DNA from: Prorocentrum cordatum
Lineage: Eukaryota > Sar > Dinophyceae > Prorocentrales > Prorocentraceae
Direction of reading: 5' to 3'
NCBI GenBank assembly: GCA_963575745.1
Contig: CAUYUJ010019110.1
Location: 123,334 to 187,333, forward strand
Length of the DNA stretch: 64,000 bases
In this document: piece by piece, positions 1 through 64,000 of the stretch
Layout of the letters: each line of letters opens with the position of its first letter
Position numbering within the stretch: position 1 is the stretch's first letter
Made by a program: the position numbers and the translations under genes
Notes under the pieces: model-generated
Seen by the model: the letters and a program-made list of their open reading frames with translations, nothing else
What the model was told of the DNA's origin: nothing
Databases searched by the model: none

Positions 1-239
1 TATATATACACACAACACAGTCGTGATACTATAGCTTGCTCTTCGTTGCTCGCGTGTCACCCAGCATGTAGACCCCAAGCCCTTGATACCCGCCCTCTTC
101 GTCGCTCATGGTGCCTCCCTCGAGGGTGCATATGATCCAGGGCTCCGACCCCCCCCTCTCCAATGCTGATGGGATCGCCCTCTCCCCCTGCCCCCGCTGG
201 ATGGGTACGCCCGTGATCCTCGCGAATTCCTCGCGAATA
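1..239. other. No gene seen; left flank
   Basis: A short TA/CA run at the very start is followed by unique sequence. Nothing in it resembles a known protein. Confidence 0.5.
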
Positions 240-605
240 TGATCGCCCATCCCCCACCCCCTGTGGTCGTGGCCCTGTGGGCGTGGCGTGGTGGAGGGTG
301 GACGTCGTCGTTGTCGTCGACGTCGTTGTCGTCGTCGCCACCAGCGTCGTCGCCGTCGTCGTCAACGTCGCCTTCCGTCGACGTCGGCGTCGGCGTCGGC
401 GTCGTCGTCGTCGTGGTGGTTGTCATGGTCGTGGTCGCGGTCGTGGACGTGGTCGTGGTCGTCGTCGTGGTCCTCGTCGTCGTCGTCGTCGGCGTCGTCG
501 TCGTCCCCCATCCAATCTGGGGGGGCAGGTGGGGGGCTGTTGAACCCCGGGACCCATCCCATCTGGGAAGGGGGAGGCTGTAAACCCTCTACCAAGGATC
601 ATAGA
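240..605 (+). repeat. Interspersed module with GTC array, copy 1
   Basis: The module starts with a GTGGCCCTGTGGGCGTGGCG segment, continues as an imperfect GTC/GTCGTC array (about 300-510), and ends with a tail containing GGGACCCATCCCAT and a degenerate AGGATCA. The same three parts in the same order and orientation recur at 21780-21990 with a shorter array. Long open frames across the array on both strands are low-complexity translations (poly-Val, poly-Arg, poly-Asp) and are not taken as genes. Confidence 0.75.
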
Positions 606-1330
606 TTCCGTGCAAGCCACGTGGGGTTGGCACAAACCCTTGTATAGGAAGCGGAAAGAGAAAAGAAGAAGGGAGAAGGCGAGGAAGGGAGGAGTAAAGG
701 AGAAAGGAAGGTCCAGGGAGAGGAAGAAGGATTCAGGACGGAAAAGGTGTAGCAGGACGGGGAGGAGAGGAGCAAGAAAATTGGCAACTGGACCCTATCG
801 GGTGGGTCGGGCGGATAGACCCTAACAGGCTGGCTGGGCGGGCGGACCCATAAAGCGGGCGGGCGGGCTTCCAAGCAGAGAGACGGGCTGACCCTGACGG
901 GCAAGTCAGGCGGGGGGACCCTCACGGGTGGGTCGAGCGGGCGGACCCTGACGGGCTGGCCCGCCAGACGGACCCGAACGAGCGGGCGGGCTTCCAAACA
1001 GACGAACGGGCGGATCCTGACGGGCGGGTTGGGCGGCCAGACCCCCACGGGCCGGTCTAGCGGGCGGGCATTAACAGCGAACTGGGCGGACGGGGACATG
1101 AAGGGAACTCCGTAAATTGTAAGAAGACTCTGGTGATTACACGATCCCTGACAAAGTTGGCAGGAAGTCTCGGGTGAGAGCGCGATTCCTGGGCACCGAA
1201 AGCTCAGAGCCTGTGTAAATTGCAAGTCTAAGGCAAGAGCGCGATTCCAAGACGAGCGGACGAGAGCGAATCTCGCGATGTCTCGGGCGAGAGCGCGATC
1301 CCTGAATAGATTGTAGGAACGTCTCAGGCG
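606..1330. repeat. Degenerate GC-rich tandem repeats
   Basis: At 790-1075 a roughly 20-bp unit like CGGACCCTGACGGGCTGG is repeated with many changes. At 1117-1330 a second unit containing TCTCGGGCGAGAGCGCGA recurs about four times. The long minus-strand open frame here is a Pro/Arg/Val repeat translation and is not supported as a gene. Confidence 0.6.
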
Positions 1331-2785
1331 GGAGCAGTTATTGTTGGAGTCGGAGCGGCCAGGGGCGCAGCTTGAGCAGCAAAACTTCCCCTTACAAAAC
1401 AACAGGGCGCAAGCCAAGGGGGACACTTCAACGGACAAAGTGGGCACTGACTGGTATGGGGATCAACAAGCAACGACACACCTCCCCCCCCCCCAAAAAA
1501 AAAGAAAAACATACGTATGACATACACGCACTTCACTCGCCAGCCATGCGTCTATGCGAGTTCACCTGTACTGCATGTTCGCTGAATACGCGGAATCAAC
1601 CGGTTCTCGATGCAATGTGTTCCACGACCAATGTGGCTGTTTCTACGTTGTATGGTTACCAGCTCTGCTATGCCTGTCGTTTCGGCAACGTCCGCCACTA
1701 CTGCCGATGACGTCGGACACGCGCCTTGGAATGCCCTCTCCATGCTGAAGCTCCTTGTACAGCTCCGCCTCCCAGAGGAGCTTGTCTGTCTTCTCAGCCT
1801 CATAACAAAGCCATGCCAGGACGCGCCCCGTTGCCCTCCCTCCTCCCTCCCCTGCTCATACGGAAACATCAGCACGCCATAATCATACCGCCGTCACCCC
1901 TGTTTGGTCTTCACACTCAGGGTCATCTGCTATCTGCATCTCTTATCCCTGTTCTGTAACGCCAACGTGGTCGCACTGCCCCACATCCTTAATGCGCACA
2001 GACTTCTTAGATATGGTGTCAGTGGCCAACTCCGTCCTGTGTGGTGTAGATTGGTTTGGAAAGTCAGCATGTTTGAAATCCACCATCCCGCATACTCGGT
2101 TGGTAAGATGTCATAAATGAAGGTACGCATGATCACTATGAGCCTTCAACTTCGAAACAGCGCGCAAGCAAGTATGACACCTGACGTAAACTCCCAACGC
2201 TAGTGCATCGCCAACATCTCGTGTTCCGCACAATCGTACGACAACAGAGGAGTCTGACGACAGTCTCTACGAATGAGAGAGGGCAACGGCAACCCAGAAT
2301 AGCCCTTATCGTATGACTACGAAATCCCAAGCATTACAGCGCCCGCCCCTCGTAACCATTTAAGTGCCTGTGGCCTGGTAGAGACAAAGCCCCCCAAGGG
2401 GTGGGGGGACACCGCGCCCCTCAGAGTGGTGAATAAGGAGGGCCAGGGCAGTGCAGTACAAACGCCGCTCCTCAGTTAAGGCGCTCAAGAAAGTATGGGT
2501 GATACCTTCGACACTTGCACTGATATGCATACCACCCTGTTATATTACACCATCCCAGCACCTTCACGTGCAAGACGGAATGCGCACTAAGGCTCACGCG
2601 CTCCAGCCATGCCTGCCGGCCCACCCATCCCAGCGCGCGGCAGCAGCAGGCAGCAGCGGCAACGGATCAGTATCCCGAAGCATCTGGATACGAAATATAA
2701 ACGCCAGCTCTGCGAACTTGGCTCAAAAAATTATCTGATGTGTTGAATCGCATCCTGCAGACAAGCCCGCTTCGCAGATTGGCCT
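1331..2785. other. No gene recognised
   Basis: Unique-looking sequence with a C9/A9 run near 1483-1503. Small open frames on both strands show no recognisable motif. Confidence 0.4.
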
Positions 2786-3640
2786 TTGAGAGGCTTCTGT
2801 GACATGGAGGCTGCCGCGGCCGAGCCGAGCGCGATGAGACAGCCCTTGGCGAGCCCCTTGTGCACGCGGGGACTGGCGAAAGCACAACGGAGGCACTGCG
2901 GAACGTCTGGAGCACCGTGGCCTCGCGGCGATCGACAACGACCAGTCCCGCGGGCACGCCCAGTCGGACGAGGTTGGCGACTCGGCGGGCGAGACAGCAA
3001 AGATCGCCCCCCTGCTGCTCTCGGGAATCTGCGGACCCGGGCCAATCCAGACCCGGGTCAGTCAGGCCTTGCAAAATCCTCAAAATTCTGCAATATGTTG
3101 CACCCAAACCGGGGTCAACGCGAAGGATCCTGCAAGATCCTGCAGGATCCTGCACCCAAGCCCGTGTCAATGCGACCCTGGCCCTGCAGGATCCTGCAAG
3201 ATTGGGCGCTCTGGCTGACCGCCGTTTGCCTTGACCCCTGTCTCTTGAGCCCCGATGCTCGCGGCGGCCGTGGCCGCCGGGCGAGACCTCTGCGTGGCGC
3301 ACTCGCGGCCAGCGCGGGCAGTCGCGGGCGGTCGCGGCGGGCCTTCCCCCGGAGGCCCCGCCGCCGGGCGACCAGGCTGCAGTTGCAAGCGCACGGCTGC
3401 CGCTCGAGAGGCCGCAGAGGCAGCTGCAAACGTGGCCAAGACGATCGCGGGTGCTTCTGGACAAAAGGCCCAGGTTGAGGACGGAGGCATCGAGCTGCCG
3501 CTGCTCGCCAGCCCGGGTCAGCAAGGTGGTGACCAACCAGCTGGGCCAAGAGAATGTCGACGAATTCTATCGAAATGTCCGGTCGCTCTACCAGCACCCC
3601 AGCACCCCTGCCGGCAGAGATGGAGCTGAGCACCGTTCAG
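2786..3640. other. Possible unrecognised exons around a GATCCTGCA repeat
   Basis: Protein-like stretches occur on both strands: plus-strand KVVTNQLGQENVDEFYRNV near 3520-3580 and minus-strand NLVRLGVPAGLVVVDRR near 2930-2990. Between them, 3040-3210 holds a duplicated segment with repeated GATCCTGCA/TGCAGGATCC words, which looks like a short intron-type repeat. I cannot choose the strand or name a family. It may be a small multi-exon gene or chance GC-rich open frames. Confidence 0.2.
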
Positions 3641-5160
3641 ACCTCTGGCCTGGCCCACCTTGTGGAGCTGCGAGCCGCGGTCTACTTCGGCGTATGGGGT
3701 CTGCATCGGCGCATGGGATCTGCATCGCCAGCATCTCGCGCGGGAAAGACATTGGCACTGCCATAATGCCGATCCGGGCCAAAGGGGGCTTGCCGCAGGC
3801 GCCTCCCGTTTGAGGCAAGCGGGAAGCACCGCTCCGATTTGGCTGTTTTGGCCGCCACACCGAAGATCAATAGAGAAGTGGGTCTGTATTTGAAACGCTG
3901 CCCTTTCTTGGACGGGTGGGCTGCGAATCGCCACACCCAGTAATGCCTTGAGACAACATGGCCACAGGACAGACAGCACGGTGCTGGCACATACGCCCAG
4001 AGCGCAGCAGAAGGGCTTTGCCTCAATGCTGGTGCTGGCGCGATGGCTCAAACAGATCCGCCTCTAAGCGCTAAGAGTACTGCAGCACGGTTAGATCTTG
4101 ACGCCAGAATACACAATGGCGCGGCCCCACGACAGAGATCCGCCTGCGACTACTCCCAATTAATTCGACGTGTGCCTCCCTAGGCTGCGTTACCGTATCA
4201 TCTGTGGCGGCACTTGCATCGGCAAGAACAGTCTGGGACAGCTTAGCTCAAGGGGAACGAATGCGCAGCAGTGTATGGAAACAGGCGCGCGCGCACGAGG
4301 CTGCTCATGGGGAGTCAGGCGTTGAACATCGTGGGGTGAATGCGGCCCCAGCCCCTCAAAACCACCACCCTATCTGACACCAAACCTGGTCTACTCTAGA
4401 CAGCTGCAGCGACACGTAAGGAACAAACAAACACATCTGCCCAGAGGAACGACACCCATGTACCCTCGCAAACCCGATCGCAGATTTGCATGCCATACTC
4501 AACTTCTCCAAGGCCCTGAGGACCCCCACCAAATACAACAACAAGACCCCAGGGCCGCGCCCGTTTCTTCCCGAAATATATCCAGAAAGGTCCAACCAGC
4601 CCCCAACACGCTCTCACGAGACACCCAGGACAGCGGATGCCGCTTCCTACTCCACGAGGTACCATTCCTGGGACGGTCAAACGGTCCAAAACGCCCTCAA
4701 ACTCCACCAGAGCTGGCCCCAGCAGATCGGAACACGGTGTGACCTACAACACACACGACTTGTGCAAATACTGCTGCCGGGCCTCGCGGGTCGAAAACGT
4801 GACTTAGATGTCACGCCTCTCCTGCTCACACTGCAAAGTGCACGTGCAAACCCTGACAGTTCGGACGTACCTCACTCCCCCATACGATTTCACCACAGCC
4901 GCTTTGGACGATCTACGTATAAATGAATGCAATATATATACATATATATATATATGTATGTATAGAGAGAGATCTATACATTTGTAAATATATATAGTAT
5001 CATACGCACCTCTCCGAGGGAGTAGAGCTCAGAGGCGATTAATGCATACGCGCCGCGTCGTTCGCGATTCCTCTAGCCGTTTCGCTAGGGACATCCTCGA
5101 AATTCTGAAGATCGGTGGCACCCCTCACACAGATCGTGACGCCAGGGTCAAAAAAACACA
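3641..5160. other. No gene recognised
   Basis: A short tandem duplication (CGCATGGGATCTGCATCG type) lies at about 3690-3740 and a TATA/ATAT run at 4930-5000. The open frames of 70-180 codons carry no motif I recognise. Confidence 0.4.
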
Positions 5161-5274
5161 TTGGAATTTCAACACGTTAACATAAAACCTTCAAAAACAC
5201 ATGGTAAGTTCAGTGAATTTGAACTCGATTCTGAGAGAATGGCGGTTTCGCCTGAGACATCCTCCCAAAATCGA

Positions 5275-5670
5275 GCCCCGACGTACCGTCTGGTACCCCA
5301 GACCCCGCCTCGGAGCCTCCTGGGGGCCTCCTGGAACCTCCTGGGGCCTCCTGGGGCTTTCTGTACCTTCTTGTACCCCAGACCCCGCCTCGGAGCCTCC
5401 TGGGGGCCTCCTGGAACCTGATGGGGCCTCCTGGGGCTTTCTGTATCTTGTGGCACCCCAGACCCCGCCTCGGAGCCTCCTGGGGGCCTCCTGGACCCTC
5501 CTGGGGCCTCCTGGGGCCTCCCGGAGCCTCTTGGGGCCTCCTGGAGCATCCTCGGGTCTCCTGGGGCCTCCTGAGGCCGCCTGGGGCGTCCTGGGGCCTC
5601 CTGGGGCCTCAGAACTACATGCACACACAGATACACAAATCACACCCAACACATCACACGCTAGACAAAC

Positions 5671-5707
<37 letters not shown>

Positions 5708-5855
5708 CACCTACAACGCACAGAAGACACGCACAACACAGAGCATACATCACACACACACACAACACTCACAATCCTGGGGCCTCCTGGAGCCTCTTCT
5801 GGTATCCAAGTCGGGCCTCCTGAGGCTTCCTGGGGGGCCCTGGTACACACATCGC
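5275..5855. repeat. 83-bp minisatellite built from CCTCCTGGGG subrepeats
   Basis: A block beginning TACCCCAGACCCCGCCTCGG starts near 5290, 5373 and 5455, a period of about 82-84 bp. It is followed by runs of CCTCCTGGGGC words. The array resumes at 5775-5840 after an AC microsatellite (about 5672-5765). The Gly/Pro-rich open frames on both strands are translations of this repeat. Confidence 0.85.
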
Positions 5856-6108
5856 AAGGTGTGGCAACCCCACTTGCGCTCGAGTGCGACCTCGTTTTTT
5901 TTGTATGAGCCTGGGCACACACGTGCCACTTGTATATCAAAGCATGGCGAGGGATCTTTCACAAAAGCCATCCGCCAACCGACTGTGCGAGAGTTACTTC
6001 AAAATGCTTCCAAGCTCGTCCGCCACCTCCCTGGAACGTCTGCAAATGCATGTCATAGCCTGCCAACGTCTTCCAACCGCATGCAACACGCAAACACACA
6101 AGCACACA

Positions 6109-6140
<32 letters not shown>

Positions 6141-6789
6141 CGAACACATGCACACACAAACACGCTTGACATATCATGTAGACGTGGTTTGCTTCATGCC
6201 CTCCCATGCCAGAATGGCTCCAGAGGGGTCCGAACGTCTCGAAGAAACCCACTGGGGTGCAGACGGCCCAGCGTTTCCCTCAAGAACGCCTCCCTAGGGT
6301 CCTCACCTGCGCTCGAGGCGCGCCCTCCCCCGTCACCTGTGGGCCGCAAGTGTGCGGTGTGCCCTCCAGGTGCCAGTCTTGCCCTCGACACTTCTCGAGG
6401 GTCGAGGGTGGAGGGTCGAGGGGGAGGCCTTCATGCGTTCTTGGCCTGCGCCGTGCAGGCCTCCGGGGACCTCTGAGGACCTCCGAGGGACCCAGGACCT
6501 GGGGCGACAACACAACTCACCACCTCCAGGACCCCTCCTCTGGGGCCCCTCGTCGGGGCTAACCAGCCAAACCTGTCCCTACCCCCAAGATTGATAAGCC
6601 AGAAGGTGATGACACTCTGAGGGATGCGCCCTGAGAAACCGAGGGAGTCCTTAAGATGGGCATCGAGATCTGGTGATGCCAATGATCAGGATGGAATCTG
6701 TTCCAGGCTGGTAATCCCCTGGGACACTCGTCGGGGCACCGTGCCCGCTGCCCGATGGGCTGATCACGAGGGGTGGCGTGCCCGAGGTC
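5856..6789. other. No gene recognised; CA/CG microsatellite
   Basis: A CACG/CACA tract lies at about 6090-6165 and a GTCGAGGG-rich patch at 6395-6425. No motif-bearing frame was found. Confidence 0.4.
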
Positions 6790-7000
6790 GGCCCCACCGC
6801 TGCCCGCAGCGCGCCTTCTGCCACTCCATCTTCACCGCCACCACCTTGCCACTCTTTTTGTCGACGGCCTCGAAAACCTCGCTGTACGAGCCGGCGCCCA
6901 GCTTCGACCCCACCTTCGAGGGTGGGGGGCCGCCCTTCTCCTCCTCCTCCTCCTCCTCCTCCTCCTCCTCCTCCTCCTCCTCCTCTTCCTCCTGCAGCTC
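6790..7000 (-). CDS. Protein kinase N-lobe exon (CK1-like?)
   Basis: On the minus strand an acidic run (about 18 Glu, from the CTC array) is followed by SKVGSKLGAGSYSEVFEAV and then KSGKVVAVKMEWQKA. This is the start of a protein kinase domain: the glycine-rich loop GAGSYSEVF and the VAVK lysine (codon 6832-6830) lie 21 residues apart, as expected. The ending AVKMEW resembles the AIKLE of casein kinase 1, so a CK1-like serine/threonine kinase is the best guess. No later kinase motifs (HRD, DFG) were found nearby, so this is a single exon or a broken piece. The 3' exon end probably lies near 6812, where protein-like sequence stops. The upstream boundary is lost in the array. Confidence 0.6.
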
Positions 7001-7224
7001 GTTGTCGTAGCCATCGTCGTCGTCGTCTTCGTCGTCGTCCTCGTCGCCGTCCTCGTCGTCGTCAGCATAAGCATCAGCATCAGCATAAGCATCAGCATCA
7101 TTATCAGCACCAGCATCAGCATCATCGTCAGCATCAGCATCATCGTCACCATCATAATCATCATCAGCATCATCCGTATCATCACTAATATCATCGTCAT
7201 CATCAGCGTCGTCGTCCTCATCAG

Positions 7225-7267
<43 letters not shown>

Positions 7268-7446
7268 GTCATCATCATGATCATCAGCATCAGCATCAGC
7301 ATCATCAGCATCAGCATCATCAGCATCATCATCGTCATCATCATCATCATCATCATCATCATCGTCAAGGTCCACAGCGTCATCGTCGTGATGATCAGTA
7401 TCCTGAGTATCATAATCATCATTAGCAGCAGCAGCATCATCTTCGC

Positions 7447-7491
<45 letters not shown>

Positions 7492-7910
7492 AACCACGAT
7501 CATCGTGAGCATCATCATTATCACGATTATCCTCCGTATCGTCGTCGTCATCGCCGTCGCTATCGTCATCGCCATCAGTAGCAGCATCAGCATGATCATC
7601 AGCATCATCGGCATCCTCATAATCATCACCACAATCACTGTCACCATAACCGCCACCACAACCATCGCCAGCATGGTCATCATCAGCATAAGGATCAGCA
7701 CATGTATGATAACCATCATCAGTAGCATCATCATGATCCTGTTCCTACTCACCATAATCTCCATCAGCATCAACGAAATAACATAAGTAGCACTATCAGC
7801 AGCAACATCATCATGCTCACCAGCATCACCGTCATCATCATCAGCATCATCCGCATCATCACCATCACCATCACCATCAGCAGCATGGCCATCGTCATCA
7901 TCAGACCAAA
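6940..7910. repeat. Compound CTC / GTC / CAT trinucleotide array
   Basis: A pure CTC run (about 6940-6990) passes into GTC/CTC and then about 850 bp of CAT interrupted by CAG and CGT. Open frames through it encode poly-Ile/Ser, poly-Asp or poly-Met and are repeat translations. Confidence 0.95.
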
Positions 7911-8399
7911 TCCTAGGTAATGGCAGCGTTGATTCGCCGTGCCCACGACTGCACTGAGCTGACGCAGTCGACCACCTTCCAGTTGTGGCGCAAATGTGCT
8001 TGGAGATACCCGCGCCCGCCGCCTGAAACAATTGCCACCGCCCGGATCCATCCCAGCACCAGCACCGCGTAACCTCTGGTGGCAAGCTGCAAGGCAAGAC
8101 GAGGAGCTAACCTCGGAGACCCGCCAGCTCCAGGAGGAACACTCCTTGTCGCCGCAATTCCCAGCGCAGAAGAAGCCGTGGATCACCCCCGGCATTTGGG
8201 AGGTGGTTCGGAGGACGTCCACTCTGCGGCGGGCGGCGTCAGCCGCCAAGCATCGCCTAGCCCAGGACACTATTCCTTAGAAGCCGTGGGCACGAAGCCA
8301 TGCTATGGCTAATGGGGAGCAGATAGCACGCGCCCGCCGATGAGCGGCTCCTTCAATCCCCTTCCCATCCTCCCTCCTTAATCCTCCCTCCTCCCTCCT
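7911..8399. other. No gene recognised
   Basis: Unique-looking sequence ending in a CCTCCCTCCTT pyrimidine tract immediately before the spliced-leader match. Confidence 0.4.
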
Positions 8400-8421
8400 T
8401 CCGTAGCCATTTTGGCTCAAG
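8400..8421 (+). other. Dinoflagellate spliced-leader (SL) relict
   Basis: The 22 bases match the dinoflagellate SL exactly, with T at the variable first position followed by CCGTAGCCATTTTGGCTC and the closing bases. The next bases are ATGCAG, not the GT donor that follows the SL in an SL RNA gene. It therefore reads as the 5' end of a trans-spliced mRNA that was reverse transcribed and put back into the genome. Recycled cDNAs with SL relicts are known in dinoflagellates. An exact match of this length by chance in 64 kb is negligible. Confidence 0.9.
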
Positions 8422-8556
8422 ATGCAGTTTTCCCCTGTGGACTGCGCGGATACCGCTGATCCGTGGCAGCCTACGAATCCCTCTTCTGGAAGGCTGGTCC
8501 GCCGCAGCCGTCGCCCGCCTCCCGCACCCGCGGGTGAGCAGACCGACAGACGGTAA
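8422..8556 (+). CDS. 44-residue ORF directly after the SL relict
   Basis: The ATG touches the last base of the spliced leader, so a trans-spliced message would have no 5' leader of its own. The frame runs 44 codons to TAA at 8554-8556. The product starts MQFSPVDCADTADPWQP and has a basic, proline-rich end. No domain is recognised. It may be a small gene, a retroposed gene that has since gained a stop, or a non-coding tail; the SL is secure, the coding call is not. Confidence 0.3.
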   Translation: MQFSPVDCADTADPWQPTNPSSGRLVRRSRRPPPAPAGEQTDRR

Positions 8557-8864
8557 CATGCCACAACATGCCAAATTCAGGATGGAGGCTGGATCCATGA
8601 CCCTTGGGTCTGGAAAGGCGCAACTGACACCCTGTGGAAGTGCACGTCGTGCGGATGCGCAAAAATGTGGCAACATTGGCCTGGTGCAAACACTGTGCTG
8701 CACTGCGCAACGACCAGCGGACCTACGTGAAGCCCAGGCCTCATTGGTGGAAATGTGGTATTCGCCAAATGGATGCGTGTGTTCATGTCTCTCTCGGTTT
8801 CCAGCATATCAGTCCCAGCGCATGCGCCAGCATCGATAAGTTGGAAGCTTAAGACGTCAACAGC
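8557..8864. other. No gene recognised
   Basis: If 8400 onward is a retrocopy, this stretch could be its body or 3' UTR. No poly-A tract was found to mark its end. Confidence 0.3.
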
Positions 8865-11040
8865 ATGCAAGTCCTGACAGCCAAGATGGGAGACGGAGAA
8901 TTGGCGAAACAATGCAAGGAACGCTCAACCCAAATGACGAGAGGGTCGGCACCACCAAAGCTCTGGTTTGTGGAGATCCAGCTCGCAGATGTACCACGGA
9001 AGAAAATCGCCACGCCGAGCAGCTTCAGAACACATAGGAACATGTGGCCCGTTGAGAAGAGGCGATGCAAGACCACAGAGACTGGGCTGTTCAGCTCAAT
9101 ATCGAATTGGCGGCTTCGCGGCCAAGCATGATGAGTTGGCCGCAAAGTTCCATGCAACCCATCACCAGCCTGCCGCACAGACTGAGGGGTGTCCGAAGTC
9201 GGATCTCAGTTCGCTCGTGCCAGGACAATGTGATAAGTTGGTAATCGACATGGGTGACGCGTTGACGTTTCCAGACGATGTGGTCGCACAGCAATCAGAT
9301 ATGGATGAAGTTGCTCGAAGACAGCAGGAGCTGTCTGACAAAATTGCTGCAATGACGACATGACTCTCTCGACAGGCGGCACAGACGCTACTGGAGTCCG
9401 AGATGCCCACGCAGAACACATTGAATGTTTCGCAAAAATCGCAACGGATAAGGAGGTATACTTACGCCCCTGGCGCCAGCTGCCACAGCGCCAGCAGCAG
9501 TATGATCTTCATACAATGCCGAAGCGATCGCCGCCAATCAGGAGCAAGCTGCAGGACCAGTAGTGGGCAAAGAAGACGGGGCAGCAGCTGATTCAGCCAG
9601 GGCCAGCGCCAAATCAGGAGTGAAGGCGTGATCAAAGAAAGATCGCAAGCAAGTAGGGACCCCCGTGCAGAAGTGAACCGCAAGGGGCCACTCAGCAGGG
9701 AGCGAGTGCGAGGACGGCTCGGGCTGGCAAGGAGAAAGTCCCAGTGATCAACTGGTTACCGAGGCTGCCAGACTAGGATCAAAAGGAAAAGCTCAAGGTC
9801 ATGACTGTGAGAGATCTCCAATCGGGAACAACAATCGTAAGACTGCCGCTCCTGGTGCTCCTGTGAGGGAGGTGGCCGAACCCCCCGCTGGCCAGGACCA
9901 TGACTGTGACGGCAATGCATGGGAAATGACGGCGTTGCGGCGACCGCTCACGGGGCTCCCGTGAGGGAAGTTGCCGGTGCCCCCGTTGGTCCAGACCCTG
10001 ACTTTGAGACAACCCCAGTTGTAAGAGGAAACGTTACGGCGTCCTCTCGCAGGGCTCCTGCAAGGGAGACGGCCGAAGCCCCTGCTGGTCGCGCGTATCA
10101 TCATGGAGAGTGTGCTTCGGCACGTGGAGAAGGAGCGCATGGACCCGACTGTGAGATCACTCCAGTCGGGAATGGCTGCGACGACGCAACCACTCGCGGG
10201 GCTCCCGTGAGGGAGGTGGCCGATGCTTACGCTGGCCTTGACCCTGACTGCGAGCAAACTCAAATCGGGAATGGCTACTCTACGGCGGCCGGTCATGAGG
10301 CTCCCGCGAGGGAGGTGGTCGTTGCCCCCGTTGGTCTTGACCGTGACTGCGATCGCAATCCAATTGGGAGAAGCGACGCTTCGACGGCTTCTCACGTGAC
10401 TTCTGGGAGGGAGGTGGCCGATGCCGCCGCTGGCCGCGCGTATCATCATCATGCAAACAATGTGCACCACGCGGCATCATTAAATACGATTGGGTGTTCC
10501 CCCACTTCCGCGAGGGGGTATGATTCCGTAGACGTGGGGCCTGCAGTGACAGCAACCTCCAACATGGACGGAGAGTTTGATCCCTCTGCCGTTGTGGAAA
10601 TGGATTTCGACGATGAGGCAGCTCGCGAGGTGCCAAGTAAATATGTCGAACATGGGTGGGTCGGCTCGCTGGAGGCCGCAGTCATCCACTGGTGGCGTTC
10701 GTGCTGGCAGCGGATCGGGACCACCACCCTTCGACTCTGCTCTTCTCTCTGGTGGCGTTCTTACTGACAGTTTGGTGGGTTGGTCTGTGAGCGAGACTGT
10801 TTCCAAAATTACTTCCAGTGGTATTTCCAACTTGGTGGGTCAGCTCGCGAGAGGTCACGGTCCTCTCCCGGTGGCGCGCAAGCTGGCTGCGGATCGGGAT
10901 CACCAGCAATCGACTCAGCGTATCTCTCTGGTGGCGTTCTCGCATTTCCGGTTTAATTTCCAACGTGGGAAGGCCCTCTGCACGCGAATTGTCTCTCTTC
11001 TTCCCTGGAGCTCCATCCCGGCAGGAATGTAGGGAGGCGA
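8865..11040 (+). pseudogene. Decayed ORF1-like region of a non-LTR retrotransposon
   Basis: Broken plus-strand frames hold a polar, coiled-coil-like stretch (for example DMDEVARRQQELSDKIAAM ending at the stop at 9361) and then the repetitive frame of 9919-10767. This region lies just upstream, in the same orientation, of endonuclease and RT remnants, so I infer it is the first ORF or N-terminal part of the same element. No single frame is intact. The assignment rests on position and general character, not on a recognised domain. Confidence 0.4.
9830..10470 (+). repeat. Tandem repeat coding GAPVREVADAPVG units
   Basis: About six units, each roughly 100-130 bp, encode GAPVREVA.APVG.DPDCE followed by PIGNG in the 9919-10767 frame. 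The frame stays open through the units (282 codons in total), so the repeat length has stayed compatible with reading. A second, related duplication at 10640-10960 repeats a GGTGGCGTTC...CGGATCGGGA block twice. Confidence 0.75.
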
Positions 11041-11224
11041 CCAGCAATATTACGAAAAAACAGCATAGGGCATAGTACAGGTGCGAGTGCTGTAATATCA
11101 TCGGCCCCCACTCGCCACCACTGCCGAACGGGGACCACGGGCTCGGGAATCAGCTGCCAAGCACAAAAATGGTCACATCTGTGTGGTAGCCGGGTTAAGA
11201 CGTGTCGCAAGATTGAAGGGGCCC

Positions 11225-11360
11225 TGGGGCACACAAGTAAATTCACACAAATAATAGGATCCCCCATATTTTCCCATATTTTATGTGTTTGTGTCTTCCC
11301 CCCCACTTCCCATAGTTTCCCATATTTTCTGTGTGAGTGTCTCCCCCCTGAAAGATGAAG
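11225..11360 (+). repeat. Interspersed repeat, copy 1 (ACAAATAATAGGATCCCCCAT)
   Basis: The segment includes ACACAAATAATAGGATCCC, CCATATTTTCCCATATTTT and CCCCCACTTCCCATA. A second copy with the same order and orientation lies at 36025-36180. Family unknown. Confidence 0.7.
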
Positions 11361-11865
11361 AACAGGATGTGATCGATGCTATGATCAAGGACAGCTGGAA
11401 GATTAGTTCCACTGCCGCCCGACCGTCTGGCAGGTCGGCGTGTGGCACCACTGACGCTGAAGCGATGCATGTTCGCACTCACGCTGCAGTCCAGTCACGT
11501 CTGTTTCCCATGTTCGGAATTCTGCCCATCAAGGCAATGACCCTATTGTGGGGTCCACCGCAGTAGCACTTGCAATGGATAATAGTGCCCTCATCTCGGT
11601 GTACCGTCTGCACAAGCACGGAGCGCGAGGTGAGAATAAGAATATCCTTCAAGCCCTGCTGGCGTTTGTCAAGAGTCTGGCGGATCCTGGGGTCATCTCG
11701 GGAGACTGGGGTATGCAGCCAGAGCAGTTTAGGCAGATGAGCTGCCCCCAGTTTCTGTCAGCCGATGCTGTCGTAGCGAATTGCCGCATCACCTGTGACA
11801 AAGGCGCGGGTTCCTTGATATGTAATGCTATCATGTCTAGTGGGCTCACGCAAAAAATACGTTAG
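11361..11865 (+). pseudogene. Endonuclease (EEP) domain of a non-LTR retrotransposon
   Basis: The frame 11548-11865 encodes a stretch with the look of an endonuclease/exonuclease/phosphatase domain: NSALISVYRLHKHG, then VISGDWGMQPEQFRQM, then a degenerate TCDKGAGSLICNAIMSSGL. The family motif GD.N and the later S.ID motif are both altered here (GDWG; LICN), so the catalytic site looks lost. Upstream residues continue in another frame (about 11350-11560), so there is at least one frameshift. In the family this domain nicks target DNA to start reverse transcription. Confidence 0.6.
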
Positions 11866-12790
11866 AAGCCGAACTGGCCGTCCTGTAAAATATCCATTGC
11901 GGTTCGAAGCGCTCGCTTCAAGATGAAGAAGCAGAACTTTTGTACCAGATGCTGAGGGTGCCACAAGCTCTCCCAGCTGTAGCTCGGCCAGTCACGATGG
12001 CCGACCATCACTCCAAGACGTCCAAGCGTAAACAGGCGTTCAGACTGGAGCGTAGGCCTAGGTAAGACGAAGGCTTGCAAAAAGAATTTGGTGTGAGATC
12101 CTTCTTCGGGAGACCGCTCGGGACGATGTTCGGGAAGCTGGGCAGTATCTGATTTCAGATAAGCAGTGGCGGAAGGCCAGTAGCTGCACAGTGCCTGTCA
12201 TCATTCCTAGTTCGAGGCATCTGTTGCACGCAGGCAAGATTGACGCGACCACAAAGGTCAATATCAATGTTGGTCATTGGGCCGCGGAACTACAAAGAAA
12301 CGCTGCTTGAGGTTCCCCAGATCCCGGAGGCAGATAGGGCTCAGTACTCTGAAGTGCTCTAGGGCTCAGCACTGTGTGGGGGAACGCCAGGTGGTCGCCA
12401 AGTCGTGCGCACATGAAGAATGGCCTAGCTGAAATGTGGGGTGTGTTCACGACCGTGCGTTTGCAACATTTCCGTGTTGGGAGATAGCGAAAAATATCAA
12501 AATCAGTGCTTGCCGTGCCAGAGCTTAGTCAAGAATACTGCGTTGGAAGCTTTGGACAATTAGAGGCAGGAGTGCAAGTATTGATCATGTTGCTGTTTTA
12601 GCCTCAGGAGATTCCAGATGATGATTGGTCAGACTTGCGAAAAGGTGCACAGATGTGTTACGGACGTGCCGCGTACAAGAGATATAGTTCCAGCCAGGAC
12701 CTGCTCCGAGAAGGAAAGCCAAGCCAGGCCTGGTCCATGCTCACGTCTGTTCGACTCCCTCCCCACCGGCCGGAATCAGTGTTCAGGGCT
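11866..12790 (+). pseudogene. Probable decayed RT core region
   Basis: This stretch lies between endonuclease and RT-tail remnants of the same orientation. Short protein-like pieces are broken by many stops and I cannot place the RT catalytic YxDD. Assignment is by position. Confidence 0.3.
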
Positions 12791-12799
12791 AGACGATTT

Positions 12800-13860
12800 C
12801 AGATCCGTCCAGGATCCTGCATACAGTAGGGGTCCGACCACAAGAAACCCTCCACAATATAACACCAACCCAGAGACCCCAGGAAGCCCACTGTTTTTTA
12901 GTGTGGGGGCGCCACGCTCCCCACTGTAAAACAATCGAAACCCAGGGCACCCTGGAGGCAAGCAGGGTGTTTCTTTGCATGGCCTGGCTGGCTGCCACTC
13001 CCCGCCACCCTTGCCACCGTGATTCGCCACGGCCGCCCTCCGCACTCTGGCCCTGCGCGCCCGGGTGCTGCTGCCCGCACGGCTGCTCATCGTCGAACTC
13101 TTCGGCGTCTGAGCGTCCCTCCTTCCTCTCGGCCTCCCCCCTCCCTCCTTGCACGCCGGCCAATTCGCTAGTTCGTGCCCTTATCTAGCCGTTCGCTGGA
13201 GCGGATTTCGCCGCCTCGCCGCTGACGAAAAAAAGTGTTTCTTTGCATGGGCCCCCGCTGTGCTGAGCGCGAGGCCTCTTGGACGGACCCGGCAGACAGC
13301 GGCGAGTATGATGAGCACGGCCGGCATCAGCTCTGCCCTGCGCGAGTGGCCTCCCGGGAGCCCCGCTGCCTCCGAGATATCTCCGGCCAATGAGGCCTCC
13401 GCCCCCCCTTGTTTTGGCTTACCCTTCGAAGGCCCCAGGAGTGGATGTCGTTTTTTTGTTTGGGGGGGGGGGGGGGGCGGACCGCGATGATATGCACAAC
13501 TCGCCTCGCCAAGCGTGCCGGCGATTGCCATGTCCGTCGCCAGGCCGTCCTCGGAACGCGGCCGAAACGCCAGTCGGGGAGGACGGCTTCGAGTTCTCCG
13601 CCCGAGAGGCCTCCTCCCCCCTTGCTCGGACGTACAGTGGAGGACAGTCCACGAACAAGCTTCCACAAGAAACCCAACCCTGAGACCCCATGAGGTCCAT
13701 CGATTTTTGGTGTGGGCACGTCACTCTCTCTGTCGTTGAACCGTCGAAGCCCAAGAAACCCAGGCCACCATGGAGGCGAGCAGGGTGTTTCTTGGCATGG
13801 GCCCCCACTGTATCTCCTCAGATAGCCCCAACAATGGATGTCGCTTGTACTCGGGATGTC
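12800..13860. repeat. Nested interspersed repeats (GGGTGTTTCTT.GCATGG family)
   Basis: Two copies, near 12840-12990 and 13645-13850, share CAAGAAACCC, GAGACCCCA, a TTTTTAGTGTGGG-type word, and AGCAGGGTGTTTCTT followed by GCATGG. A partial third copy lies at 13230-13460 (GTGTTTCTTTGCATGGGCCC ... GGATGTCG), next to a G14 run at about 13463. These sit inside the decayed non-LTR element and are probably later insertions. Confidence 0.65.
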
Positions 13861-14379
13861 CCGAGACTCCCAGCAGCTGCCATCCCAGAACTCCTGCAAG
13901 TCCCGAACCTAGACAAGAAAATGAGACCTTGGCCTGAGCAAGCTTTGGCTCCGATCGGCGCTCCTCTTCCGAAACCCACGGGGGTGATCGAACGTTGCGC
14001 ATGATTTCGAGCCTTGTGAAGTGTTGGAGCAGGCTCAGGTCTGACATCGATTCTAGTTGGTCGGAGGGTTTGGGTTCCTTTGGGGGCTCCGCTGTCCAAG
14101 GAAGCTCTGCCCTCAGAACGGCGCTGCTTAGGAGTTAGCTTGACGAGGTACCGTGCCTTATGGGCGCCCATATTGCCACGCTGCTCCTCGACATTGGAAA
14201 CTAAAGCATTCCCTGGGTGTGGCGCTGCTGCATCGCATTACCACCGATGTTGCTGTCCCCACACCTTGTGTCATCGCGTAAGAAGCAGCCTGACCTAACC
14301 CCGAGGTACCTCAGAGGTACTGGAGGGGCCTCTTCACAGATAATTCCAACGCGATCCAGAGGTGCCAGTTATACTTCAG
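13861..14379 (+). pseudogene. Non-LTR element, unassigned part
   Basis: Short plus-strand frames broken by stops continue the same decayed element. No motif can be placed with confidence. Confidence 0.3.
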
Positions 14380-15470
14380 ATGTTACAGCTGCCAAGCTGT
14401 TTCTGTTGTCCTGATGTACAGCGCGCTCATGAAAATTGCCCTCCGAACGTCGGGCCGAGAATGCGGTTGGTGATACTGTAGCATGGCTCGAAGGCCACCT
14501 ACCCGCTGTTGAGCCGATTCGCAGGAAGGCGCACGATCCCATGGTAGGAGGTGTGAGAGAGTTGATGCTGACGAATCCGGAGAAGACCACTCTGCGATGC
14601 GTGTCAAGAGAATGCATGGCTTTGAGACTAGGGAAGGTTATGTTGCAGAAGCCTGCCCCATTGCAGCATACCAACAATGCGGTCCACCTCGGAGTTGGCA
14701 CTGTGGTTGACAGGCGCTAAAAGGTTGCTAAGACTAAGGGCAAGCTGGAGAAAGCAACCAGGCGGTTCGCCAAGATCTGAAGGGCGAGGCGCACTGACAA
14801 TGGGGGCATTATCACAAGCCGCCTATGGTCTCCAATGCAACGGGTTCCATACTTCGGTATCGCGGCGATAAGGGGGAATACCCTGGTCGAGGTTGAACGC
14901 CCGTGTCGGCGCTCCATAGTGGGCGCAAGGATCAAGCCTTTGAACTTCGGAGACAGGTGTTGGACGAATGGCATGGCTTGGGGATCGACCCCATCTCTTC
15001 ACTCTCGTGTTGATCATACTTGGTCGGTCCTCTGTCCCCGCCTGTTCGCCCATAGGACCCGATGGGACCAAATCAAAGGCCCAGTCGGAGCTGGCACTGC
15101 CGTCCAGTACGATTCGGGATGGACCCCAAGTGAAGCGTACCTTTAGATGAGACACACCCCAGGTTGCCTAAGTCTGGGGACCCAGAGTTTGAAGCCCAAG
15201 ATGCGGATGTACCAGAGCTGCTAGATGATTTTATGGATGATATGTCCAGTAAGCTGCGGCAGCAGGCTTCAGCTCACTTCGAGGGCGGGGGTTTGGAGCT
15301 CGGGGGGGCGCCCGTTCATGGCAAGCCGCGAGAGCCGATTGTTCGCCAAAGAAGGGAGATACGATCAGGTCGGTTACCAGAACTCTGTGGTTTCAGGGGG
15401 GGCAGTGGCCCCGTTCCCGCCAAGCGGTTTGTGGATACCTAGTTGTCGGGATTTGCCCTAGGTCTAGGGA
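14380..15470 (+). pseudogene. Non-LTR RT thumb/C-terminal region, decayed
   Basis: Broken plus-strand frames give LMLTNPEKTTLRCVSRECM, HLGVGTVVDRR followed by KVAKTKGKLEKATRRFAKI, then an SRLWSPMQRVPYFGIAAI piece and KGPVGAGTAVQYDSGWTP. This order is what I know of dinoflagellate non-LTR pol proteins after the RT palm. A later frame (15164-15442) continues as ELLDDFMDDMSSKLRQQA. Several stops and frameshifts separate the pieces, so the copy is dead. Confidence 0.55.
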
Positions 15471-15935
15471 GGAGGTAGAGACTTTGTGCTACCGCACCTG
15501 TTGCTGCTGCAAGAATGTCGACCCAGAGCTCGATAAGTCGCAGCACCTCTTCCTCCAGGCTTCAGCGCAGCATGCTTCAGCACCCTGCTTGCGGCTCCGA
15601 GGGGTTCCCCCTCCAAGTTGGACCCACCATCCTGAGGCCACCAGACACCCCAGCGAAGACGTCACTCTTCACGGGCCGCCCAACTCTTTTGAAGCGGCGG
15701 TGGAGGCTCACCCCGAACACATTCGACTGGTGAGTTTCGGAGAAGGCTCGGAGGGAGGGAGGGGAGGGGGGGGGGGGGCACAGCCCTGACCCCACACGCA
15801 GGCGTTGCGAGACTGCGATCGTGGCCCTGAGCGAGACTGCTGTTGGAGGACGGGAGTTGGCCGCTGGAGCTAGGTCCCCTGTGTGAGGCAGGAGGCAAAC
15901 GGTCCCAAAGGCGGAAGTCTTGGCCTTTTCCACTC
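15471..15935 (+). pseudogene. Linker of the non-LTR element
   Basis: A G-run (about 15748-15779) and short frames only. It lies between the RT tail and RNase H remnants of the same element. Confidence 0.3.
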
Positions 15936-16395
15936 GCTCTTGAAATGCTTCATGCCCATCCTTTTGTCACTGACCACCCACATATGTTGAGGGCCCTGCA
16001 GCCAGGACGCGTGAGGCCCAAGAGCGAGCCCAATCAAGATCTCTGGAGTCGCACCAGGAACGCGTTGAGACCGCTCCGAGTTGGAGGTTGTTTGCACTGG
16101 GTTCCCTCAAAAGGGAAAGTCTGTTCACAACGATGTTGATCCATACCTACCGTCACCGCGCATAATAAGGACGCACGACGACAAGGATGCAAGGGCCTTG
16201 AAAGGCCATGTCGACACTGTTCGAACGAGGTTGGCTAGCAAAAGTGGCCAAGAATGGGCCGAAGTGGCAAAGATGCAAGGATAACCTTGGAAAGTAGCTC
16301 ATCCTTTCTTGCGCGACTTGCCTGCAATTCAAGGCAATGCTCTGGCCGATGAGGGGCGGGTCGGGCTGCGCCGGAGCCCTTGTCGTGGTGCCACA
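15936..16395 (+). pseudogene. RNase H-like remnant of the non-LTR element
   Basis: Frames give an RNALRPLRVGGCLHWVPSKG piece (16045-16110) and LPAIQGNALADEGRVGL (16320-16370). WVPS(H/K) and GN.LAD are the conserved end motifs of RNase H domains in non-LTR elements. A stop lies between them at about 16282. The usual His after WVPS is Lys here. Confidence 0.5.
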
Positions 16396-16980
16396 GGGGG
16401 GCATCTGGAACGAGGCTGCCACATGACATGTGACGGCGGCCCTCGTTGGGCCGAGTGTCCGTCGTGCGATGGAGCTCGCGACGGAGCAGGACCCGCGGAG
16501 CAAGGAGAGGGCCACCAGGGAGAGGACCGCCCCCAGCTCCGCTCTGACCCGCGCGCTTGCATTGTCGCCTCGCTCCTTCCAGAAGTCAAGCTCTAAGTGC
16601 CAGTGCACGGCTTGCGAGCTCGCCGTGCCTGCTTCCAGGATTGCATGCGTGGCCCCGGGCCCTTGTCCAGGGCCTCCAGAGGGCTCGGGATCTGTCGATG
16701 CCATTGGAGATTGTACTCTTTTGGCTGGGCGGGAGGTGCATCGTCTCAGTCTACAGGGCTGGCCCAGATATGCATCATCGTTCTGTTCTTCATGCGGCAA
16801 ATATGCGACGCGTGACGGCAGGCACCTGGAAACCAGTCATCTCGGAATGTCTCGAAAAGGTCGAACGAGTCATCTTCGCCTCCAGCAAGGGTTGTGCAAA
16901 AGGCGAAGAGCGGTCCCGGCACAATTGCGCGAGGTGGAGGCCGAGGCCTGCGCAAGCTCCCTTTGCCCCTTGATAAACAA
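16396..16980 (+). pseudogene. C-terminal tail of the non-LTR pol
   Basis: The 16430-16984 frame ends with VHRLSLQGWPRYASSFCSSC followed by GKYATRDGRHL. A C-x2-C pair after an HxL motif resembles the C-terminal Cys motif seen in related pol proteins. The element appears to end near 16980 because no further pol-like frame follows; no poly-A or target duplication was identified. Confidence 0.4.
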
Positions 16981-18860
16981 ATAATCCCAGAAAGAGCCTC
17001 TCCGCCTTCCCTCCCTCTTCCGTCCTTCTCCCCGAGCAATCCTTCTTCTTTGAAGCACTGGGCTGTTAGTCGCCTCCCGCCATCTTTCCTCCTCGTAATC
17101 ACCAGTCGACCAGACCCGTCGCGTCACAATTCTTATCGACACCATCATATCCCTCCTCATCATCCTCTGTGCTCCTCCCCCTCCTCGACAATTAGATCGG
17201 GACGCCTGAAGGAAGCGTCAGTGCATTCTCTTCTCCACTGGCCCACAAGAACCCCAACGCGTTGGCGGAGGAGAGTCTGCAATGTGATGGTGGTCAGGGC
17301 GGGCCGACTCACAAATGCAAGGGGGAGACGAGGAGGGGCACGCAGGCAGCAGTGGCGGCCAGGACAGAAGGAGAGGACGGGCTGTTCCTCCTTGTTCTCC
17401 ATCCATTTTTCGGGTGATGCATCTCGCCCCCCCCCCCCCACCCACCCACCCCTTGTCGCACTACCAGACGTGTCGGTGGGGAGGGCCGGGCGTGTCGTCT
17501 GAGACTTCCTCGCCGCTTACGACCTTGAAGTCTTGAAGCTCCAACTGCTACACTGATGGATAGCGAGCCGTTTTCAAGCTGGGGCTCCCACCCTACGCGG
17601 CGCATATTCGTTTGCACTCCATGTGAGAAAACATATGTATATATAGATAGATAGATATACACATATATGTATTGGGACGGAGACGGGACAACACACACGC
17701 CTGACCATTGTCCAACTCGTGCCGGGGAGTCGGCAGGCAACCCTGCCGCAGGACCATCATCGCCCCTTCCTCCCGAGTGAGACATGCAGGAGACCAGATG
17801 GCGACTGGTACGAGTTGCCCTCAAAACCTCAAAACGTATCGGACCGCAGTTGCATACATTGTGTCATTACCCCTACCGCCTGGCCTAAACGACCACTGCC
17901 GTAAACCCAACTAACTACGATGGGAAAGCGGAGGGAAGGAGGAGAGGGGGAGGGAAGCAGATGAGAACTCCAAGACAACTGGAGCAGCGCAGCGGCCAAC
18001 AACCTGCCATAGGCGAGCCATTGCGCGCATCTGGGGACTCGTGAAATTGACAGGGCATACTGATAGAACTGAGCCCACGCTCCGTGAGTGATCACGTAAA
18101 CTTAAAAGCCCGTCCGATACTAAAGGAGAAATCTGAAGCCGAGGCAATACCACCGCCAAGGCAAATGGCACAGGCCTGCGATAATCGTGCACATGGACGC
18201 GGCACGAAAAGGTAAACCATCGAGGAAATAACCTACGCTGAATAGCAGCCCGAACTACAGCGCCTCCAGCAACTCCCAGGGCCTGCAACCACCGCACGAC
18301 CACCGGCAAAGGCGAATTGGAAGGAAGGGAGAGGAGCTGGAAGAGGAGGCAGAGAGCGGGCCTGCCCCGGCAGGGTAAGCCAGCGCACCGCCTCCGGGAA
18401 GGAAGAGAGGGAAGCTACGGAACGTTGAACTCGAGCATCGTTTATCCGACCCCCATCCCCAGCGGCGTGGCCTGGGCCCCAGTGGCTGACTTACCCCCCT
18501 GGATGGGGATACAGGCCGCTCCCTTCAGGCTTCAAGGGGTGTATCCCCAACTGGGGTGGCAATTTGGTGGGGGTCTCGAAGGGGATGAGGATGGGGGCGG
18601 GGCCGGTTCAACGATACTGAGAGCTGCAGCCTGCCGAATCGCAGACCGCGCGACCCACGTCGCCTCCTGCGGCGGCTCGCGTGGGGCGCGAAGGCTGCCC
18701 CCCGCATTTTGCGGCCACGAGCGAGCCACCGAGTCCTCTGAGGACCAGCGGGAACGCATCCATGGCCCTGGGCTCGGGGCGCGGGGAATCCCACTGCGGC
18801 ACTCGGATCGGACACGCTGCCGGGACACGAATGGGGAGAGGACTGGCGGCGCGCACAAGG
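16981..18860. other. No gene recognised
   Basis: Pyrimidine-rich at 16985-17180, a GATA/TATA microsatellite at 17635-17675, purine-rich at 17920-17960. At 18485-18565 there is an imperfect inverted repeat around GGGGATACA/TGTATCCCC. Open frames are compositional. Confidence 0.4.
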
Positions 18861-18996
18861 GGGTGGAGGGAGGGGGGAGGGCTTCTTAGGAAGAGGCTGC
18901 TTCTTAGAAGGCGCCGGCCTCACACTTATAAATGAGGCCCGCGCCTTCTAAGAAGCAGGGGTGCTTCTGAGAAGCCCCCCCCCTCCCCCCACCCCC
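18861..18996. repeat. Long near-perfect hairpin (about 62-bp arms)
   Basis: The left arm 18861-18922 and right arm 18933-18996 are reverse complements with few differences. The cores are TTCTTAGAAGG / CCTTCTAAGAAG next to the 10-base loop ACTTATAAA. The outer parts pair GGAGGG with CCCTCC. It has the look of a short TIR element or foldback insertion. No coding potential. Confidence 0.85.
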
Positions 18997-19290
18997 CTCT
19001 GCGAGCGGCTGAGAGGAGGAAGAGGATGAATAAAAGGAATACCCATACCACGAACAACATGCGGTTCAAGAGCGCCTGGACACTCAAATACAGAAGACAG
19101 CGGCCGCGTCAGACAAGGACAGACGATGGCGCCGTGCAGACATGCAGGAGCAGAGCAGGCAGAACAGGACAGGATATGCTGACAGCGGGACGGTCAACCA
19201 TTTTCCCCACCAGTACGGGCGACGCCGCCGCGTGGGTCCAGACACACCCCCAGGCAACGTAGCAGGGTTCTCCTGCTGCATGAGACCCTC
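18997..19290. other. No gene seen
   Basis: Unique sequence without a motif-bearing frame. Confidence 0.4.
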
Positions 19291-19470
19291 TCGTTTCACA
19301 CGCTTGCTATCCCACATGGCGGGATTGATGCTCGTCTAGAGACTGTAGGTGAGGAATAAACAGCTGTTTACAGGCAACAGCTAGTTTCCATCACACGCTT
19401 GCTATTCCACGTGATGGGATTGATGCTGGTCTGGAGACTGCAGGTGCAGAATGAACTGCAGTTCAAATGC
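19291..19470. repeat. Tandem duplication, about 96-bp period
   Basis: TCACACGCTTGCTAT.CCAC, GATTGATGCT and GAGACTG.AGGTG occur at about 19294-19355 and again at 19390-19450. Confidence 0.8.
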
Positions 19471-19639
19471 AACCACGCGTTTCCGAAGCCATCCCTGCCA
19501 AGAGAAATAAGCAGGATCGCCCTGCGAACGTGGCCAAGCTTCTGGGCCATCATCGGGGCACAACAAACAAGGCCTCGAAAAATCAAGGACTCGACAGAAC
19601 AGCAGTGGCCCCGGACTCGGGCAAGAGAGAATTCTACAG

Positions 19640-20215
19640 TTATGACTCCAGTAGCGTCGGGGGTACGGAGTCTCTTCACGGCACGCTGAATGAGATGCTG
19701 GAGCTTCGGGTGGCCGAGCGCGGCCGCCCGAACATAGCCTCGAAATGCATCGGGCGCGTCGGCGCACATTTGGCCGTGTCGCCACGCATTGTGCGTCCGA
19801 AACAAGCCATACACACCAACGGCACGGAGGGCAATTGCAGCCGCCGTGGCCCCCTCACCTCTGCACTGTTCAGGAAGGCAAGACACGTGCGGGGCGATAC
19901 CTAGAAAGTCTGCCAGGCGAAATTCAGGCGGTGGCCGGCCAAGCCCAAGGAAGCGGCGGCACAGCGAATGAAACGTACTGCAAAACGCGTGGTGCTCGAG
20001 GAAGTCCTCTCCTCTTCGGCAGCACGCGCAACCCGCCATCGTTTCCTCCACGTCCACCAAGTCGGCTAGCATGCTCCTGCCTGCAATGAAGCCCCGCTGG
20101 GTCCAAGTCACCTTCGGCCCGACAACGGGCTCGACGAGGTGGCGCACCGCGTTGGCCAGCAAGCGAGTGTCAGTGTTGGTCACCGACAAGGGCCAGGTGT
20201 TTTCGGGCTCGCAGT
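19640..20215 (-). pseudogene. Internally deleted non-LTR reverse transcriptase fragment
   Basis: The minus strand encodes WPLSVTNTDTRLLANAV and QRGFIAGRSMLADLVDVEE, the early RT motifs of a non-LTR pol (RPLS.TN.D.. and QRGF..GRS). This is followed almost at once by EDFLEHHAFCSTF and ALRAVGVYGLFRTHNAWRHG, a stretch I associate with the far C-terminal end of such pols. The catalytic palm with YxDD is missing. The host frame 20351-19368 is open for 327 codons across the junction, unlike the badly broken copy at 8.9-17 kb, so this copy is younger or was deleted late. It cannot reverse transcribe by itself. Confidence 0.65.
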
Positions 20216-21027
20216 GCCCCTCCCCCGTGGACAGCGTGCCCGAAGGCGCCTTGGGGAGCAGGAGTTGCGAGTTATATACAGAATAGCTAGCAGGAATAAC
20301 AGGAAAAATGCTGATATCTGTATACATATGTGTATAAATAGATGTACACACATATACGCGTGCGTGGATACGCGGGTGGAGGGTGGGTGGCTTTCAACAT
20401 GATTTGCGCTCGCTGGTGTTAACAAAACCAGAGGCTGCGCTGATGAAGGCAAATCGTGTTCAAAATGAAGCTCTCGCATTGGCGCCACGCACACTCGTCG
20501 TAGAAACTCCAACCCAGCACACGGATGGAGGGCGGCTCTCGTTAAACATCGGCCTCTTGCCTTAGACTTCCACGACTTCCACGACATAAATCTTCCAAAG
20601 CTGTGAACGGCTGCACGGATGGCGGCCAATCGTTTTCAAAAAGAGGGCTCCCGCGTGAGACTCACATTCCACTACAAGCACATGTCGTGCATTTCTAATC
20701 GTGCTCATTTCTAAGTGTGCTCGTTTCTAATTGCTCCTGGCCCCCTAGTGGCCAGGAAGAGGCCCAGGATAGAACAATTCGAAATGAAAGGATCTTGGCC
20801 CCCAAAAAATCAAGGAATTTTCGAAGGAGTAGAAATGAGCAATGTGTACAGGAGATGCTCAACGGCGGCACGAATGGAGGGCGGCTCCGTCTCAAACCCG
20901 GGGGTTCTCACCCGAGGCTTCCTCGAACCTTCTGGCCAGCACCAGCTGCGCCAATGCAGCGCGACTCCTGCTCAGGGCGGGCCAGCCGCTGGACACTTCG
21001 TTGAACTAGATGTAGGAGAGCTCCAAA
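20216..21027. other. No gene recognised
   Basis: A TATACA microsatellite lies at 20315-20360. Around 20690-20830 short words (CTCATTTCTAA, CTCGTTTCTAATTG) are repeated. No motif found. Confidence 0.4.
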
Positions 21028-21166
21028 CAATACGCCACCACCAGCCCTGGCCAAGCCCATCCTGGGCCCTGGACTGGTGTACAGGCCCTCCTGGCCTAGG
21101 CCTGGAGATCTATACACCAGTCCAGGACCCAGGATGGCCCTGGCCAGGGCTGGTGGTGGTGTATTG
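21028..21166. mobile_element. 139-bp TIR element (56-bp arms)
   Basis: Arms 21028-21083 and 21111-21166 are reverse complements with about five differences. They begin CAATAC.CCACCACCAGCCC and contain CTGGCCA and CATCCTGGG. The core CTGGCCA(A/G)GCCCATCC is shared with the intron element at 44586-44758, so the two may belong to one family of non-autonomous TIR elements. It lies next to a possible exon at 21170-21390. Confidence 0.8.
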
Positions 21167-21169
21167 CTG

Positions 21170-21725
21170 GCGTCCCTCCGAAGATGGCCCCACCGCGTCG
21201 CATTCCTTGGAGCTCGAAGGATGCAGGGCTGCTCCTCTGCAACACGGAGCTCCCGCCCGAATTGCGGGCCCGTGGCTCGGTCGTCTTGCAGGAGGGCGCC
21301 TCTCGCAGTGAAGAAGAGTGCTTGCGGGGACTTCTGAGGAGGAAATTTGGGCGGGAGGGTGCATTGCAGCATCGCTTGCGCATCCCGCGTTCACTGCCCT
21401 CCTCCTCCTCCTCCTCCTCCTCCTCCTCCTCCTCCTCCTCCTCCTCCTCCTCCTTGTCCTCTCTAGCAGCAGCGCCCAACGTGCAGGCGGGCCCACCTCG
21501 TAGCGGCCCCCCACCAGTTTGGGCTTTCGGGGCTTCACGGGCGCGGCCTCGGGAGACGCCGGCGCCATCCGGGCAGGTTCTTCTCGAAGGACAGTCGTTG
21601 TCGAGGATGGTCCCAAGCAGTCCGGATTGGAGACGAGGTGAGCTCCCATCGGAAAGAACAGAGAGAGAGAGAGAGAGAAAACAAAAAAAAAAAAAACAGA
21701 GAGAGAGAGAGAGAAAAAAAAGCTC
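21170..21725. other. Possible exon(s), strand uncertain; CTC and GA microsatellites
   Basis: On plus, 21184-21390 reads ELPPELRARGSVVLQEG and SEEECLRGLLRRKFGREG, which looks protein-like. On minus, 21490-21590 reads PRKPKLVGGRYEVGPPARW, also protein-like. A pure CTC run (21398-21452) separates them and GA/CT runs follow at 21660-21720. I recognise no family and cannot settle the strand. Confidence 0.25.
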
Positions 21726-21779
21726 GTGTGTATACATAAAACGTATATACACACACCCCTCATACTGATACATTCCGCC

Positions 21780-21992
21780 CCATGCCCCGCGCGATGTCCC
21801 CCCTCTGCGGTTGTGGCCCTGTGGGCGTGGCGTGGTCGTCGTCGTCGTCATCGATGTCGACGTCGACGTCGTCGTCGTCGTCGCTGTCGTCGTCCCCCCC
21901 CTCCTATCACATCAGGGGGTGGGGCGCCTGAGAACGCTGGGACCCATCCCATGGGGGGAAGCCTGTGAAGCCTCGACCCAGGATCACATATA
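21780..21992 (+). repeat. Interspersed module with GTC array, copy 2
   Basis: This has the same parts, order and orientation as 240-605: GTGGCCCTGTGGGCGTGGCG, a GTC array, then GGGACCCATCCCAT and an AGGATCA tail. The array is about 65 bp here against about 210 bp in copy 1. Confidence 0.75.
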
Positions 21993-22309
21993 CATATGTA
22001 TGTCAGCGTGGACCCCGAATTGCCCTCGATGTGAGCCTCCCAGAGGGACCCAAGCGCGCATACTCTACACATTGGGGACGTGCACCCCGCGAAGCGACAG
22101 GAGTCCACGTCCAGAAATGGAATGCGCCCAGAGGGCAGTCCGAGAAGGCTAAAAGCAGTATACCCCGTGCATCCCACCATACATCGAATTTCACAGTGTA
22201 CACTTGTGCATGATGTCGTAAATTCTCACGTGATCCGCCCTTACCCGCCCACCAGAGTCACGCCCTATCTGCCGACGCAGAAACCAAAGGAAAATACATG
22301 ATTTCGGCT
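21993..22309. other. No gene seen
   Basis: Unique sequence; no motif-bearing frame. Confidence 0.4.
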
Positions 22310-22695
22310 TATGGTGCTTCTCGAGGGTCGTAGAAGGCCTCGAGACGGCTCTGGATGGCCACAAGATGGCCCAAGATGTCTCCAAGACGGCCCTAGTGCT
22401 CCAAGAAGACACCCAAGAGGGCGCCCAGAAGCCCAATCTATTTATTTGTATGAAGGGCGTGCTGATTCCAGCGCTCTCGCCTTCTCGGGCCTCCGAAACC
22501 CCAAGACAGCCCCAGAGGCTTCCAAGACGGCCCAAGAAGCCTCCAAGAGGGCCCCAGGACAGCCCAAGGGGGCCCGAAGGTGGCCCAAGAGGTCCCCAAG
22601 ACAGCCCCAAGACGGCCCAAGTGGGCCCCAAGACTGCCCAAGAAAACCCTAAGAAGGCCCCGTGACGGCCCAGAGAGGCCCCCAAGACGGCCTCC
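22310..22695. repeat. CCAAGACGGCC-type degenerate satellite, block 1
   Basis: Words such as CCAAGACGGCCC, CAAGAGGGCC and CCAAGATGGCC follow each other at 9-15 bp spacing. It is the same family as the large array at 37.1-41 kb. Frames are Pro/Lys/Arg-rich or Leu/Gly-rich repeat translations. Confidence 0.8.
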
Positions 22696-22749
22696 GAAGG
22701 CCACTCGACCAAAGAGCGCCCGACACCCAAACGGGTCCGAACTGACACC

Positions 22750-23300
22750 CTCCTCTGATCAGAGCTTGCACTGTATAGCTTGCAATGCATGCTTACACAA
22801 CAGAAGCTGCACCATCAACACGAGTTCTCACGCAGCATTCGAACCATACTTACACCACACAGATTGCCTCACATAGATCGCAGCACGTAGCCTGAACCAC
22901 GGATAGCGCACGCTTTAAATGATACCACATGGGCTGCACCACCTAGCTTGCACCACACAGCATGCGCCACAGAGACTGCCAGCGCAGCCTCTGAAACGCG
23001 ATCGGAAGTTCCCGGCGTCAAGCGCCATCGCAGCCGCTTCGGTTGTGCCAAACCAGCTGACCAGCGCGGCCGCGGAGATGCGCCAGCCAGTGCCGAACAC
23101 ATCCGCCGTCGTGGCCGCATTGGTTTTACAAAACGAGTTGCGGATGGGAGGGTGGGATGTTTGCGCGAGCAGTGGAGTTCACAACTCACTACTTACACAA
23201 AAAATGCACCATACAGGTTGCACCGCATAGATTGCACTGCATAGCTTGCACCACACAGCTTGCAACACATAGGTTGCACCACGTTTATTGCGCCCCAAAC
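22750..23300. repeat. TTGCACCACACAG-type degenerate repeat
   Basis: Units like GCTTGCACCACACAG or GATTGCACTGCATAG (about 15-16 bp) occur at 22765-22995 and again at 23195-23290. The segment between (23000-23180) is unique. Confidence 0.7.
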
Positions 23301-23439
23301 AAAAAACAGACTTGGCACGCATCCAGAATGCAGTAACACACTGCTTGGGGTCCACGCTGACAAATATGTTGCCCTTGAGTTTGCGATTTGCGGGATCCCT
23401 GATTGTCGGGTCTGGGTACCAAACATCAATGGAGTCTCG

Positions 23440-23900
23440 GATGACGCCACAACAGCGTCTGCTATTGTCCCAAGAGGGAACCCCAAGACAGCCCAAGACG
23501 GCCCCAAGCTGGCCCAAGATGGCCCCACAACAACCCAAGACACCCCAAGAGAGAGCCCAACATGTTCCAAGAGGCTCCAAAATGATTCCACGAAGCCAGA
23601 CAGAACGGGCCAGAAGATTCCGACGCTTCTTGGCTACTTGTGGGATTCCAGCGTTTCGGCTGAAAATGGCACCAACAGGAACTCGGATAACTCACAGACC
23701 ACATGAAAGGTCCCACGAGGGCCTCAAGAGGATCCCAAGACTGCCAAAGACCTCCCCAAGAGGGCGAACAGGGACTCAGGAAGCGCCCAGATGAGCCAAA
23801 CGGGGACCAAGAGCAAGGGCGCCGACATTTGCTCTGGGATAGGCCTCAGAAGTTCTGAGATGGCGCCAGAACGTCCTCGCAGGCCACCAAATGACCCAGC
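23440..23900. repeat. CCAAGACGGCC-type degenerate satellite, block 2
   Basis: Same word family as 22310-22695 (CCAAGACAGCC, CCAAGATGGCCCC), more diverged. Confidence 0.7.
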
Positions 23901-24570
23901 ATACCCAAGAGGAACATGGACTTGAGTGTAGATTGCAGCATCGATGATGCAGCATGGGCTTACTCTGGTTATCATCATGTGCCTCCTCCCTATCAAGGCA
24001 AAGTAAGGCAAGGCAAGGTTCTGTGCGAGCACGCAGATGGGTCCGATACCGGACGCGGAGTGGAACAATTGCACGAGTTACACATGACGAACTCTGCTAT
24101 TGCTGCTTCGTTGGCAAAGAATCGAAGAAGGAGAGAGGAGAGGACGCGCGAGGGGAGAGGGGGACGCACGACGGGCAAGGACGAGAGGGGACGACCGAGG
24201 AGACACTAGCGGGAATCTGGCGCAGCTTCGCCCTGTGATGCTGTTGACCTGGCCGCGAGTCCACCTGCAGATATATCGCACGTCGCTCGTGGTCTGCCCA
24301 TGGAGCGCTTCAGGTTGGACAGGCAGCTTTGCATCTGCAACGTCGCTTAGGTTCCAGACCGCGACTAAACTCAACAACGTGTGTGCCGGCTCAGAAGGAG
24401 AATGCTTTCCTGCAAGCGACCTCTGCTATGGATGAGCTCAGTGGCCCATTGGCGACTGGACTTGCGAACCTGCGCAGCGTCGATGTCTTATTTCCTCTTT
24501 TCATCAGCACCCTCATGTCACCTCTACTGTTATGGCTCTTTGTGTCTGTACATGTCTAGGCGTGAATATA
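23901..24570. other. No gene recognised; left flank of the YR retroelement
   Basis: GA-rich at 24120-24200. No motif-bearing frame. Confidence 0.4.
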
Positions 24571-24580
24571 CATATATATG

Positions 24581-24826
24581 TATATGCTTCTCTCACCTGT
24601 TTTTGTGCACTCCGCCAGGGAGCTTGTCAGGCCAGGACCTCTGGGGGCTACTCAGGGGTCAACCCAGGAGTTGGGAGAGGTCCCGTCCCTTCAGCGGCCT
24701 CCAAGGGCCTCCCAACCCGCCTGGCACAGCCGTGGCGCTTAAGCACCCGCGCTGCGTCCCAGACGCGCTGGGCCCTTGCCCCGCCGGGAGGTTAAACGTC
24801 ACCAACCCCTGAACCCCCTAGCTCTC
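24581..24826 (-). repeat. Split direct repeat B2 (246 bp)
   Basis: It matches 25003-25248 at a constant offset of 422 with no difference that I noticed. It forms the outer 3' end of the element in its own orientation. The 78 bp between B2 and A2 (24827-24904) are unique. Confidence 0.9.
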
Positions 24827-24904
24827 GTCCTGGCAAAAACTCGCGCGGAGGCAGGCACGGCCACGCGCGAGACGGTAGCAATGCTGCCCCCTGTCTGTGG
24901 GTGG

Positions 24905-25007
24905 GCCAACACAGCTACGGAAGATGGATGAAACTCACGTTATCCATCAACGGCGTCGCGCACGCTCAGGTGGACTCCGCATAGGTTTCCTTGGAAGGTT
25001 CATATAT
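24905..25007 (-). repeat. Split direct repeat A2 (103 bp)
   Basis: It matches 31754-31856 at a constant offset of 6849. Its end overlaps B1 by five bases (TATAT), so B1 and A2 abut directly as expected for split direct repeats. Confidence 0.9.
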
Positions 25008-25248
25008 GCTTCTCTCACCTGTTTTTGTGCACTCCGCCAGGGAGCTTGTCAGGCCAGGACCTCTGGGGGCTACTCAGGGGTCAACCCAGGAGTTGGGAGA
25101 GGTCCCGTCCCTTCAGCGGCCTCCAAGGGCCTCCCAACCCGCCTGGCACAGCCGTGGCGCTTAAGCACCCGCGCTGCGTCCCAGACGCGCTGGGCCCTTG
25201 CCCCGCCGGGAGGTTAAACGTCACCAACCCCTGAACCCCCTAGCTCTC
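25003..25248 (-). repeat. Split direct repeat B1 (246 bp)
   Basis: Inner copy of B2, lying just downstream of the recombinase frame in element orientation. Confidence 0.9.
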
Positions 25249-25367
25249 TCCACGGTCCCTACCCTGGCAACAGCCGCTCCCTCTTGCTCTTACTTATGCC
25301 CTCCACCTTGTTGTAATGAAATGAGGGAAGAAAGGTGGAGGATGGGCGGGACAAACAGACAGGCAGT

Positions 25368-26397
25368 TCAAAGCAAGAACAGTCCATCTCGCCTCTGCTT
25401 GCAGGCGCGCGCGAGCAGGTTGCAGCGCCTCCGCTGCGTGGGCGAGAGATTTAATTGAGTGGCTTCGGCGACGGCATCATGGACATAAAAGCGGGCCGTG
25501 CACGCCGATGCCATCTGCCTCGGAGCAGCGTCTGCTCATGGAGCTGTGGCTGCGGAAGTCGGCGGAGGCGCCTCCCGACGCCAGCTGTAAAGAGTGAGCT
25601 TGGCATCTTGCAGCTCCAGCAGCTCACGTATGGGCCGAGAGTGCTCATGAAACTGCTTGGCTCCATCTCGAGGCAACAGTCTTGTCCGTGCGCCTGAGCC
25701 TTTGCTTTGGCAAGGAGGGCGACCGCTACACCGCTCCGCACGAGCACGAACTGACGGGCACCAGTCTGATGCTGGCTCTTGGTGTTGCGCAGCTGCAGCA
25801 CGGTCATTTGGCGGACTGGATACAGCTGTACATCAGACCACACGAGCGAGGTCATCTCACCCGTTTGGAGGAAAGCGTCGTAGCCTGCTGCCAGCACCGC
25901 CGCAGCGCCACGCTGGCCCACGGCCGCCAATGCACCTGCAAACGCTGTTGTAGGACTGATCGGCAGCGCTCGCGCAGCTGGCTCCAGGCGTTGCCGTTAG
26001 GCCAGCGCCAGCTGTCTCGCAGGTGCCCTCGCACGGGCGGGAAAGAGTGCCTGATGCCTGCAATTGCATTATTAACTTCAACTAAAGATCCTCCGCTCAG
26101 CCAACGGCTCTCGATGAAGGCGACCACGCCAGCGTCGACCTGAGCGGGCGTCTGCGGCTGGCGGTGCTCCTGAATCCAGAAATCAACGACCTCCCCGACC
26201 GCCGCACGGTACCGCCGCAGGGTGAGCGGCGTGACCATCGCCTCCCTCAGCGGCTGGGTCCTCGCTGCAGCTCGTCGCGCCATCGCCTGGGCCGTGACCC
26301 GGCTTTCCTTTGCTGCTGCTTGCGCTGCACGCTTGCCAGGGGCGGCTCTCCTGGCTCTCGCCGGCGGCAGCACTGGCAGCGTGGCAGCGGCGGCCAT
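25368..26397 (-). pseudogene. Tyrosine recombinase, frameshifted
   Basis: Three minus-strand frames carry one protein. Frame 1 (ATG 26397, overlapping the end of pol by about 215 nt) has the core-binding part TPLTLRRYRAAVGEVVDFW and LVEVNNAIAGIRHSF. A frameshift near 25975 leads to the catalytic part PTTAFAGALAAVGQRGAAAV and FLQTGEMTSLVWSDVQL. A second shift within about 25500-25620 leads to the end TARFYVHDAVAEATQL, which supplies the likely nucleophile Tyr; the stop is at 25370. The first catalytic Arg of the family (R-x-x-E-L) is Gln here (codon CAA in LQTGEM). LYSWRR keeps the second Arg. The enzyme would cut and join the circular DNA form at insertion. Dead by two frameshifts and the lost Arg. 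Confidence 0.7.
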
Positions 26398-29300
26398 AGC
26401 TCCAGCGGGGCGGCGTGTCGGCGGGCATGTCGACGGTGTCGCAGTACTTGTACAGCGGGTACCCGGCCGTCGCGAGGAGCAGGGAGTTGAGCTGCCGGAG
26501 CGCGGGCTGCAAAGTCCTCACGCTCGATCTGCCCTTGGTGCTGACTGCCGTGAACGGTTGGGCATCCAGAATGTGCAGGTAGCGGCAGCGGTGGTTCTCA
26601 ACTGCTCGGCACCTCCAGCGCGCTCCATCCACCGCAGCCTCCAGCACCAGCGCCGAGATGTGCCCGGGCCGCTGCCAGCTCAAGCCTGGCTGCTGGAAAT
26701 CGGGGACCACGTTCCAGCTCGCCTCAGGCACGGGCAGCCGGCCCTGCTGACGCCTCGCGTCCCAGATGAGGCTGCCGTCCCCGTCGTTGTCGACCTGGTA
26801 GCGGTAGCTGTCGGCAGCCCAGCGCTCCGCGGCCAGCACCGAGGCGCGGTCGGGGCCCACGGGCCGGAACGGCGGGTGGCGTCCCGGGATCGGCCTCGTG
26901 AAACACGGGAGGTCCGCCTCTGGGTCCAGCGTCGACCAGCCCTCCAAGACCGAGGCATTCAGTGGGAGCCTCTCCACCACAAGCAAGACCTTGAAGTACG
27001 CGGCCTCACCCACACCCTTGGTCTCGACGGTGGCGTCGGACGCCGAGAACGCCGTGACGGGCCACGAGCACCAGTACAGGCGCGGCCGCTTGATGTGAGC
27101 GTGACACCTGGGACCGAGGAACACGGGCGTGACTCCCAGCGCCCTGGTGATCTCCGCCCTCGACTCCAGGGTCATGCTGGACACATTCTCGACGAACACC
27201 ATGGTGCGCTTAGGACAGGCAACCTCCGCTGCCTGGATCAGCTCGGGGACCGGGAAGAAGAGCTTCGGCCTCGACCCCTCTAGGTCGGTCCCCACGACAT
27301 TGATGCTTGCAAGATCTCGGCTCGGGCTTCCCGCGCACAAGACGACCCGGTCGGCGTCCCGCGCATAACCCTTCAGCATCTCCGTGAACCGCACCGTGTC
27401 GACGGCCTCGATGAGGCCAAGCTCGATCACGCCCGCCCAGCGGCGACTCACAAGTCGCCGGGCAGCGGGCTCAACCTCGCAGCTGACGGGGGCGATCACG
27501 TCGTTCGGGAGTCTGGAGGCCTCCACCGCGGCCCCAGCAGCGCCTGCGTAGAGCTCGATGAGAGCTATGCGAGGGGGCCACCGCGCACCACGCACAGGAG
27601 CCGCAACTGCACCAGGCCGCAAAGTCACTGCTGAAGCTCCCCCCCTCGCGCAGGCAACGCCCCGCGCCGAGAGCCCAGCCGTGTGGCAGATGCCCCCAGC
27701 GCGCTCACTGGCATCGGTCGCAATGACACAAGTGTCGATCCTTGCGCGCAGGTCGGTGTATGCCAGCGGCAGCGCCATCGCGGAGTCCGAGAGCTCGTCG
27801 CACATGCCAAGGGGAACAGCCTGCGGTCGCGTCCAGCACCCAGCAGCCCCCACGCTGTTGAGGAACCCCACAAAAGGCCTCCTGAACTCCGCTGCCCTGT
27901 CGCACCTGCCCAGGACCATGAGCATGCCCTGCGTCGAGAGGCCCTGTCTGCCCACGCCCCACAGGATGAGCGCGAGCAACTGGTGCAGCTTCTCGGTCGT
28001 GACTCCAACCTGGCCGACGGCCCCGTCAAACCCCGCGCCCATCTGCTCCAGGACCAGCGCGCGGTGCTTGACCTTGCCGGGGGCGACGCTGGTCCCCGAG
28101 CAGCCGTAGGCGGCCCTCTGCTTCTCCGGGGCGCAGCTCACCGCGCCGATGAGCTCCGCGACCATCGCGCTGGGCACCACCTCGCCATGGTCCCAGTCGT
28201 CGATGCAGTACTGGACCCACTGCTGCTCGAGCCCCCTCGACTTGAACGGAAGTGGGCGGTCCTTGTGCCACTCGAGATCCGCGGGAAACCCCGCAGCGAG
28301 GGGACGAGAGCCGACCCCGAGGCGCCTGTGGCAGTGCTGAAACACCGAGTCCGCGTTGATCCAGCCCAACGGGAAGACGAGCAGCGCGAGGTGTGTCTTC
28401 CCTGGACCCGGCACACCGATGAGCTCGCTCGGGATCGCCTCCGCGAGGGCCATGGATGGCTGCCAAGCCTCGGGCAGCTCGCCGCCGTAGAAAGCGGAGG
28501 CCAGGTCATCTGAGGACCCGAGCAGCATGTGGCCCTCTGGGAGCGGGACGGCGACCCACGAGGGCGATGCACTTAGGGTCCCAATGTCGTCCCTCATGAT
28601 GCGCTGGTAGCTGTCGGCCGGGACCATGTTGATGATCAGGCGCTGGACGCACGCCTGGCCGGGTGACCGCGTGCCGCCCTTGGCGTCCCCGAACGCCTCA
28701 GCGAGCACCCTGCGGCTCCCGACCTTGAAGATGCGGTCGTCGGCGATCGGCGCAGCCAGCCCCAGCTCGACGAGCTTGGTCCAGATGCGGTACCACTCCT
28801 GCTTGGACGTGACCTGGATCGCCGCCCGCGGGACCTCGGCAGGCGACTCATCCCGAGGGAGCAAAGCCAGCGTGGGGCCGGCAAGCCAGGCGCCCGCCTG
28901 AGCGTCCGCGAGGTCGACCGCCTTGACCGATGCGGGGGCGCCCTGCGCGGGGAGGCCTGGCATGTTGCCTGCAAGCGAGAGCGGCGGGGCGCGGGACGTC
29001 ACCTCGCCCCCGTGGGAGTCGGTCTTCGACGCGATGACCTGGTCCCAGTCCGGGAGCTCGAACGCTGCGGCAGCATCCTGAACGAAGTTCACACACACCT
29101 CCTGCACAATGCCGAGCGCACTGATCTGACCTGCCGTGGGCCGCCTCGCGGCGACGGTTGGACAACGCATGTGCCCCATGTACGGGTAGTTCAGGCTGAA
29201 GTCCACGAGCAGGGCCCACCCCTGCGCCGCGGCGGCGTCCACCTCGCAGGTCTCCGGCAACTGCTGGTGCAAGTACCAGGCGGCGCGGTGCCTCTCGAAG

Positions 29301-29590
29301 AGTGGGGCGTCGGGCAACGGTAACGGCGACACCTCGCGCAGCCGCGCGAAGCTGGCCGTGGGGTCTGGCGAAGTGCACATCTCACAAACATACCGCCCGA
29401 TCGCCCCTGGCGAACCGTGCGCCGCCTCGTGGACCGCGAGGGCGAGCCTGAACTTGGAGCTGACACCTGCGCCCACCTCGGCTGGCATCTGGCGCCACCG
29501 CCGAGCCCGCGAGCTGCCGCGCAGCTGCCGCTCAGGCGGGCGGAGGGCAGGCGGGGGCGAGCGCGAGGCCGCGGCCTCCGCAGCGTCAGC
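26183..29590 (-). CDS. Pol polyprotein: RT, RNase H, DNA methyltransferase
   Basis: This frame is open for about 1,135 codons to the stop at 26183-26185. The same frame stays open up to 31597, but that part is a shadow of gag. RT: motif A SSDDLASAFYGG (Asp codons 28510-28505), FPLGWINADSVFQHCHRRLG, and the catalytic YCIDDWD (Tyr 28210-28208, Asp-Asp 28201-28196). RNase H begins with VIATDASERAGG (Asp 27715-27713). The methyltransferase domain follows, and RNase H resumes with HILDAQPFTAVSTKGRSS (Asp 26566-26564) and PADTPPRW. RT and both RNase H Asp residues are intact. The frame lies at -1 relative to gag, so expression would need a frameshift or a separate start (an ATG lies at 29488). I believe this domain order recurs in dinoflagellate retroelements. 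Confidence 0.8.
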   Translation of the reverse strand, partial: ADAAEAAASRSPPPALRPPERQLRGSSRARRWRQMPAEVGAGVSSKFRLALAVHEAAHGSPGAIGRYVCEMCTSPDPTASFARLREVSPLPLPDAPLFERHRAAWYLHQQLPETCEVDAAAAQGWALLVDFSLNYPYMGHMRCPTVAARRPTAGQISALGIVQEVCVNFVQDAAAAFELPDWDQVIASKTDSHGGEVTSRAPPLSLAGNMPGLPAQGAPASVKAVDLADAQAGAWLAGPTLALLPRDESPAEVPRAAIQVTSKQEWYRIWTKLVELGLAAPIADDRIFKVGSRRVLAEAFGDAKGGTRSPGQACVQRLIINMVPADSYQRIMRDDIGTLSASPSWVAVPLPEGHMLLGSSDDLASAFYGGELPEAWQPSMALAEAIPSELIGVPGPGKTHLALLVFPLGWINADSVFQHCHRRLGVGSRPLAAGFPADLEWHKDRPLPFKSRGLEQQWVQYCIDDWDHGEVVPSAMVAELIGAVSCAPEKQRAAYGCSGTSVAPGKVKHRALVLEQMGAGFDGAVGQVGVTTEKLHQLLALILWGVGRQGLSTQGMLMVLGRCDRAAEFRRPFVGFLNSVGAAGCWTRPQAVPLGMCDELSDSAMALPLAYTDLRARIDTCVIATDASERAGGICHTAGLSARGVACARGGASAVTLRPGAVAAPVRGARWPPRIALIELYAGAAGAAVEASRLPNDVIAPVSCEVEPAARRLVSRRWAGVIELGLIEAVDTVRFTEMLKGYARDADRVVLCAGSPSRDLASINVVGTDLEGSRPKLFFPVPELIQAAEVACPKRTMVFVENVSSMTLESRAEITRALGVTPVFLGPRCHAHIKRPRLYWCSWPVTAFSASDATVETKGVGEAAYFKVLLVVERLPLNASVLEGWSTLDPEADLPCFTRPIPGRHPPFRPVGPDRASVLAAERWAADSYRYQVDNDGDGSLIWDARRQQGRLPVPEASWNVVPDFQQPGLSWQRPGHISALVLEAAVDGARWRCRAVENHRCRYLHILDAQPFTAVSTKGRSSVRTLQPALRQLNSLLLATAGYPLYKYCDTVDMPADTPPRWSYGRRCHAASAAAGESQESRPWQACSASSSKGKPGHGPGDGATSCSEDPAAEGGDGHAAHPAAVPCGGRGGR
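26990..27570 (-). CDS. C5 DNA methyltransferase domain with Ser at the catalytic Cys
   Basis: This domain is part of pol. Motif I is IALIELYAGAAGAAVEA (27570-27515), binding S-adenosylmethionine. Motif IV reads CAGSPSRDLASIN where the family has GPPC or SPCQ; the catalytic Cys position is Ser (codon AGC, 27322-27320). Motif VI FVENVSSM is intact (Glu 27190-27188) and motif VIII is KRPRLYW. TGC to AGC needs one base change. Without Cys the enzyme cannot form the covalent intermediate with cytosine, so methylation activity is not expected. The rest of the domain is undamaged, so loss is recent or the domain kept another role such as DNA binding. Confidence 0.75.
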
Positions 29591-29592
29591 CC

Positions 29593-31593
29593 TCACGCCC
29601 GAACCCGGGCTGTCCTGCGGGCAGTGCTCGTGCCGCGGCTCCTCCCCGTCTTGCCTTTGCCGCGGCTCTTGGCAGCCGGCGGCCTCCCAATGTGCGCCTT
29701 CCACGCCGCCTGGGTCTCGCCCTCGCGCCTCGGGTGGGCCGCCTTGTGCTGCGCGAAGCTCCGGCCTGCAGCCGCGTCCGCTGGTGGCACGCGGGCGGCG
29801 GCTGCTGCGTCGAGGTCCCCCTCGGAGTCGCTCAGGAGCTGGACCGACCGCGTGGGACTGCAGCTGGTCCTCCGCGCTGCTGGCGGCTTCTTCCCGGCGC
29901 GGAGAGCTGCTGGACCGTCGCCTGGGTCTCGTCCGGCAAGGATCCTCATCGCCTCGGGCGATCCTGAGTCTGGCGTCCCGGGAGCAGGGGGCGGGCGGCG
30001 CGCCTCCGCGCGCCCATGGCCTGCAGGTGCCGTCCCCCCCAGCAACGGAGACGGCTCCCGGCCAGGCCCCCAGCCCGGCCTGCGGTCTGCAAGTCGCTGG
30101 TGGAGTTCGGCGACCTTCAGCTCCCGGGCCTCGACCTTCTCGGCAGCGTTCTCCTCGTCCAGAGAGGTGCCTGACGGAAGCTGTTCCTGCGCAACCAGCG
30201 TGAGCCATCGTGCCGATTGCCAGCTTCCGTCGCGGATGGCCATCGACCGCGCCTTGAACTCCAGCACGACCAGATCCGCCGTCTTGATGACCTCCCCGCG
30301 CAGGATGCCGTCGAGCGCCAGCCCCGGCGGGCGGAGGACCCGCCCCTCGACTGACCCCAGCGTCTGCGGCGGGTGAGCATCGAAGAACACCGTGTTCAGG
30401 AACTGTGCGACACACGGGGCCCGCAGGTCGGCCTCGCCTGCAGACAACTGCTGAGTGAACTGGCTGCGCAGGTGGCCAAGCCCACTCACGAGGAGAGCGT
30501 CGGGCCGCTGTCAAGCAATCCAGCCGAACAAGTCGCGCTTGCTGCTCACGCCCTGGTAGCGGTCGCGGCCCCCAAGGCGCCCTGTGTCGCTCTCCGCGCC
30601 GTCCTCCACGTCGTCGTCGTCGCGGTCCAGGAGCGCCGCGGTCACGGCCGATGCTGGCCTGCTCCTCCTCCCCGAGGCGCCAGTGCGCGCTGGGGCAGCA
30701 GCGGCGGCTCGGCCAGCAACCTCCTGTGCCAGGCGCTCGCCTACGGCTCCTGCCGGGCGCGCAGCGTTCTTGGGCGTGCCCTGCCTCGGCACACCACGAG
30801 CTGCCCTGCCCTCCAGCCGCGCCAGCCGCGCCTCGAGCTCGGGGTCCTCGGCGGTCTCCTCGAGCCCGGCGATCTCCTGGTCGAGTGGGCTCGCCTCTCC
30901 TGGACCGCCCGGGGTCAGGGTGCCCTCCACCTCGCGGGCGCACTTGTGCGGAGGCCCGCGAGGCTCCTCCTCGACTTTGTTGCTCCCATCCCCGAGCGGC
31001 CAGCCGCCGTCCTCTCCAGGCAGTGGCTCGGCCGAGGGCGCGTCGGTCCGCACAGGCGCCCCAGGATTCGCTGCTGGGCAGATGAGCTTCGCCCGCTCGC
31101 GGGCCACGCCGCGGGGGTCCACTACCTGCCACACGACCAAGTGCTCGACCACAGCGCCAGCTGGAGCGACCGTCCCGCACTTGTTGGCGCTGCACCTGCA
31201 GAGGTGGAAGACCGTGGCCGCGGGGCGTGCGCCCCGCTGCCCGCAGGTGGCCGCCTACAATGAGATGTACGGGTCCCTGGCGCCCACCTGCCGGGCCTTG
31301 ATGAATCTGCCGAAAGTGTCCGCCTGGTAGGCGACCTCGACCTCGAGCATCTCGACGCCCTGCGGCGCCCCTGCGTCGTCCTAGACCCGCGCCAGGACCC
31401 GTGCACCAGCCCTCGGCGGCAGCCCCGCCCCCAGCTCGTCGTTCAGCGCCGCGTCGAGCCAGGCTCCTCTCGGGAAGGGCCACCCGCCGGCAGCTGGGGC
31501 TGCCCGGTCCATCGGGCTCCTCGCCAGCAACAAAGCGGGAGAGGGGCGACCCGCGCCCGGGATCCTCGTCTCCCAGCCAGGTCCTCGCTCCCC
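29593..31593 (-). pseudogene. Gag-like region, broken by in-frame stops
   Basis: One minus-strand frame has protein-like content throughout, -1 to pol: VEMLEVEVAYQADTFGRFIK, a Cys-rich stretch HLCRCSANKCGTV, acidic and Pro-rich linkers, AQFLNTVFFDAHPPQTLGS, MAIRDGSWQSARWLTLVAQE, a Glu-rich helix EENAAEKVEARELKVAELHQ, and a basic tail KSRGKGKTGRSRG ending at the stop 29593-29595. It is interrupted by TAG at 31383-31381, TAG at 31257-31255 and TGA at 30513-30511. Protein character continues across all three, so they are nonsense changes and not true ends. TGA at 30511 could be a CGA to TGA change at a CpG. Gag would package the element RNA. The real start is not clear; TGA at 31596-31594 bounds the frame. 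Confidence 0.6.
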
Positions 31594-31753
31594 TCACCCC
31601 ACCAAGGCTGCCAGCGAGGCTGATCAGAATCAGTCGTCTGAGCGTGGCCCTGCAAGTGGCCGCGCGCGGCGCGGCAGTCTTTCAGTAGACAGAGTGGCTC
31701 GGCAGCGGCCACAGACGGGCGGCACCGCCCGGTGACTCCGCTGCCTGTCGCAA

Positions 31754-31856
31754 GCCAACACAGCTACGGAAGATGGATGAAACTCACGTTATCCATCAAC
31801 GGCGTCGCGCACGCTCAGGTGGACTCCGCATAGGTTTCCTTGGAAGGTTCATATAT
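31754..31856 (-). repeat. Split direct repeat A1 (103 bp)
   Basis: The 5' end of the element in its own orientation, with the same sequence as A2 (24905-25007). Its outer edge runs into CATATATATGTATATG, also present at the other end of the element. Confidence 0.9.
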
Positions 31857-31865
31857 ATGTATATG

Positions 31866-33000
31866 TATGTATACGCGCTACATCAGAGAACAAGATAAAA
31901 AGTGGATGTGCTGTAACTTTCGCGTAAACTCCAGGCCTGTCCTCTCCACCTAACTGCTTTCTCTCTATATCAATATGTATATGTATATGATATACAAATG
32001 CGTAAATATATAAATTAATACATATAGATATCACTCTCTCGATTTCTGCATGTTACATCTCTTTCTATACATGAAGTCTCCATTTACTTGGTATGGCCTC
32101 ACACCTCGCTCTGCACGCCGCTGTCCCAGACATGGTCTCTACTGGAGTCATGTTTTCTGGTTTGTATAACTTGTGTGTTCATCGATTGCGTCTCCATCTT
32201 TATACATAATTAAATGTGTATCTGCCTTTCGCTTTAATAAAAATATGTTATGTGTTGTATGTGATATCTCTCTATACATATATATATATATATATATAAA
32301 TATAAATATAAATTCGCCCTGTGCTCTCTGACTTGTGCTATGCACTATATTCCCTCTCATCCGGGCCTCCCCATCCATCATTCAAGATTATACCTAACAG
32401 TGGTCGCAAATACTCTCTCTCTCTCTCTCTCGCCAACCCCTCTTGTCAACTCTGCTAGCGACTTCCTAGCCCCTGCATTCTTTACGATGGAAAACCAAGG
32501 CGCTTGGCCACAACTAAGGTATCCTGAAACCTTACGCCAGGACAACCAGAACGCCAGAACAATCTTACGCCGACGCAGAAATTTTACGCCAGAAGCCACA
32601 ATCAAGACACAACCCAGGCGCTTGGCCATAGTCTTACCCTGTCAGGAATCCAGCAAAGGGAAATGGGAAACCGGAAACCCACCAAACCGTATACTACCCA
32701 AGACCACGAAATCGGGAACCGGGAACCCCAGAACCCAGCCGCCTACCGAAGTCGGCTCGGGAATTTCGCCAAATCCATCCGTCTCCGCGAGGACCCCTTC
32801 AGTACAAGCACTGACTGGGGAAGAATGATATGTCTCTCTACCTTTGCCTATTCTACTAGTCCCTCAAGTCACCTGCCTACTCTACTTTTCATCACAGTTT
32901 TGATTCGCAGCCAACTCATCAAAACTGTGCTTCAATTCGTGCCCCAGTTAAAGTTGCTAGAAGACCCACTACAATTCAGACACCGCATACTAGTCGTACT
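31866..33000. other. AT-rich, no gene recognised
   Basis: Notably AT-richer than the rest, with TATA runs at 31850-32030 and 32270-32310 and a CT run at 32412-32432. At 32510-32640 short words (TTACGCCAGAA, AGGCGCTTGGCCA) repeat. Confidence 0.5.
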
Positions 33001-34160
33001 GTGCTAGCGAGCTGGTGAACACTCTGCTGTCCCAGCGAGGAGGCTCGGCCAGAGGGTCAGCCAGCGCGCGGCTCCGGCGTTGCAGTTCGTCGCGATCCGG
33101 CGCACGGCTCATCTTTGGCGGGGTGGCCCCAGAGCAAGAATCGGCATCGCTCTCCACGGGCGAGCGCAGAATCAAAACCGCTGAGCCTTCCGTGCCGTGA
33201 CCTGCTGGCTGGCCAGGGCTGCTGCACTGAGGCTATCGGCAAGGGCCTCCTCGAGCGGGCGCTCCTCTGGGCATGCCTTCTGATCGGACGCCCGGCCCGC
33301 CCTCCTCTCTCCTCCCCTAGTCGAAGATAGCCAGCCTCGAACTTATCCCTGTTCCTAAGATGGGCGCGCAAAAAGCGAGGACAACCTTAGGGACGTGCTC
33401 GCAGAACCTGAAGGAATATTTACTTCAGATCGGCATCGAGGTGAGGTGATGCCAGACATGGGGCTAGGGATTTGCTTCAAACTGGTAAGAAGAGCCTGGA
33501 TGCGCGTGTTCACGCTACTGCTCGCCCAAAGAAGCCCTTCGATGCGAGGCCAGGGGCGCACCCAGGGCCTGCAGAGGCTCCAGCGTCAACGGCGGAGGTC
33601 AACGAGGTGAACCTATGCATTGGGATATCCTACGTTCCATTGACTATCGCACCTGCCTCAAAGCGTCGCGGCCGAGCCAGGCGCCGAGGAGGAGGAGCCC
33701 TCGTGCTCTTCGTAACTGTACGAGTACGACTCAACGGTCTCCTGGGCGCTAGGCTGGCCAGGCTCCCCGGCAAAGCACAGGTGATCAAGGAGGGCAGAGG
33801 GAGAAGGAGGGCGGGGATGGGGAGAAGAGGAAGAGGAGGAGGATGATGATGATGAGGAGGAGGAGGAGCAGAAGGAGACGGGATGGGGAGAGGGGGGAAA
33901 GAGGGGCGAAGGACGGGGAGGAAGAGAGAACGGGGGTAGGAGGGAGGAACATGGGAGGAGGAGAGAGTATATAATGGGAGAAGGGGAGAAGGGGAGAGGG
34001 GAGGAGGAAGGAGGAGCCGATGATGGGGGGTTGAAGGAGAAGAAGGAGAAAGAGGAAGAGGGGATTTAAGCTGGAGAAGCATCGGCAGGAATAGCCGGCA
34101 GGAGACAACGAAAAAGGGAGTGTAGGCCCAAATGTTTGCCCTTCTATACCGCTTGCCCGC
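33001..34160. other. No gene recognised; purine-rich strand
   Basis: 33790-34070 is almost pure A/G on the plus strand (GGAGGA, GAAGAGG). Its frames are poly-Gly/Glu or poly-Pro/Leu translations. 33010-33330 has GC-rich open frames without a motif. Confidence 0.5.
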
Positions 34161-34443
34161 CCAGACTTGGGCACAACTGACTGGTCTGAACCGCTCCAGC
34201 AAGGCGGTCAACCTCTGGGTAGAGCCCATGCTCCCCCTCTCCTCACTTTTGTCACGCATCGCCCACCTGAGGGGTTCCCCGCTCGGCTTCTAAAGAATTG
34301 GCCTGGTGTGTTGGGGTCGGGCCGTTCGGGGCGCTGCCGCCATGGGCTTCCACACGCTGGCCACACGCCATTGGGCTTCACGCGCCGAGACATTCGGAGC
34401 ACCATGGAGTTTCGAATGCGCGGAGGTCCTAGAATGGAGGATT

Positions 34444-34492
<49 letters not shown>

Positions 34493-35190
34493 TTTGCGTC
34501 GGCGGCTAGGCAGAGTGACTGCGCTGGCGCTGGGGCGTTGGAAGATGAACGAACGCGAGGAGGCGCCCGGCGACGGCGGGAGGGAGGAAGCCGGGCCCGC
34601 TCAGAGCAGAGCCAGGCGGCGGCGGGGGGCGGGGCCCGGCGGCAGCGAAGCGGCGGCTGGAAGGGGGGAGGGGGAGCCAGCAAGGCGGGCTGCCGGCGGC
34701 AGGGCGCCCTGGGGGGGGCAGTGCCCAGCGGAGGCTGGCGACGAAAGTGTATGCAAAAGTGCCCGTGGGCCGAGGGTGCCGGGGTCACTCGCGACCTGCG
34801 AAGACGACCCGGGGGCGGCGGCCAGCGCGGGACCACCTCCAGCAGAGGGGTCGGCCCGAGAGCCAGGCAGGGCGCGGGGAGGCCGAGCGGGGCGCGGGCG
34901 GCGAGGCCAGCCCGGCCCCAAGGCAGGCGGGGCGCGGCAGGAGAGCCGAGAGGTCCTGTCGGAGGCAAGAACGGGGGGGGGCACCGAACTGGTGCACTCC
35001 AGGTAGGCGGAAAGAGCCCACGGCGCCGGGCGCCGGGCGGAGGGCTCAAGAGGAGCGGCCCCACTCACCAGCCCTGCGTCCGAGCCGCTCCGACCCTGCC
35101 GCCGCGAACATAGCGCGTGGGGGCGTCGTCGTCGTCATCGAACGATGGAATGGCAGTCCGCCGTCCTCAATACTACTGGCACTCTTATAC
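34161..35190. other. GC-rich stretch, no gene recognised; CA array
   Basis: A CA microsatellite lies at 34447-34489. 34500-35060 is very GC-rich with long overlapping frames on both strands and no motif. I see no basis to choose one. Confidence 0.4.
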
Positions 35191-36024
35191 CTGCTAAACA
35201 TAATGCAACAGCCGACAGATAAGAGAGACAAATCACAAGAACACAAAACTATAGCTATTGTGCTCAGCGCTGCGCGGCAGAGCCGCTGCAGAGCGCGAGG
35301 GGGCGGGGGAGGAGGGAGGGGAGGGGGTGATGCTGGAGATGCTGCCGACCGATCTTTTCGACTGGCCGCCGCGTGGTGCCCCTCGGCGGGCACAGTGCGA
35401 ATCGGCGTGGGGGGGAGACAAGAGCCGGGCAGCCTGTGCTCGCCAGTGGTTCCGCATGCCTGGCGCCGTGAAGACGCGGCCAAAAATGCAGAGTCGTTAG
35501 AAAGGTAGGTGTGATCACATTTCGCTCGGCAATACAGCAATTTCTCGTCGCATTCCCCGGGTTCTGCGAGGAGGCAGGGAGAAGGAGGGGAAGGGGGAAA
35601 TATGCGGAGAAGCATAAAACAAGAAGAGGAGCAAGAGTGATAGGGGTAGGTGGAGGAGGAGGCGGAGGAAGGGAGGGAGGGGGAGGATGGGTTTGGAGGA
35701 GAGCGAAACCAAGAGGAACCAGGAGGGGGGAGGCGGGCAAGGACAAATGCCCAGGTACACACCTCATCCTTCCAAGGAACGGCCACAGGCGTAGCAAGCG
35801 ACGGAGGTCATCGTCCTTCTACTGCTCATTCACATCATCATCTGTCTTGTTCTTTTCCGTCATCACCGTCCCTTGCCGCATCCGCCACAGTTCCGCAAGG
35901 CAGCGAGTGGAACGTCCTTTGGTCCCGCCGAGTTCTCTACACTGGGACTTGTAAGAAATGCCCCATGCCACGGATTTCCATACATCTCGGGTAGGGGGCC
36001 GGGATGCATCCGAGTGGCCTCTTG
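35191..36024. other. No gene recognised
   Basis: Purine-rich at 35560-35740. A minus-strand stretch CDEKLLYCRAKCDHTYLSND near 35500-35560 looks somewhat protein-like, but no family is recognised. Confidence 0.35.
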
Positions 36025-36180
36025 TGAATGGGGCCCGGGGAAAAACAAATAAATAGACACAAATAACAGGATTCCCCATATTTCCTATATTTTCGGGGCT
36101 CTGGTCGTCCCCCCCACACTTCCCATATTTTCTGGCATTTTCTGGGGAACCGACGATTAATTGTGTCCGTGTGTTTTTTG
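36025..36180 (+). repeat. Interspersed repeat, copy 2 (ACAAATAACAGGATTCCCCAT)
   Basis: It matches the copy at 11225-11360 in the same orientation: GGGCCC.GGG, AC.AATA.CAGGAT, CCCATATTT, CCCCCAC.CTTCCCATATTTTCT. Confidence 0.7.
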
Positions 36181-36890
36181 TTATTCCTCCCGATCTTGTT
36201 CACAATCCAGGCACGGCGGCGGTTTGAGCCGAAGGTCGCTTGTTATCCCCCAAGGAACCCAAATGACTGACATCCATAGAAGCATGGAGCACCTCTACAA
36301 CGCCTTTCGTCCCCCATGTCTACCCATCGCCCCACCCATTTCCCCCTCTCTCCTCCTTCCTCTCCCTTGGCCTCTGCGACGATGTGGGAATGAACGCTCC
36401 TGCCTCGGAGCTGACAAACGAGGATTGATCGCAGAAGTGTGTGCTGCCAGCTGCCTGCTGCCTGATGTTGCTGGTGCTCCTAATGTCACTCCTCCTTCCA
36501 CTCCCAAACCCGCACCCTCCATCCTCACCCGTTTCTACTCAACCCGCCTTCCTTCAGCATCATCATCACCGCCACCATCACAATCACCATCACCACCACC
36601 ACCATCACCATGATCATCACCATCATCCTCCTCGTCGTCGTCGCCGTCACGGTCATCACCAACCGTCAATCACCAACCACCAATCACCAATAGTGTCCGC
36701 CGGCCCCCCTGTGAGGCCACCAGGCTGTAGGACTAGGATGCTGCTCCCTGCACCAGTTGCAGTTTCAAGTCTCCAGCGTTACAGCTCTGCTTTCTGATTC
36801 CTACTGTTAATGATTCAGGTCCACGCGAGGGGGGACCCCAAACCACCCAACTTACCACGCCCGAATCGCGTTGCCTGAATTCCCTGGGGG
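36181..36890. other. No gene recognised; short CAT/CAC array
   Basis: 36555-36680 is a mixed CAT/CAC/GTC array followed by three CAATCACCAA words. Confidence 0.5.
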
Positions 36891-36914
36891 GCGTGGGACA
36901 TGTAGAAATACATG

Positions 36915-37060
36915 AGACTCGCGCCCCCGAGGCCACAATCCCTCGTACATTGCGCAAGATTCGCGTCCCCAAGGCCATCGGCCCTCACAAACTACTAGAT
37001 GCTTGCGCCCCCGAGGCAACAAACCCTTCGCGTCCCCGAGGCCACAACAAGCCTTCGCAA
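36915..37060. repeat. CCCCGAGGCCACAA-type short repeat
   Basis: CGCCCCCGAGGCCACAA or a close variant occurs at about 36922, 36965, 37008 and 37035, with CCTCGCAA-type words between. Confidence 0.7.
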
Positions 37061-37635
37061 ACTAAGCCAGATTCGCACTGCCGAGGTCAAGAGTGCCCCA
37101 AGGCAGCCGAAGATGGTCCCAAGACGGCCCAAGAGGGCCCCAAGAGGCCCCAAGAGCGCTCCAAGAGGCCTCCCGAGAGAGTCCCAAGTGGCTAAAATCA
37201 TTGATACCACGAAGGTTGTTGAAGAATGTTGGCCTTCTCGCATTTTCGGCTTTCCGACGCTCCAAGACGGCTCAAGAAGCTCTCAAGATCGCCCCAAAAT
37301 AGCCCCAGATGCCTCCAAGAGGGCCCCATGACGACCGATTGCCCAATAATCACTTATGACGGCACAAGAGGGCCCCAAGACGGACCCAAGAGGGGCCCAA
37401 GCAGGGGACCACGAACCGAAAGTTCGATGTGTGTGCCCCGAATAACCCCCACGAGGCCTCGAGAGGCCGACAAGGGACCCCAAGAGGCCCCTAAGAGGCG
37501 CCCAAGAGGCACCCAAGAGGCGCCCAAGAGGCCTAAACGATACCCCACGACGCCCCCAGAGGCCCCCATGAGGCACCCAAACCGCCTCCAAGAGGCCCAC
37601 GAGAGGCTCCCCAGACCAACCCAGGCACGGTGACG

Positions 37636-37785
37636 TGATGGGCCGAAGGCCACTAGGATCCGCCGCCCCCTGTCGATTCATAGCAGGGGTGCCTGGCGTG
37701 CCGAATGACATGGTGTTGGCTCTTTTTCCAAAAGAACTCCCCCTGGGGCTTCGGCCCGTCCCGCTGGCCACCCGGAAAGGCGCTC
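37636..37785. repeat. CCGCCCCCTGT.GATTCAT module (copies at 37.64 and 39.24 kb)
   Basis: GATCCGCCGCCCCCTGT, GATTCAT..CAGGGGTGCC and TTTCCAAAAGAACTCCCCCT occur here and again at 39239-39365 in the same orientation, interrupting the satellite. Confidence 0.8.
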
Positions 37786-39084
37786 AATCCGAAAAAAAAT
37801 CCGCCAAGACGGCTCAAGATGGCCTCCAAGAAGGCCACGTTGGCCCAAGATGGCCTCCAAGATGGTCCAAGATGGCCTCCAAGTCCGCCCAAGAGATGAG
37901 GAGATGCCTCCAAGTCCGCCCAAGAAACATCCAAGACGGCCCAAGAGGTGCCCAAGAGGCCTCCAAGACGGCCCAAGAGGCCTCCGAGAGGTCCTCCAGG
38001 AGGGCCCGAAGAGGCCAAAGTCATGGATGTTCCTAAGGTTTTGAAAGGCTTTTCATATTTGCTCCTTTTCGGCTTTCCGACGACCCAAGACGGCCCAAGA
38101 GGCCCCCAAGATCGCCCCCACAGCGCCCAAGAGGCCTCCAAGATGGCCTCAGGACTGCCCAAGAGGCCCCCAAGACGGCCCCAAGAGGGGACAAAGACGA
38201 CCCAAGAGGCCTCCAAGGCGCCCAAGATGGCCTCTAAGGCGGCCCTAGAGCACCCCAAGAGGGCCCCAAGTCGGCCCAGAGAGGCACCCCAAACGGCTTC
38301 CGACAGCGTCAGACGGGCCAGGAGCCCACCAAGATGGCCGAAGTTGGCTCGAAGCTGGCCCAAGACGGCCCCAGAGGCCTCCAAGGGGGCCTCCAGGAAG
38401 GCCAGAAAAGGCCACAAGCATTGATTTTACTTCGGCTGTTGAAGGGTTTTGAAATTTGCTTCTTTTCGGCCATCCGAAGGCCCGATACGGCCCAAGAGCC
38501 CCCAAAGATCGTCCAAAGATCGCCCAAGAGGCCTCCAAGATGGCCCCAGAACGGCCCAAGAGGCCCCCAAGACGGCCCCAAAAGGCCCCCAGGACGGCCC
38601 AGGAGGCCTTTAAGACGCACAAGATGGCCTCCAAGACGGCCCTGAAGCATTCCAAGAGGGCCCTCGGCCCAGAGGGGCCCCCCAAACGGCTTCCGACGGC
38701 GTCGGACGGGCCAGGAGCCCACCAAAACGGCCGAAGATGGCCCTAAGATGGCCCAAGACGGCCCAAGAGGCTTCCAAGAGGGCCTCCAGGAAGGGCCGAA
38801 AAGACCAAAATCATTGATTTCCCATGAGTTGTTGAAGGATTGTGGCATTTGCTTATTTTTGTTTTGCCTTCCGACGGCCCGAGACGGCCCAAGTGCCCCC
38901 AAAGATCGCCCAAGAGGCCCACGACGGCCCCCAGAGGCCCCCAAGACGGCCCAAGAGGCCTCCAAGACGCTCAAGATGGCCTCCAAGACGGCCCAAGAGC
39001 CCTCCAAGACGTCCTCCAAGAAGGCGCGGAAGGGTCCAAATGGCCTCCAGACGGCCAAGATGACTCAAGATGCCCACGTGCTAC

Positions 39085-39215
39085 CCGAAGGCTTTCCAAA
39101 CCGATTCGGGGAACACATGGTCCGATAGCTTGGCAGGTCTGGCCTCAACGTTCGGCCACATAGGCACTTGCAAAAAAGGCAGGGGGCGGCGGTGATTCGC
39201 CGTAGGCGCCTTAGA
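39085..39215. repeat. CCGATAGCTTGGC module (copies at 39.09 and 40.84 kb)
   Basis: TTCGGGGAACACATGG.CCGATAG, TTCGGCCACATAGGC and AGGCAGGGGGCGGCGGTGAT recur at 40840-40966. At 39.1-39.4 kb this module is followed directly by the CCGCCCCCTGT module, suggesting one composite insert. Confidence 0.8.
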
Positions 39216-40966
39216 TAACGCTAACGTCTCAATATCCGCTGATGATCCGCCGCCCCCTGTTGATTCATCACAGGGGTGCCCAGCGTGCTGAACCCTTTCG
39301 GTTTTGATTTTGGTTCTTTTCCAAAAGAACTCCCCCTGGGGGTTCGGCCCCGCCCGCCGGGGTCCCCGAATGGCCCGGAAAAGGTGGTTCCACAAGTTGC
39401 TCCTGCTCCAGATGGCTCCAAGATGGCTTTCAAGATGGCCAGGATGGCCCAAGATGGCCTCCAGGTTCGCCCAAGATGGTCCAAGATGGCCTCCAAGACT
39501 GCCCAGGAGAGTCCAAGATGTTTCTTTGTTTTTGAGTCGCAGGCCTGCCAGCAGCGCGGGCTGACAAGGCTGTCTGTAACAACAAGCTAGGCCGGAGCGG
39601 GCCGCGCGATAAGACTCTAAGACACCCGAGTGCAAAACAGCAACTCGCATTCGCATTGCCCATTGGATAATCGCATTGCCCATTGAAGGTGATGACCGTT
39701 GAGCCCGCCGACTAGGCAGTGAGAGTTTCTTCGGTTATGATGTTATGCCCAGGAGAGTCCAAGATGCCACCAAGTTCGCACAAGAAACCTCTCAGACGGC
39801 CCAAGACGGCCACAGAGTCCTCCAAAAGACCTCCAAGAGGCCCCCAAGACGGAACAAGAGGCCTCCAAGAGGTCCTCCACGAGAGCCTGAAGAGGTCAAA
39901 ATCAATGCTTTCCTTAGGTGTTTGAAGGATTTTGGCTTTTTGTTCTTTTCGAGCCTTCCGACAGCTCACGACGGCCGAAGGAGCCCTAAAGATCGCCCCC
40001 AGAGCGCCCAAGAGGCCTCCAAGATAGCCCTATTACGGCCTAAGAGGCCGCCAAGACGGCCCCAAGAGGGCGCCAAGACGGCTCCATAGGCCTCCAGGAC
40101 GCCCAAGGCGGTCTCCAAGACGCCCAAGATTGCCTCCAAAATGCTTCCAACACGGTCAAGATTAGCTTCAAGACGGCCAAGATGGCCACTAAGACGGCCA
40201 AGATGGCCCAAGATGGGCCCGAGAGGTTTCGAGATTGCCCCATGGGAGTCCAAGAGGTGCTCCAGGAAGGCCCGAGGAAGCCAACATCTTAAATGTTCCT
40301 TAGGTGTTTGAAGGATGTGTGTTCTTCCTCGGTTTTGGTGCTCCGACCGCCTAAGACGGCCCAAGGAGTCCCCAAACTAGTCCCAGAGGCCTCCCAGATG
40401 GCTCCAGAACGGCCCAATAGGCCTTCAAGCCAGCCCCAAGAGGGCCCCAAGACGGCCCAAGAGGTCCCCAAAACGGCCAAGATGGTCTCCAAGATACCTC
40501 GAGACTGCCAAGATGACCTCCAAGACGACCAAGATGGCATAAAAGACGGCAGAAATATCCCCAAAAGAGCCGAAGGTGGCCCAAGAGGCGCCCAAGATGC
40601 CTCCAAGACAGCCCAAGATGCCGCCAGGACGTCCTCCAGGAAGGCCCCAAGAAGCCAAAAACAATGATTTGCTTTAGGCGGTTGACAGATGTTCGCATTT
40701 GCTTCTTTTCGGCCTTCCGACGATCCACCGCGGCCCAAGAGGACCCCAAGATCGCCCCAAGATAGCGCAAAAGGCCCAAAATGTCCCCATGACGGCAAAG
40801 ACGCCTCGAAGACGGCTCCGACCCCGTGTTCCCCGAAGACTTTCGAAACCCACTCGGGGAACGCGTGGCCCGATAGCTTGGCCAAGCTCAAACCCAACTT
40901 TCGGCCACGCAGGCGCTTCCAAAAAGGCAGGGGGCGGCGGTGATTCGCCGTAGGCGTCTTCGATTT

Positions 40967-41094
40967 CTATGCGCCCACGCATGATGTTCCCAGATGCGCC
41001 AAGGCAGCGCCGAGACGCACCGACGCGACTCTGATATGTCCCAGTCTGATAGACCGGGGGCCGGCGGCAGGGGGGGAAGCCATTACGGATAATC
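40967..41094. other. Unique spacer
   Basis: No gene seen. Confidence 0.4.
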
Positions 41095-41106
41095 CGCACC
41101 ATCACT

Positions 41107-41145
<39 letters not shown>

Positions 41146-41345
41146 GTCATCATCATCATCATCATCGTCGTCGTCGTCATCATCATCATCATCAGCATCA
41201 ACATCATCAGTATCATCATCATCAGCAGCATCAGCATCACCGTTATCACCATCAGCACCAGCAGCATCATCTCCACCACCATCGCCATCATGATCATCAT
41301 CAACATCATCACCATCACCATTATCATCATCAGCAGCATCATCCC
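41095..41345. repeat. CAT trinucleotide array
   Basis: About 250 bp of CAT with CAG, CAC and CGT interruptions. Frames are repeat translations. Confidence 0.95.
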
Positions 41346-42020
41346 CCCAGGCCATGACACTCTTTCGTGTGTCGTTGGCCAAGCGGGTCTAGCAGGACAG
41401 GACGGCACTCGGGCAGAGCACAACAGAGAGAGAGAGAGTGGAGAACGAACGAGCACCAACAGAACAGCACCGCAAGACACACACCACACAACAACACACG
41501 ACAAACAACGAACGAGAGAAGAGAGAAGGAAGAGAAACCCCCAACCACCCCGAGTGGGATTCTGGCATTAGCCGCCAAATGAATGCAAAGCTTTTTTCGG
41601 GGGGGAGGGAGATGGAGAGCGCGAGACCACTGAAACTCACTACAGCGTGACTGGCACAGTAACGTGAAGCAGAAAATCGCCAGCCAAACTCGGATCGCTA
41701 TACGAGCCGACCTGCCATAGGCAAAGTTATTCGATCAGCTGTAGCATGGGAGGGTAAGGAGCGACGAAAACCAAGAAGAGCCGGGACAGAATGACCAACC
41801 GAATCCGCAAGACCTCAAGAGAAAACCGGGTAACGCGTTATCGAAGACAAAGCGCGCGAAGGAGAGATACCTCTCGAGATGTTGGGATCGAAATGGCGTG
41901 CTCGAACATGTTGCACCAGAGCCAGAACCACCCCGGACACACCTCCAAGCCTAGCGACGGCTGGTGTCATTACACGCACAGCCGAAGTCGGAGTCGAAAA
42001 AGTTGAATATTGCTTATATG
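41346..42020. other. No gene recognised
   Basis: GA/AC-rich at 41425-41540; otherwise unique sequence without a motif. Confidence 0.4.
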
Positions 42021-42029
42021 CTGTTCGAA

Positions 42030-42290
42030 ATTTCAGCATCATAATCATCAGTATCATCATCACCAGCATCATCATCCTCATCCTCATCATCATCATCATC
42101 ATCATCATCAGCATCATCATCATCATCATCGTCGTCATCATGATCGTCATCATCCGCATCATCATTAGCATCATCATCAGCAGCAGCAGCAGCATCATCA
42201 TCATCATCATAATCGTCATCATCATCATCATCAGCAGCAGCAGCATCATCATCAGTAGCAGTAGCAGCAGCGTCACCATAATGATCGTCG
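42030..42290. repeat. CAT trinucleotide array
   Basis: About 250 bp of CAT with CAG, CCT and CGT interruptions, followed by a CCTCC pyrimidine stretch to about 42490. Confidence 0.95.
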
Positions 42291-42490
42291 TCGCAATGCC
42301 GATCCTGCCTACCTTCTCTCACCGTCATCCTGCCTCCATTCACCCTGGCTCATCCTCCCTCCCTCGTCACTCACCACCATCACCCCTCCTCCCTCTCCAC
42401 CTCCCTCCCCATCCTTCCTCCTTCCTACCAACCACACCCCTCCCTCCCTTCCACCTCGCTCCTCGCTCCGACCTCCTCCCTCCCAGGCAG

Positions 42491-44120
42491 GCTGGCTACG
42501 CAGTCCACAAGCTGGCACATTGGGGACAACTAGTGCCATCTAGCCTGGGCGGGAAAATGAGCGTATCGCCACGTTACGCAAGGCTCCCGCCAATGGCTGG
42601 CTTTCGCTAGAATGGTGCACTGCCTCGATGTTGCCATGTCGGGGGGGAGTAGGACGAGCACGAGAGTCAGCTATGCCTCCGACCTCCTGGTGTCATCGAA
42701 GCTGGGCTCTTGGCGCTCCCACTAGCCCTGCCCTCCTGCGCCCTGTGTAACTCCGACATGGGCCGGTGGGCCCCAAGAGAGGAGAGCAAAGGGCAAGCGC
42801 AGGGCGATTGTCCTCCTCACCCTCCTCTTCCTCGTCTGACTGGTTGCTCGCAGCCGCCATGGCCGTCGGATCCCCAGCGCAGAAGCAAAACTTGAGCCAA
42901 ACGGCTGTCCAGCAGAAAGCGCGGCTCGCCTCGCCAGCTCTCTGCACAGTGCTCCTCCTGTTGGCCCAGTGAGTCGCGCCGGTGCAACAATCAACGCCGC
43001 CGCATCTCTCCCTTCCCGCTTCGCTCCCTCTGCCAAATTCGTCCATTCCCGGCGTGCCGCGCGCCCTCACCTTCGAACGTGGACTGGCACTGGAGTGAGA
43101 TTCGGTGCATGGCCGCCCCATTGCCGTCTACGCCGTGACAGGACAGAACAACACCCCCCAACTTACCCGTCATCCTGAAAGCCCTGGCGCATTCAAAAGG
43201 GGAGCTGGCTTCTACGCACGCGCGGGCGGATAAGAGCGAGGTGCATGTGCGCACACTCGCGCAGCAAGTCCCCAAAGCACCTCCAGGAGGCACTGCACAG
43301 CGCATGAGCGGCAGAGGACTGTACGGCGAATGCAAGGGGTGCTGGGATGAAGCCCGCGAAGATCGGAAGACCGCTCGGTGGGAATGTTGGAGGAAAAGAC
43401 ACAAAACTCCATAACATTAGCTTTCAGAGGCCCGCGCTGAACTCTTGGGTCGGCGCTGGACCCCCTTCCTCCCCCCAGCGCTCACCCAGGAGATCCGCAC
43501 GGACTTCCGAAAACTTCTGATCATCTATGACGCTGCTGTTTGTGACTCCAGATGTGGGAGCTGAAGGCGGCGATGGCGAGCTGAAAGTTCACCCTCGCGT
43601 CCCAGCTCGGGCGCCAGGCTCCACGCTGCAAGGCCAGAGCTCAGCAGCAGCGCCGGCGGAGCGGCCTCCAGACTCCTCGGAGGGGGGGCCGCAAGCTCGG
43701 GAAGGGGGATCAGGACGCACACAGGAGGCCCCTTCTGAGCCTGGTGCTCCTCCCCCATCGAACCTCCCAAGCTCTTCCGAGAACGCGAGGAAACGGGAGG
43801 AGCTGAGGTGCACTTGCAGTCGGGCAGCGCGCACCTTGAGCAAGACACACCAAGTACATTGACCATACGTCGGAGGACCAGAAGAAGCATAAACCTCTGG
43901 ACTTGACCTGATCGATTGGGGGCACACGTGGTGTTGGATCCCACGCTGGTTCGACCCCTTTGCGTCATGAGGTCCCGCCAACGCCTGCGAGATCCCTAAG
44001 CCGAAAAGCTACACGAGTCCTATGGGCGCGAATGCAACCAACGAAGAAGACATGTGACTTAACACCCCATGGAAGCGGGATTATATTTGATTTGGTCGCG
44101 TGTGCAGCGCACGTCGTTGC
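42491..44120. other. No gene recognised
   Basis: A minus frame near 42870-42760 starts MAAASNQSDEEEEGEEDNRP, and plus/minus frames at 43530-43980 are Ser/Pro-rich. None shows a known domain. 43000-43410 is unique. Confidence 0.35.
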
Positions 44121-45575
44121 TCAGGTTACCGAAGAGTGGCAGCACCTGTCGAAGGTGAAGACAAGGTCCCAGCACAAATGGTTGCCCCCCGGGCCATGCC
44201 GTTCCTCATCGCAGCACTCCCCTGCGCCGAAGCCGCCGCTCCAGCAGTCCTCGCCAGCCGCCCCTTGACTTGCAGTAGCAGCTATACGGCAGGCCAAGGA
44301 GAGGTTTCCTCTGCCAGTACGGGTCGGCTCCGGCGACTTTCGCATGAACCACTGGAAGCTGCGGTACGAGACAAAGAGGCCCCGCCGTATCCTGCCCAAT
44401 GTGCGCGGGCTGCGAGCCGTCGCAGACTGCTGCCCCAACGAGTCGTCGACATCCGCCCCCAGCGTTGCCGCGAAAGACAGAACATCGTGCCGCACCTCTG
44501 GGAAGGCCCAGTCGTCTCCGAAGACAATCCCACCAGGGGACACAGCCTCCCAAGCCAACTGCAGCTCAAGGAAGACCTCGCCCGCCTCTAGACGGAAGAG
44601 AACTTTGCACACGCACCGATCCTGGCAAGGCCAACCCTGGGCCCAGAATCGGTGCATACGCCCTCCTGGCTCGGCCAAGGAGACACGTGCACCGATCCCG
44701 GGCCTGGGATGGGCCTGGCCAGGATCGGTGCGTGTGCACAGCTCCTCCTGGCCCGAGCCTCGTGTGCTGAATCGAGGTAGATCACTTGCGGCCTCGGCAG
44801 CACGGCCTGATCGGCCAGCTCGGGCAACAGCCGCAGCGCAGTGACGGAGGTGGCGTGCAGCGGCAGCACCAGGGCAGCTGCGGGCCCAGCCCTAAGCACG
44901 TTCGCTCGAAACCTGTCGTACAAAGCGATTGAGGGGTCTGTTTTCCACCACCACCACCACCACCATAAGTTGGAGGGGGGGAAGGAGGTGAAGGAAGAGG
45001 AGGAGGAGGAGGAGGACGATGAAGAGGAGGAGGAGGAGGAGGAGGAGGAGGAGGAGGACCCCCTCCCTCTCCAACTTATGGTGGTGGTAGTGGAAAACAG
45101 GCACATCAGCGATGGTGCCATCAGGGCGTAAGAGCTCACGCCGCTCCGCCGGAGGCCTCGTCCAGATGACATTCCTGTCGCCGACGAAGGTGTCGACGGC
45201 AACGACTGTTGTCCTGGCGTCGAACGGGGCCTTGGCCGCCCTGGCCGCGGCGCGGCGCGCCGTCAGAATGGCGGACCCGCCCTCGAAAGCGCCGAGCTCG
45301 AGCCAGAGGAGGACCGGCTGCGCTGCCATCTCGAGCACCATGTCAATATCATCAGGTGACACACGCGTGATGTGCTGGTCTGGCGGCCGCGCGCTCTCTG
45401 CGAAGCTCGGCGGCAGAGCCGCGAGGAGCGGGTCGAAGCCCAAGAAGAGCTCGTCGATGAGCGTCTTCGCCACTTCAGGACGATCAAGATGACGGTGCTC
45501 TGCAGTGTCTGCGTGACTGGCGGCGGCAAATAGCACGACTGGCTGGCCAAGATAGATCACCAGCCTGATGGGCAT
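44121..45575 (-). CDS. Class I SAM-dependent methyltransferase, multi-exon
   Basis: Three minus-strand exons form one Rossmann methyltransferase of the Methyltransf_24 kind. Exon 1 (ATG at 45575 is a possible start) has DIDMVLEMAAQPVLLWLELG, the SAM loop GAFEGGSA, and TTVVAVDTFVGDRNVIW. Exon 2 (about 44937-44759) has ALYDRFRANVLRAG and PQVIYLDSAHE. Exon 3 (44585 onward) has AGEVFLELQLAWEAVSPGGI, VFGDDWAFPEVRHDVLSFA and SFQWFMRKS. LDSAHE and GDDW are the usual late motifs. Exons 2 and 3 join in frame across a 173-nt GC-AG intron. The substrate is unknown. The true end probably lies near 44330, after WFMRKS; the frame runs on to 44121. No promoter element was seen. Confidence 0.7.
44586..44758 (-). 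mobile_element. Introner-like intron, 173 nt, GC-AG, with 27-bp TIRs
   Basis: On the minus strand LDSAHE ends in CACGAG, the intron starts GCTCGG at 44758 and ends CTAGAG at 44586, and the next exon starts GCGGGCGAG. Removing it joins LDSAHE to AGEVFLELQ in frame. Inside are inverted arms 44606-44632 and 44712-44738 (TGCACACGCACCGATCCTGG) with one mismatch. The core CTGGCCAGGCCCATCC is shared with the element at 21028-21166. TIR elements that become introns are known as introners in several algae and dinoflagellates. Confidence 0.8.
44938..45104 (-). mobile_element. Second TIR insert in the methyltransferase gene (about 165 bp)
   Basis: Arms 44938-44982 and 45060-45100 are inverted copies (CTGTTTTCCAC, ACCACCATAAGTTGGAG) around a GGA array. 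It separates exon 1 (ends near GTIADV) from exon 2 (DPSIALYDRF). The distal end gives AAAACAG as acceptor, but I found no GT, GC or GA donor that keeps the frame with it, so the exact splice sites are open. Confidence 0.65.
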
Positions 45576-45970
45576 TTTCGGCACCCATCGCCGTACAGTC
45601 TGCCCGAGACCACGGCAGCTTACCATGGCAAATGAGGCGCGGTGCTGCAAAATGCACGCTCAACTTGCGCACATAATGCAAACGTGCTATGACGGCGCTC
45701 CCCGAAAAAAACAATGTAGCGTCCATTGCCCCGTCAAGTCCGCCCACATTGAACCGCAATGGCTACGGATCGCAAACGAGGTAGATCTGGCGGCATAACA
45801 GATCGGAGGTTGGGCGTGACAATCAAGTGGCCCCAGCCAATACATGAGTTTCGGCTTCGCTTCCTGTAACGTGTGCCGGCGAGGCGAAGCTGCGCGGTGG
45901 CGAAGATGTGTCGGCCGTGGCCAGGGCCAAGTCGAACAAGCAAAATTCGCTGCATGCGTCGCCAAGGCCT
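45576..45970. other. Upstream of the methyltransferase; no gene seen
   Basis: The minus frame continues upstream to 45650 (MQHRASFAMVSCRG), so an earlier start is possible. 45660-45970 has no other recognisable feature. Confidence 0.4.
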
Positions 45971-45974
45971 GCGA

Positions 45975-46740
45975 GGTTGTTCTATGAATTGTCCCGTGGT
46001 TGTCCTGTGGGTTGCCCCATGGGGTGACCCGTTGGTTGTCCCGCGGCTGCCCGTTTGTTGTCCCGTGGGTCGCCCTGTGGATGTTTCAATGGGTTTTCTT
46101 CTTGCTATCCCATGAATCCTCCCGCAAATTCTCCCGCGGTTATTCCGTGCGCTTTCCCGTGGAGTTCGGTGGTTCTCCCGAGATTATCCCGTGGATAATC
46201 CCGTGGGTTGTCCTCTGGGTTGTCCCACAAGGTGTCCTGAGATTGCCCCGTGGGCTATCCACAAGGTTGTTCACGTGGTTGTCCAATGGGTGTCCCGTGG
46301 GTTGTCCCGCGGGTCGGTCCGGTGGTTGTCCCATGGGTTCCCCCGTGGTTGTTCCGTGCGCTGTCCCGCGCGTTGTCCTGCGATTGCTCCCTGAGGATTG
46401 CGTGGGTTGTCCCCCAAGTTGTCTCTTGCTTGTCCTGTGTGTTGTCCCGTGAGCTGTCCTATTGGTTGTTTCGTGGGTGTCCCCTGGATTGTCTCGCGGG
46501 TTCTCCCGTGGTTCTCCCGTGGATTGTCTCGCGTATTGTCCCGTGGTTGTCCCGTGGCTGTCCTGTTGTTGTTGTCCCGTGGTTGTCCTGTGGCTGGTTT
46601 CCTGGATTGTGGGTCATTTTCTGGGTTGAGCCCCGAGTTGTCCCGTGAGTTTCCCCGTGCGTCGTCCCGCGGTGTGTCTTGGAGACGTCCCGTGGGTTGT
46701 TCCATTGTGCCACGTGGGAAATACACATCGGAATGAAATT
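45975..46740. repeat. GTTGTCCCGTGG minisatellite
   Basis: A 15-bp-like unit GGTTGTCCCGTGGGT is repeated with many changes over about 750 bp. It gives open frames in several phases (VVPWVVPWL; DNPRDNPRD). Confidence 0.9.
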
Positions 46741-47080
46741 CCAATTGTCATACCATACATGTGTGCACACACGTGCTACAGGACAGCATATTGCACATGC
46801 AGAATTAACATAATGAAATAACGCATATCGCGTCAGATGAAATCCAAGAAATCGGCACAACGAATCCAGATAGTGGAAGCAACTTTAGACTGAGCAACTA
46901 GATGCAAGTCCTAAATATAGATGTACCTATACGGCCGCCTGTCGGGTGATATGGAATTTGGTGGTGGGGGGAAAAAACAAACTGACGACAACTGCTGTGA
47001 TGATGACGAGGCTGGTGATGCGCCTTCGAGTTGGCGACGACGCGTTGTGACGATGCTGCGCCGCGATGTGATCCCACGAT
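46741..47080. other. No gene seen
   Basis: Unique spacer between two minisatellites. Confidence 0.4.
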
Positions 47081-47084
47081 CGAT

Positions 47085-47345
47085 CTCACCACGGGACACA
47101 GACGAGACACCGACGGGATACCGACGGGACACCAACGGGACACCGACGGGACACCGACGTGACACTGACGGGACACCAACGGGACACCGACGGGACAGCC
47201 ACAGGACAGCGACGGAATACCAACGAGACAACGACGGGACACCGACGAGACACCACGGCGGGACAATTTGGCCACCGCCCACCCATCGCGGGGGAGGAAC
47301 GGACAACGACGAGACACCACGGCGGGACAACCCAGCCACCGCCCG
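47085..47345. repeat. ACACCGACGGG minisatellite
   Basis: A roughly 11-bp unit GACACCGACGG repeats from 47096 to about 47260. At 47230-47345 a 70-bp block (GACGAGACACCACGGCGGGAC ... CCACCGCCCACCC) is duplicated. Confidence 0.9.
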
Positions 47346-47464
47346 CCCACCGGGGAGGGAGGAGGGGTGGTCTAAGGCTCTGGACCCTCCCGAGCCACAA
47401 AGGAGTCATCCCTCTCGCCAGCCCACGCAGCTTCGCTTCGCCAGCACGCACGAACCACCCAACC

Positions 47465-47935
47465 TCATATATATACACACACATATACATACATATATAT
47501 ATATACATAAGCACATACACCCATAAACATGCATCTACATGCATATACATACATATCCATACATACTTACATACATACGTACATACATACATACAACCAT
47601 ACATACATACATACATACATACATACATACATACATACATACATACATACATACATACGGCAGGTTCGCGTCGTGTCGACCCCGGCGTTGGTTTCTGACA
47701 CCGCGGGGATCGTTCAACCTGGAACGAGCGGCCGCTGCCGCAACGGCCGATCGTTCAACATCGATCGATTCTGGGTCGCCGGCGGCGTTCAACCTTGAAC
47801 GCCGGCGCTGGGGTCGCCGCTGGTCGACACGACGCAAACCTACCGTACATACATATTTACATACATACAAACAAACAATCAAACAAACAAACAAACAGAC
47901 ATACATCAATATACACATACACACGCATGTGAGCC
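47465..47935. repeat. CATA tetranucleotide array
   Basis: TATA/CATA tracts at 47465-47655 resume at 47848-47905 as CATA/AACA. A TIR element splits the array. Confidence 0.9.
47656..47847. mobile_element. 192-bp TIR element inside the CATA array
   Basis: Arms 47656-47681 and 47822-47847 (26 bp; TACGG.AGGTT.GCGTCGTGT) are reverse complements with two mismatches. CATACATA flanks both sides. The interior contains a further palindrome, CGGCGTTCAA / TTGAACGCCG at about 47786-47808. No coding sequence, so it is non-autonomous. Confidence 0.9.
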
Positions 47936-48145
47936 AGCGCAAACACCAAACAATGTTTCATTGCAATATACGCAATGCAATCTAGGTGCAATCGACTTGG
48001 TGCATTCTAGACGGTGCAATTGACTACCCTGCACCGCGCCCGACCACCTCCACTGCTCGCGCAAACATCCCACCCACCCACCCGCAACTTGGTCGCAAGA
48101 CTTCTTAAGACAAGACCGTGACGGTAGGTACCACATGGCACTTGG
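47936..48145. other. No gene seen
   Basis: Contains TTGCAATATACGCAATGC-type words similar to the 22.8-kb repeat. Otherwise unique. Confidence 0.4.
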
Positions 48146-48570
48146 CCACGACACCGACGCCGACGACGACAGCGACAACGACGACGACGGCGCCGCCGAC
48201 ACCGACTACGACGACACCGCCGACGTCGACGTCGACGAAGACGACGACGACGCCGACGCCGACGACGACGACGAAGACGACGACGACGTCGCCAACGAAG
48301 ACGACGACGAGGGAGGAGGGAGGACGACGACGGCGACGACGACGACAACGACGATGGATGAGGGAAGACGGCGACGACGCGAACGACGAAGGAGGAGGAA
48401 GGACGGCGACGCCGACGACGACAACGACGAGGGAGGAGGGAAGACGAAGACGACGACAACGACGACGAAGACGACGACGACGGCGACGAAATAGGAGGGA
48501 CGACGACAAGACGCCGACGACGGACGACGACGACGACGAGGGAGGAGGATAACGACGAGGGAGGAGTGAA

Positions 48571-48611
<41 letters not shown>

Positions 48612-48820
48612 CGACGAAATAGGAGGGACAACGACGAAACGCCGACGAAGACGACGAGGGAGGAAAGACGACCACGGCGACAACGACGACGGAAGCGACG
48701 ACGACGCCAAGACGACGACGACGACGACGACGAGGAAACACAGAAGACGACGACGGCGACGACGACGACGACGACAACGACAACGAGGGAAGAGGGAGGA
48801 CGACGACGACGACGACGCAA
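48146..48820. repeat. GAC trinucleotide array with GAGGGAGGA interruptions
   Basis: About 670 bp of GAC/ACG with recurring GACGAGGGAGGAGG and GACGAAATAGGAGGGAC words. The 300-350-codon frames across it are repeat translations. Confidence 0.95.
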
Positions 48821-48829
48821 GAGCGCGCG

Positions 48830-49290
48830 CGCACGCTTTTGTTGAAAATCCGTGTTGCGAAACCGTGGGTTTTTGTAGGTTTTTTGGACGCGCGATTTTG
48901 AAATCCTTCCGAAACCGATGGGTTTTGAAAGATTTCGGCGTACGCGCGCGACGACGCGCGCGTCTGCACTTCGTCCCATTTTTTGCAGAGGATTCTCGCG
49001 ACGGCACACGCGCAAGGGCGTTCGACAGATTTCGACATGCGCGCGCGACGCCCGTTTGGTAGCATGTTGTGAAAATCTTGAAAAACCCATGGTTTTCTTC
49101 AGATTTCGCAAGAGCTCGCGCGGAAGCTTTTTTAGCAAATCAGTGTTGCGAAACCCTGTGTGTTTGTATGTTTTTTGGGGAAACTCGATTGCGAAATCCT
49201 TCCGGCACCGAAGGTTTTTGAAGGATTTCGGCATGCGCGCGCGACGACGCGCGCGTGTGCATTTCGTCCTATTTTTTGCAAGGGATTTGT
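48830..49290. repeat. 290-bp tandem duplication
   Basis: GTGTTGCGAAACC, TGAAATCCTTCCG, GATTTCGGC, CGCGCGCGACGACGCGCGCG and TTCGTCC.ATTTTTTGCA occur in order at 48850-48992 and again at 49142-49281. The segment between carries a shorter related part (49070-49130). Confidence 0.85.
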
Positions 49291-49550
49291 GACAAAGTGC
49301 TATGTTAGAACAACAAATGTCTCCGCAGTGTGCTTTTGTTTACAAGGGACCCTCAGGGGGGGGGAACAGGCCTGCCTGGGATGGTATGATTTCATATTTA
49401 GGATGGACGAGTGTGCAGAATATGTATGAAATTATACTATCCCAGGGGGAAGCGTTAAGTCCAGGGGGGGAGAATCTATTCTCTTTTTAAAAAGGAGAAT
49501 CCACGTGGCGCAACATGCGCGGACCAAAACACCGAAAAACCATGCCACGC
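49291..49550. other. No gene seen
   Basis: G-runs at 49357 and 49468. No motif. Confidence 0.4.
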
Positions 49551-49865
49551 CTTCTGACTCAGTGTAAACCAGTGCAAAGTACTACAAACAACGCAAAGCA
49601 AGGCAACGCAACGCAAAGCAACGCAGCACGAGGCAAAACAACGCAAAGCAAAGCACAGCAACGCGCAGCATTGCACAGACAGGCACAGACGTGAAAAACA
49701 ATATAAAACAATGCAAGGTCGCGCGAGGCCATGCGAAGCAACACGCAGCAACGACGCAAGTCAAATCCAAGCTGGGAAACGCAGAGCAACGTAACGCAAC
49801 GCAAATGAAACGCACAGCCACGCGACGCAACGCAAACTAATGCAAATCAGTGCCGAGCAACATAC
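49551..49865. repeat. GCAACGCAAA degenerate short repeat
   Basis: Words such as GCAACGCAAAGCAACGCA repeat at 5-10-bp spacing over about 300 bp. The Cys/Leu/Ala-rich minus frames are repeat translations. Confidence 0.85.
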
Positions 49866-49944
49866 ATTAGTTGTTTGCTGTAAGCGATGAGCCTTTTCGG
49901 CCCCGAGAGATGCGCGAGTTCCGTCTCTGTGACTATGCCATTGA

Positions 49945-49972
49945 TCTGCTCTCTCTTTCTCTTTCTCTTTCT

Positions 49973-50009
<37 letters not shown>

Positions 50010-50010
50010 G
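49945..50010. repeat. CT microsatellite
   Basis: A CTTTCTCTTT tract then CTCTCT. It gives poly-Ser/Leu in plus frames. Confidence 0.95.
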
Positions 50011-50139
50011 CGGCTCAAGCCTTTCTGGGTCAAGCTGGGGGTCGGCCGCAGTTGGCCCGAGGCCTGGGACACCAGAGGCCCACTCTGGAGACCCACGAGA
50101 TCCCAGGGGTGCCTGGAAGCGGGCGCCTGGCGCGCGACG

Positions 50140-51165
50140 TTGCGTCTCGGGGCGCCCAGCTGCCAGGCGGAGGGCATGCACCCGGCCACCGCCGCTGCTC
50201 GGAAAAAAAGGGCCGGCCGCTGTGCGACAGCGGCAACCGCCCGCCGCGCAGCGTCGCCGGCCACCCACCTCCTCGCCAGGCCGGCGAAGGAGAGGGGACC
50301 AGCCGGGCCCGCCAGCTCGCCGTTCGGCGGGCTGCTGCTGGCGACCGGGCTCCTCGGCGGCGCGCGGCGGCGCGCCGTTGGTCGGCGCCGCTTCCGCAAC
50401 CTGGACGCGCCGTGCGGGTGTTACTCGTTCGCACACGACGACCCGGAGATCCCTCTGGACTTCGAGAGCGCGGAGCCGAGCGAGCTCTGGCCGCCGCCGG
50501 CAGGGGAGCCCCCGAGCCGGTGCCCCCCGCGGGCAGCCGGATGCCAATCAATCCCTCCACCAACCCCACAGCCAAATTTCCTGGATCGGGGGCTGGGGGA
50601 CCTGGATCCCGAGAGGGCGACCAGACCCGGTTCCGGAGGGCTGAAGGGGTCGGAGTATGGGCCTGCCAGGCGAGGCATGGCCCTTCGTCGCGGGGCTCCG
50701 GCTCACGCTCTGCTTCGTGCGCACCCTGGCCGGCATCGCCCACAGCCTGCGCGCTTTTCGCCCCGTGAAGCCGATGACTTTGCGCAACAGCATCTGCAGC
50801 ATCTCCAGGTGCCCGAGGCGCTCGCCAGGCGAAGCAGAGGTTGACGAGCTTCTGCCGCCGCTAGCGCCCTAGCCTACCGAACTGGTTCGGGCGGGCCCAG
50901 CACGGGCGCTACAACCACAACCAAGCACCTCGCCAAGAAGATCAAGGGGCGCAGCACAAGCTGGAAGCTCAACGACGTCCTCCTTCGGATCGACGGGCAC
51001 CGCCTCCGCGTCGACCCGCAGGCAATGAATCGCACCGACCAATCCGGCCTCTGGATCAACTGCGTCGCGGCGTACGGGGCCACCTCCCGCGCCTTGTGCC
51101 AGCGGCTCGAGCAAGCGGAGCCAAAAAGAGTCCATCTTGACCGCTCGAACAGCTGCGACGTGTAG
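50140..51165 (+). CDS. Unrecognised multi-exon gene candidate
   Basis: Three plus-strand stretches look like protein without a known family. 50400-50545: GCYSFAHDDPEIPLDFESAE. 50657-50760: GEAWPFVAGLRLTLCFVRTL and AGIAHSLRAFRPVK, hydrophobic, possibly one membrane segment. 50845-51165: a frame open to TAG (51163-51165) with KGRSTSWKLNDVLLRIDGHR, LWINCVAAYGATSRALCQRL and EPKRVHLDRSNSCDV. The pieces are in different frames, so introns or frameshifts would be needed; I could not define splice sites. The minus strand is also open over much of this, so the strand is uncertain. Confidence 0.3.
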
Positions 51166-51700
51166 TCCGGGGCGGGGGCCCTTGTAGTCCTGGGGTGGTG
51201 CTCGGTTCTACGTGGGGCGCAGCGTACACGCGCGCGGCAGCGGTGCTACAGCTGCGCGCCTTGCAACGCCCAGGCGACAATTGCGCGCGGAAGTTTCTTG
51301 TCATCCGCACTTCTTGGCAGTGCGGGGGTGGCCTTCTCGTCCAGGGGCGGGGTCCCTGTAGTCCAGGGGAAGGGCCAGAGGGAGGCCCTGGTAATCCCGG
51401 GGGGCCTTGTATTCCGGGGGCCCAGATCTAGCGAGGTACCACATGATTCGGTAATTCAAAGGGCAGCCTCATTGCTCGATATACAAATAGGCAGCTCGAT
51501 TCCGAATCTGGCACGAACCAATTGCACATCGAAAGCTGCACCCCTTCCCGCCCGCCCCACCCCACACCCCACACAGCCTCCTTATCATCCGAAGGATGCA
51601 CTTTGATGTATGTTCAAGACGAGGCGCTCTCGTGCGCAAAGCGCGGCATTCCTGCACATTCTATTCGGCCTGTGTTCGGCACTCACTAACCCTCCTGTTT
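51166..51700. other. No gene recognised; CCTGGTAATCCCGGGG-like words
   Basis: 51160-51425 has CCCTTGTAGTCC, CCCTGTAGTCCAGGGG and CCCTGGTAATCCCGGG, a loose repeat with G-runs. Confidence 0.5.
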
Positions 51701-51774
51701 ATTATCCTCCTCCGTTCCCTCCTTCTCGCCCCCCTAAACCATTACCACAGCATCGTTCTCTGCCCTTCTCTTTC

Positions 51775-51775
51775 G

Positions 51776-51812
<37 letters not shown>

Positions 51813-51905
51813 ACTCTTTATTATCTCTCTCTCTCTTTCTTTCTCTCTCTCTCTCTCTCTCTCTTTCACACGTTCTGTGCCTATATATATATATATATAT
51901 ATATC
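51775..51905. repeat. CT array then TA array
   Basis: CTCTCT (51778-51871, with small interruptions) and TATATA (51882-51904). Confidence 0.95.
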
Positions 51906-52194
51906 GGTCTCAACTCTCTGTCTCCCTCTCTCCCTCCCTCCATCCCCCCCTCCACCCCACGGATTTCCTCTCAAGTTTCCTATTCGATCCTTTTCAAGCC
52001 AATCTCCTCGTCGGGAAGGTCTCAAACAGTAGTCAACAATTATCCCGGCAAAGCAACCTAACAGCGATGTGTAGGAGCATATCTGGAAGCATTCCCCTCA
52101 AGATTCAGATGAGAATCCAGTTGTAGAATTCTGCTGTTCTCGCAGTCGTAGTCGCATTCGCGATGACAGTCGCAGTGGCAATGGCAGTCGCAGT
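51906..52194. other. No gene seen
   Basis: Pyrimidine-rich to about 51990, then unique. Confidence 0.4.
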
Positions 52195-52510
52195 CACAGC
52201 CTCAGCCTCAGCCTGCCTCAGCCTCAGCCTCAGCCTGCCTCAGCCTCAGCCTGCCTCAGCCTCAGCCTCAGCCTGCTTCAGCCTCAGCCTCAGTCTGCCT
52301 TCAGCCTCGGCCTCAGCCTCAGCCTGCCTCAGCCTCAGCCTGCATCAGCCTCAGCCTCAGCCTCAGCCTGCCTCAGCCTGCCTCAGCCTCAGCCTCAGCC
52401 TGCTTCAGCCTCAGCCTCAGTCTGCCTTCAGCCTCGGCCTCAGCCTCAGCCTCGCCTCAGCCTCAGCCTGCAGCCTCAGCCTGCCTCGGCCGCAGCATCA
52501 GCCTGCCTCA
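52195..52510. repeat. CAGCCT hexamer array with higher-order block
   Basis: CAGCCTCAGCCTGCCTCAGC words. A block of about 130 bp (from CTGCTTCAGC to CAGTCTGCCTTCAGCCTCGG) is repeated near 52270 and 52400. Confidence 0.9.
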
Positions 52511-52524
52511 GCATTCAAAATGTG

Positions 52525-53000
52525 GCCCAGGAATGGCGTTCTGGGAACTCGAAGACCACGAAGTGGCCTACACTTGGCTCTGGACATTCAAAATCATGCC
52601 CAGGAATTGGAGTTCTGGGAACTCGAAAACCACGAAGTGGCCTACAGTTGGCTCCGGGCATTCAAAATCATGCCCAGGAATTGCGTTCTGGGAACTCGAA
52701 GACCACGAAGTGGTCTACGGCTCTCATTCAAATCATGCCCAGGAATGAGTTCTGGGAACTCGAAGAGCACGAAGTGGCTTACAGTTGGCTCCGGGCATTC
52801 AAAATGTGGCCCGGGAATGGAGTTCTGGGAAGTCGAAGAGCACGAAGTGGCCTACAGTTGGCTTCCGGGCATCCAAAATGTGGCCCGGGAATGGAGTTCT
52901 GGGAAGCCGAAGAGCACGAAGTGGCCTACAGTTGGCTCCGGGCATTCAAAATGTGGCCCGGGAATGGAGTTCTGGGAGGTCGAAGAGCACGAAGTGTGTG
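52525..53000 (+). repeat. 73-bp tandem repeat, seven copies
   Basis: Units start GAAT(T)G.GTTCTGGGAA at about 52531, 52604, 52677, 52741, 52814, 52888 and 52961. Each contains TCGAAGA.CACGAAGTGGCC and GGGCATTCAAAAT. The unit is 73-74 bp, not a multiple of three, yet the frame 52163-53104 stays open for 313 codons, cycling through all three phases of the unit. Confidence 0.95.
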
Positions 53001-53436
53001 ACTGTTTGCTTAAAACGAGCGTGGTTCTCGCCTGTCCGGCTCCCGCCCAGACCCCCCTGGGGAGTCATCAGATGCTCTCTTTTGACCCCATTAGAAACCT
53101 ATAAGTCTTCGCTGTTAGGTTAAAAAATAGCGCGACTCCAGCCCTTCTCCATTCCCCCCAGAGGCACTGCACTCACGGAGCGCCAAGGCCGCCTCTTGTC
53201 GTCACATTTACAACGGCAGGTGGTCGCCACGTGTTCCAGAGCACTCCAATTTTTTCGATTTGGACCACATGCGCGACCAATGCGCCACCTAACATCATGT
53301 TTTGATGATGCCATGCGCGCCCAAACGCACGGCCTGGGCATCCATCCACCTTCGTTGCGGAACCAAGGGCCAAGGTCACTGGGGACTCAATGTCAGTTCG
53401 TTGCCTCCCCAAGGTTGTTTCCGGATGTGTTTATGT
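53001..53436. other. No gene recognised
   Basis: Unique sequence. No motif-bearing frame. Confidence 0.4.
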
Positions 53437-53701
53437 GTGTCTTGCGCTTTCATGTGCAAATGCTGACCTGTGCATGACTGCCATTTCTCTTGCTTCGCAG
53501 CGGTGGTTGTTCTCGACAGCCCTGCCGTGTTCCGTTGTGCTAGCCGCGCGCCTTCGATGTCGTCTGCGCAGCACGCGCGCTATGCTGTGGGCATAGGTCT
53601 GGCCGAGCAGAGGCTATTCGCACGCGCGTGCGAATTTGGGGCACAAGAACCATCATCATCATCATCATCATCATCATCATAATCAGCAGCAGCAGCAGCA
53701 G

Positions 53702-53739
<38 letters not shown>

Positions 53740-53746
53740 CCATCAC

Positions 53747-53778
<32 letters not shown>

Positions 53779-53819
53779 GCATCATCATCAGCATCATCAT
53801 CATCATCATCATCATCACC

Positions 53820-53853
<34 letters not shown>

Positions 53854-53938
53854 TCATCGTCGTCGTCATCATCATTGTCATCATCATCAGCATCATCATC
53901 ATCATCACCATCATCATCAACATCAGCATAATCATCAT

Positions 53939-54015
<77 letters not shown>

Positions 54016-54490
54016 CACATCCTCCCCGGCCCTTCCCCTCCTTATCTTGCTCGTGGTCCTGCTCGGCATCCCTGCCGAATCCTCCTTGCCCCCCGTTCCC
54101 TCCCCTTCCTCTCCTCTCCTGCGCCTCGCTTCTGCTTTCTCCCCCTTGCCGGCCTCAGGGCCCACTAACGGACGGTCGGGGTGAGTCGGGGCCCCGAACC
54201 CGAATCGGTGCTATGAGCGGCCGCAGGCGGGACCTCTGGGGAGGGTCAGGCCCGCAAAAACGTGCCTCCGCCGAGAGTGTGCATCAGTCCTGCTCGGAGG
54301 GGTCCCGAAGGCCGAAGCCGGTTGCTGCCCCTCCCCTTCCCCTCGTCCCCCTCTTTTCCATCCATTGCCCTCACTCCCTGCCCTCTCGCGTTCTTCTCTC
54401 CAGACCCTGTCGTTCCCCCTTCCCCCCTGCCTTCCCTCCCCTCTCCCTTTCCGCCCTCGCCTCCCCTCCTTGCCCTTGTCCTCGCGATCC

Positions 54491-54541
<51 letters not shown>

Positions 54542-55040
54542 CCTCTCAATTCCCTGCCCCCTTCCCGTTTCCAGCGATTTGCTCCCGTGCCCCCTTCTGC
54601 AGGGTTCCTATTCTGCTCTCCCTTGTCTATGCCTGTTGCTTGGACCACCCCCTCGCAGTGCACCTGGCTGGTGGCGCCCGACTCGGCTCTGCAACTTCGA
54701 CCACCAAATCTTCTCTGCGCCAAGAGCCGAAGTAGTCCGCGCTGGGGGCGGCGACGGTGGTGCACGCAGGATTCGGGTTCGCGGCCCCGCTCTGCCCCGA
54801 GCGTCCGCGAGCACACCCCCAGGCCGGCAAGGGGGAGAAAGCAGAAGCGAGGCGCAGGAGAGGAGAGGAAGAGGAGGGAACGGGGGGCAAGGAGGATTAC
54901 CAGCACGCGCAGACGACATCGAAGGCGCGCGGCCAGCACGACGGAACACGGCAGGGCTGTCGAGAACAACCACCGCTGCGAAGCAAGAGAAAGGCCAACC
55001 ATGCACAGGCAAGCATCTGCACATGAAAACGCAAGACATC
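53437..55040. repeat. Large inverted duplication with a CAT array in one arm
   Basis: 53437-53578 (…CTTGCTTCGCAGCGGTGGTT…) is the reverse complement of 54896-55040 at high identity. 54070-54210 (AATCCTCCTTGCCCCCCGTT, GCGCCTCGCTTCTGCTTTCT) is the reverse complement of about 54755-54895. On the right the two blocks touch. On the left they are separated by about 490 bp, mostly the CAT array. The centre (54215-54750) contains a CT array (54496-54540). Confidence 0.85.
53648..54016. repeat. CAT trinucleotide array
   Basis: About 370 bp of CAT with CAG, CAC and CGT blocks, ending with an uninterrupted run of about 25 units. Frames are poly-Ile, poly-His, poly-Met and poly-Asp. Confidence 0.95.
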
Positions 55041-56871
55041 AAACAAAAACAGGATGACATTCTGGGGGAGCAAAAAAACTGCAACAGAGTCCCCCGTGAG
55101 CCTGCCGATGGTTTCGTAGCGACCTCTTGTTCCGTCCCCGCGGCCCACATGAGGGAGGCGGTGTCGGGATGATGCATCGAGGGAGCCAGCGGTGAACCCG
55201 ACGAGCGGCGCGGCGAGACAAACGCAGGGCAATGAGTGCACGAGGAGAAGCGGAGAGGGGAGAGGGGGAGTAGAGGAAGATCAGAGGAGGAGGAGAAGAG
55301 AAGGGGGACAGAGGAGAGGAGGATAAGAAGAGCCTAAGAACATAACAAAAGACGGCGCGCACATTTCCGCAGCGCGGCACGTCCGCGTGAGGCTGAGCAG
55401 CACTTGCACGAGCAGTGAACGAGACGCGTCGCCGTTACTGGCTCCGTGCGCTCAAGTCGTCGCCCTGGCAGACTCCGAATGGTACTCGCTGCTAACAGAA
55501 AAAGCAGCATACACATGTGCGGCAAATGAATGCCACCAGCGGAAATACTGCGGCCATCTGGTCTGGTATGCCCGCGAAGTACGAGTGCTGCTGGAAGCGA
55601 CCGCTCAAGTGGCAAACGCACACTGAAGTCTCAACATGTTTGCGGCCGTGGCGCCAGCCCCTGGACCCCTCTGGTAAGAAAGGCATGCTAAGAGACATGT
55701 CGCTTGCCGACGCAGGTGTGGGCCCAAAATATTAAGTCCATCGGGCGCATGAATACAGCAAGAATGAAGCTTGCGTCTATCTCGGTCTGGTTCTTGGCGT
55801 GGGCATCCGTTGTCCGCAAAACCGCAGGCCTCCGCAATCAATGCATCCGTGCCCTGCGGAGAGAGCCGAATTAGCACCGGACTGCGGGAACATCGCACTG
55901 CAACCCAGGCCACTCATTTGGACGTCGGGGTGCCACACGCGGGACGATATGGAACCACGTTGCGGCACCAGGCCACGACATCAGACACCAGGGCACCACG
56001 CACGGACCCCCGCATCGCCCCACATGGCCATCGCAACCACACGCATAAACACTTCTTCACGTCCGCGAGCACCTGAAGCAGTCAACTGGCTGGTCGTGTA
56101 GCACGCACCAATGATATCTGCGTCACGGAGGTGCGAAACAGAACCACGGACCAGCCAGGACACGCTCAACTGGGCGTCGGTAAACGCGTACCGAGGTCCA
56201 CGTATTCCCGGGAGCAAGCCATAGCGCAGGAAAACAAAAGGGCGAGAGGAGAGAAAGACCAGAGCAGGAAGAGGTACACAGCACGTGCGCCACAGGAAAA
56301 TGCGAAGGGGCACGGCCCGCGCTCCCACGAACAGGCGCCGAACCAACAAGGCACAAGGCGGGGCCGCAAGAGCAGCAGCAGCAGGGTGCGGAACAGGGAG
56401 GGCGGGACAGCAACAAGAGCAAGGAGGAAGGCGGAGACGAGAGGAGGCGAGGAAAAGAAGAGCCAGCACAGAAACCGAATCGCAGCCGCAGTGGCGGCAC
56501 TCAGCAGAGGAAATCGAAAGGGGGGCCGGACGCAACATCGCTTTCAATGAGGCCTTCCGCGAGGGGGGCGTCCAGACACTGCTGACAGCGGCCTGTGACG
56601 GCGAAACCTAGGAGTCCGACCTGTCGCAAGCTGGCTGCTGAACGCCACCAACGGATGGGGGCAAAAGTGAAGCCCGAACACAGCATCGGGGGAACCGCGG
56701 AAACGCGCATTGTGCCAGGGGTCGCGGGCACTGGTGGAGCGTCATCAACTGAAAAGAAGAAGGGCAACAGAGGCCAAAAGCGGGCTTCAGCACCGGCACG
56801 TGCGACGGCCAGTTCCCTCACAAGGCACGACAGGAGACGAGAGCCGCCGTCATGGCGGGGCCGCGTACGCG
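55041..56871. other. No gene recognised
   Basis: 55230-55330 is GA-rich. 56085-56165 holds an interspersed word set (GATATCTGCGTCACGGAGGTGC, ACAGAACCAC) that recurs near 63040-63095. Minus frames at 55605-55913 and 56501-56821 look partly protein-like but carry no known motif. Confidence 0.35.
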
Positions 56872-57795
56872 CTAGAAGGACTTGTCGAAGCGACCCCCTT
56901 GGAAAAGCTGCTGGCCAAGCTCGGGCGTCGCAACCCAGGCGGCGCGGACCCGATGCGCGAGATGCCCGTCCGAGAGCGCTGCAAGTTCGGGGAAGCCACG
57001 CAGGCGCTCGGCCTCGTGGCGGATCACCGTCAGCGCGCGGCCCTGCCGCGCGCGGCAGAAGCCGCGCAACTCATCGCGCAGCCGAGCGGACACGCTTTGC
57101 CAGGCGCACGCGTGCCGCACGAGAGCCGCACTGCCCACCGCTGCAAGGGGCGACGCCCCCCAGTATACGGGCGACGCGTTCGCGGCAGGAGCATGCGGCG
57201 GGCTCCCCGTGTCCGCGCGATCCCGCCGAAGCTCCCTCCCGAGCCCTGACATCTTCCCGCCTGGCCCTTCGCTCAGCGCCCGGCTCCAACGGCGGCGCCG
57301 GGGGCGGCGGGTTCGCGAGAGCGGACGCGGTAACACCCTGCGCCACCGCGCGAAGACGCGGAATCGAGGCGAGGTGTCGGCAGGGCCGGCGCCCAGCCCG
57401 TCGACGGCGGAACACCTCCTGCGCGCTGAAGCGTACGAGCAGGACGCGGAGCCCTGCTGAGCAGGGCCGACCTTCCTCTCGCCCGCCACCCGAGCGGCGA
57501 CACTCCCGCTGAGTCCGCGTCCGCCCCCATCTTCCTTACCGCAGTCTCCATCCTCGAACAGGGGGGAGCGCTGTGGGGCGCTGGCCGGCTGGGCGACGCT
57601 CGGCTGCCTGGTCAGCGAGCTCTTCGGGCGAGGTGGCGGGTCGCGCCCCCGCTCTCGCTTCCAGCATCACCTGAATAGGGCTCCTTCCACTCCCACACGG
57701 CGCCGGTCGTCGTTCGTCCGTGATCATCGCTATCAGGCGCAATGCCAGCTGACTGCAGGGGAGTGGCCGCGGGCGGGCTGTTGGTTGGAGCAACA
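56872..57795 (-). CDS. Unrecognised coding candidate
   Basis: Two minus-strand stretches look like protein: MLEARAGARPATSPEELADQ in the frame 57793-57536, and SARLRDELRGFCRARQGRAL, TVIRHEAERLRGFPELAALS and VATPELGQQLFQGG in the frame 57489-56872. They are Ala/Arg/Glu-rich and probably helical. The plus strand is also open here (EATPLEKLLAKLGRRNPGG), so the strand is not certain. No domain is recognised. Confidence 0.25.
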
Positions 57796-57919
57796 GGGAA
57801 AGCCATTGCGCCGCGAGTCAAAGCTCAGGGCCGAAGGCGGGGGAACCTCGAAAAACGCAGAGATCTTGCCGCCCCACCAGCTGCATGACCTACCGTCGAT
57901 TCCGCTTCCGCCAGCACCG

Positions 57920-58050
57920 CCTGGGAGGAGAGGAGGAGGAGGAGGAGGAGGAGGAGGAGGAGGAGGAGGAGGAGGAGGAGGAGGAGGAGGAGGAGGAGGG
58001 GGAGGAGGAGGGGGGAGGGGGGAGGGGGAGGGGGGGGAGGGGGGGGTGCA
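57920..58050. repeat. GGA array
   Basis: GGAGGA from about 57923 to 58000, then G-runs. Frames are poly-Gly, poly-Glu, poly-Pro and poly-Ser. Confidence 0.95.
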
Positions 58051-59130
58051 GCGCCAACAGAGCAAGCTGCATGGTCGCCTGGGGAGCTGCAGCGCCGCCT
58101 CGAGGAGCCGCAGCGCCCTCACACGGGGCCTGCGGGGCCCCGAGGGACCGCTGCAGCGCTGACGCGGGGGGAGCTGGCCGCCCCGAGAAGCTGCAAGAGC
58201 TGCCGCTCCCCCGCCGCCGACGGGCCCCGAGGAGGCTGCAGGGGAGCCCACGGGGGGGCCGCCACCGGAGCCCCATCCTGCCCACGACTCGCCGCCACCA
58301 CCGACCGCAGGCTGGTCTGCAGGCCATGGGCGCCTCCCAGGGGAGCGCTGGAGAGGCTCTCGGCGAGTCGCCCGCAGTCGCTGTGGTTCCCACGGGATCC
58401 ACCACGGCCACTGCGTCGTGCGAAACTATGAAGCAAGCCAGGGGCCTTGCGTCCGTCAACAAACGAATCATATGCAGGCGAGGTGCTCGCGATCTACGCC
58501 GGCGAGATGCTCGCGGTCAACGCGGCAGCTGCAGTGGACGCGATCTGACATGACCGAGACGGACCGCAGCAACACCATGGGGCCTCCAAGAGGGCAGCAC
58601 CCAGGGCGCAAGCAACCAGCGTCCGCCAACTGCCAGGTGGACAAACCGTCCACTGAAGGAGAAATGACGCGTACGTGTAGCATCCGCCCTGCCATGCGCC
58701 ATGCGTTCGTTGAACATGACAAGCCGATACTCAGACGGTGCATCGCTGAAACGAGACACTGACGGAGAAACCCGCAAGGTAGGAAAGCAGCACCCAACTC
58801 CTGCGTCACAGTCTAGTGCACACAGCCTCAGCCAGCGTCGTATCCACCCTGGCGGGCCCAGTGGAAGAGCCAGGGAGGGAGAATAGTCGATTGGTCAGCG
58901 CCACCAAACACAAGGCAGAACATACGACCCACTGCGCAGTAGCGAAATTAGCACCCCCTGGTAAGCCCAGCGGAAAGCCGTAGGGTGCCTTCCACATAGT
59001 CACACACGCAACCCGTTTTTTTTGGGCGTCGCGGCCGCGCGAAGCGTCGCAGCGGAGCCAGTCAGGCGAAGGAAGGGAGCAGCCCGGGTCCTCACATTGC
59101 CACCAGCGGGGCGAGGCAGGGCTCACCCAT
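58051..59130. other. No gene recognised
   Basis: A short plus stretch near 58470-58548 reads YAGEVLAIYAGEMLAVNAAA before TGA, an internal 10-residue duplication. It is too short to call. The rest shows no motif. Confidence 0.3.
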
Positions 59131-59172
59131 CAAGGTGCGCAATGCGTGGCGATCGGTTGGGAGGGTAACAGT

Positions 59173-59209
<37 letters not shown>

Positions 59210-59220
59210 ACACACACACA

Positions 59221-59268
<48 letters not shown>

Positions 59269-59340
59269 CACACACACTACACAGATTACACACACTTGCG
59301 ATACACATGTGTATATATATATATATATATATATACTCAC
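59173..59340. repeat. CA, CACG and TA microsatellites
   Basis: CACACA (59175-59220), CGCACGCA (59221-59258), CACACA (59258-59278), TATATA (59309-59334). Confidence 0.95.
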
Positions 59341-59720
59341 TCACGCACATACATAAAAAATAGTCGTGCTGGCATCGTGGTCACGCAGGCGGCGGCGGCG
59401 GCGCAGCGTAGGTCAAGTCAGGCAGGAGCGCGCGGGCCCGGCCAGCTCACGCAGCACATACACACACATGCACAAGCACACGCACACACCCACACACACA
59501 CATGTTTTCGGTCGTCGCGGGCGGGAAACACTTCTCGCCGTCAGGCGCTCGCGCGGCAAGCCGCGCGAGCGCCCAGTAATCAGAAAAAGGGAAAAGGAGA
59601 GGGCAGCGGCCAGACGTCCACAAAGCGGGACGGCGGAGAAGCAAGGGAGAGGCCAAGCTGGCCCGAATGAGGACGACAAGGGGCCAGCAAGACAAAGGAG
59701 ATGGGGGCCATGCATTAGGA
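59341..59720. other. No gene seen
   Basis: CA-rich at 59455-59505. At 59540-59570 the palindrome GGCGCTCGCGCGGC / GCCGCGCGAGCGCC forms a short hairpin. Confidence 0.5.
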
Positions 59721-59868
59721 CGGGCCTGTCCCCCTACAGGGGGAGCTTGGGAGAAAAATTGAAAATACTCGAAAAATAGCCCCAAAATGCTCAAGAACAG
59801 TCAAAAAATCGTCCCCTGGCTATTTTTTGACTGTTTTTGAATTTTCCTCCTGTAGAGGTTCAGGCCCG
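59721..59868. mobile_element. TIR element with internal hairpin
   Basis: Outer arms 59721-59743 and 59846-59868 (CGGGCCTG..CC.CTACAGG.GG) are inverted. A second pair inside, 59796-59809 and 59822-59835 (AACAGTCAAAAAAT), is perfect. The right outer end CCTCCTGTAGAGG and CCCGACTTAA recur at the end of the element at 60466-60686, so the two are related. Confidence 0.75.
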
Positions 59869-60005
59869 ACTTAAGCTAAGCAGAGAGAATGATAAGCGAG
59901 GAGCGAAGGGGCGACGGCGGACAGCCGAGGGAGAAGGCGGACAGGCGCGACACGGGCCGACTGGCGGAGGCGGGGAAACCGAATGGAAGAAAGGAACACC
60001 ACAGG

Positions 60006-60143
60006 GCTGAACCTAAACGGTGTTGCTCGTTTTCGTATTGTTGTCGTATTCCCTCGCTTTTGTCTCGAATCCGCCTTTACCGCAAAACGAAGTCGCAACG
60101 AGAACGGCCCACGAAATCGCCAAAAACACCGTTTAGGTCCAGC
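60006..60143. mobile_element. 138-bp TIR element
   Basis: Arms 60006-60024 and 60125-60143 (GCTG.ACCTAAACGGTGTT) are 19-bp inverted copies with one mismatch. No coding capacity. Confidence 0.75.
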
Positions 60144-60167
60144 GCTAAGACACCACATTCAAACACA

Positions 60168-60168
60168 C

Positions 60169-60226
<58 letters not shown>

Positions 60227-60240
60227 GCACACACACGCAG
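60168..60240. repeat. CA/CG microsatellite
   Basis: CACACA with CGCGCG interruptions. Confidence 0.95.
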
Positions 60241-60465
60241 ATGGAAGGCAAGGCACGAAGAGGGGAAGGAACCTGCCGAGGAAGGAGCCGAGAGAGGGAA
60301 AAAAGGGGGTGCACAGCACGCATAAAGGCAGGGGGCGGGAGAGGAGGCGCCACAGGGTGGCCGGAACCTTCCAGGCGGGCGGCGCGCGCCCGGGCCGCGA
60401 CTCGGGAGGACGGGGGCGGCGGGGAGAGGGGGGGGGGGGGGCCGACGGCGACGGGAGAAGTAGAG

Positions 60466-60686
60466 TTAAGTCGGGCGTGCCCGAAAAAAAAAAGTTGAAT
60501 AATACGACAAAGTAATCAAAAACTGCGATATAACAATTAATCCTATTATATTGTATATTGTCTCTCTCTATAAATATATATATATATATCAAACACGATA
60601 TATTAAAAAGGGGGGAAAAAACGACCCCAGACTATTGTTTCACTATTTTGGAGCACTCCTCCTGTAGAGGGACGTGCCCGACTCAA
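60466..60686. mobile_element. TIR element related to 59721-59868
   Basis: The left end TTAAGTCGGGCGTGCCC and right end GGGACGTGCCCGACTCAA are imperfect inverted copies. CCTCCTGTAGAGG precedes the right end as in the neighbour. The interior is AT-rich with TATA and A/G runs. Confidence 0.55.
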
Positions 60687-61640
60687 AAGTAGAGGTCAAC
60701 AAATCCACACCCATAATAAACACCCCGACGCGCGAAGCCGTTTGGTAAACGCGCCCAAAGAAGACACCGAACCGGGTAACGCCTTTCGTAAACGCCCAAG
60801 GCCGTTCAGTAAACGAACGCCAAGCGTCTGATCCGGGCGGTGTCTCCTCCCTTGAAGAGGGAAGGGACGAGGAGGACGACGGGACCAAGCACGCGGACCG
60901 TGCTCCTGAAGGCCGCGCTTCGAGAGGCGGGGGGCGGCGGGGGGAGGAGGGCACGACGACGACAGGAGGGGCGAGAAGGACGGGGAAAGAAAACAGGCAC
61001 GCAGCAGCGGCAGCACTGGCTGTGGGGCGTGCGGATTACCCCCGGCACATGGGAACAGAACGCGTGGATGACCCCCGGCACTGGGAGCGGAGTACCCTCG
61101 GCCAAGGGGGCTGAGAAAAGGGCGCCCGCCGCACCTGACAAGCGGATGACCCCCCGCAAGGGGGACCGGGAACGTGCGCCCGCAGCATCTGACATCCTGG
61201 AGGGGGGGGGGGGCGGGGAGAGGAGGGGGCGTGGCTGGGAATTGAAGCGAGTGAGCCTCAACTTCGTCACGATCATGCGCATTATGGCTGGGGGGTGGGG
61301 CACGAGGGCGGTGGCGCGGGAACCCCTTCCCGCCTCCCGTGCCGGAATGGGGCCCCAAGGCGGGCGCGCGGGGGCCCCGCCCCACTCCGGACACTCGCGA
61401 GAACAGGAAATGAAAGCGGTCACAAATAAGCACGCTGTGCTGATGCCCGCAAGCTTGACTGGATCACCGCGTGAGGAAGCGGCCCGAGAACCGACCTGAA
61501 CCCAGGGAATGTGAAGATAACGCTCGCAGACGCGGAATGCCGAAGTTCGAACCACCAGTCTGCAACAAACACTGGAACAAGCAATGAGACAGCATCCACC
61601 ACAACTGAAAGCGTCGAGAACACACACACACACACACACA
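60687..61640. other. No gene recognised
   Basis: 60725-60820 has GCCGTTTGGTAAACG-like repeated words. 61045-61200 has GGATGACCCCCGGCA/CGGATGACCCCCCGCA repeats. This is probably intron or 3' flank of the minus-strand gene that follows. A CA array (61620-61648) marks the donor side of that gene's last visible exon. Confidence 0.4.
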
Positions 61641-61648
61641 CACACACC

Positions 61649-62660
61649 TGCAGCATCTTCCCCATTTTCCCCATGGACTGGGTGATCTGGACGCACGCCT
61701 CCTCCGGGTTGGCAGTGGAGGCGGCCTGTGATGGCGTTAGGCTGCAGAGGAAAAGGAGGAGCGCACTCTCCGAGTCCTCTGGCACCACGCGCCTGAGCTT
61801 CGGGATGGCCAGCAGGTTGTCAACGAGCAGCACTGGGCAGGGCGGCTGGAATCGTGACGATCGGAATGGTCGTGCTGAGATCGGCGAAGCAGCACTGGCC
61901 AGGGCAGCTGAAGACGTAGGCGAACGGCTCGGCGTTGTTGCTGCCTCGCCCCAGGCGCGCCGGCGTCGGCGTCGGCGCTGCGCGCGCGCCGAGGCCGTGG
62001 CAGCCCACGCAGCAATACCGGCACGGCGTGTCCTCGAAGCAACACTGCCTCGGGCAGCTGGCGTCGTAGATGGTCGGCTCATCGATTTTGATGCCCTCGA
62101 AGCAGCACTGGCCGGGGCGGCTGGAGACGCGGAGCTCGGCGGTGTTCACGCCCGCGGAAGCACTGGCCAGGGCAGCTGGGGACTTAGACGAGCGGCGCGG
62201 CGGTCGTGGACGACGATCGGCTCGGTGGTGTCAGTGCCCTCGAAGGTATTGGCTGGGGCAGCTGGAGACGTAGACGATCGGCTCGGCGGTGTTGCTTGCC
62301 GCGAGGCGGAACTGGCTGGAGCACCAAGAGATATAGACGATCGGCGCGTCGGCGTTGATGCCAGCGCTGGCTGGGGCAGCTGGAGACGTAGACGATCGGC
62401 TCGGTGGTGTTGATGCCCTCCACCCGTTCATCGCAGCCCACGTTGCCGTACACGCACGGCGTGTCCTCGAAGCAGCGCTGGCAGGGTCAACTGGACTCAT
62501 GGACGATCGGCTCGGCGGTGTTGATGCTGACGAAGCGGCTCTGACCGGGGCAGCTGGTATCGTTGACGATGGGCGCGGCGGTGTTGATGCCCTCGGAGCG
62601 GCGCAGGCCAGGGCAGCTGGAGACGTAGACGATCGGCTTAGCGGTGTTGATGCCCTCCAT
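61649..62660 (-). pseudogene. Cys-rich 21-residue tandem repeat gene, decayed, with intact last exon
   Basis: On the minus strand a 63-bp unit encodes about 21 residues, EGINTAEPIVYVSSCPGQCC plus Phe. Units start at 62657, 62594 and 62531 and continue, more broken, to about 61870; a variant inserts EDTPC.Y...GC. ATG at 62660 precedes the first unit. The third unit has TGA (62489-62487) exactly where the conserved Cys TGC should be, and later units have frameshifts. The last stretch, about 61860-61650, reads LVDNLLAIPKLRRVVPEDSE and LLLFLCSLTPSQAASTANPE, then EACVQITQSMGKMGKMLQ, followed by GTGTGTG, a likely 5' splice site. No family is recognised. A Cys-rich secreted or surface repeat protein is possible, but no signal peptide is visible. 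Confidence 0.5.
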
Positions 62661-62916
62661 CTGGGTGCACGTGCGACATCGCCATGACGCCCTCCAATGG
62701 CAGAGGCAGCTCCGAATGCAAACTGACGCGCGGAGACGGGTAGCTTAGCAGACTGGCGGAACGTGTATGCAGTGCCCGCAGCTGCGGGGGTCGAGAGAAG
62801 AGGACGGTGGGTCACCCCTGATTCGGAAGTCACCCGTGGGGCCCCCGGGATGCTAAGGCCTGGCCGGGCCAGGCAACGAGCTCTGGGGTTGGGTCCCAAA
62901 CACGGCCTTGACCCAG
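62661..62916 (-). other. Possible 5' leader of the repeat gene
   Basis: This lies between the degenerate SL match and the first repeat unit. A minus frame from 62926 is open through here but in a different phase to the repeat. Confidence 0.3.
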
Positions 62917-62935
62917 CTTGAGCCAAAGGCTACGG
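62917..62935 (-). other. Degenerate spliced-leader match
   Basis: The minus strand reads CCGTAGCCTTTGGCTCAAG, the dinoflagellate SL with two bases (AT) missing in the middle. It lies about 257 bp upstream of the first ATG of the repeat gene, on the same strand. The next bases are CTGG, not GT, so it is not an SL RNA gene. It may be a decayed SL relict of a retroposed message. Confidence 0.45.
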
Positions 62936-63944
62936 GCACACACGCACACACTCACATACACTTACTACGTACATTCAAACTCTGCGAGCCACCGAAGCAC
63001 CCAATTGGCCGGTAGCTTGGCACTGGCCAGTGCTATCTGCATTGGAGAGGTGCGAATCAGAACCACTGTTAGGATCAGGGCAAGCTCAACCGGTAAGTGA
63101 ACACACACGCACACACAAGCAGCACACACGGCACTGGGGCACTATACACTTCATGGTTCATGCCCTAACCGACTACCAAGACGATGTCCAATGTGAGGTA
63201 GCATTCTTGTTACTCTGTCGCCACAGTGCGGCTAATGTCACCCTAGCGTGAAACCGAGGATCGCCACACGAATTGCAAACGGCGCACCAACTAACCTGCC
63301 TCAGGCGAGTCCATGCAACGAACAGTGCGTTGGAGACAGGGCGGGGCGTCCAGCGCGTAGATATCCCCCGAGGCCCAAACGGCTGACAATCGAGGTCACG
63401 TTGATTCCTGCGCACGCGGCACCGACGACACCCCAATTACAGCAGTACAGATGCCCACCGCATCGCGGCAGGTTGACAAAAAACGGCGGGGAAAAACGTG
63501 CCAAGGCAAGGTGTGCTACGGCCACAGCCTCTCCATGAATGTCGCGGGGGAGTCGTGGAGCTCACTGCCCTCCTTTTGACACGCCCGAATGGGGACAACA
63601 TGAATAGGGGCGGTGCCCAACGGCAAATACTCTCAGAGGTAGGCAGCGACTGCCGAGCAGACGACAATGGCAAGAAAATGGGGAAGACTCGCGATGAAAC
63701 CAACAGCGGGGCACGGTCAAAACGAATAAGAAATGCTGTCAGTCACTGTCGCCTCCATTCGTATCGTCCCGATTCTAGGCGTCTCGGTCCTTGATCCTGA
63801 TCCAGCCCCTGTCCGGACCCGCGCCCGACGCACGCTCACAGAAGACATCGCGCCCCCGCCGTACGAGCTCGCGTACCTCGAGAGCGCCCGAAAATACGGC
63901 AGGCCCACGCTCATGCAACCCTTTCCTCCAGCCTCCCGCCTCGA
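62936..63944. other. No gene recognised
   Basis: 62990-63095 holds words shared with 56085-56165 (GCTATCTGCATTGGAGAGGTGC, TCAGAACCACTG). The rest is unique, without a motif. Confidence 0.35.
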
Positions 63945-63947
63945 ACT

Positions 63948-64000
63948 CCTCCTCCTCCTCCTCCTCCTCCTCCTCCTCCTCCTCCTCCTCCCTCCCTCCC
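63948..64000. repeat. CTC array at the window end
   Basis: CTCCTC runs to the last bases, so the array may extend beyond the window. Confidence 0.95.

Follow-up and report, generated by a model that had tools for sequence, protein, structure and literature searches.

A damaged, recently spread tyrosine-recombinase retrotransposon lineage of Prorocentrum cordatum, found mostly beside simple TA repeats

The dinoflagellate Prorocentrum cordatum carries the element described here, a tyrosine-recombinase (YR) retrotransposon close to SymbioDIRS-Dnmt3. The copy in our window (the whole 64,000-nt stretch of DNA that was analysed) belongs, as its shared lesions indicate, to a damaged lineage that has spread recently, and its insertions lie mostly at places with simple TA repeats; both points are new here. 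We consider it quite probable that the account holds as a whole, namely that this is a damaged, recently mobile lineage of the SymbioDIRS-Dnmt3 kind, carried in trans and inserted at TA-array sites.

Layout and coding content of the window copy

The features of the element and its borders are as follows, in coding order.

31855..31873, no strand: right flank, TA-rich target sequence; ATATATATGTATATG at both junctions
31754..31856, minus: A1 repeat, 5' end in coding sense; conserved bases end at ATAT, 31851-31854
29593..31512, minus: gag-like ORF; in-frame stops at 31383, 31257 and 30513 (tblastn frame map with relatives)
26183..29698, minus: pol open frame with RT, RNase H part 1, truncated DNMT and RNase H part 2
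27800..28960, minus: putative RT region, limits approximate (motif and homology)
27575..27755, minus: RNase H part 1 and linker to DNMT; TDAS motif, Asp codon 27715; fold predicted from a relative's model
26723..27575, minus: DNMT3-type methyltransferase; catalytic Cys to Ser at 27322, C-terminal 219-nt segment missing
26440..26722, minus: RNase H part 2, limits approximate; 165-nt segment missing, relatives' Glu is Val at 26647
25410..26322, minus: tyrosine recombinase ORF; frameshifts near 25996 and 25632, Arg (LRTGE) to Gln at 25867
25003..25248, minus: B1 repeat (repeat comparison)
25002..25008, minus: A/B junction core, 7 bp, ATATATG on the plus strand; presumed circle-junction template and crossover site
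24905..25007, minus: A2 repeat (repeat comparison)
24827..24904, minus: unique spacer between A2 and B2, 78 nt (window sequence and other copies)
24581..24826, minus: B2 repeat, 3' end; conserved bases start at ATG, 24584
24565..24583, no strand: left flank, TA-rich target sequence

A sequence-only reading had proposed the order A1-ORFs-B1-A2-B2, with A repeats of 103 bp at an offset of 6849 and B repeats of 246 bp at an offset of 422. This layout is borne out on the minus strand, the strand of the ORFs, as A1-ORFs-B1A2-78 nt-B2, and within each pair the aligned repeats of the window copy are 100% identical. B1 and A2, said to abut, do so with a 5-bp overlap, TATAT, at 25003-25007. The spacer, a detail absent from that reading, is also present in all four further copies probed (L009, L012, L018 and L083). 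Judged by the terminal bases conserved across copies, the element spans about 24584-31854 (7271 bp). Its repeats are direct, not inverted terminal repeats with internal complementary regions as in DIRS1. At the junction core, GGTTCATATATG is found in 41 of the 42 stretches with an internal junction, counted as stretches, some of which are a single copy fetched twice.

The same layout recurs in the organism's own genome. Among 25 long stretches (the window, L009-L018, L029-L038 and L083-L086), 20 carry both A and both B repeats and amount to 19 insertions; together with the identical 246-bp repeats, this places the layout far beyond chance. As for the other five, A2 and one of the two B repeats are absent from L031 and L033, runs of 2671 and 1900 N mask L032 and L036 (both were excluded from the tree), and L038 reaches the end of its contig.

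The description "complete-length" holds for the ends and fails for the coding regions: gag, RT, RNase H, DNMT and YR all carry lesions, and the C-terminus of the DNMT is gone. The RT motif, YIDD in relatives, is CIDD here (codon 28207); both catalytic Asp residues are retained, so loss of RT activity is something we infer. In the YR ORF, the substituted Arg is the one that we take to be the first catalytic Arg. Retro-splicing was considered for the losses of the 219- and 165-nt segments because both window junctions read AG|G. The DNA of L018, however, has short repeats (GAGG; possibly AGG), there is no good donor for the second loss, and deletion by template jumping appears at least as likely.

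Domain identity and classification

The methyltransferase of pol is a cytosine-C5 enzyme of the DNMT3-like type. The recombinase claimed by the sequence-only reading is supported by a Cre-like profile match and fold in relatives, with PF00589 above cut-off in one of three YR proteins scanned; the ORF is broken in the window copy and open in L083-L086. We infer the RT and RNase H from motifs and secondary structure. The motifs YxDD, ENV and HIS/HIN..E follow one another in that order in 38 of 61 relative proteins; unlike these, P0060 has ENV before YxDD, and the remaining 22 either miss one or more of these patterns or fit one of them by chance. A relative's model shows RNase H-like secondary structure, and in it the DNMT is apparently set inside the RNase H. 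Pfam and PDB profile searches with window ORFs and relatives gave no RT or RNase H match, and the VIA list was filled by DNMT chains and is hence uninformative about RT and RNase H chains. For the five window ORFs, Pfam returned nothing but a sub-threshold UBA_4; neither these nor the sets of seven and eight relatives gave an integrase-type hit, a weak result given that the same scans overlooked RT. Viral contigs and phage records yielded nothing informative.

These findings bear on the class of the element. Split direct repeats, true ends and a dinoflagellate host are supported, but a plain Ngaro/PAT label is not, since pol carries a DNMT3-type domain, while Ngaro elements are described as having no methyltransferase domain (PMC4157794, in the portion drawn on here) and the methyltransferase of the DIRS class as Dam-like and unrelated to DNMT (PMC5890265, likewise in part). 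Plain Ngaro identity is accordingly rejected. Three sets of protein hits (13, 60 and 62) included no named DIRS, Ngaro or PAT reference; Symbiodinium is represented among the relatives.

The closest described system is SymbioDIRS-Dnmt3 (de Mendoza et al. 2018, PMC5890265), which shares the dinoflagellate host, A-coding-B-A-B repeats, a DNMT3-type domain in pol beside RT (here by motif) and a separate YR ORF. It differs in its genus, Symbiodinium rather than Prorocentrum, and the DNMT of the window lineage is without the catalytic Cys (Ser instead) and the C-terminal segment; insertion sites, a DNMT inside RNase H and damaged mobile lineages go unmentioned in the part of that paper on which we draw. 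Ngaro elements, for example of Cafeteria (PMC8547959), have the order A1-[ORFs]-B1A2B2 and a YR in place of an integrase, and their internal repeats likewise lie downstream of the YR (PMC4157794); the difference is again the methyltransferase. PAT and DIRS1, as far as the excerpts of PMC4157794 and PMC3266345 go, share a YR, a methyltransferase-bearing pol, a circle-junction model and integration at a short identical sequence with no target-site duplication, and PAT also has split direct repeats. Their methyltransferase is, in contrast, Dam-like (PMC5890265), and DIRS1 combines inverted repeats with a junction of 3 bp, whereas the P. cordatum element has direct repeats and a TA sequence of 5-7 bp.

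Spread of the damaged lineage and its presumed helper

Many further copies with the same ends were found (one candidate search scored 40 of 187, and another listed 100 of 131 matches). Shared homology halts at the element ends and the flanks differ; in the copies examined it does not run through the A or B repeats into unique flank. Lesions in gag, RT, RNase H, DNMT and YR are common to several insertions, and shared stops, substitutions, frameshifts and deletions occur in many insertions with differing flanks, so the lesions are older than these insertions. The window lineage can probably no longer make its own enzymes. A sister subfamily in the same genome (L083-L086) has open frames, similar ends and the same circle-junction core, retains the DNMT Cys, ENV and GNTF motifs, and sits in the same kind of surroundings. 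It is likely to be the helper of the damaged lineage, a proposal that is new here.

Two other histories might be proposed. Had the damaged copies transposed by means of enzymes that they encoded themselves and degenerated only later, the identity of their repeats would have to come from gene conversion, for which B1 and B2, only 422 bp apart, are suitably placed, and the single B of L031 and L033 would fit B1 x B2 recombination; the same lesions in insertions with different flanks largely contradict this order of events, and we regard it as very improbable. Spread as DNA, whether by segmental duplication or by YR-mediated excision and re-integration of circles without reverse transcription, is slightly less so, though still improbable. 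A YR could recombine circles in principle, and L029 and L030, whose flanks are alike, are a single insertion present on two contigs. On the other hand, the other flanks compared differ and homology ends with the element, and within single copies A1 and A2 differ at 0-3 positions and B1 and B2 at 0-6, as expected from templated renewal.

Under the preferred reading of reverse transcription with help in trans, the RNA would lack the outer parts of A1 and B2, and the internal B1A2 junction would serve as template for a circular DNA with the core ATATATG at its A/B junction. The Cre-like recombinase would then cross this core with a TATAT-like site, usually inside a TA array, which would leave ATG at the B end and ATAT at the A end. 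The intact sister subfamily would probably mobilise the window lineage in this way.

Insertion sites and TA arrays

An alternating A/T run of at least 8 bp adjoins 49 of 55 distinct left ends, defined as distinct exact 43-base flanks and leaving aside L048, L059, L066, L068, L077 and L080, which offer an internal junction only. The association is weaker at right ends (14 of 23, L036 and L038 contributing none). Against a background drawn from one 64-kb window, a stricter measure gives 40/55 left ends versus 35/129 beside TATAT; on the looser measure, arrays are frequent near TA-rich cores generally, the background having one beside 46/89 ATATAT, 53/129 TATAT and 4/11 TATATG. The left ends of L044 and L046 were located via ATG itself and are thus no test of ATG. 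Six left ends lack a qualifying run (L015, L041, L060, L061, L073 and L079), and two of these, L061 and L079, are clearly not TA arrays.

Did the arrays precede the insertions? We think it probable, if with somewhat less assurance than for the account as a whole, that the TA core steers the recombinase into pre-existing TA arrays, which would be a harmless niche, and we hold this likelier than array creation by the element. Several flanks are compound microsatellites, with (CA)n, (CT)n, (GA)n or (CATA)n beside TA, and look older than the insertion. According to the alternative, insertions would go into short sites resembling TATA, with the terminal core seeding or copying out TA arrays at both ends and expanding at or after integration through cDNA synthesis, repair or later slippage. 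At L011, all 20 paralogous empty sites fetched read ATGAATATA or a near variant, without a TA array, whereas TA runs lie to either side of the filled site; arrays may thus arise with or after insertion, and the non-array sites of L061 and L079 also speak for this. The L011 paralogues match the joined flanks at 81-91%, however, so that none need be the parent site, and the evidence is confined to L011, as the joined-flank query scored 40 of 4350 candidates and the best 40 all fell in the L011 part; apart from three short TA-rich matches, the empty-site query for the window insertion recovered nothing beyond the insertion's own left and right flanks. The internal copy of the core stays unexpanded in 42/42 stretches, and some insertions have no array. 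Array creation is rather unlikely in our judgement. Far less credible is that ATATATATGTATATG represents a 15-bp target-site duplication by an integrase of another type: the same 15 bases flank the window copy on both sides, but other copies show TA repeats only, with no constant duplicated length, relatives encode a YR, and the TA array accounts for the match. We reject it.

Simple repeats are known as insertion sites of other elements. The Mutator DNA transposon MuTAnT (PMC4486113) also occupies TA microsatellites, although it is not a YR retrotransposon. Nimaviruses, in the part of PMC10871703 used here, include YR insertion in telomere repeats, but are not YR retrotransposons either, and those using (AT/TA)n rely on a DDE transposase, unlike the P. 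cordatum element with its YR.

Overall, for a retrotransposon class that is hard to delimit, our analysis provides exact ends and a core sequence, along with a likely pair of helper and parasite, and dozens of insertions can be compared within one genome. Three questions become testable: does the core at the circle junction determine where a YR retrotransposon inserts, do TA arrays come before or after insertion, and can an element do without a working DNMT in cis, given the spread of a lineage whose DNMT is damaged? A DNMT nested within RNase H, as it appears to be here, would be unusual as a domain arrangement. If array creation were true, the family would be seeding simple repeats through a 4-Gb genome, with its damaged relatives riding along.

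Repeat layout and ends of the element

The split direct repeats proposed in the sequence-only reading proved exact in position for both copies of the A repeat (103 bp) and both of the B repeat (246 bp).

Repeat copies of the window element (each pair 100% identical)
24581-24826, minus strand, B repeat, copy B2
25003-25248, minus strand, B repeat, copy B1
24905-25007, minus strand, A repeat, copy A2
31754-31856, minus strand, A repeat, copy A1

Because the ORFs lie on the minus strand, the element reads A1 (31856-31754), ORFs, B1 (25248-25003), A2 (25007-24905), a 78-nt spacer and B2 (24826-24581). TATAT is common to B1 and A2, and their junction on the plus strand is GGTTC-ATATATG-CTTCTC.

A query with the A repeat against the 4.13-Gb assembly that contains the window raised 187 candidates, of which 40 were scored and listed. 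Both copies of A and both of B were present in 20 of the 25 long stretches examined (the window and the fetched stretches L009-L018, L029-L038 and L083-L086, of which L032 and L036 are partly N-masked and L038 runs into a contig end), with 0-3 differences within the A pair and 0-6 within the B pair. These 20 correspond to 19 insertions, since L029 and L030 have both flanks in common. A pattern search for the B start returned 131 places, against none for the reversed control. The full ends claimed from sequence were also borne out: the copies stop matching one another at ATG on the B side (left end) and at ATAT on the A side (right end), and the compared flanks differ except in L029/L030, a single insertion. 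L031 and L033 carry A1, the ORFs and a single B without A2, still with TA repeats in their flanks, a form that would arise either from recombination between B1 and B2 or from integration of a simple circle.

The B starts CTACTC and CTTCTC are variants of different subfamilies. One B copy has CTACTC and the other CTTCTC in L017 (contig C15013), L041 (C10180) and L045 (C3984), which may reflect template switching between two subfamilies' RNAs during reverse transcription. At C1113:528699-528950 of the assembly (G000), two B starts lie 222 bp apart, as against 417-434 bp for the other pairs among the matches listed, and the higher one has the internal junction (L048).

TA-rich surroundings and a possible route of insertion

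A left end was scored as having an array when the 20 bp ahead of ATG held 8 bp or more of alternating A and T. This test was passed by 49 of 55 distinct left ends (the failures being L015, L041, L060, L061, L073 and L079) and by 14 of 23 distinct right ends, and of the 21 distinct loci for which both ends were available, 20 had an array on at least one side; a stricter count that skipped the seven core bases gave 40/55 and 13/23. Of the 55,960 window positions that lie outside the element, 167 (0.3%) pass, as do 35 of 129 (27%) beyond TATAT, the background against which the left ends gave a binomial P of 2.6e-12. On the looser first measure the pass rates were 53/129 beside TATAT, 46/89 beside ATATAT and 4/11 beside TATATG; arrays thus commonly adjoin TA-rich cores anyway, and the left-end signal is the excess above that rate. 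Internal junctions were near-uniform (GGTTCATATATG in 41 of 42 stretches, GGTTCACATATG in one), and there is therefore no core expansion inside the element. Compound microsatellites form several insertion flanks.

The L011 insertion sits in a dispersed repeat. With the joined flanks of several loci as query, 40 of 4350 candidates were scored, and the 40 best places all fell in the L011 part. Each of the 20 that were fetched is free of the element and has the sequence GGCAGGGA-ATGAATATA-CCCCCC or a close variant of it. None has an array, as against TA runs on both sides of the filled site, which would argue against the array predating the insertion, although none of these paralogues need be the parent site, as the matches are only 81-91% identical. 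The host repeat family (fetched members L091-L110) occupies at least 40 places, and filled and empty members are comparable genome-wide.

In the DIRS-type model, as given in PMC3266345, internal repeats template a circle that enters the genome by recombining with a short identical sequence there, and no target-site duplication results; DIRS-1 circles are verified according to PMC5633606. Here ATATATG would be contributed by the B1A2 junction, and the product retains ATAT at one end and ATG at the other, as expected with a crossover between or near them. Under such circle recombination, the 15 bases that match between the two junctions of the window copy would be a property of the TA-rich target. 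The SymbioDIRS-Dnmt3 element class is already published (PMC5890265), and other elements are known to target TA arrays or simple repeats (PMC4486113 and PMC10871703); in the openly licensed literature, judged mostly from listings, we found no report of tyrosine-recombinase (YR) retrotransposons in TA microsatellites or of damaged mobile DIRS-Dnmt3 lineages.

Relatives and pol domains

The pol query gave 13 protein matches, 12 of them from Prorocentrum cordatum, and a profile search widened the set to 60 proteins, including Symbiodinium and Effrenium. The predicted model of P0039, a 1093-residue relative (pLDDT 85, pTM 0.78), has two long strands (494-517) ahead of DNMT and a strand-helix-strand-helix series (964-1067) behind it, and TDAS lies upstream and HIS/HIN..E downstream of the DNMT motifs in the relatives in which these match. 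The arrangement suggests a DNMT nested in RNase H, being the pattern expected of an RNase H split after its second strand; no fold match was obtained for the split RNase H. Elsewhere in the window, an open frame at 19371-20393 (minus strand) looks by eye like part of a non-LTR reverse transcriptase.

A damaged lineage and its candidate helper

The window copy has three stops in gag, CIDD instead of YIDD in RT (both Asp retained), Ser (AGC) for the catalytic Cys of DNMT, Val for Glu in RNase H, and Gln for the first Arg of YR plus frameshifts; it has also lost 219 nt at the DNMT C-terminus and 165 nt in the RNase H region. All seven checked codon changes are common to nine rows, or eight insertions (window, L009, L010, L011, L014, L029/L030, L034 and L038), and both early gag stops, CIDD and Ser to L012, L013, L015, L016, L017 and L037; both segments are absent from these 15 rows. 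L033 has CIDD and Ser, yet retains the 165-nt segment; L031 and L035 retain YIDD and Cys without the 219-nt segment; L018 retains the checked residues and both segments. The lesions therefore accumulated stepwise while the lineage went on inserting. Identity within the window group is 98.9-99.8%, with 3 to 37 private differences per copy among the eight compared.

L018 also has about 206 extra nt, aligned near window 27980, in the region of RT and RNase H; this extra sequence is T-rich in part, is divided in two by a 10-nt stretch and is possibly an intron-like insertion. The pol gaps at 26682 and 26722 have short edge repeats (GAGG, possibly AGG) and AG|G junctions, edges that are compatible with RT template jumping or RNA splicing.

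Among the 100 places listed of the 131, 16 pairs have B starts 427 bp apart. Four such copies fetched whole (L083-L086, 7676-7677 bp) are 99.5-99.9% identical to one another and 90.3-90.6% to the window copy, with A and B repeats 96-97% like the window's and an identical core. In all four, the stop-to-stop frames of gag (507 codons), pol (1984) and YR (477) are open and contain the motifs sought. Judged by sequence, this subfamily is likely the helper of the damaged lineage, whose mobilisation in trans is plausible because open-frame copies such as these exist.
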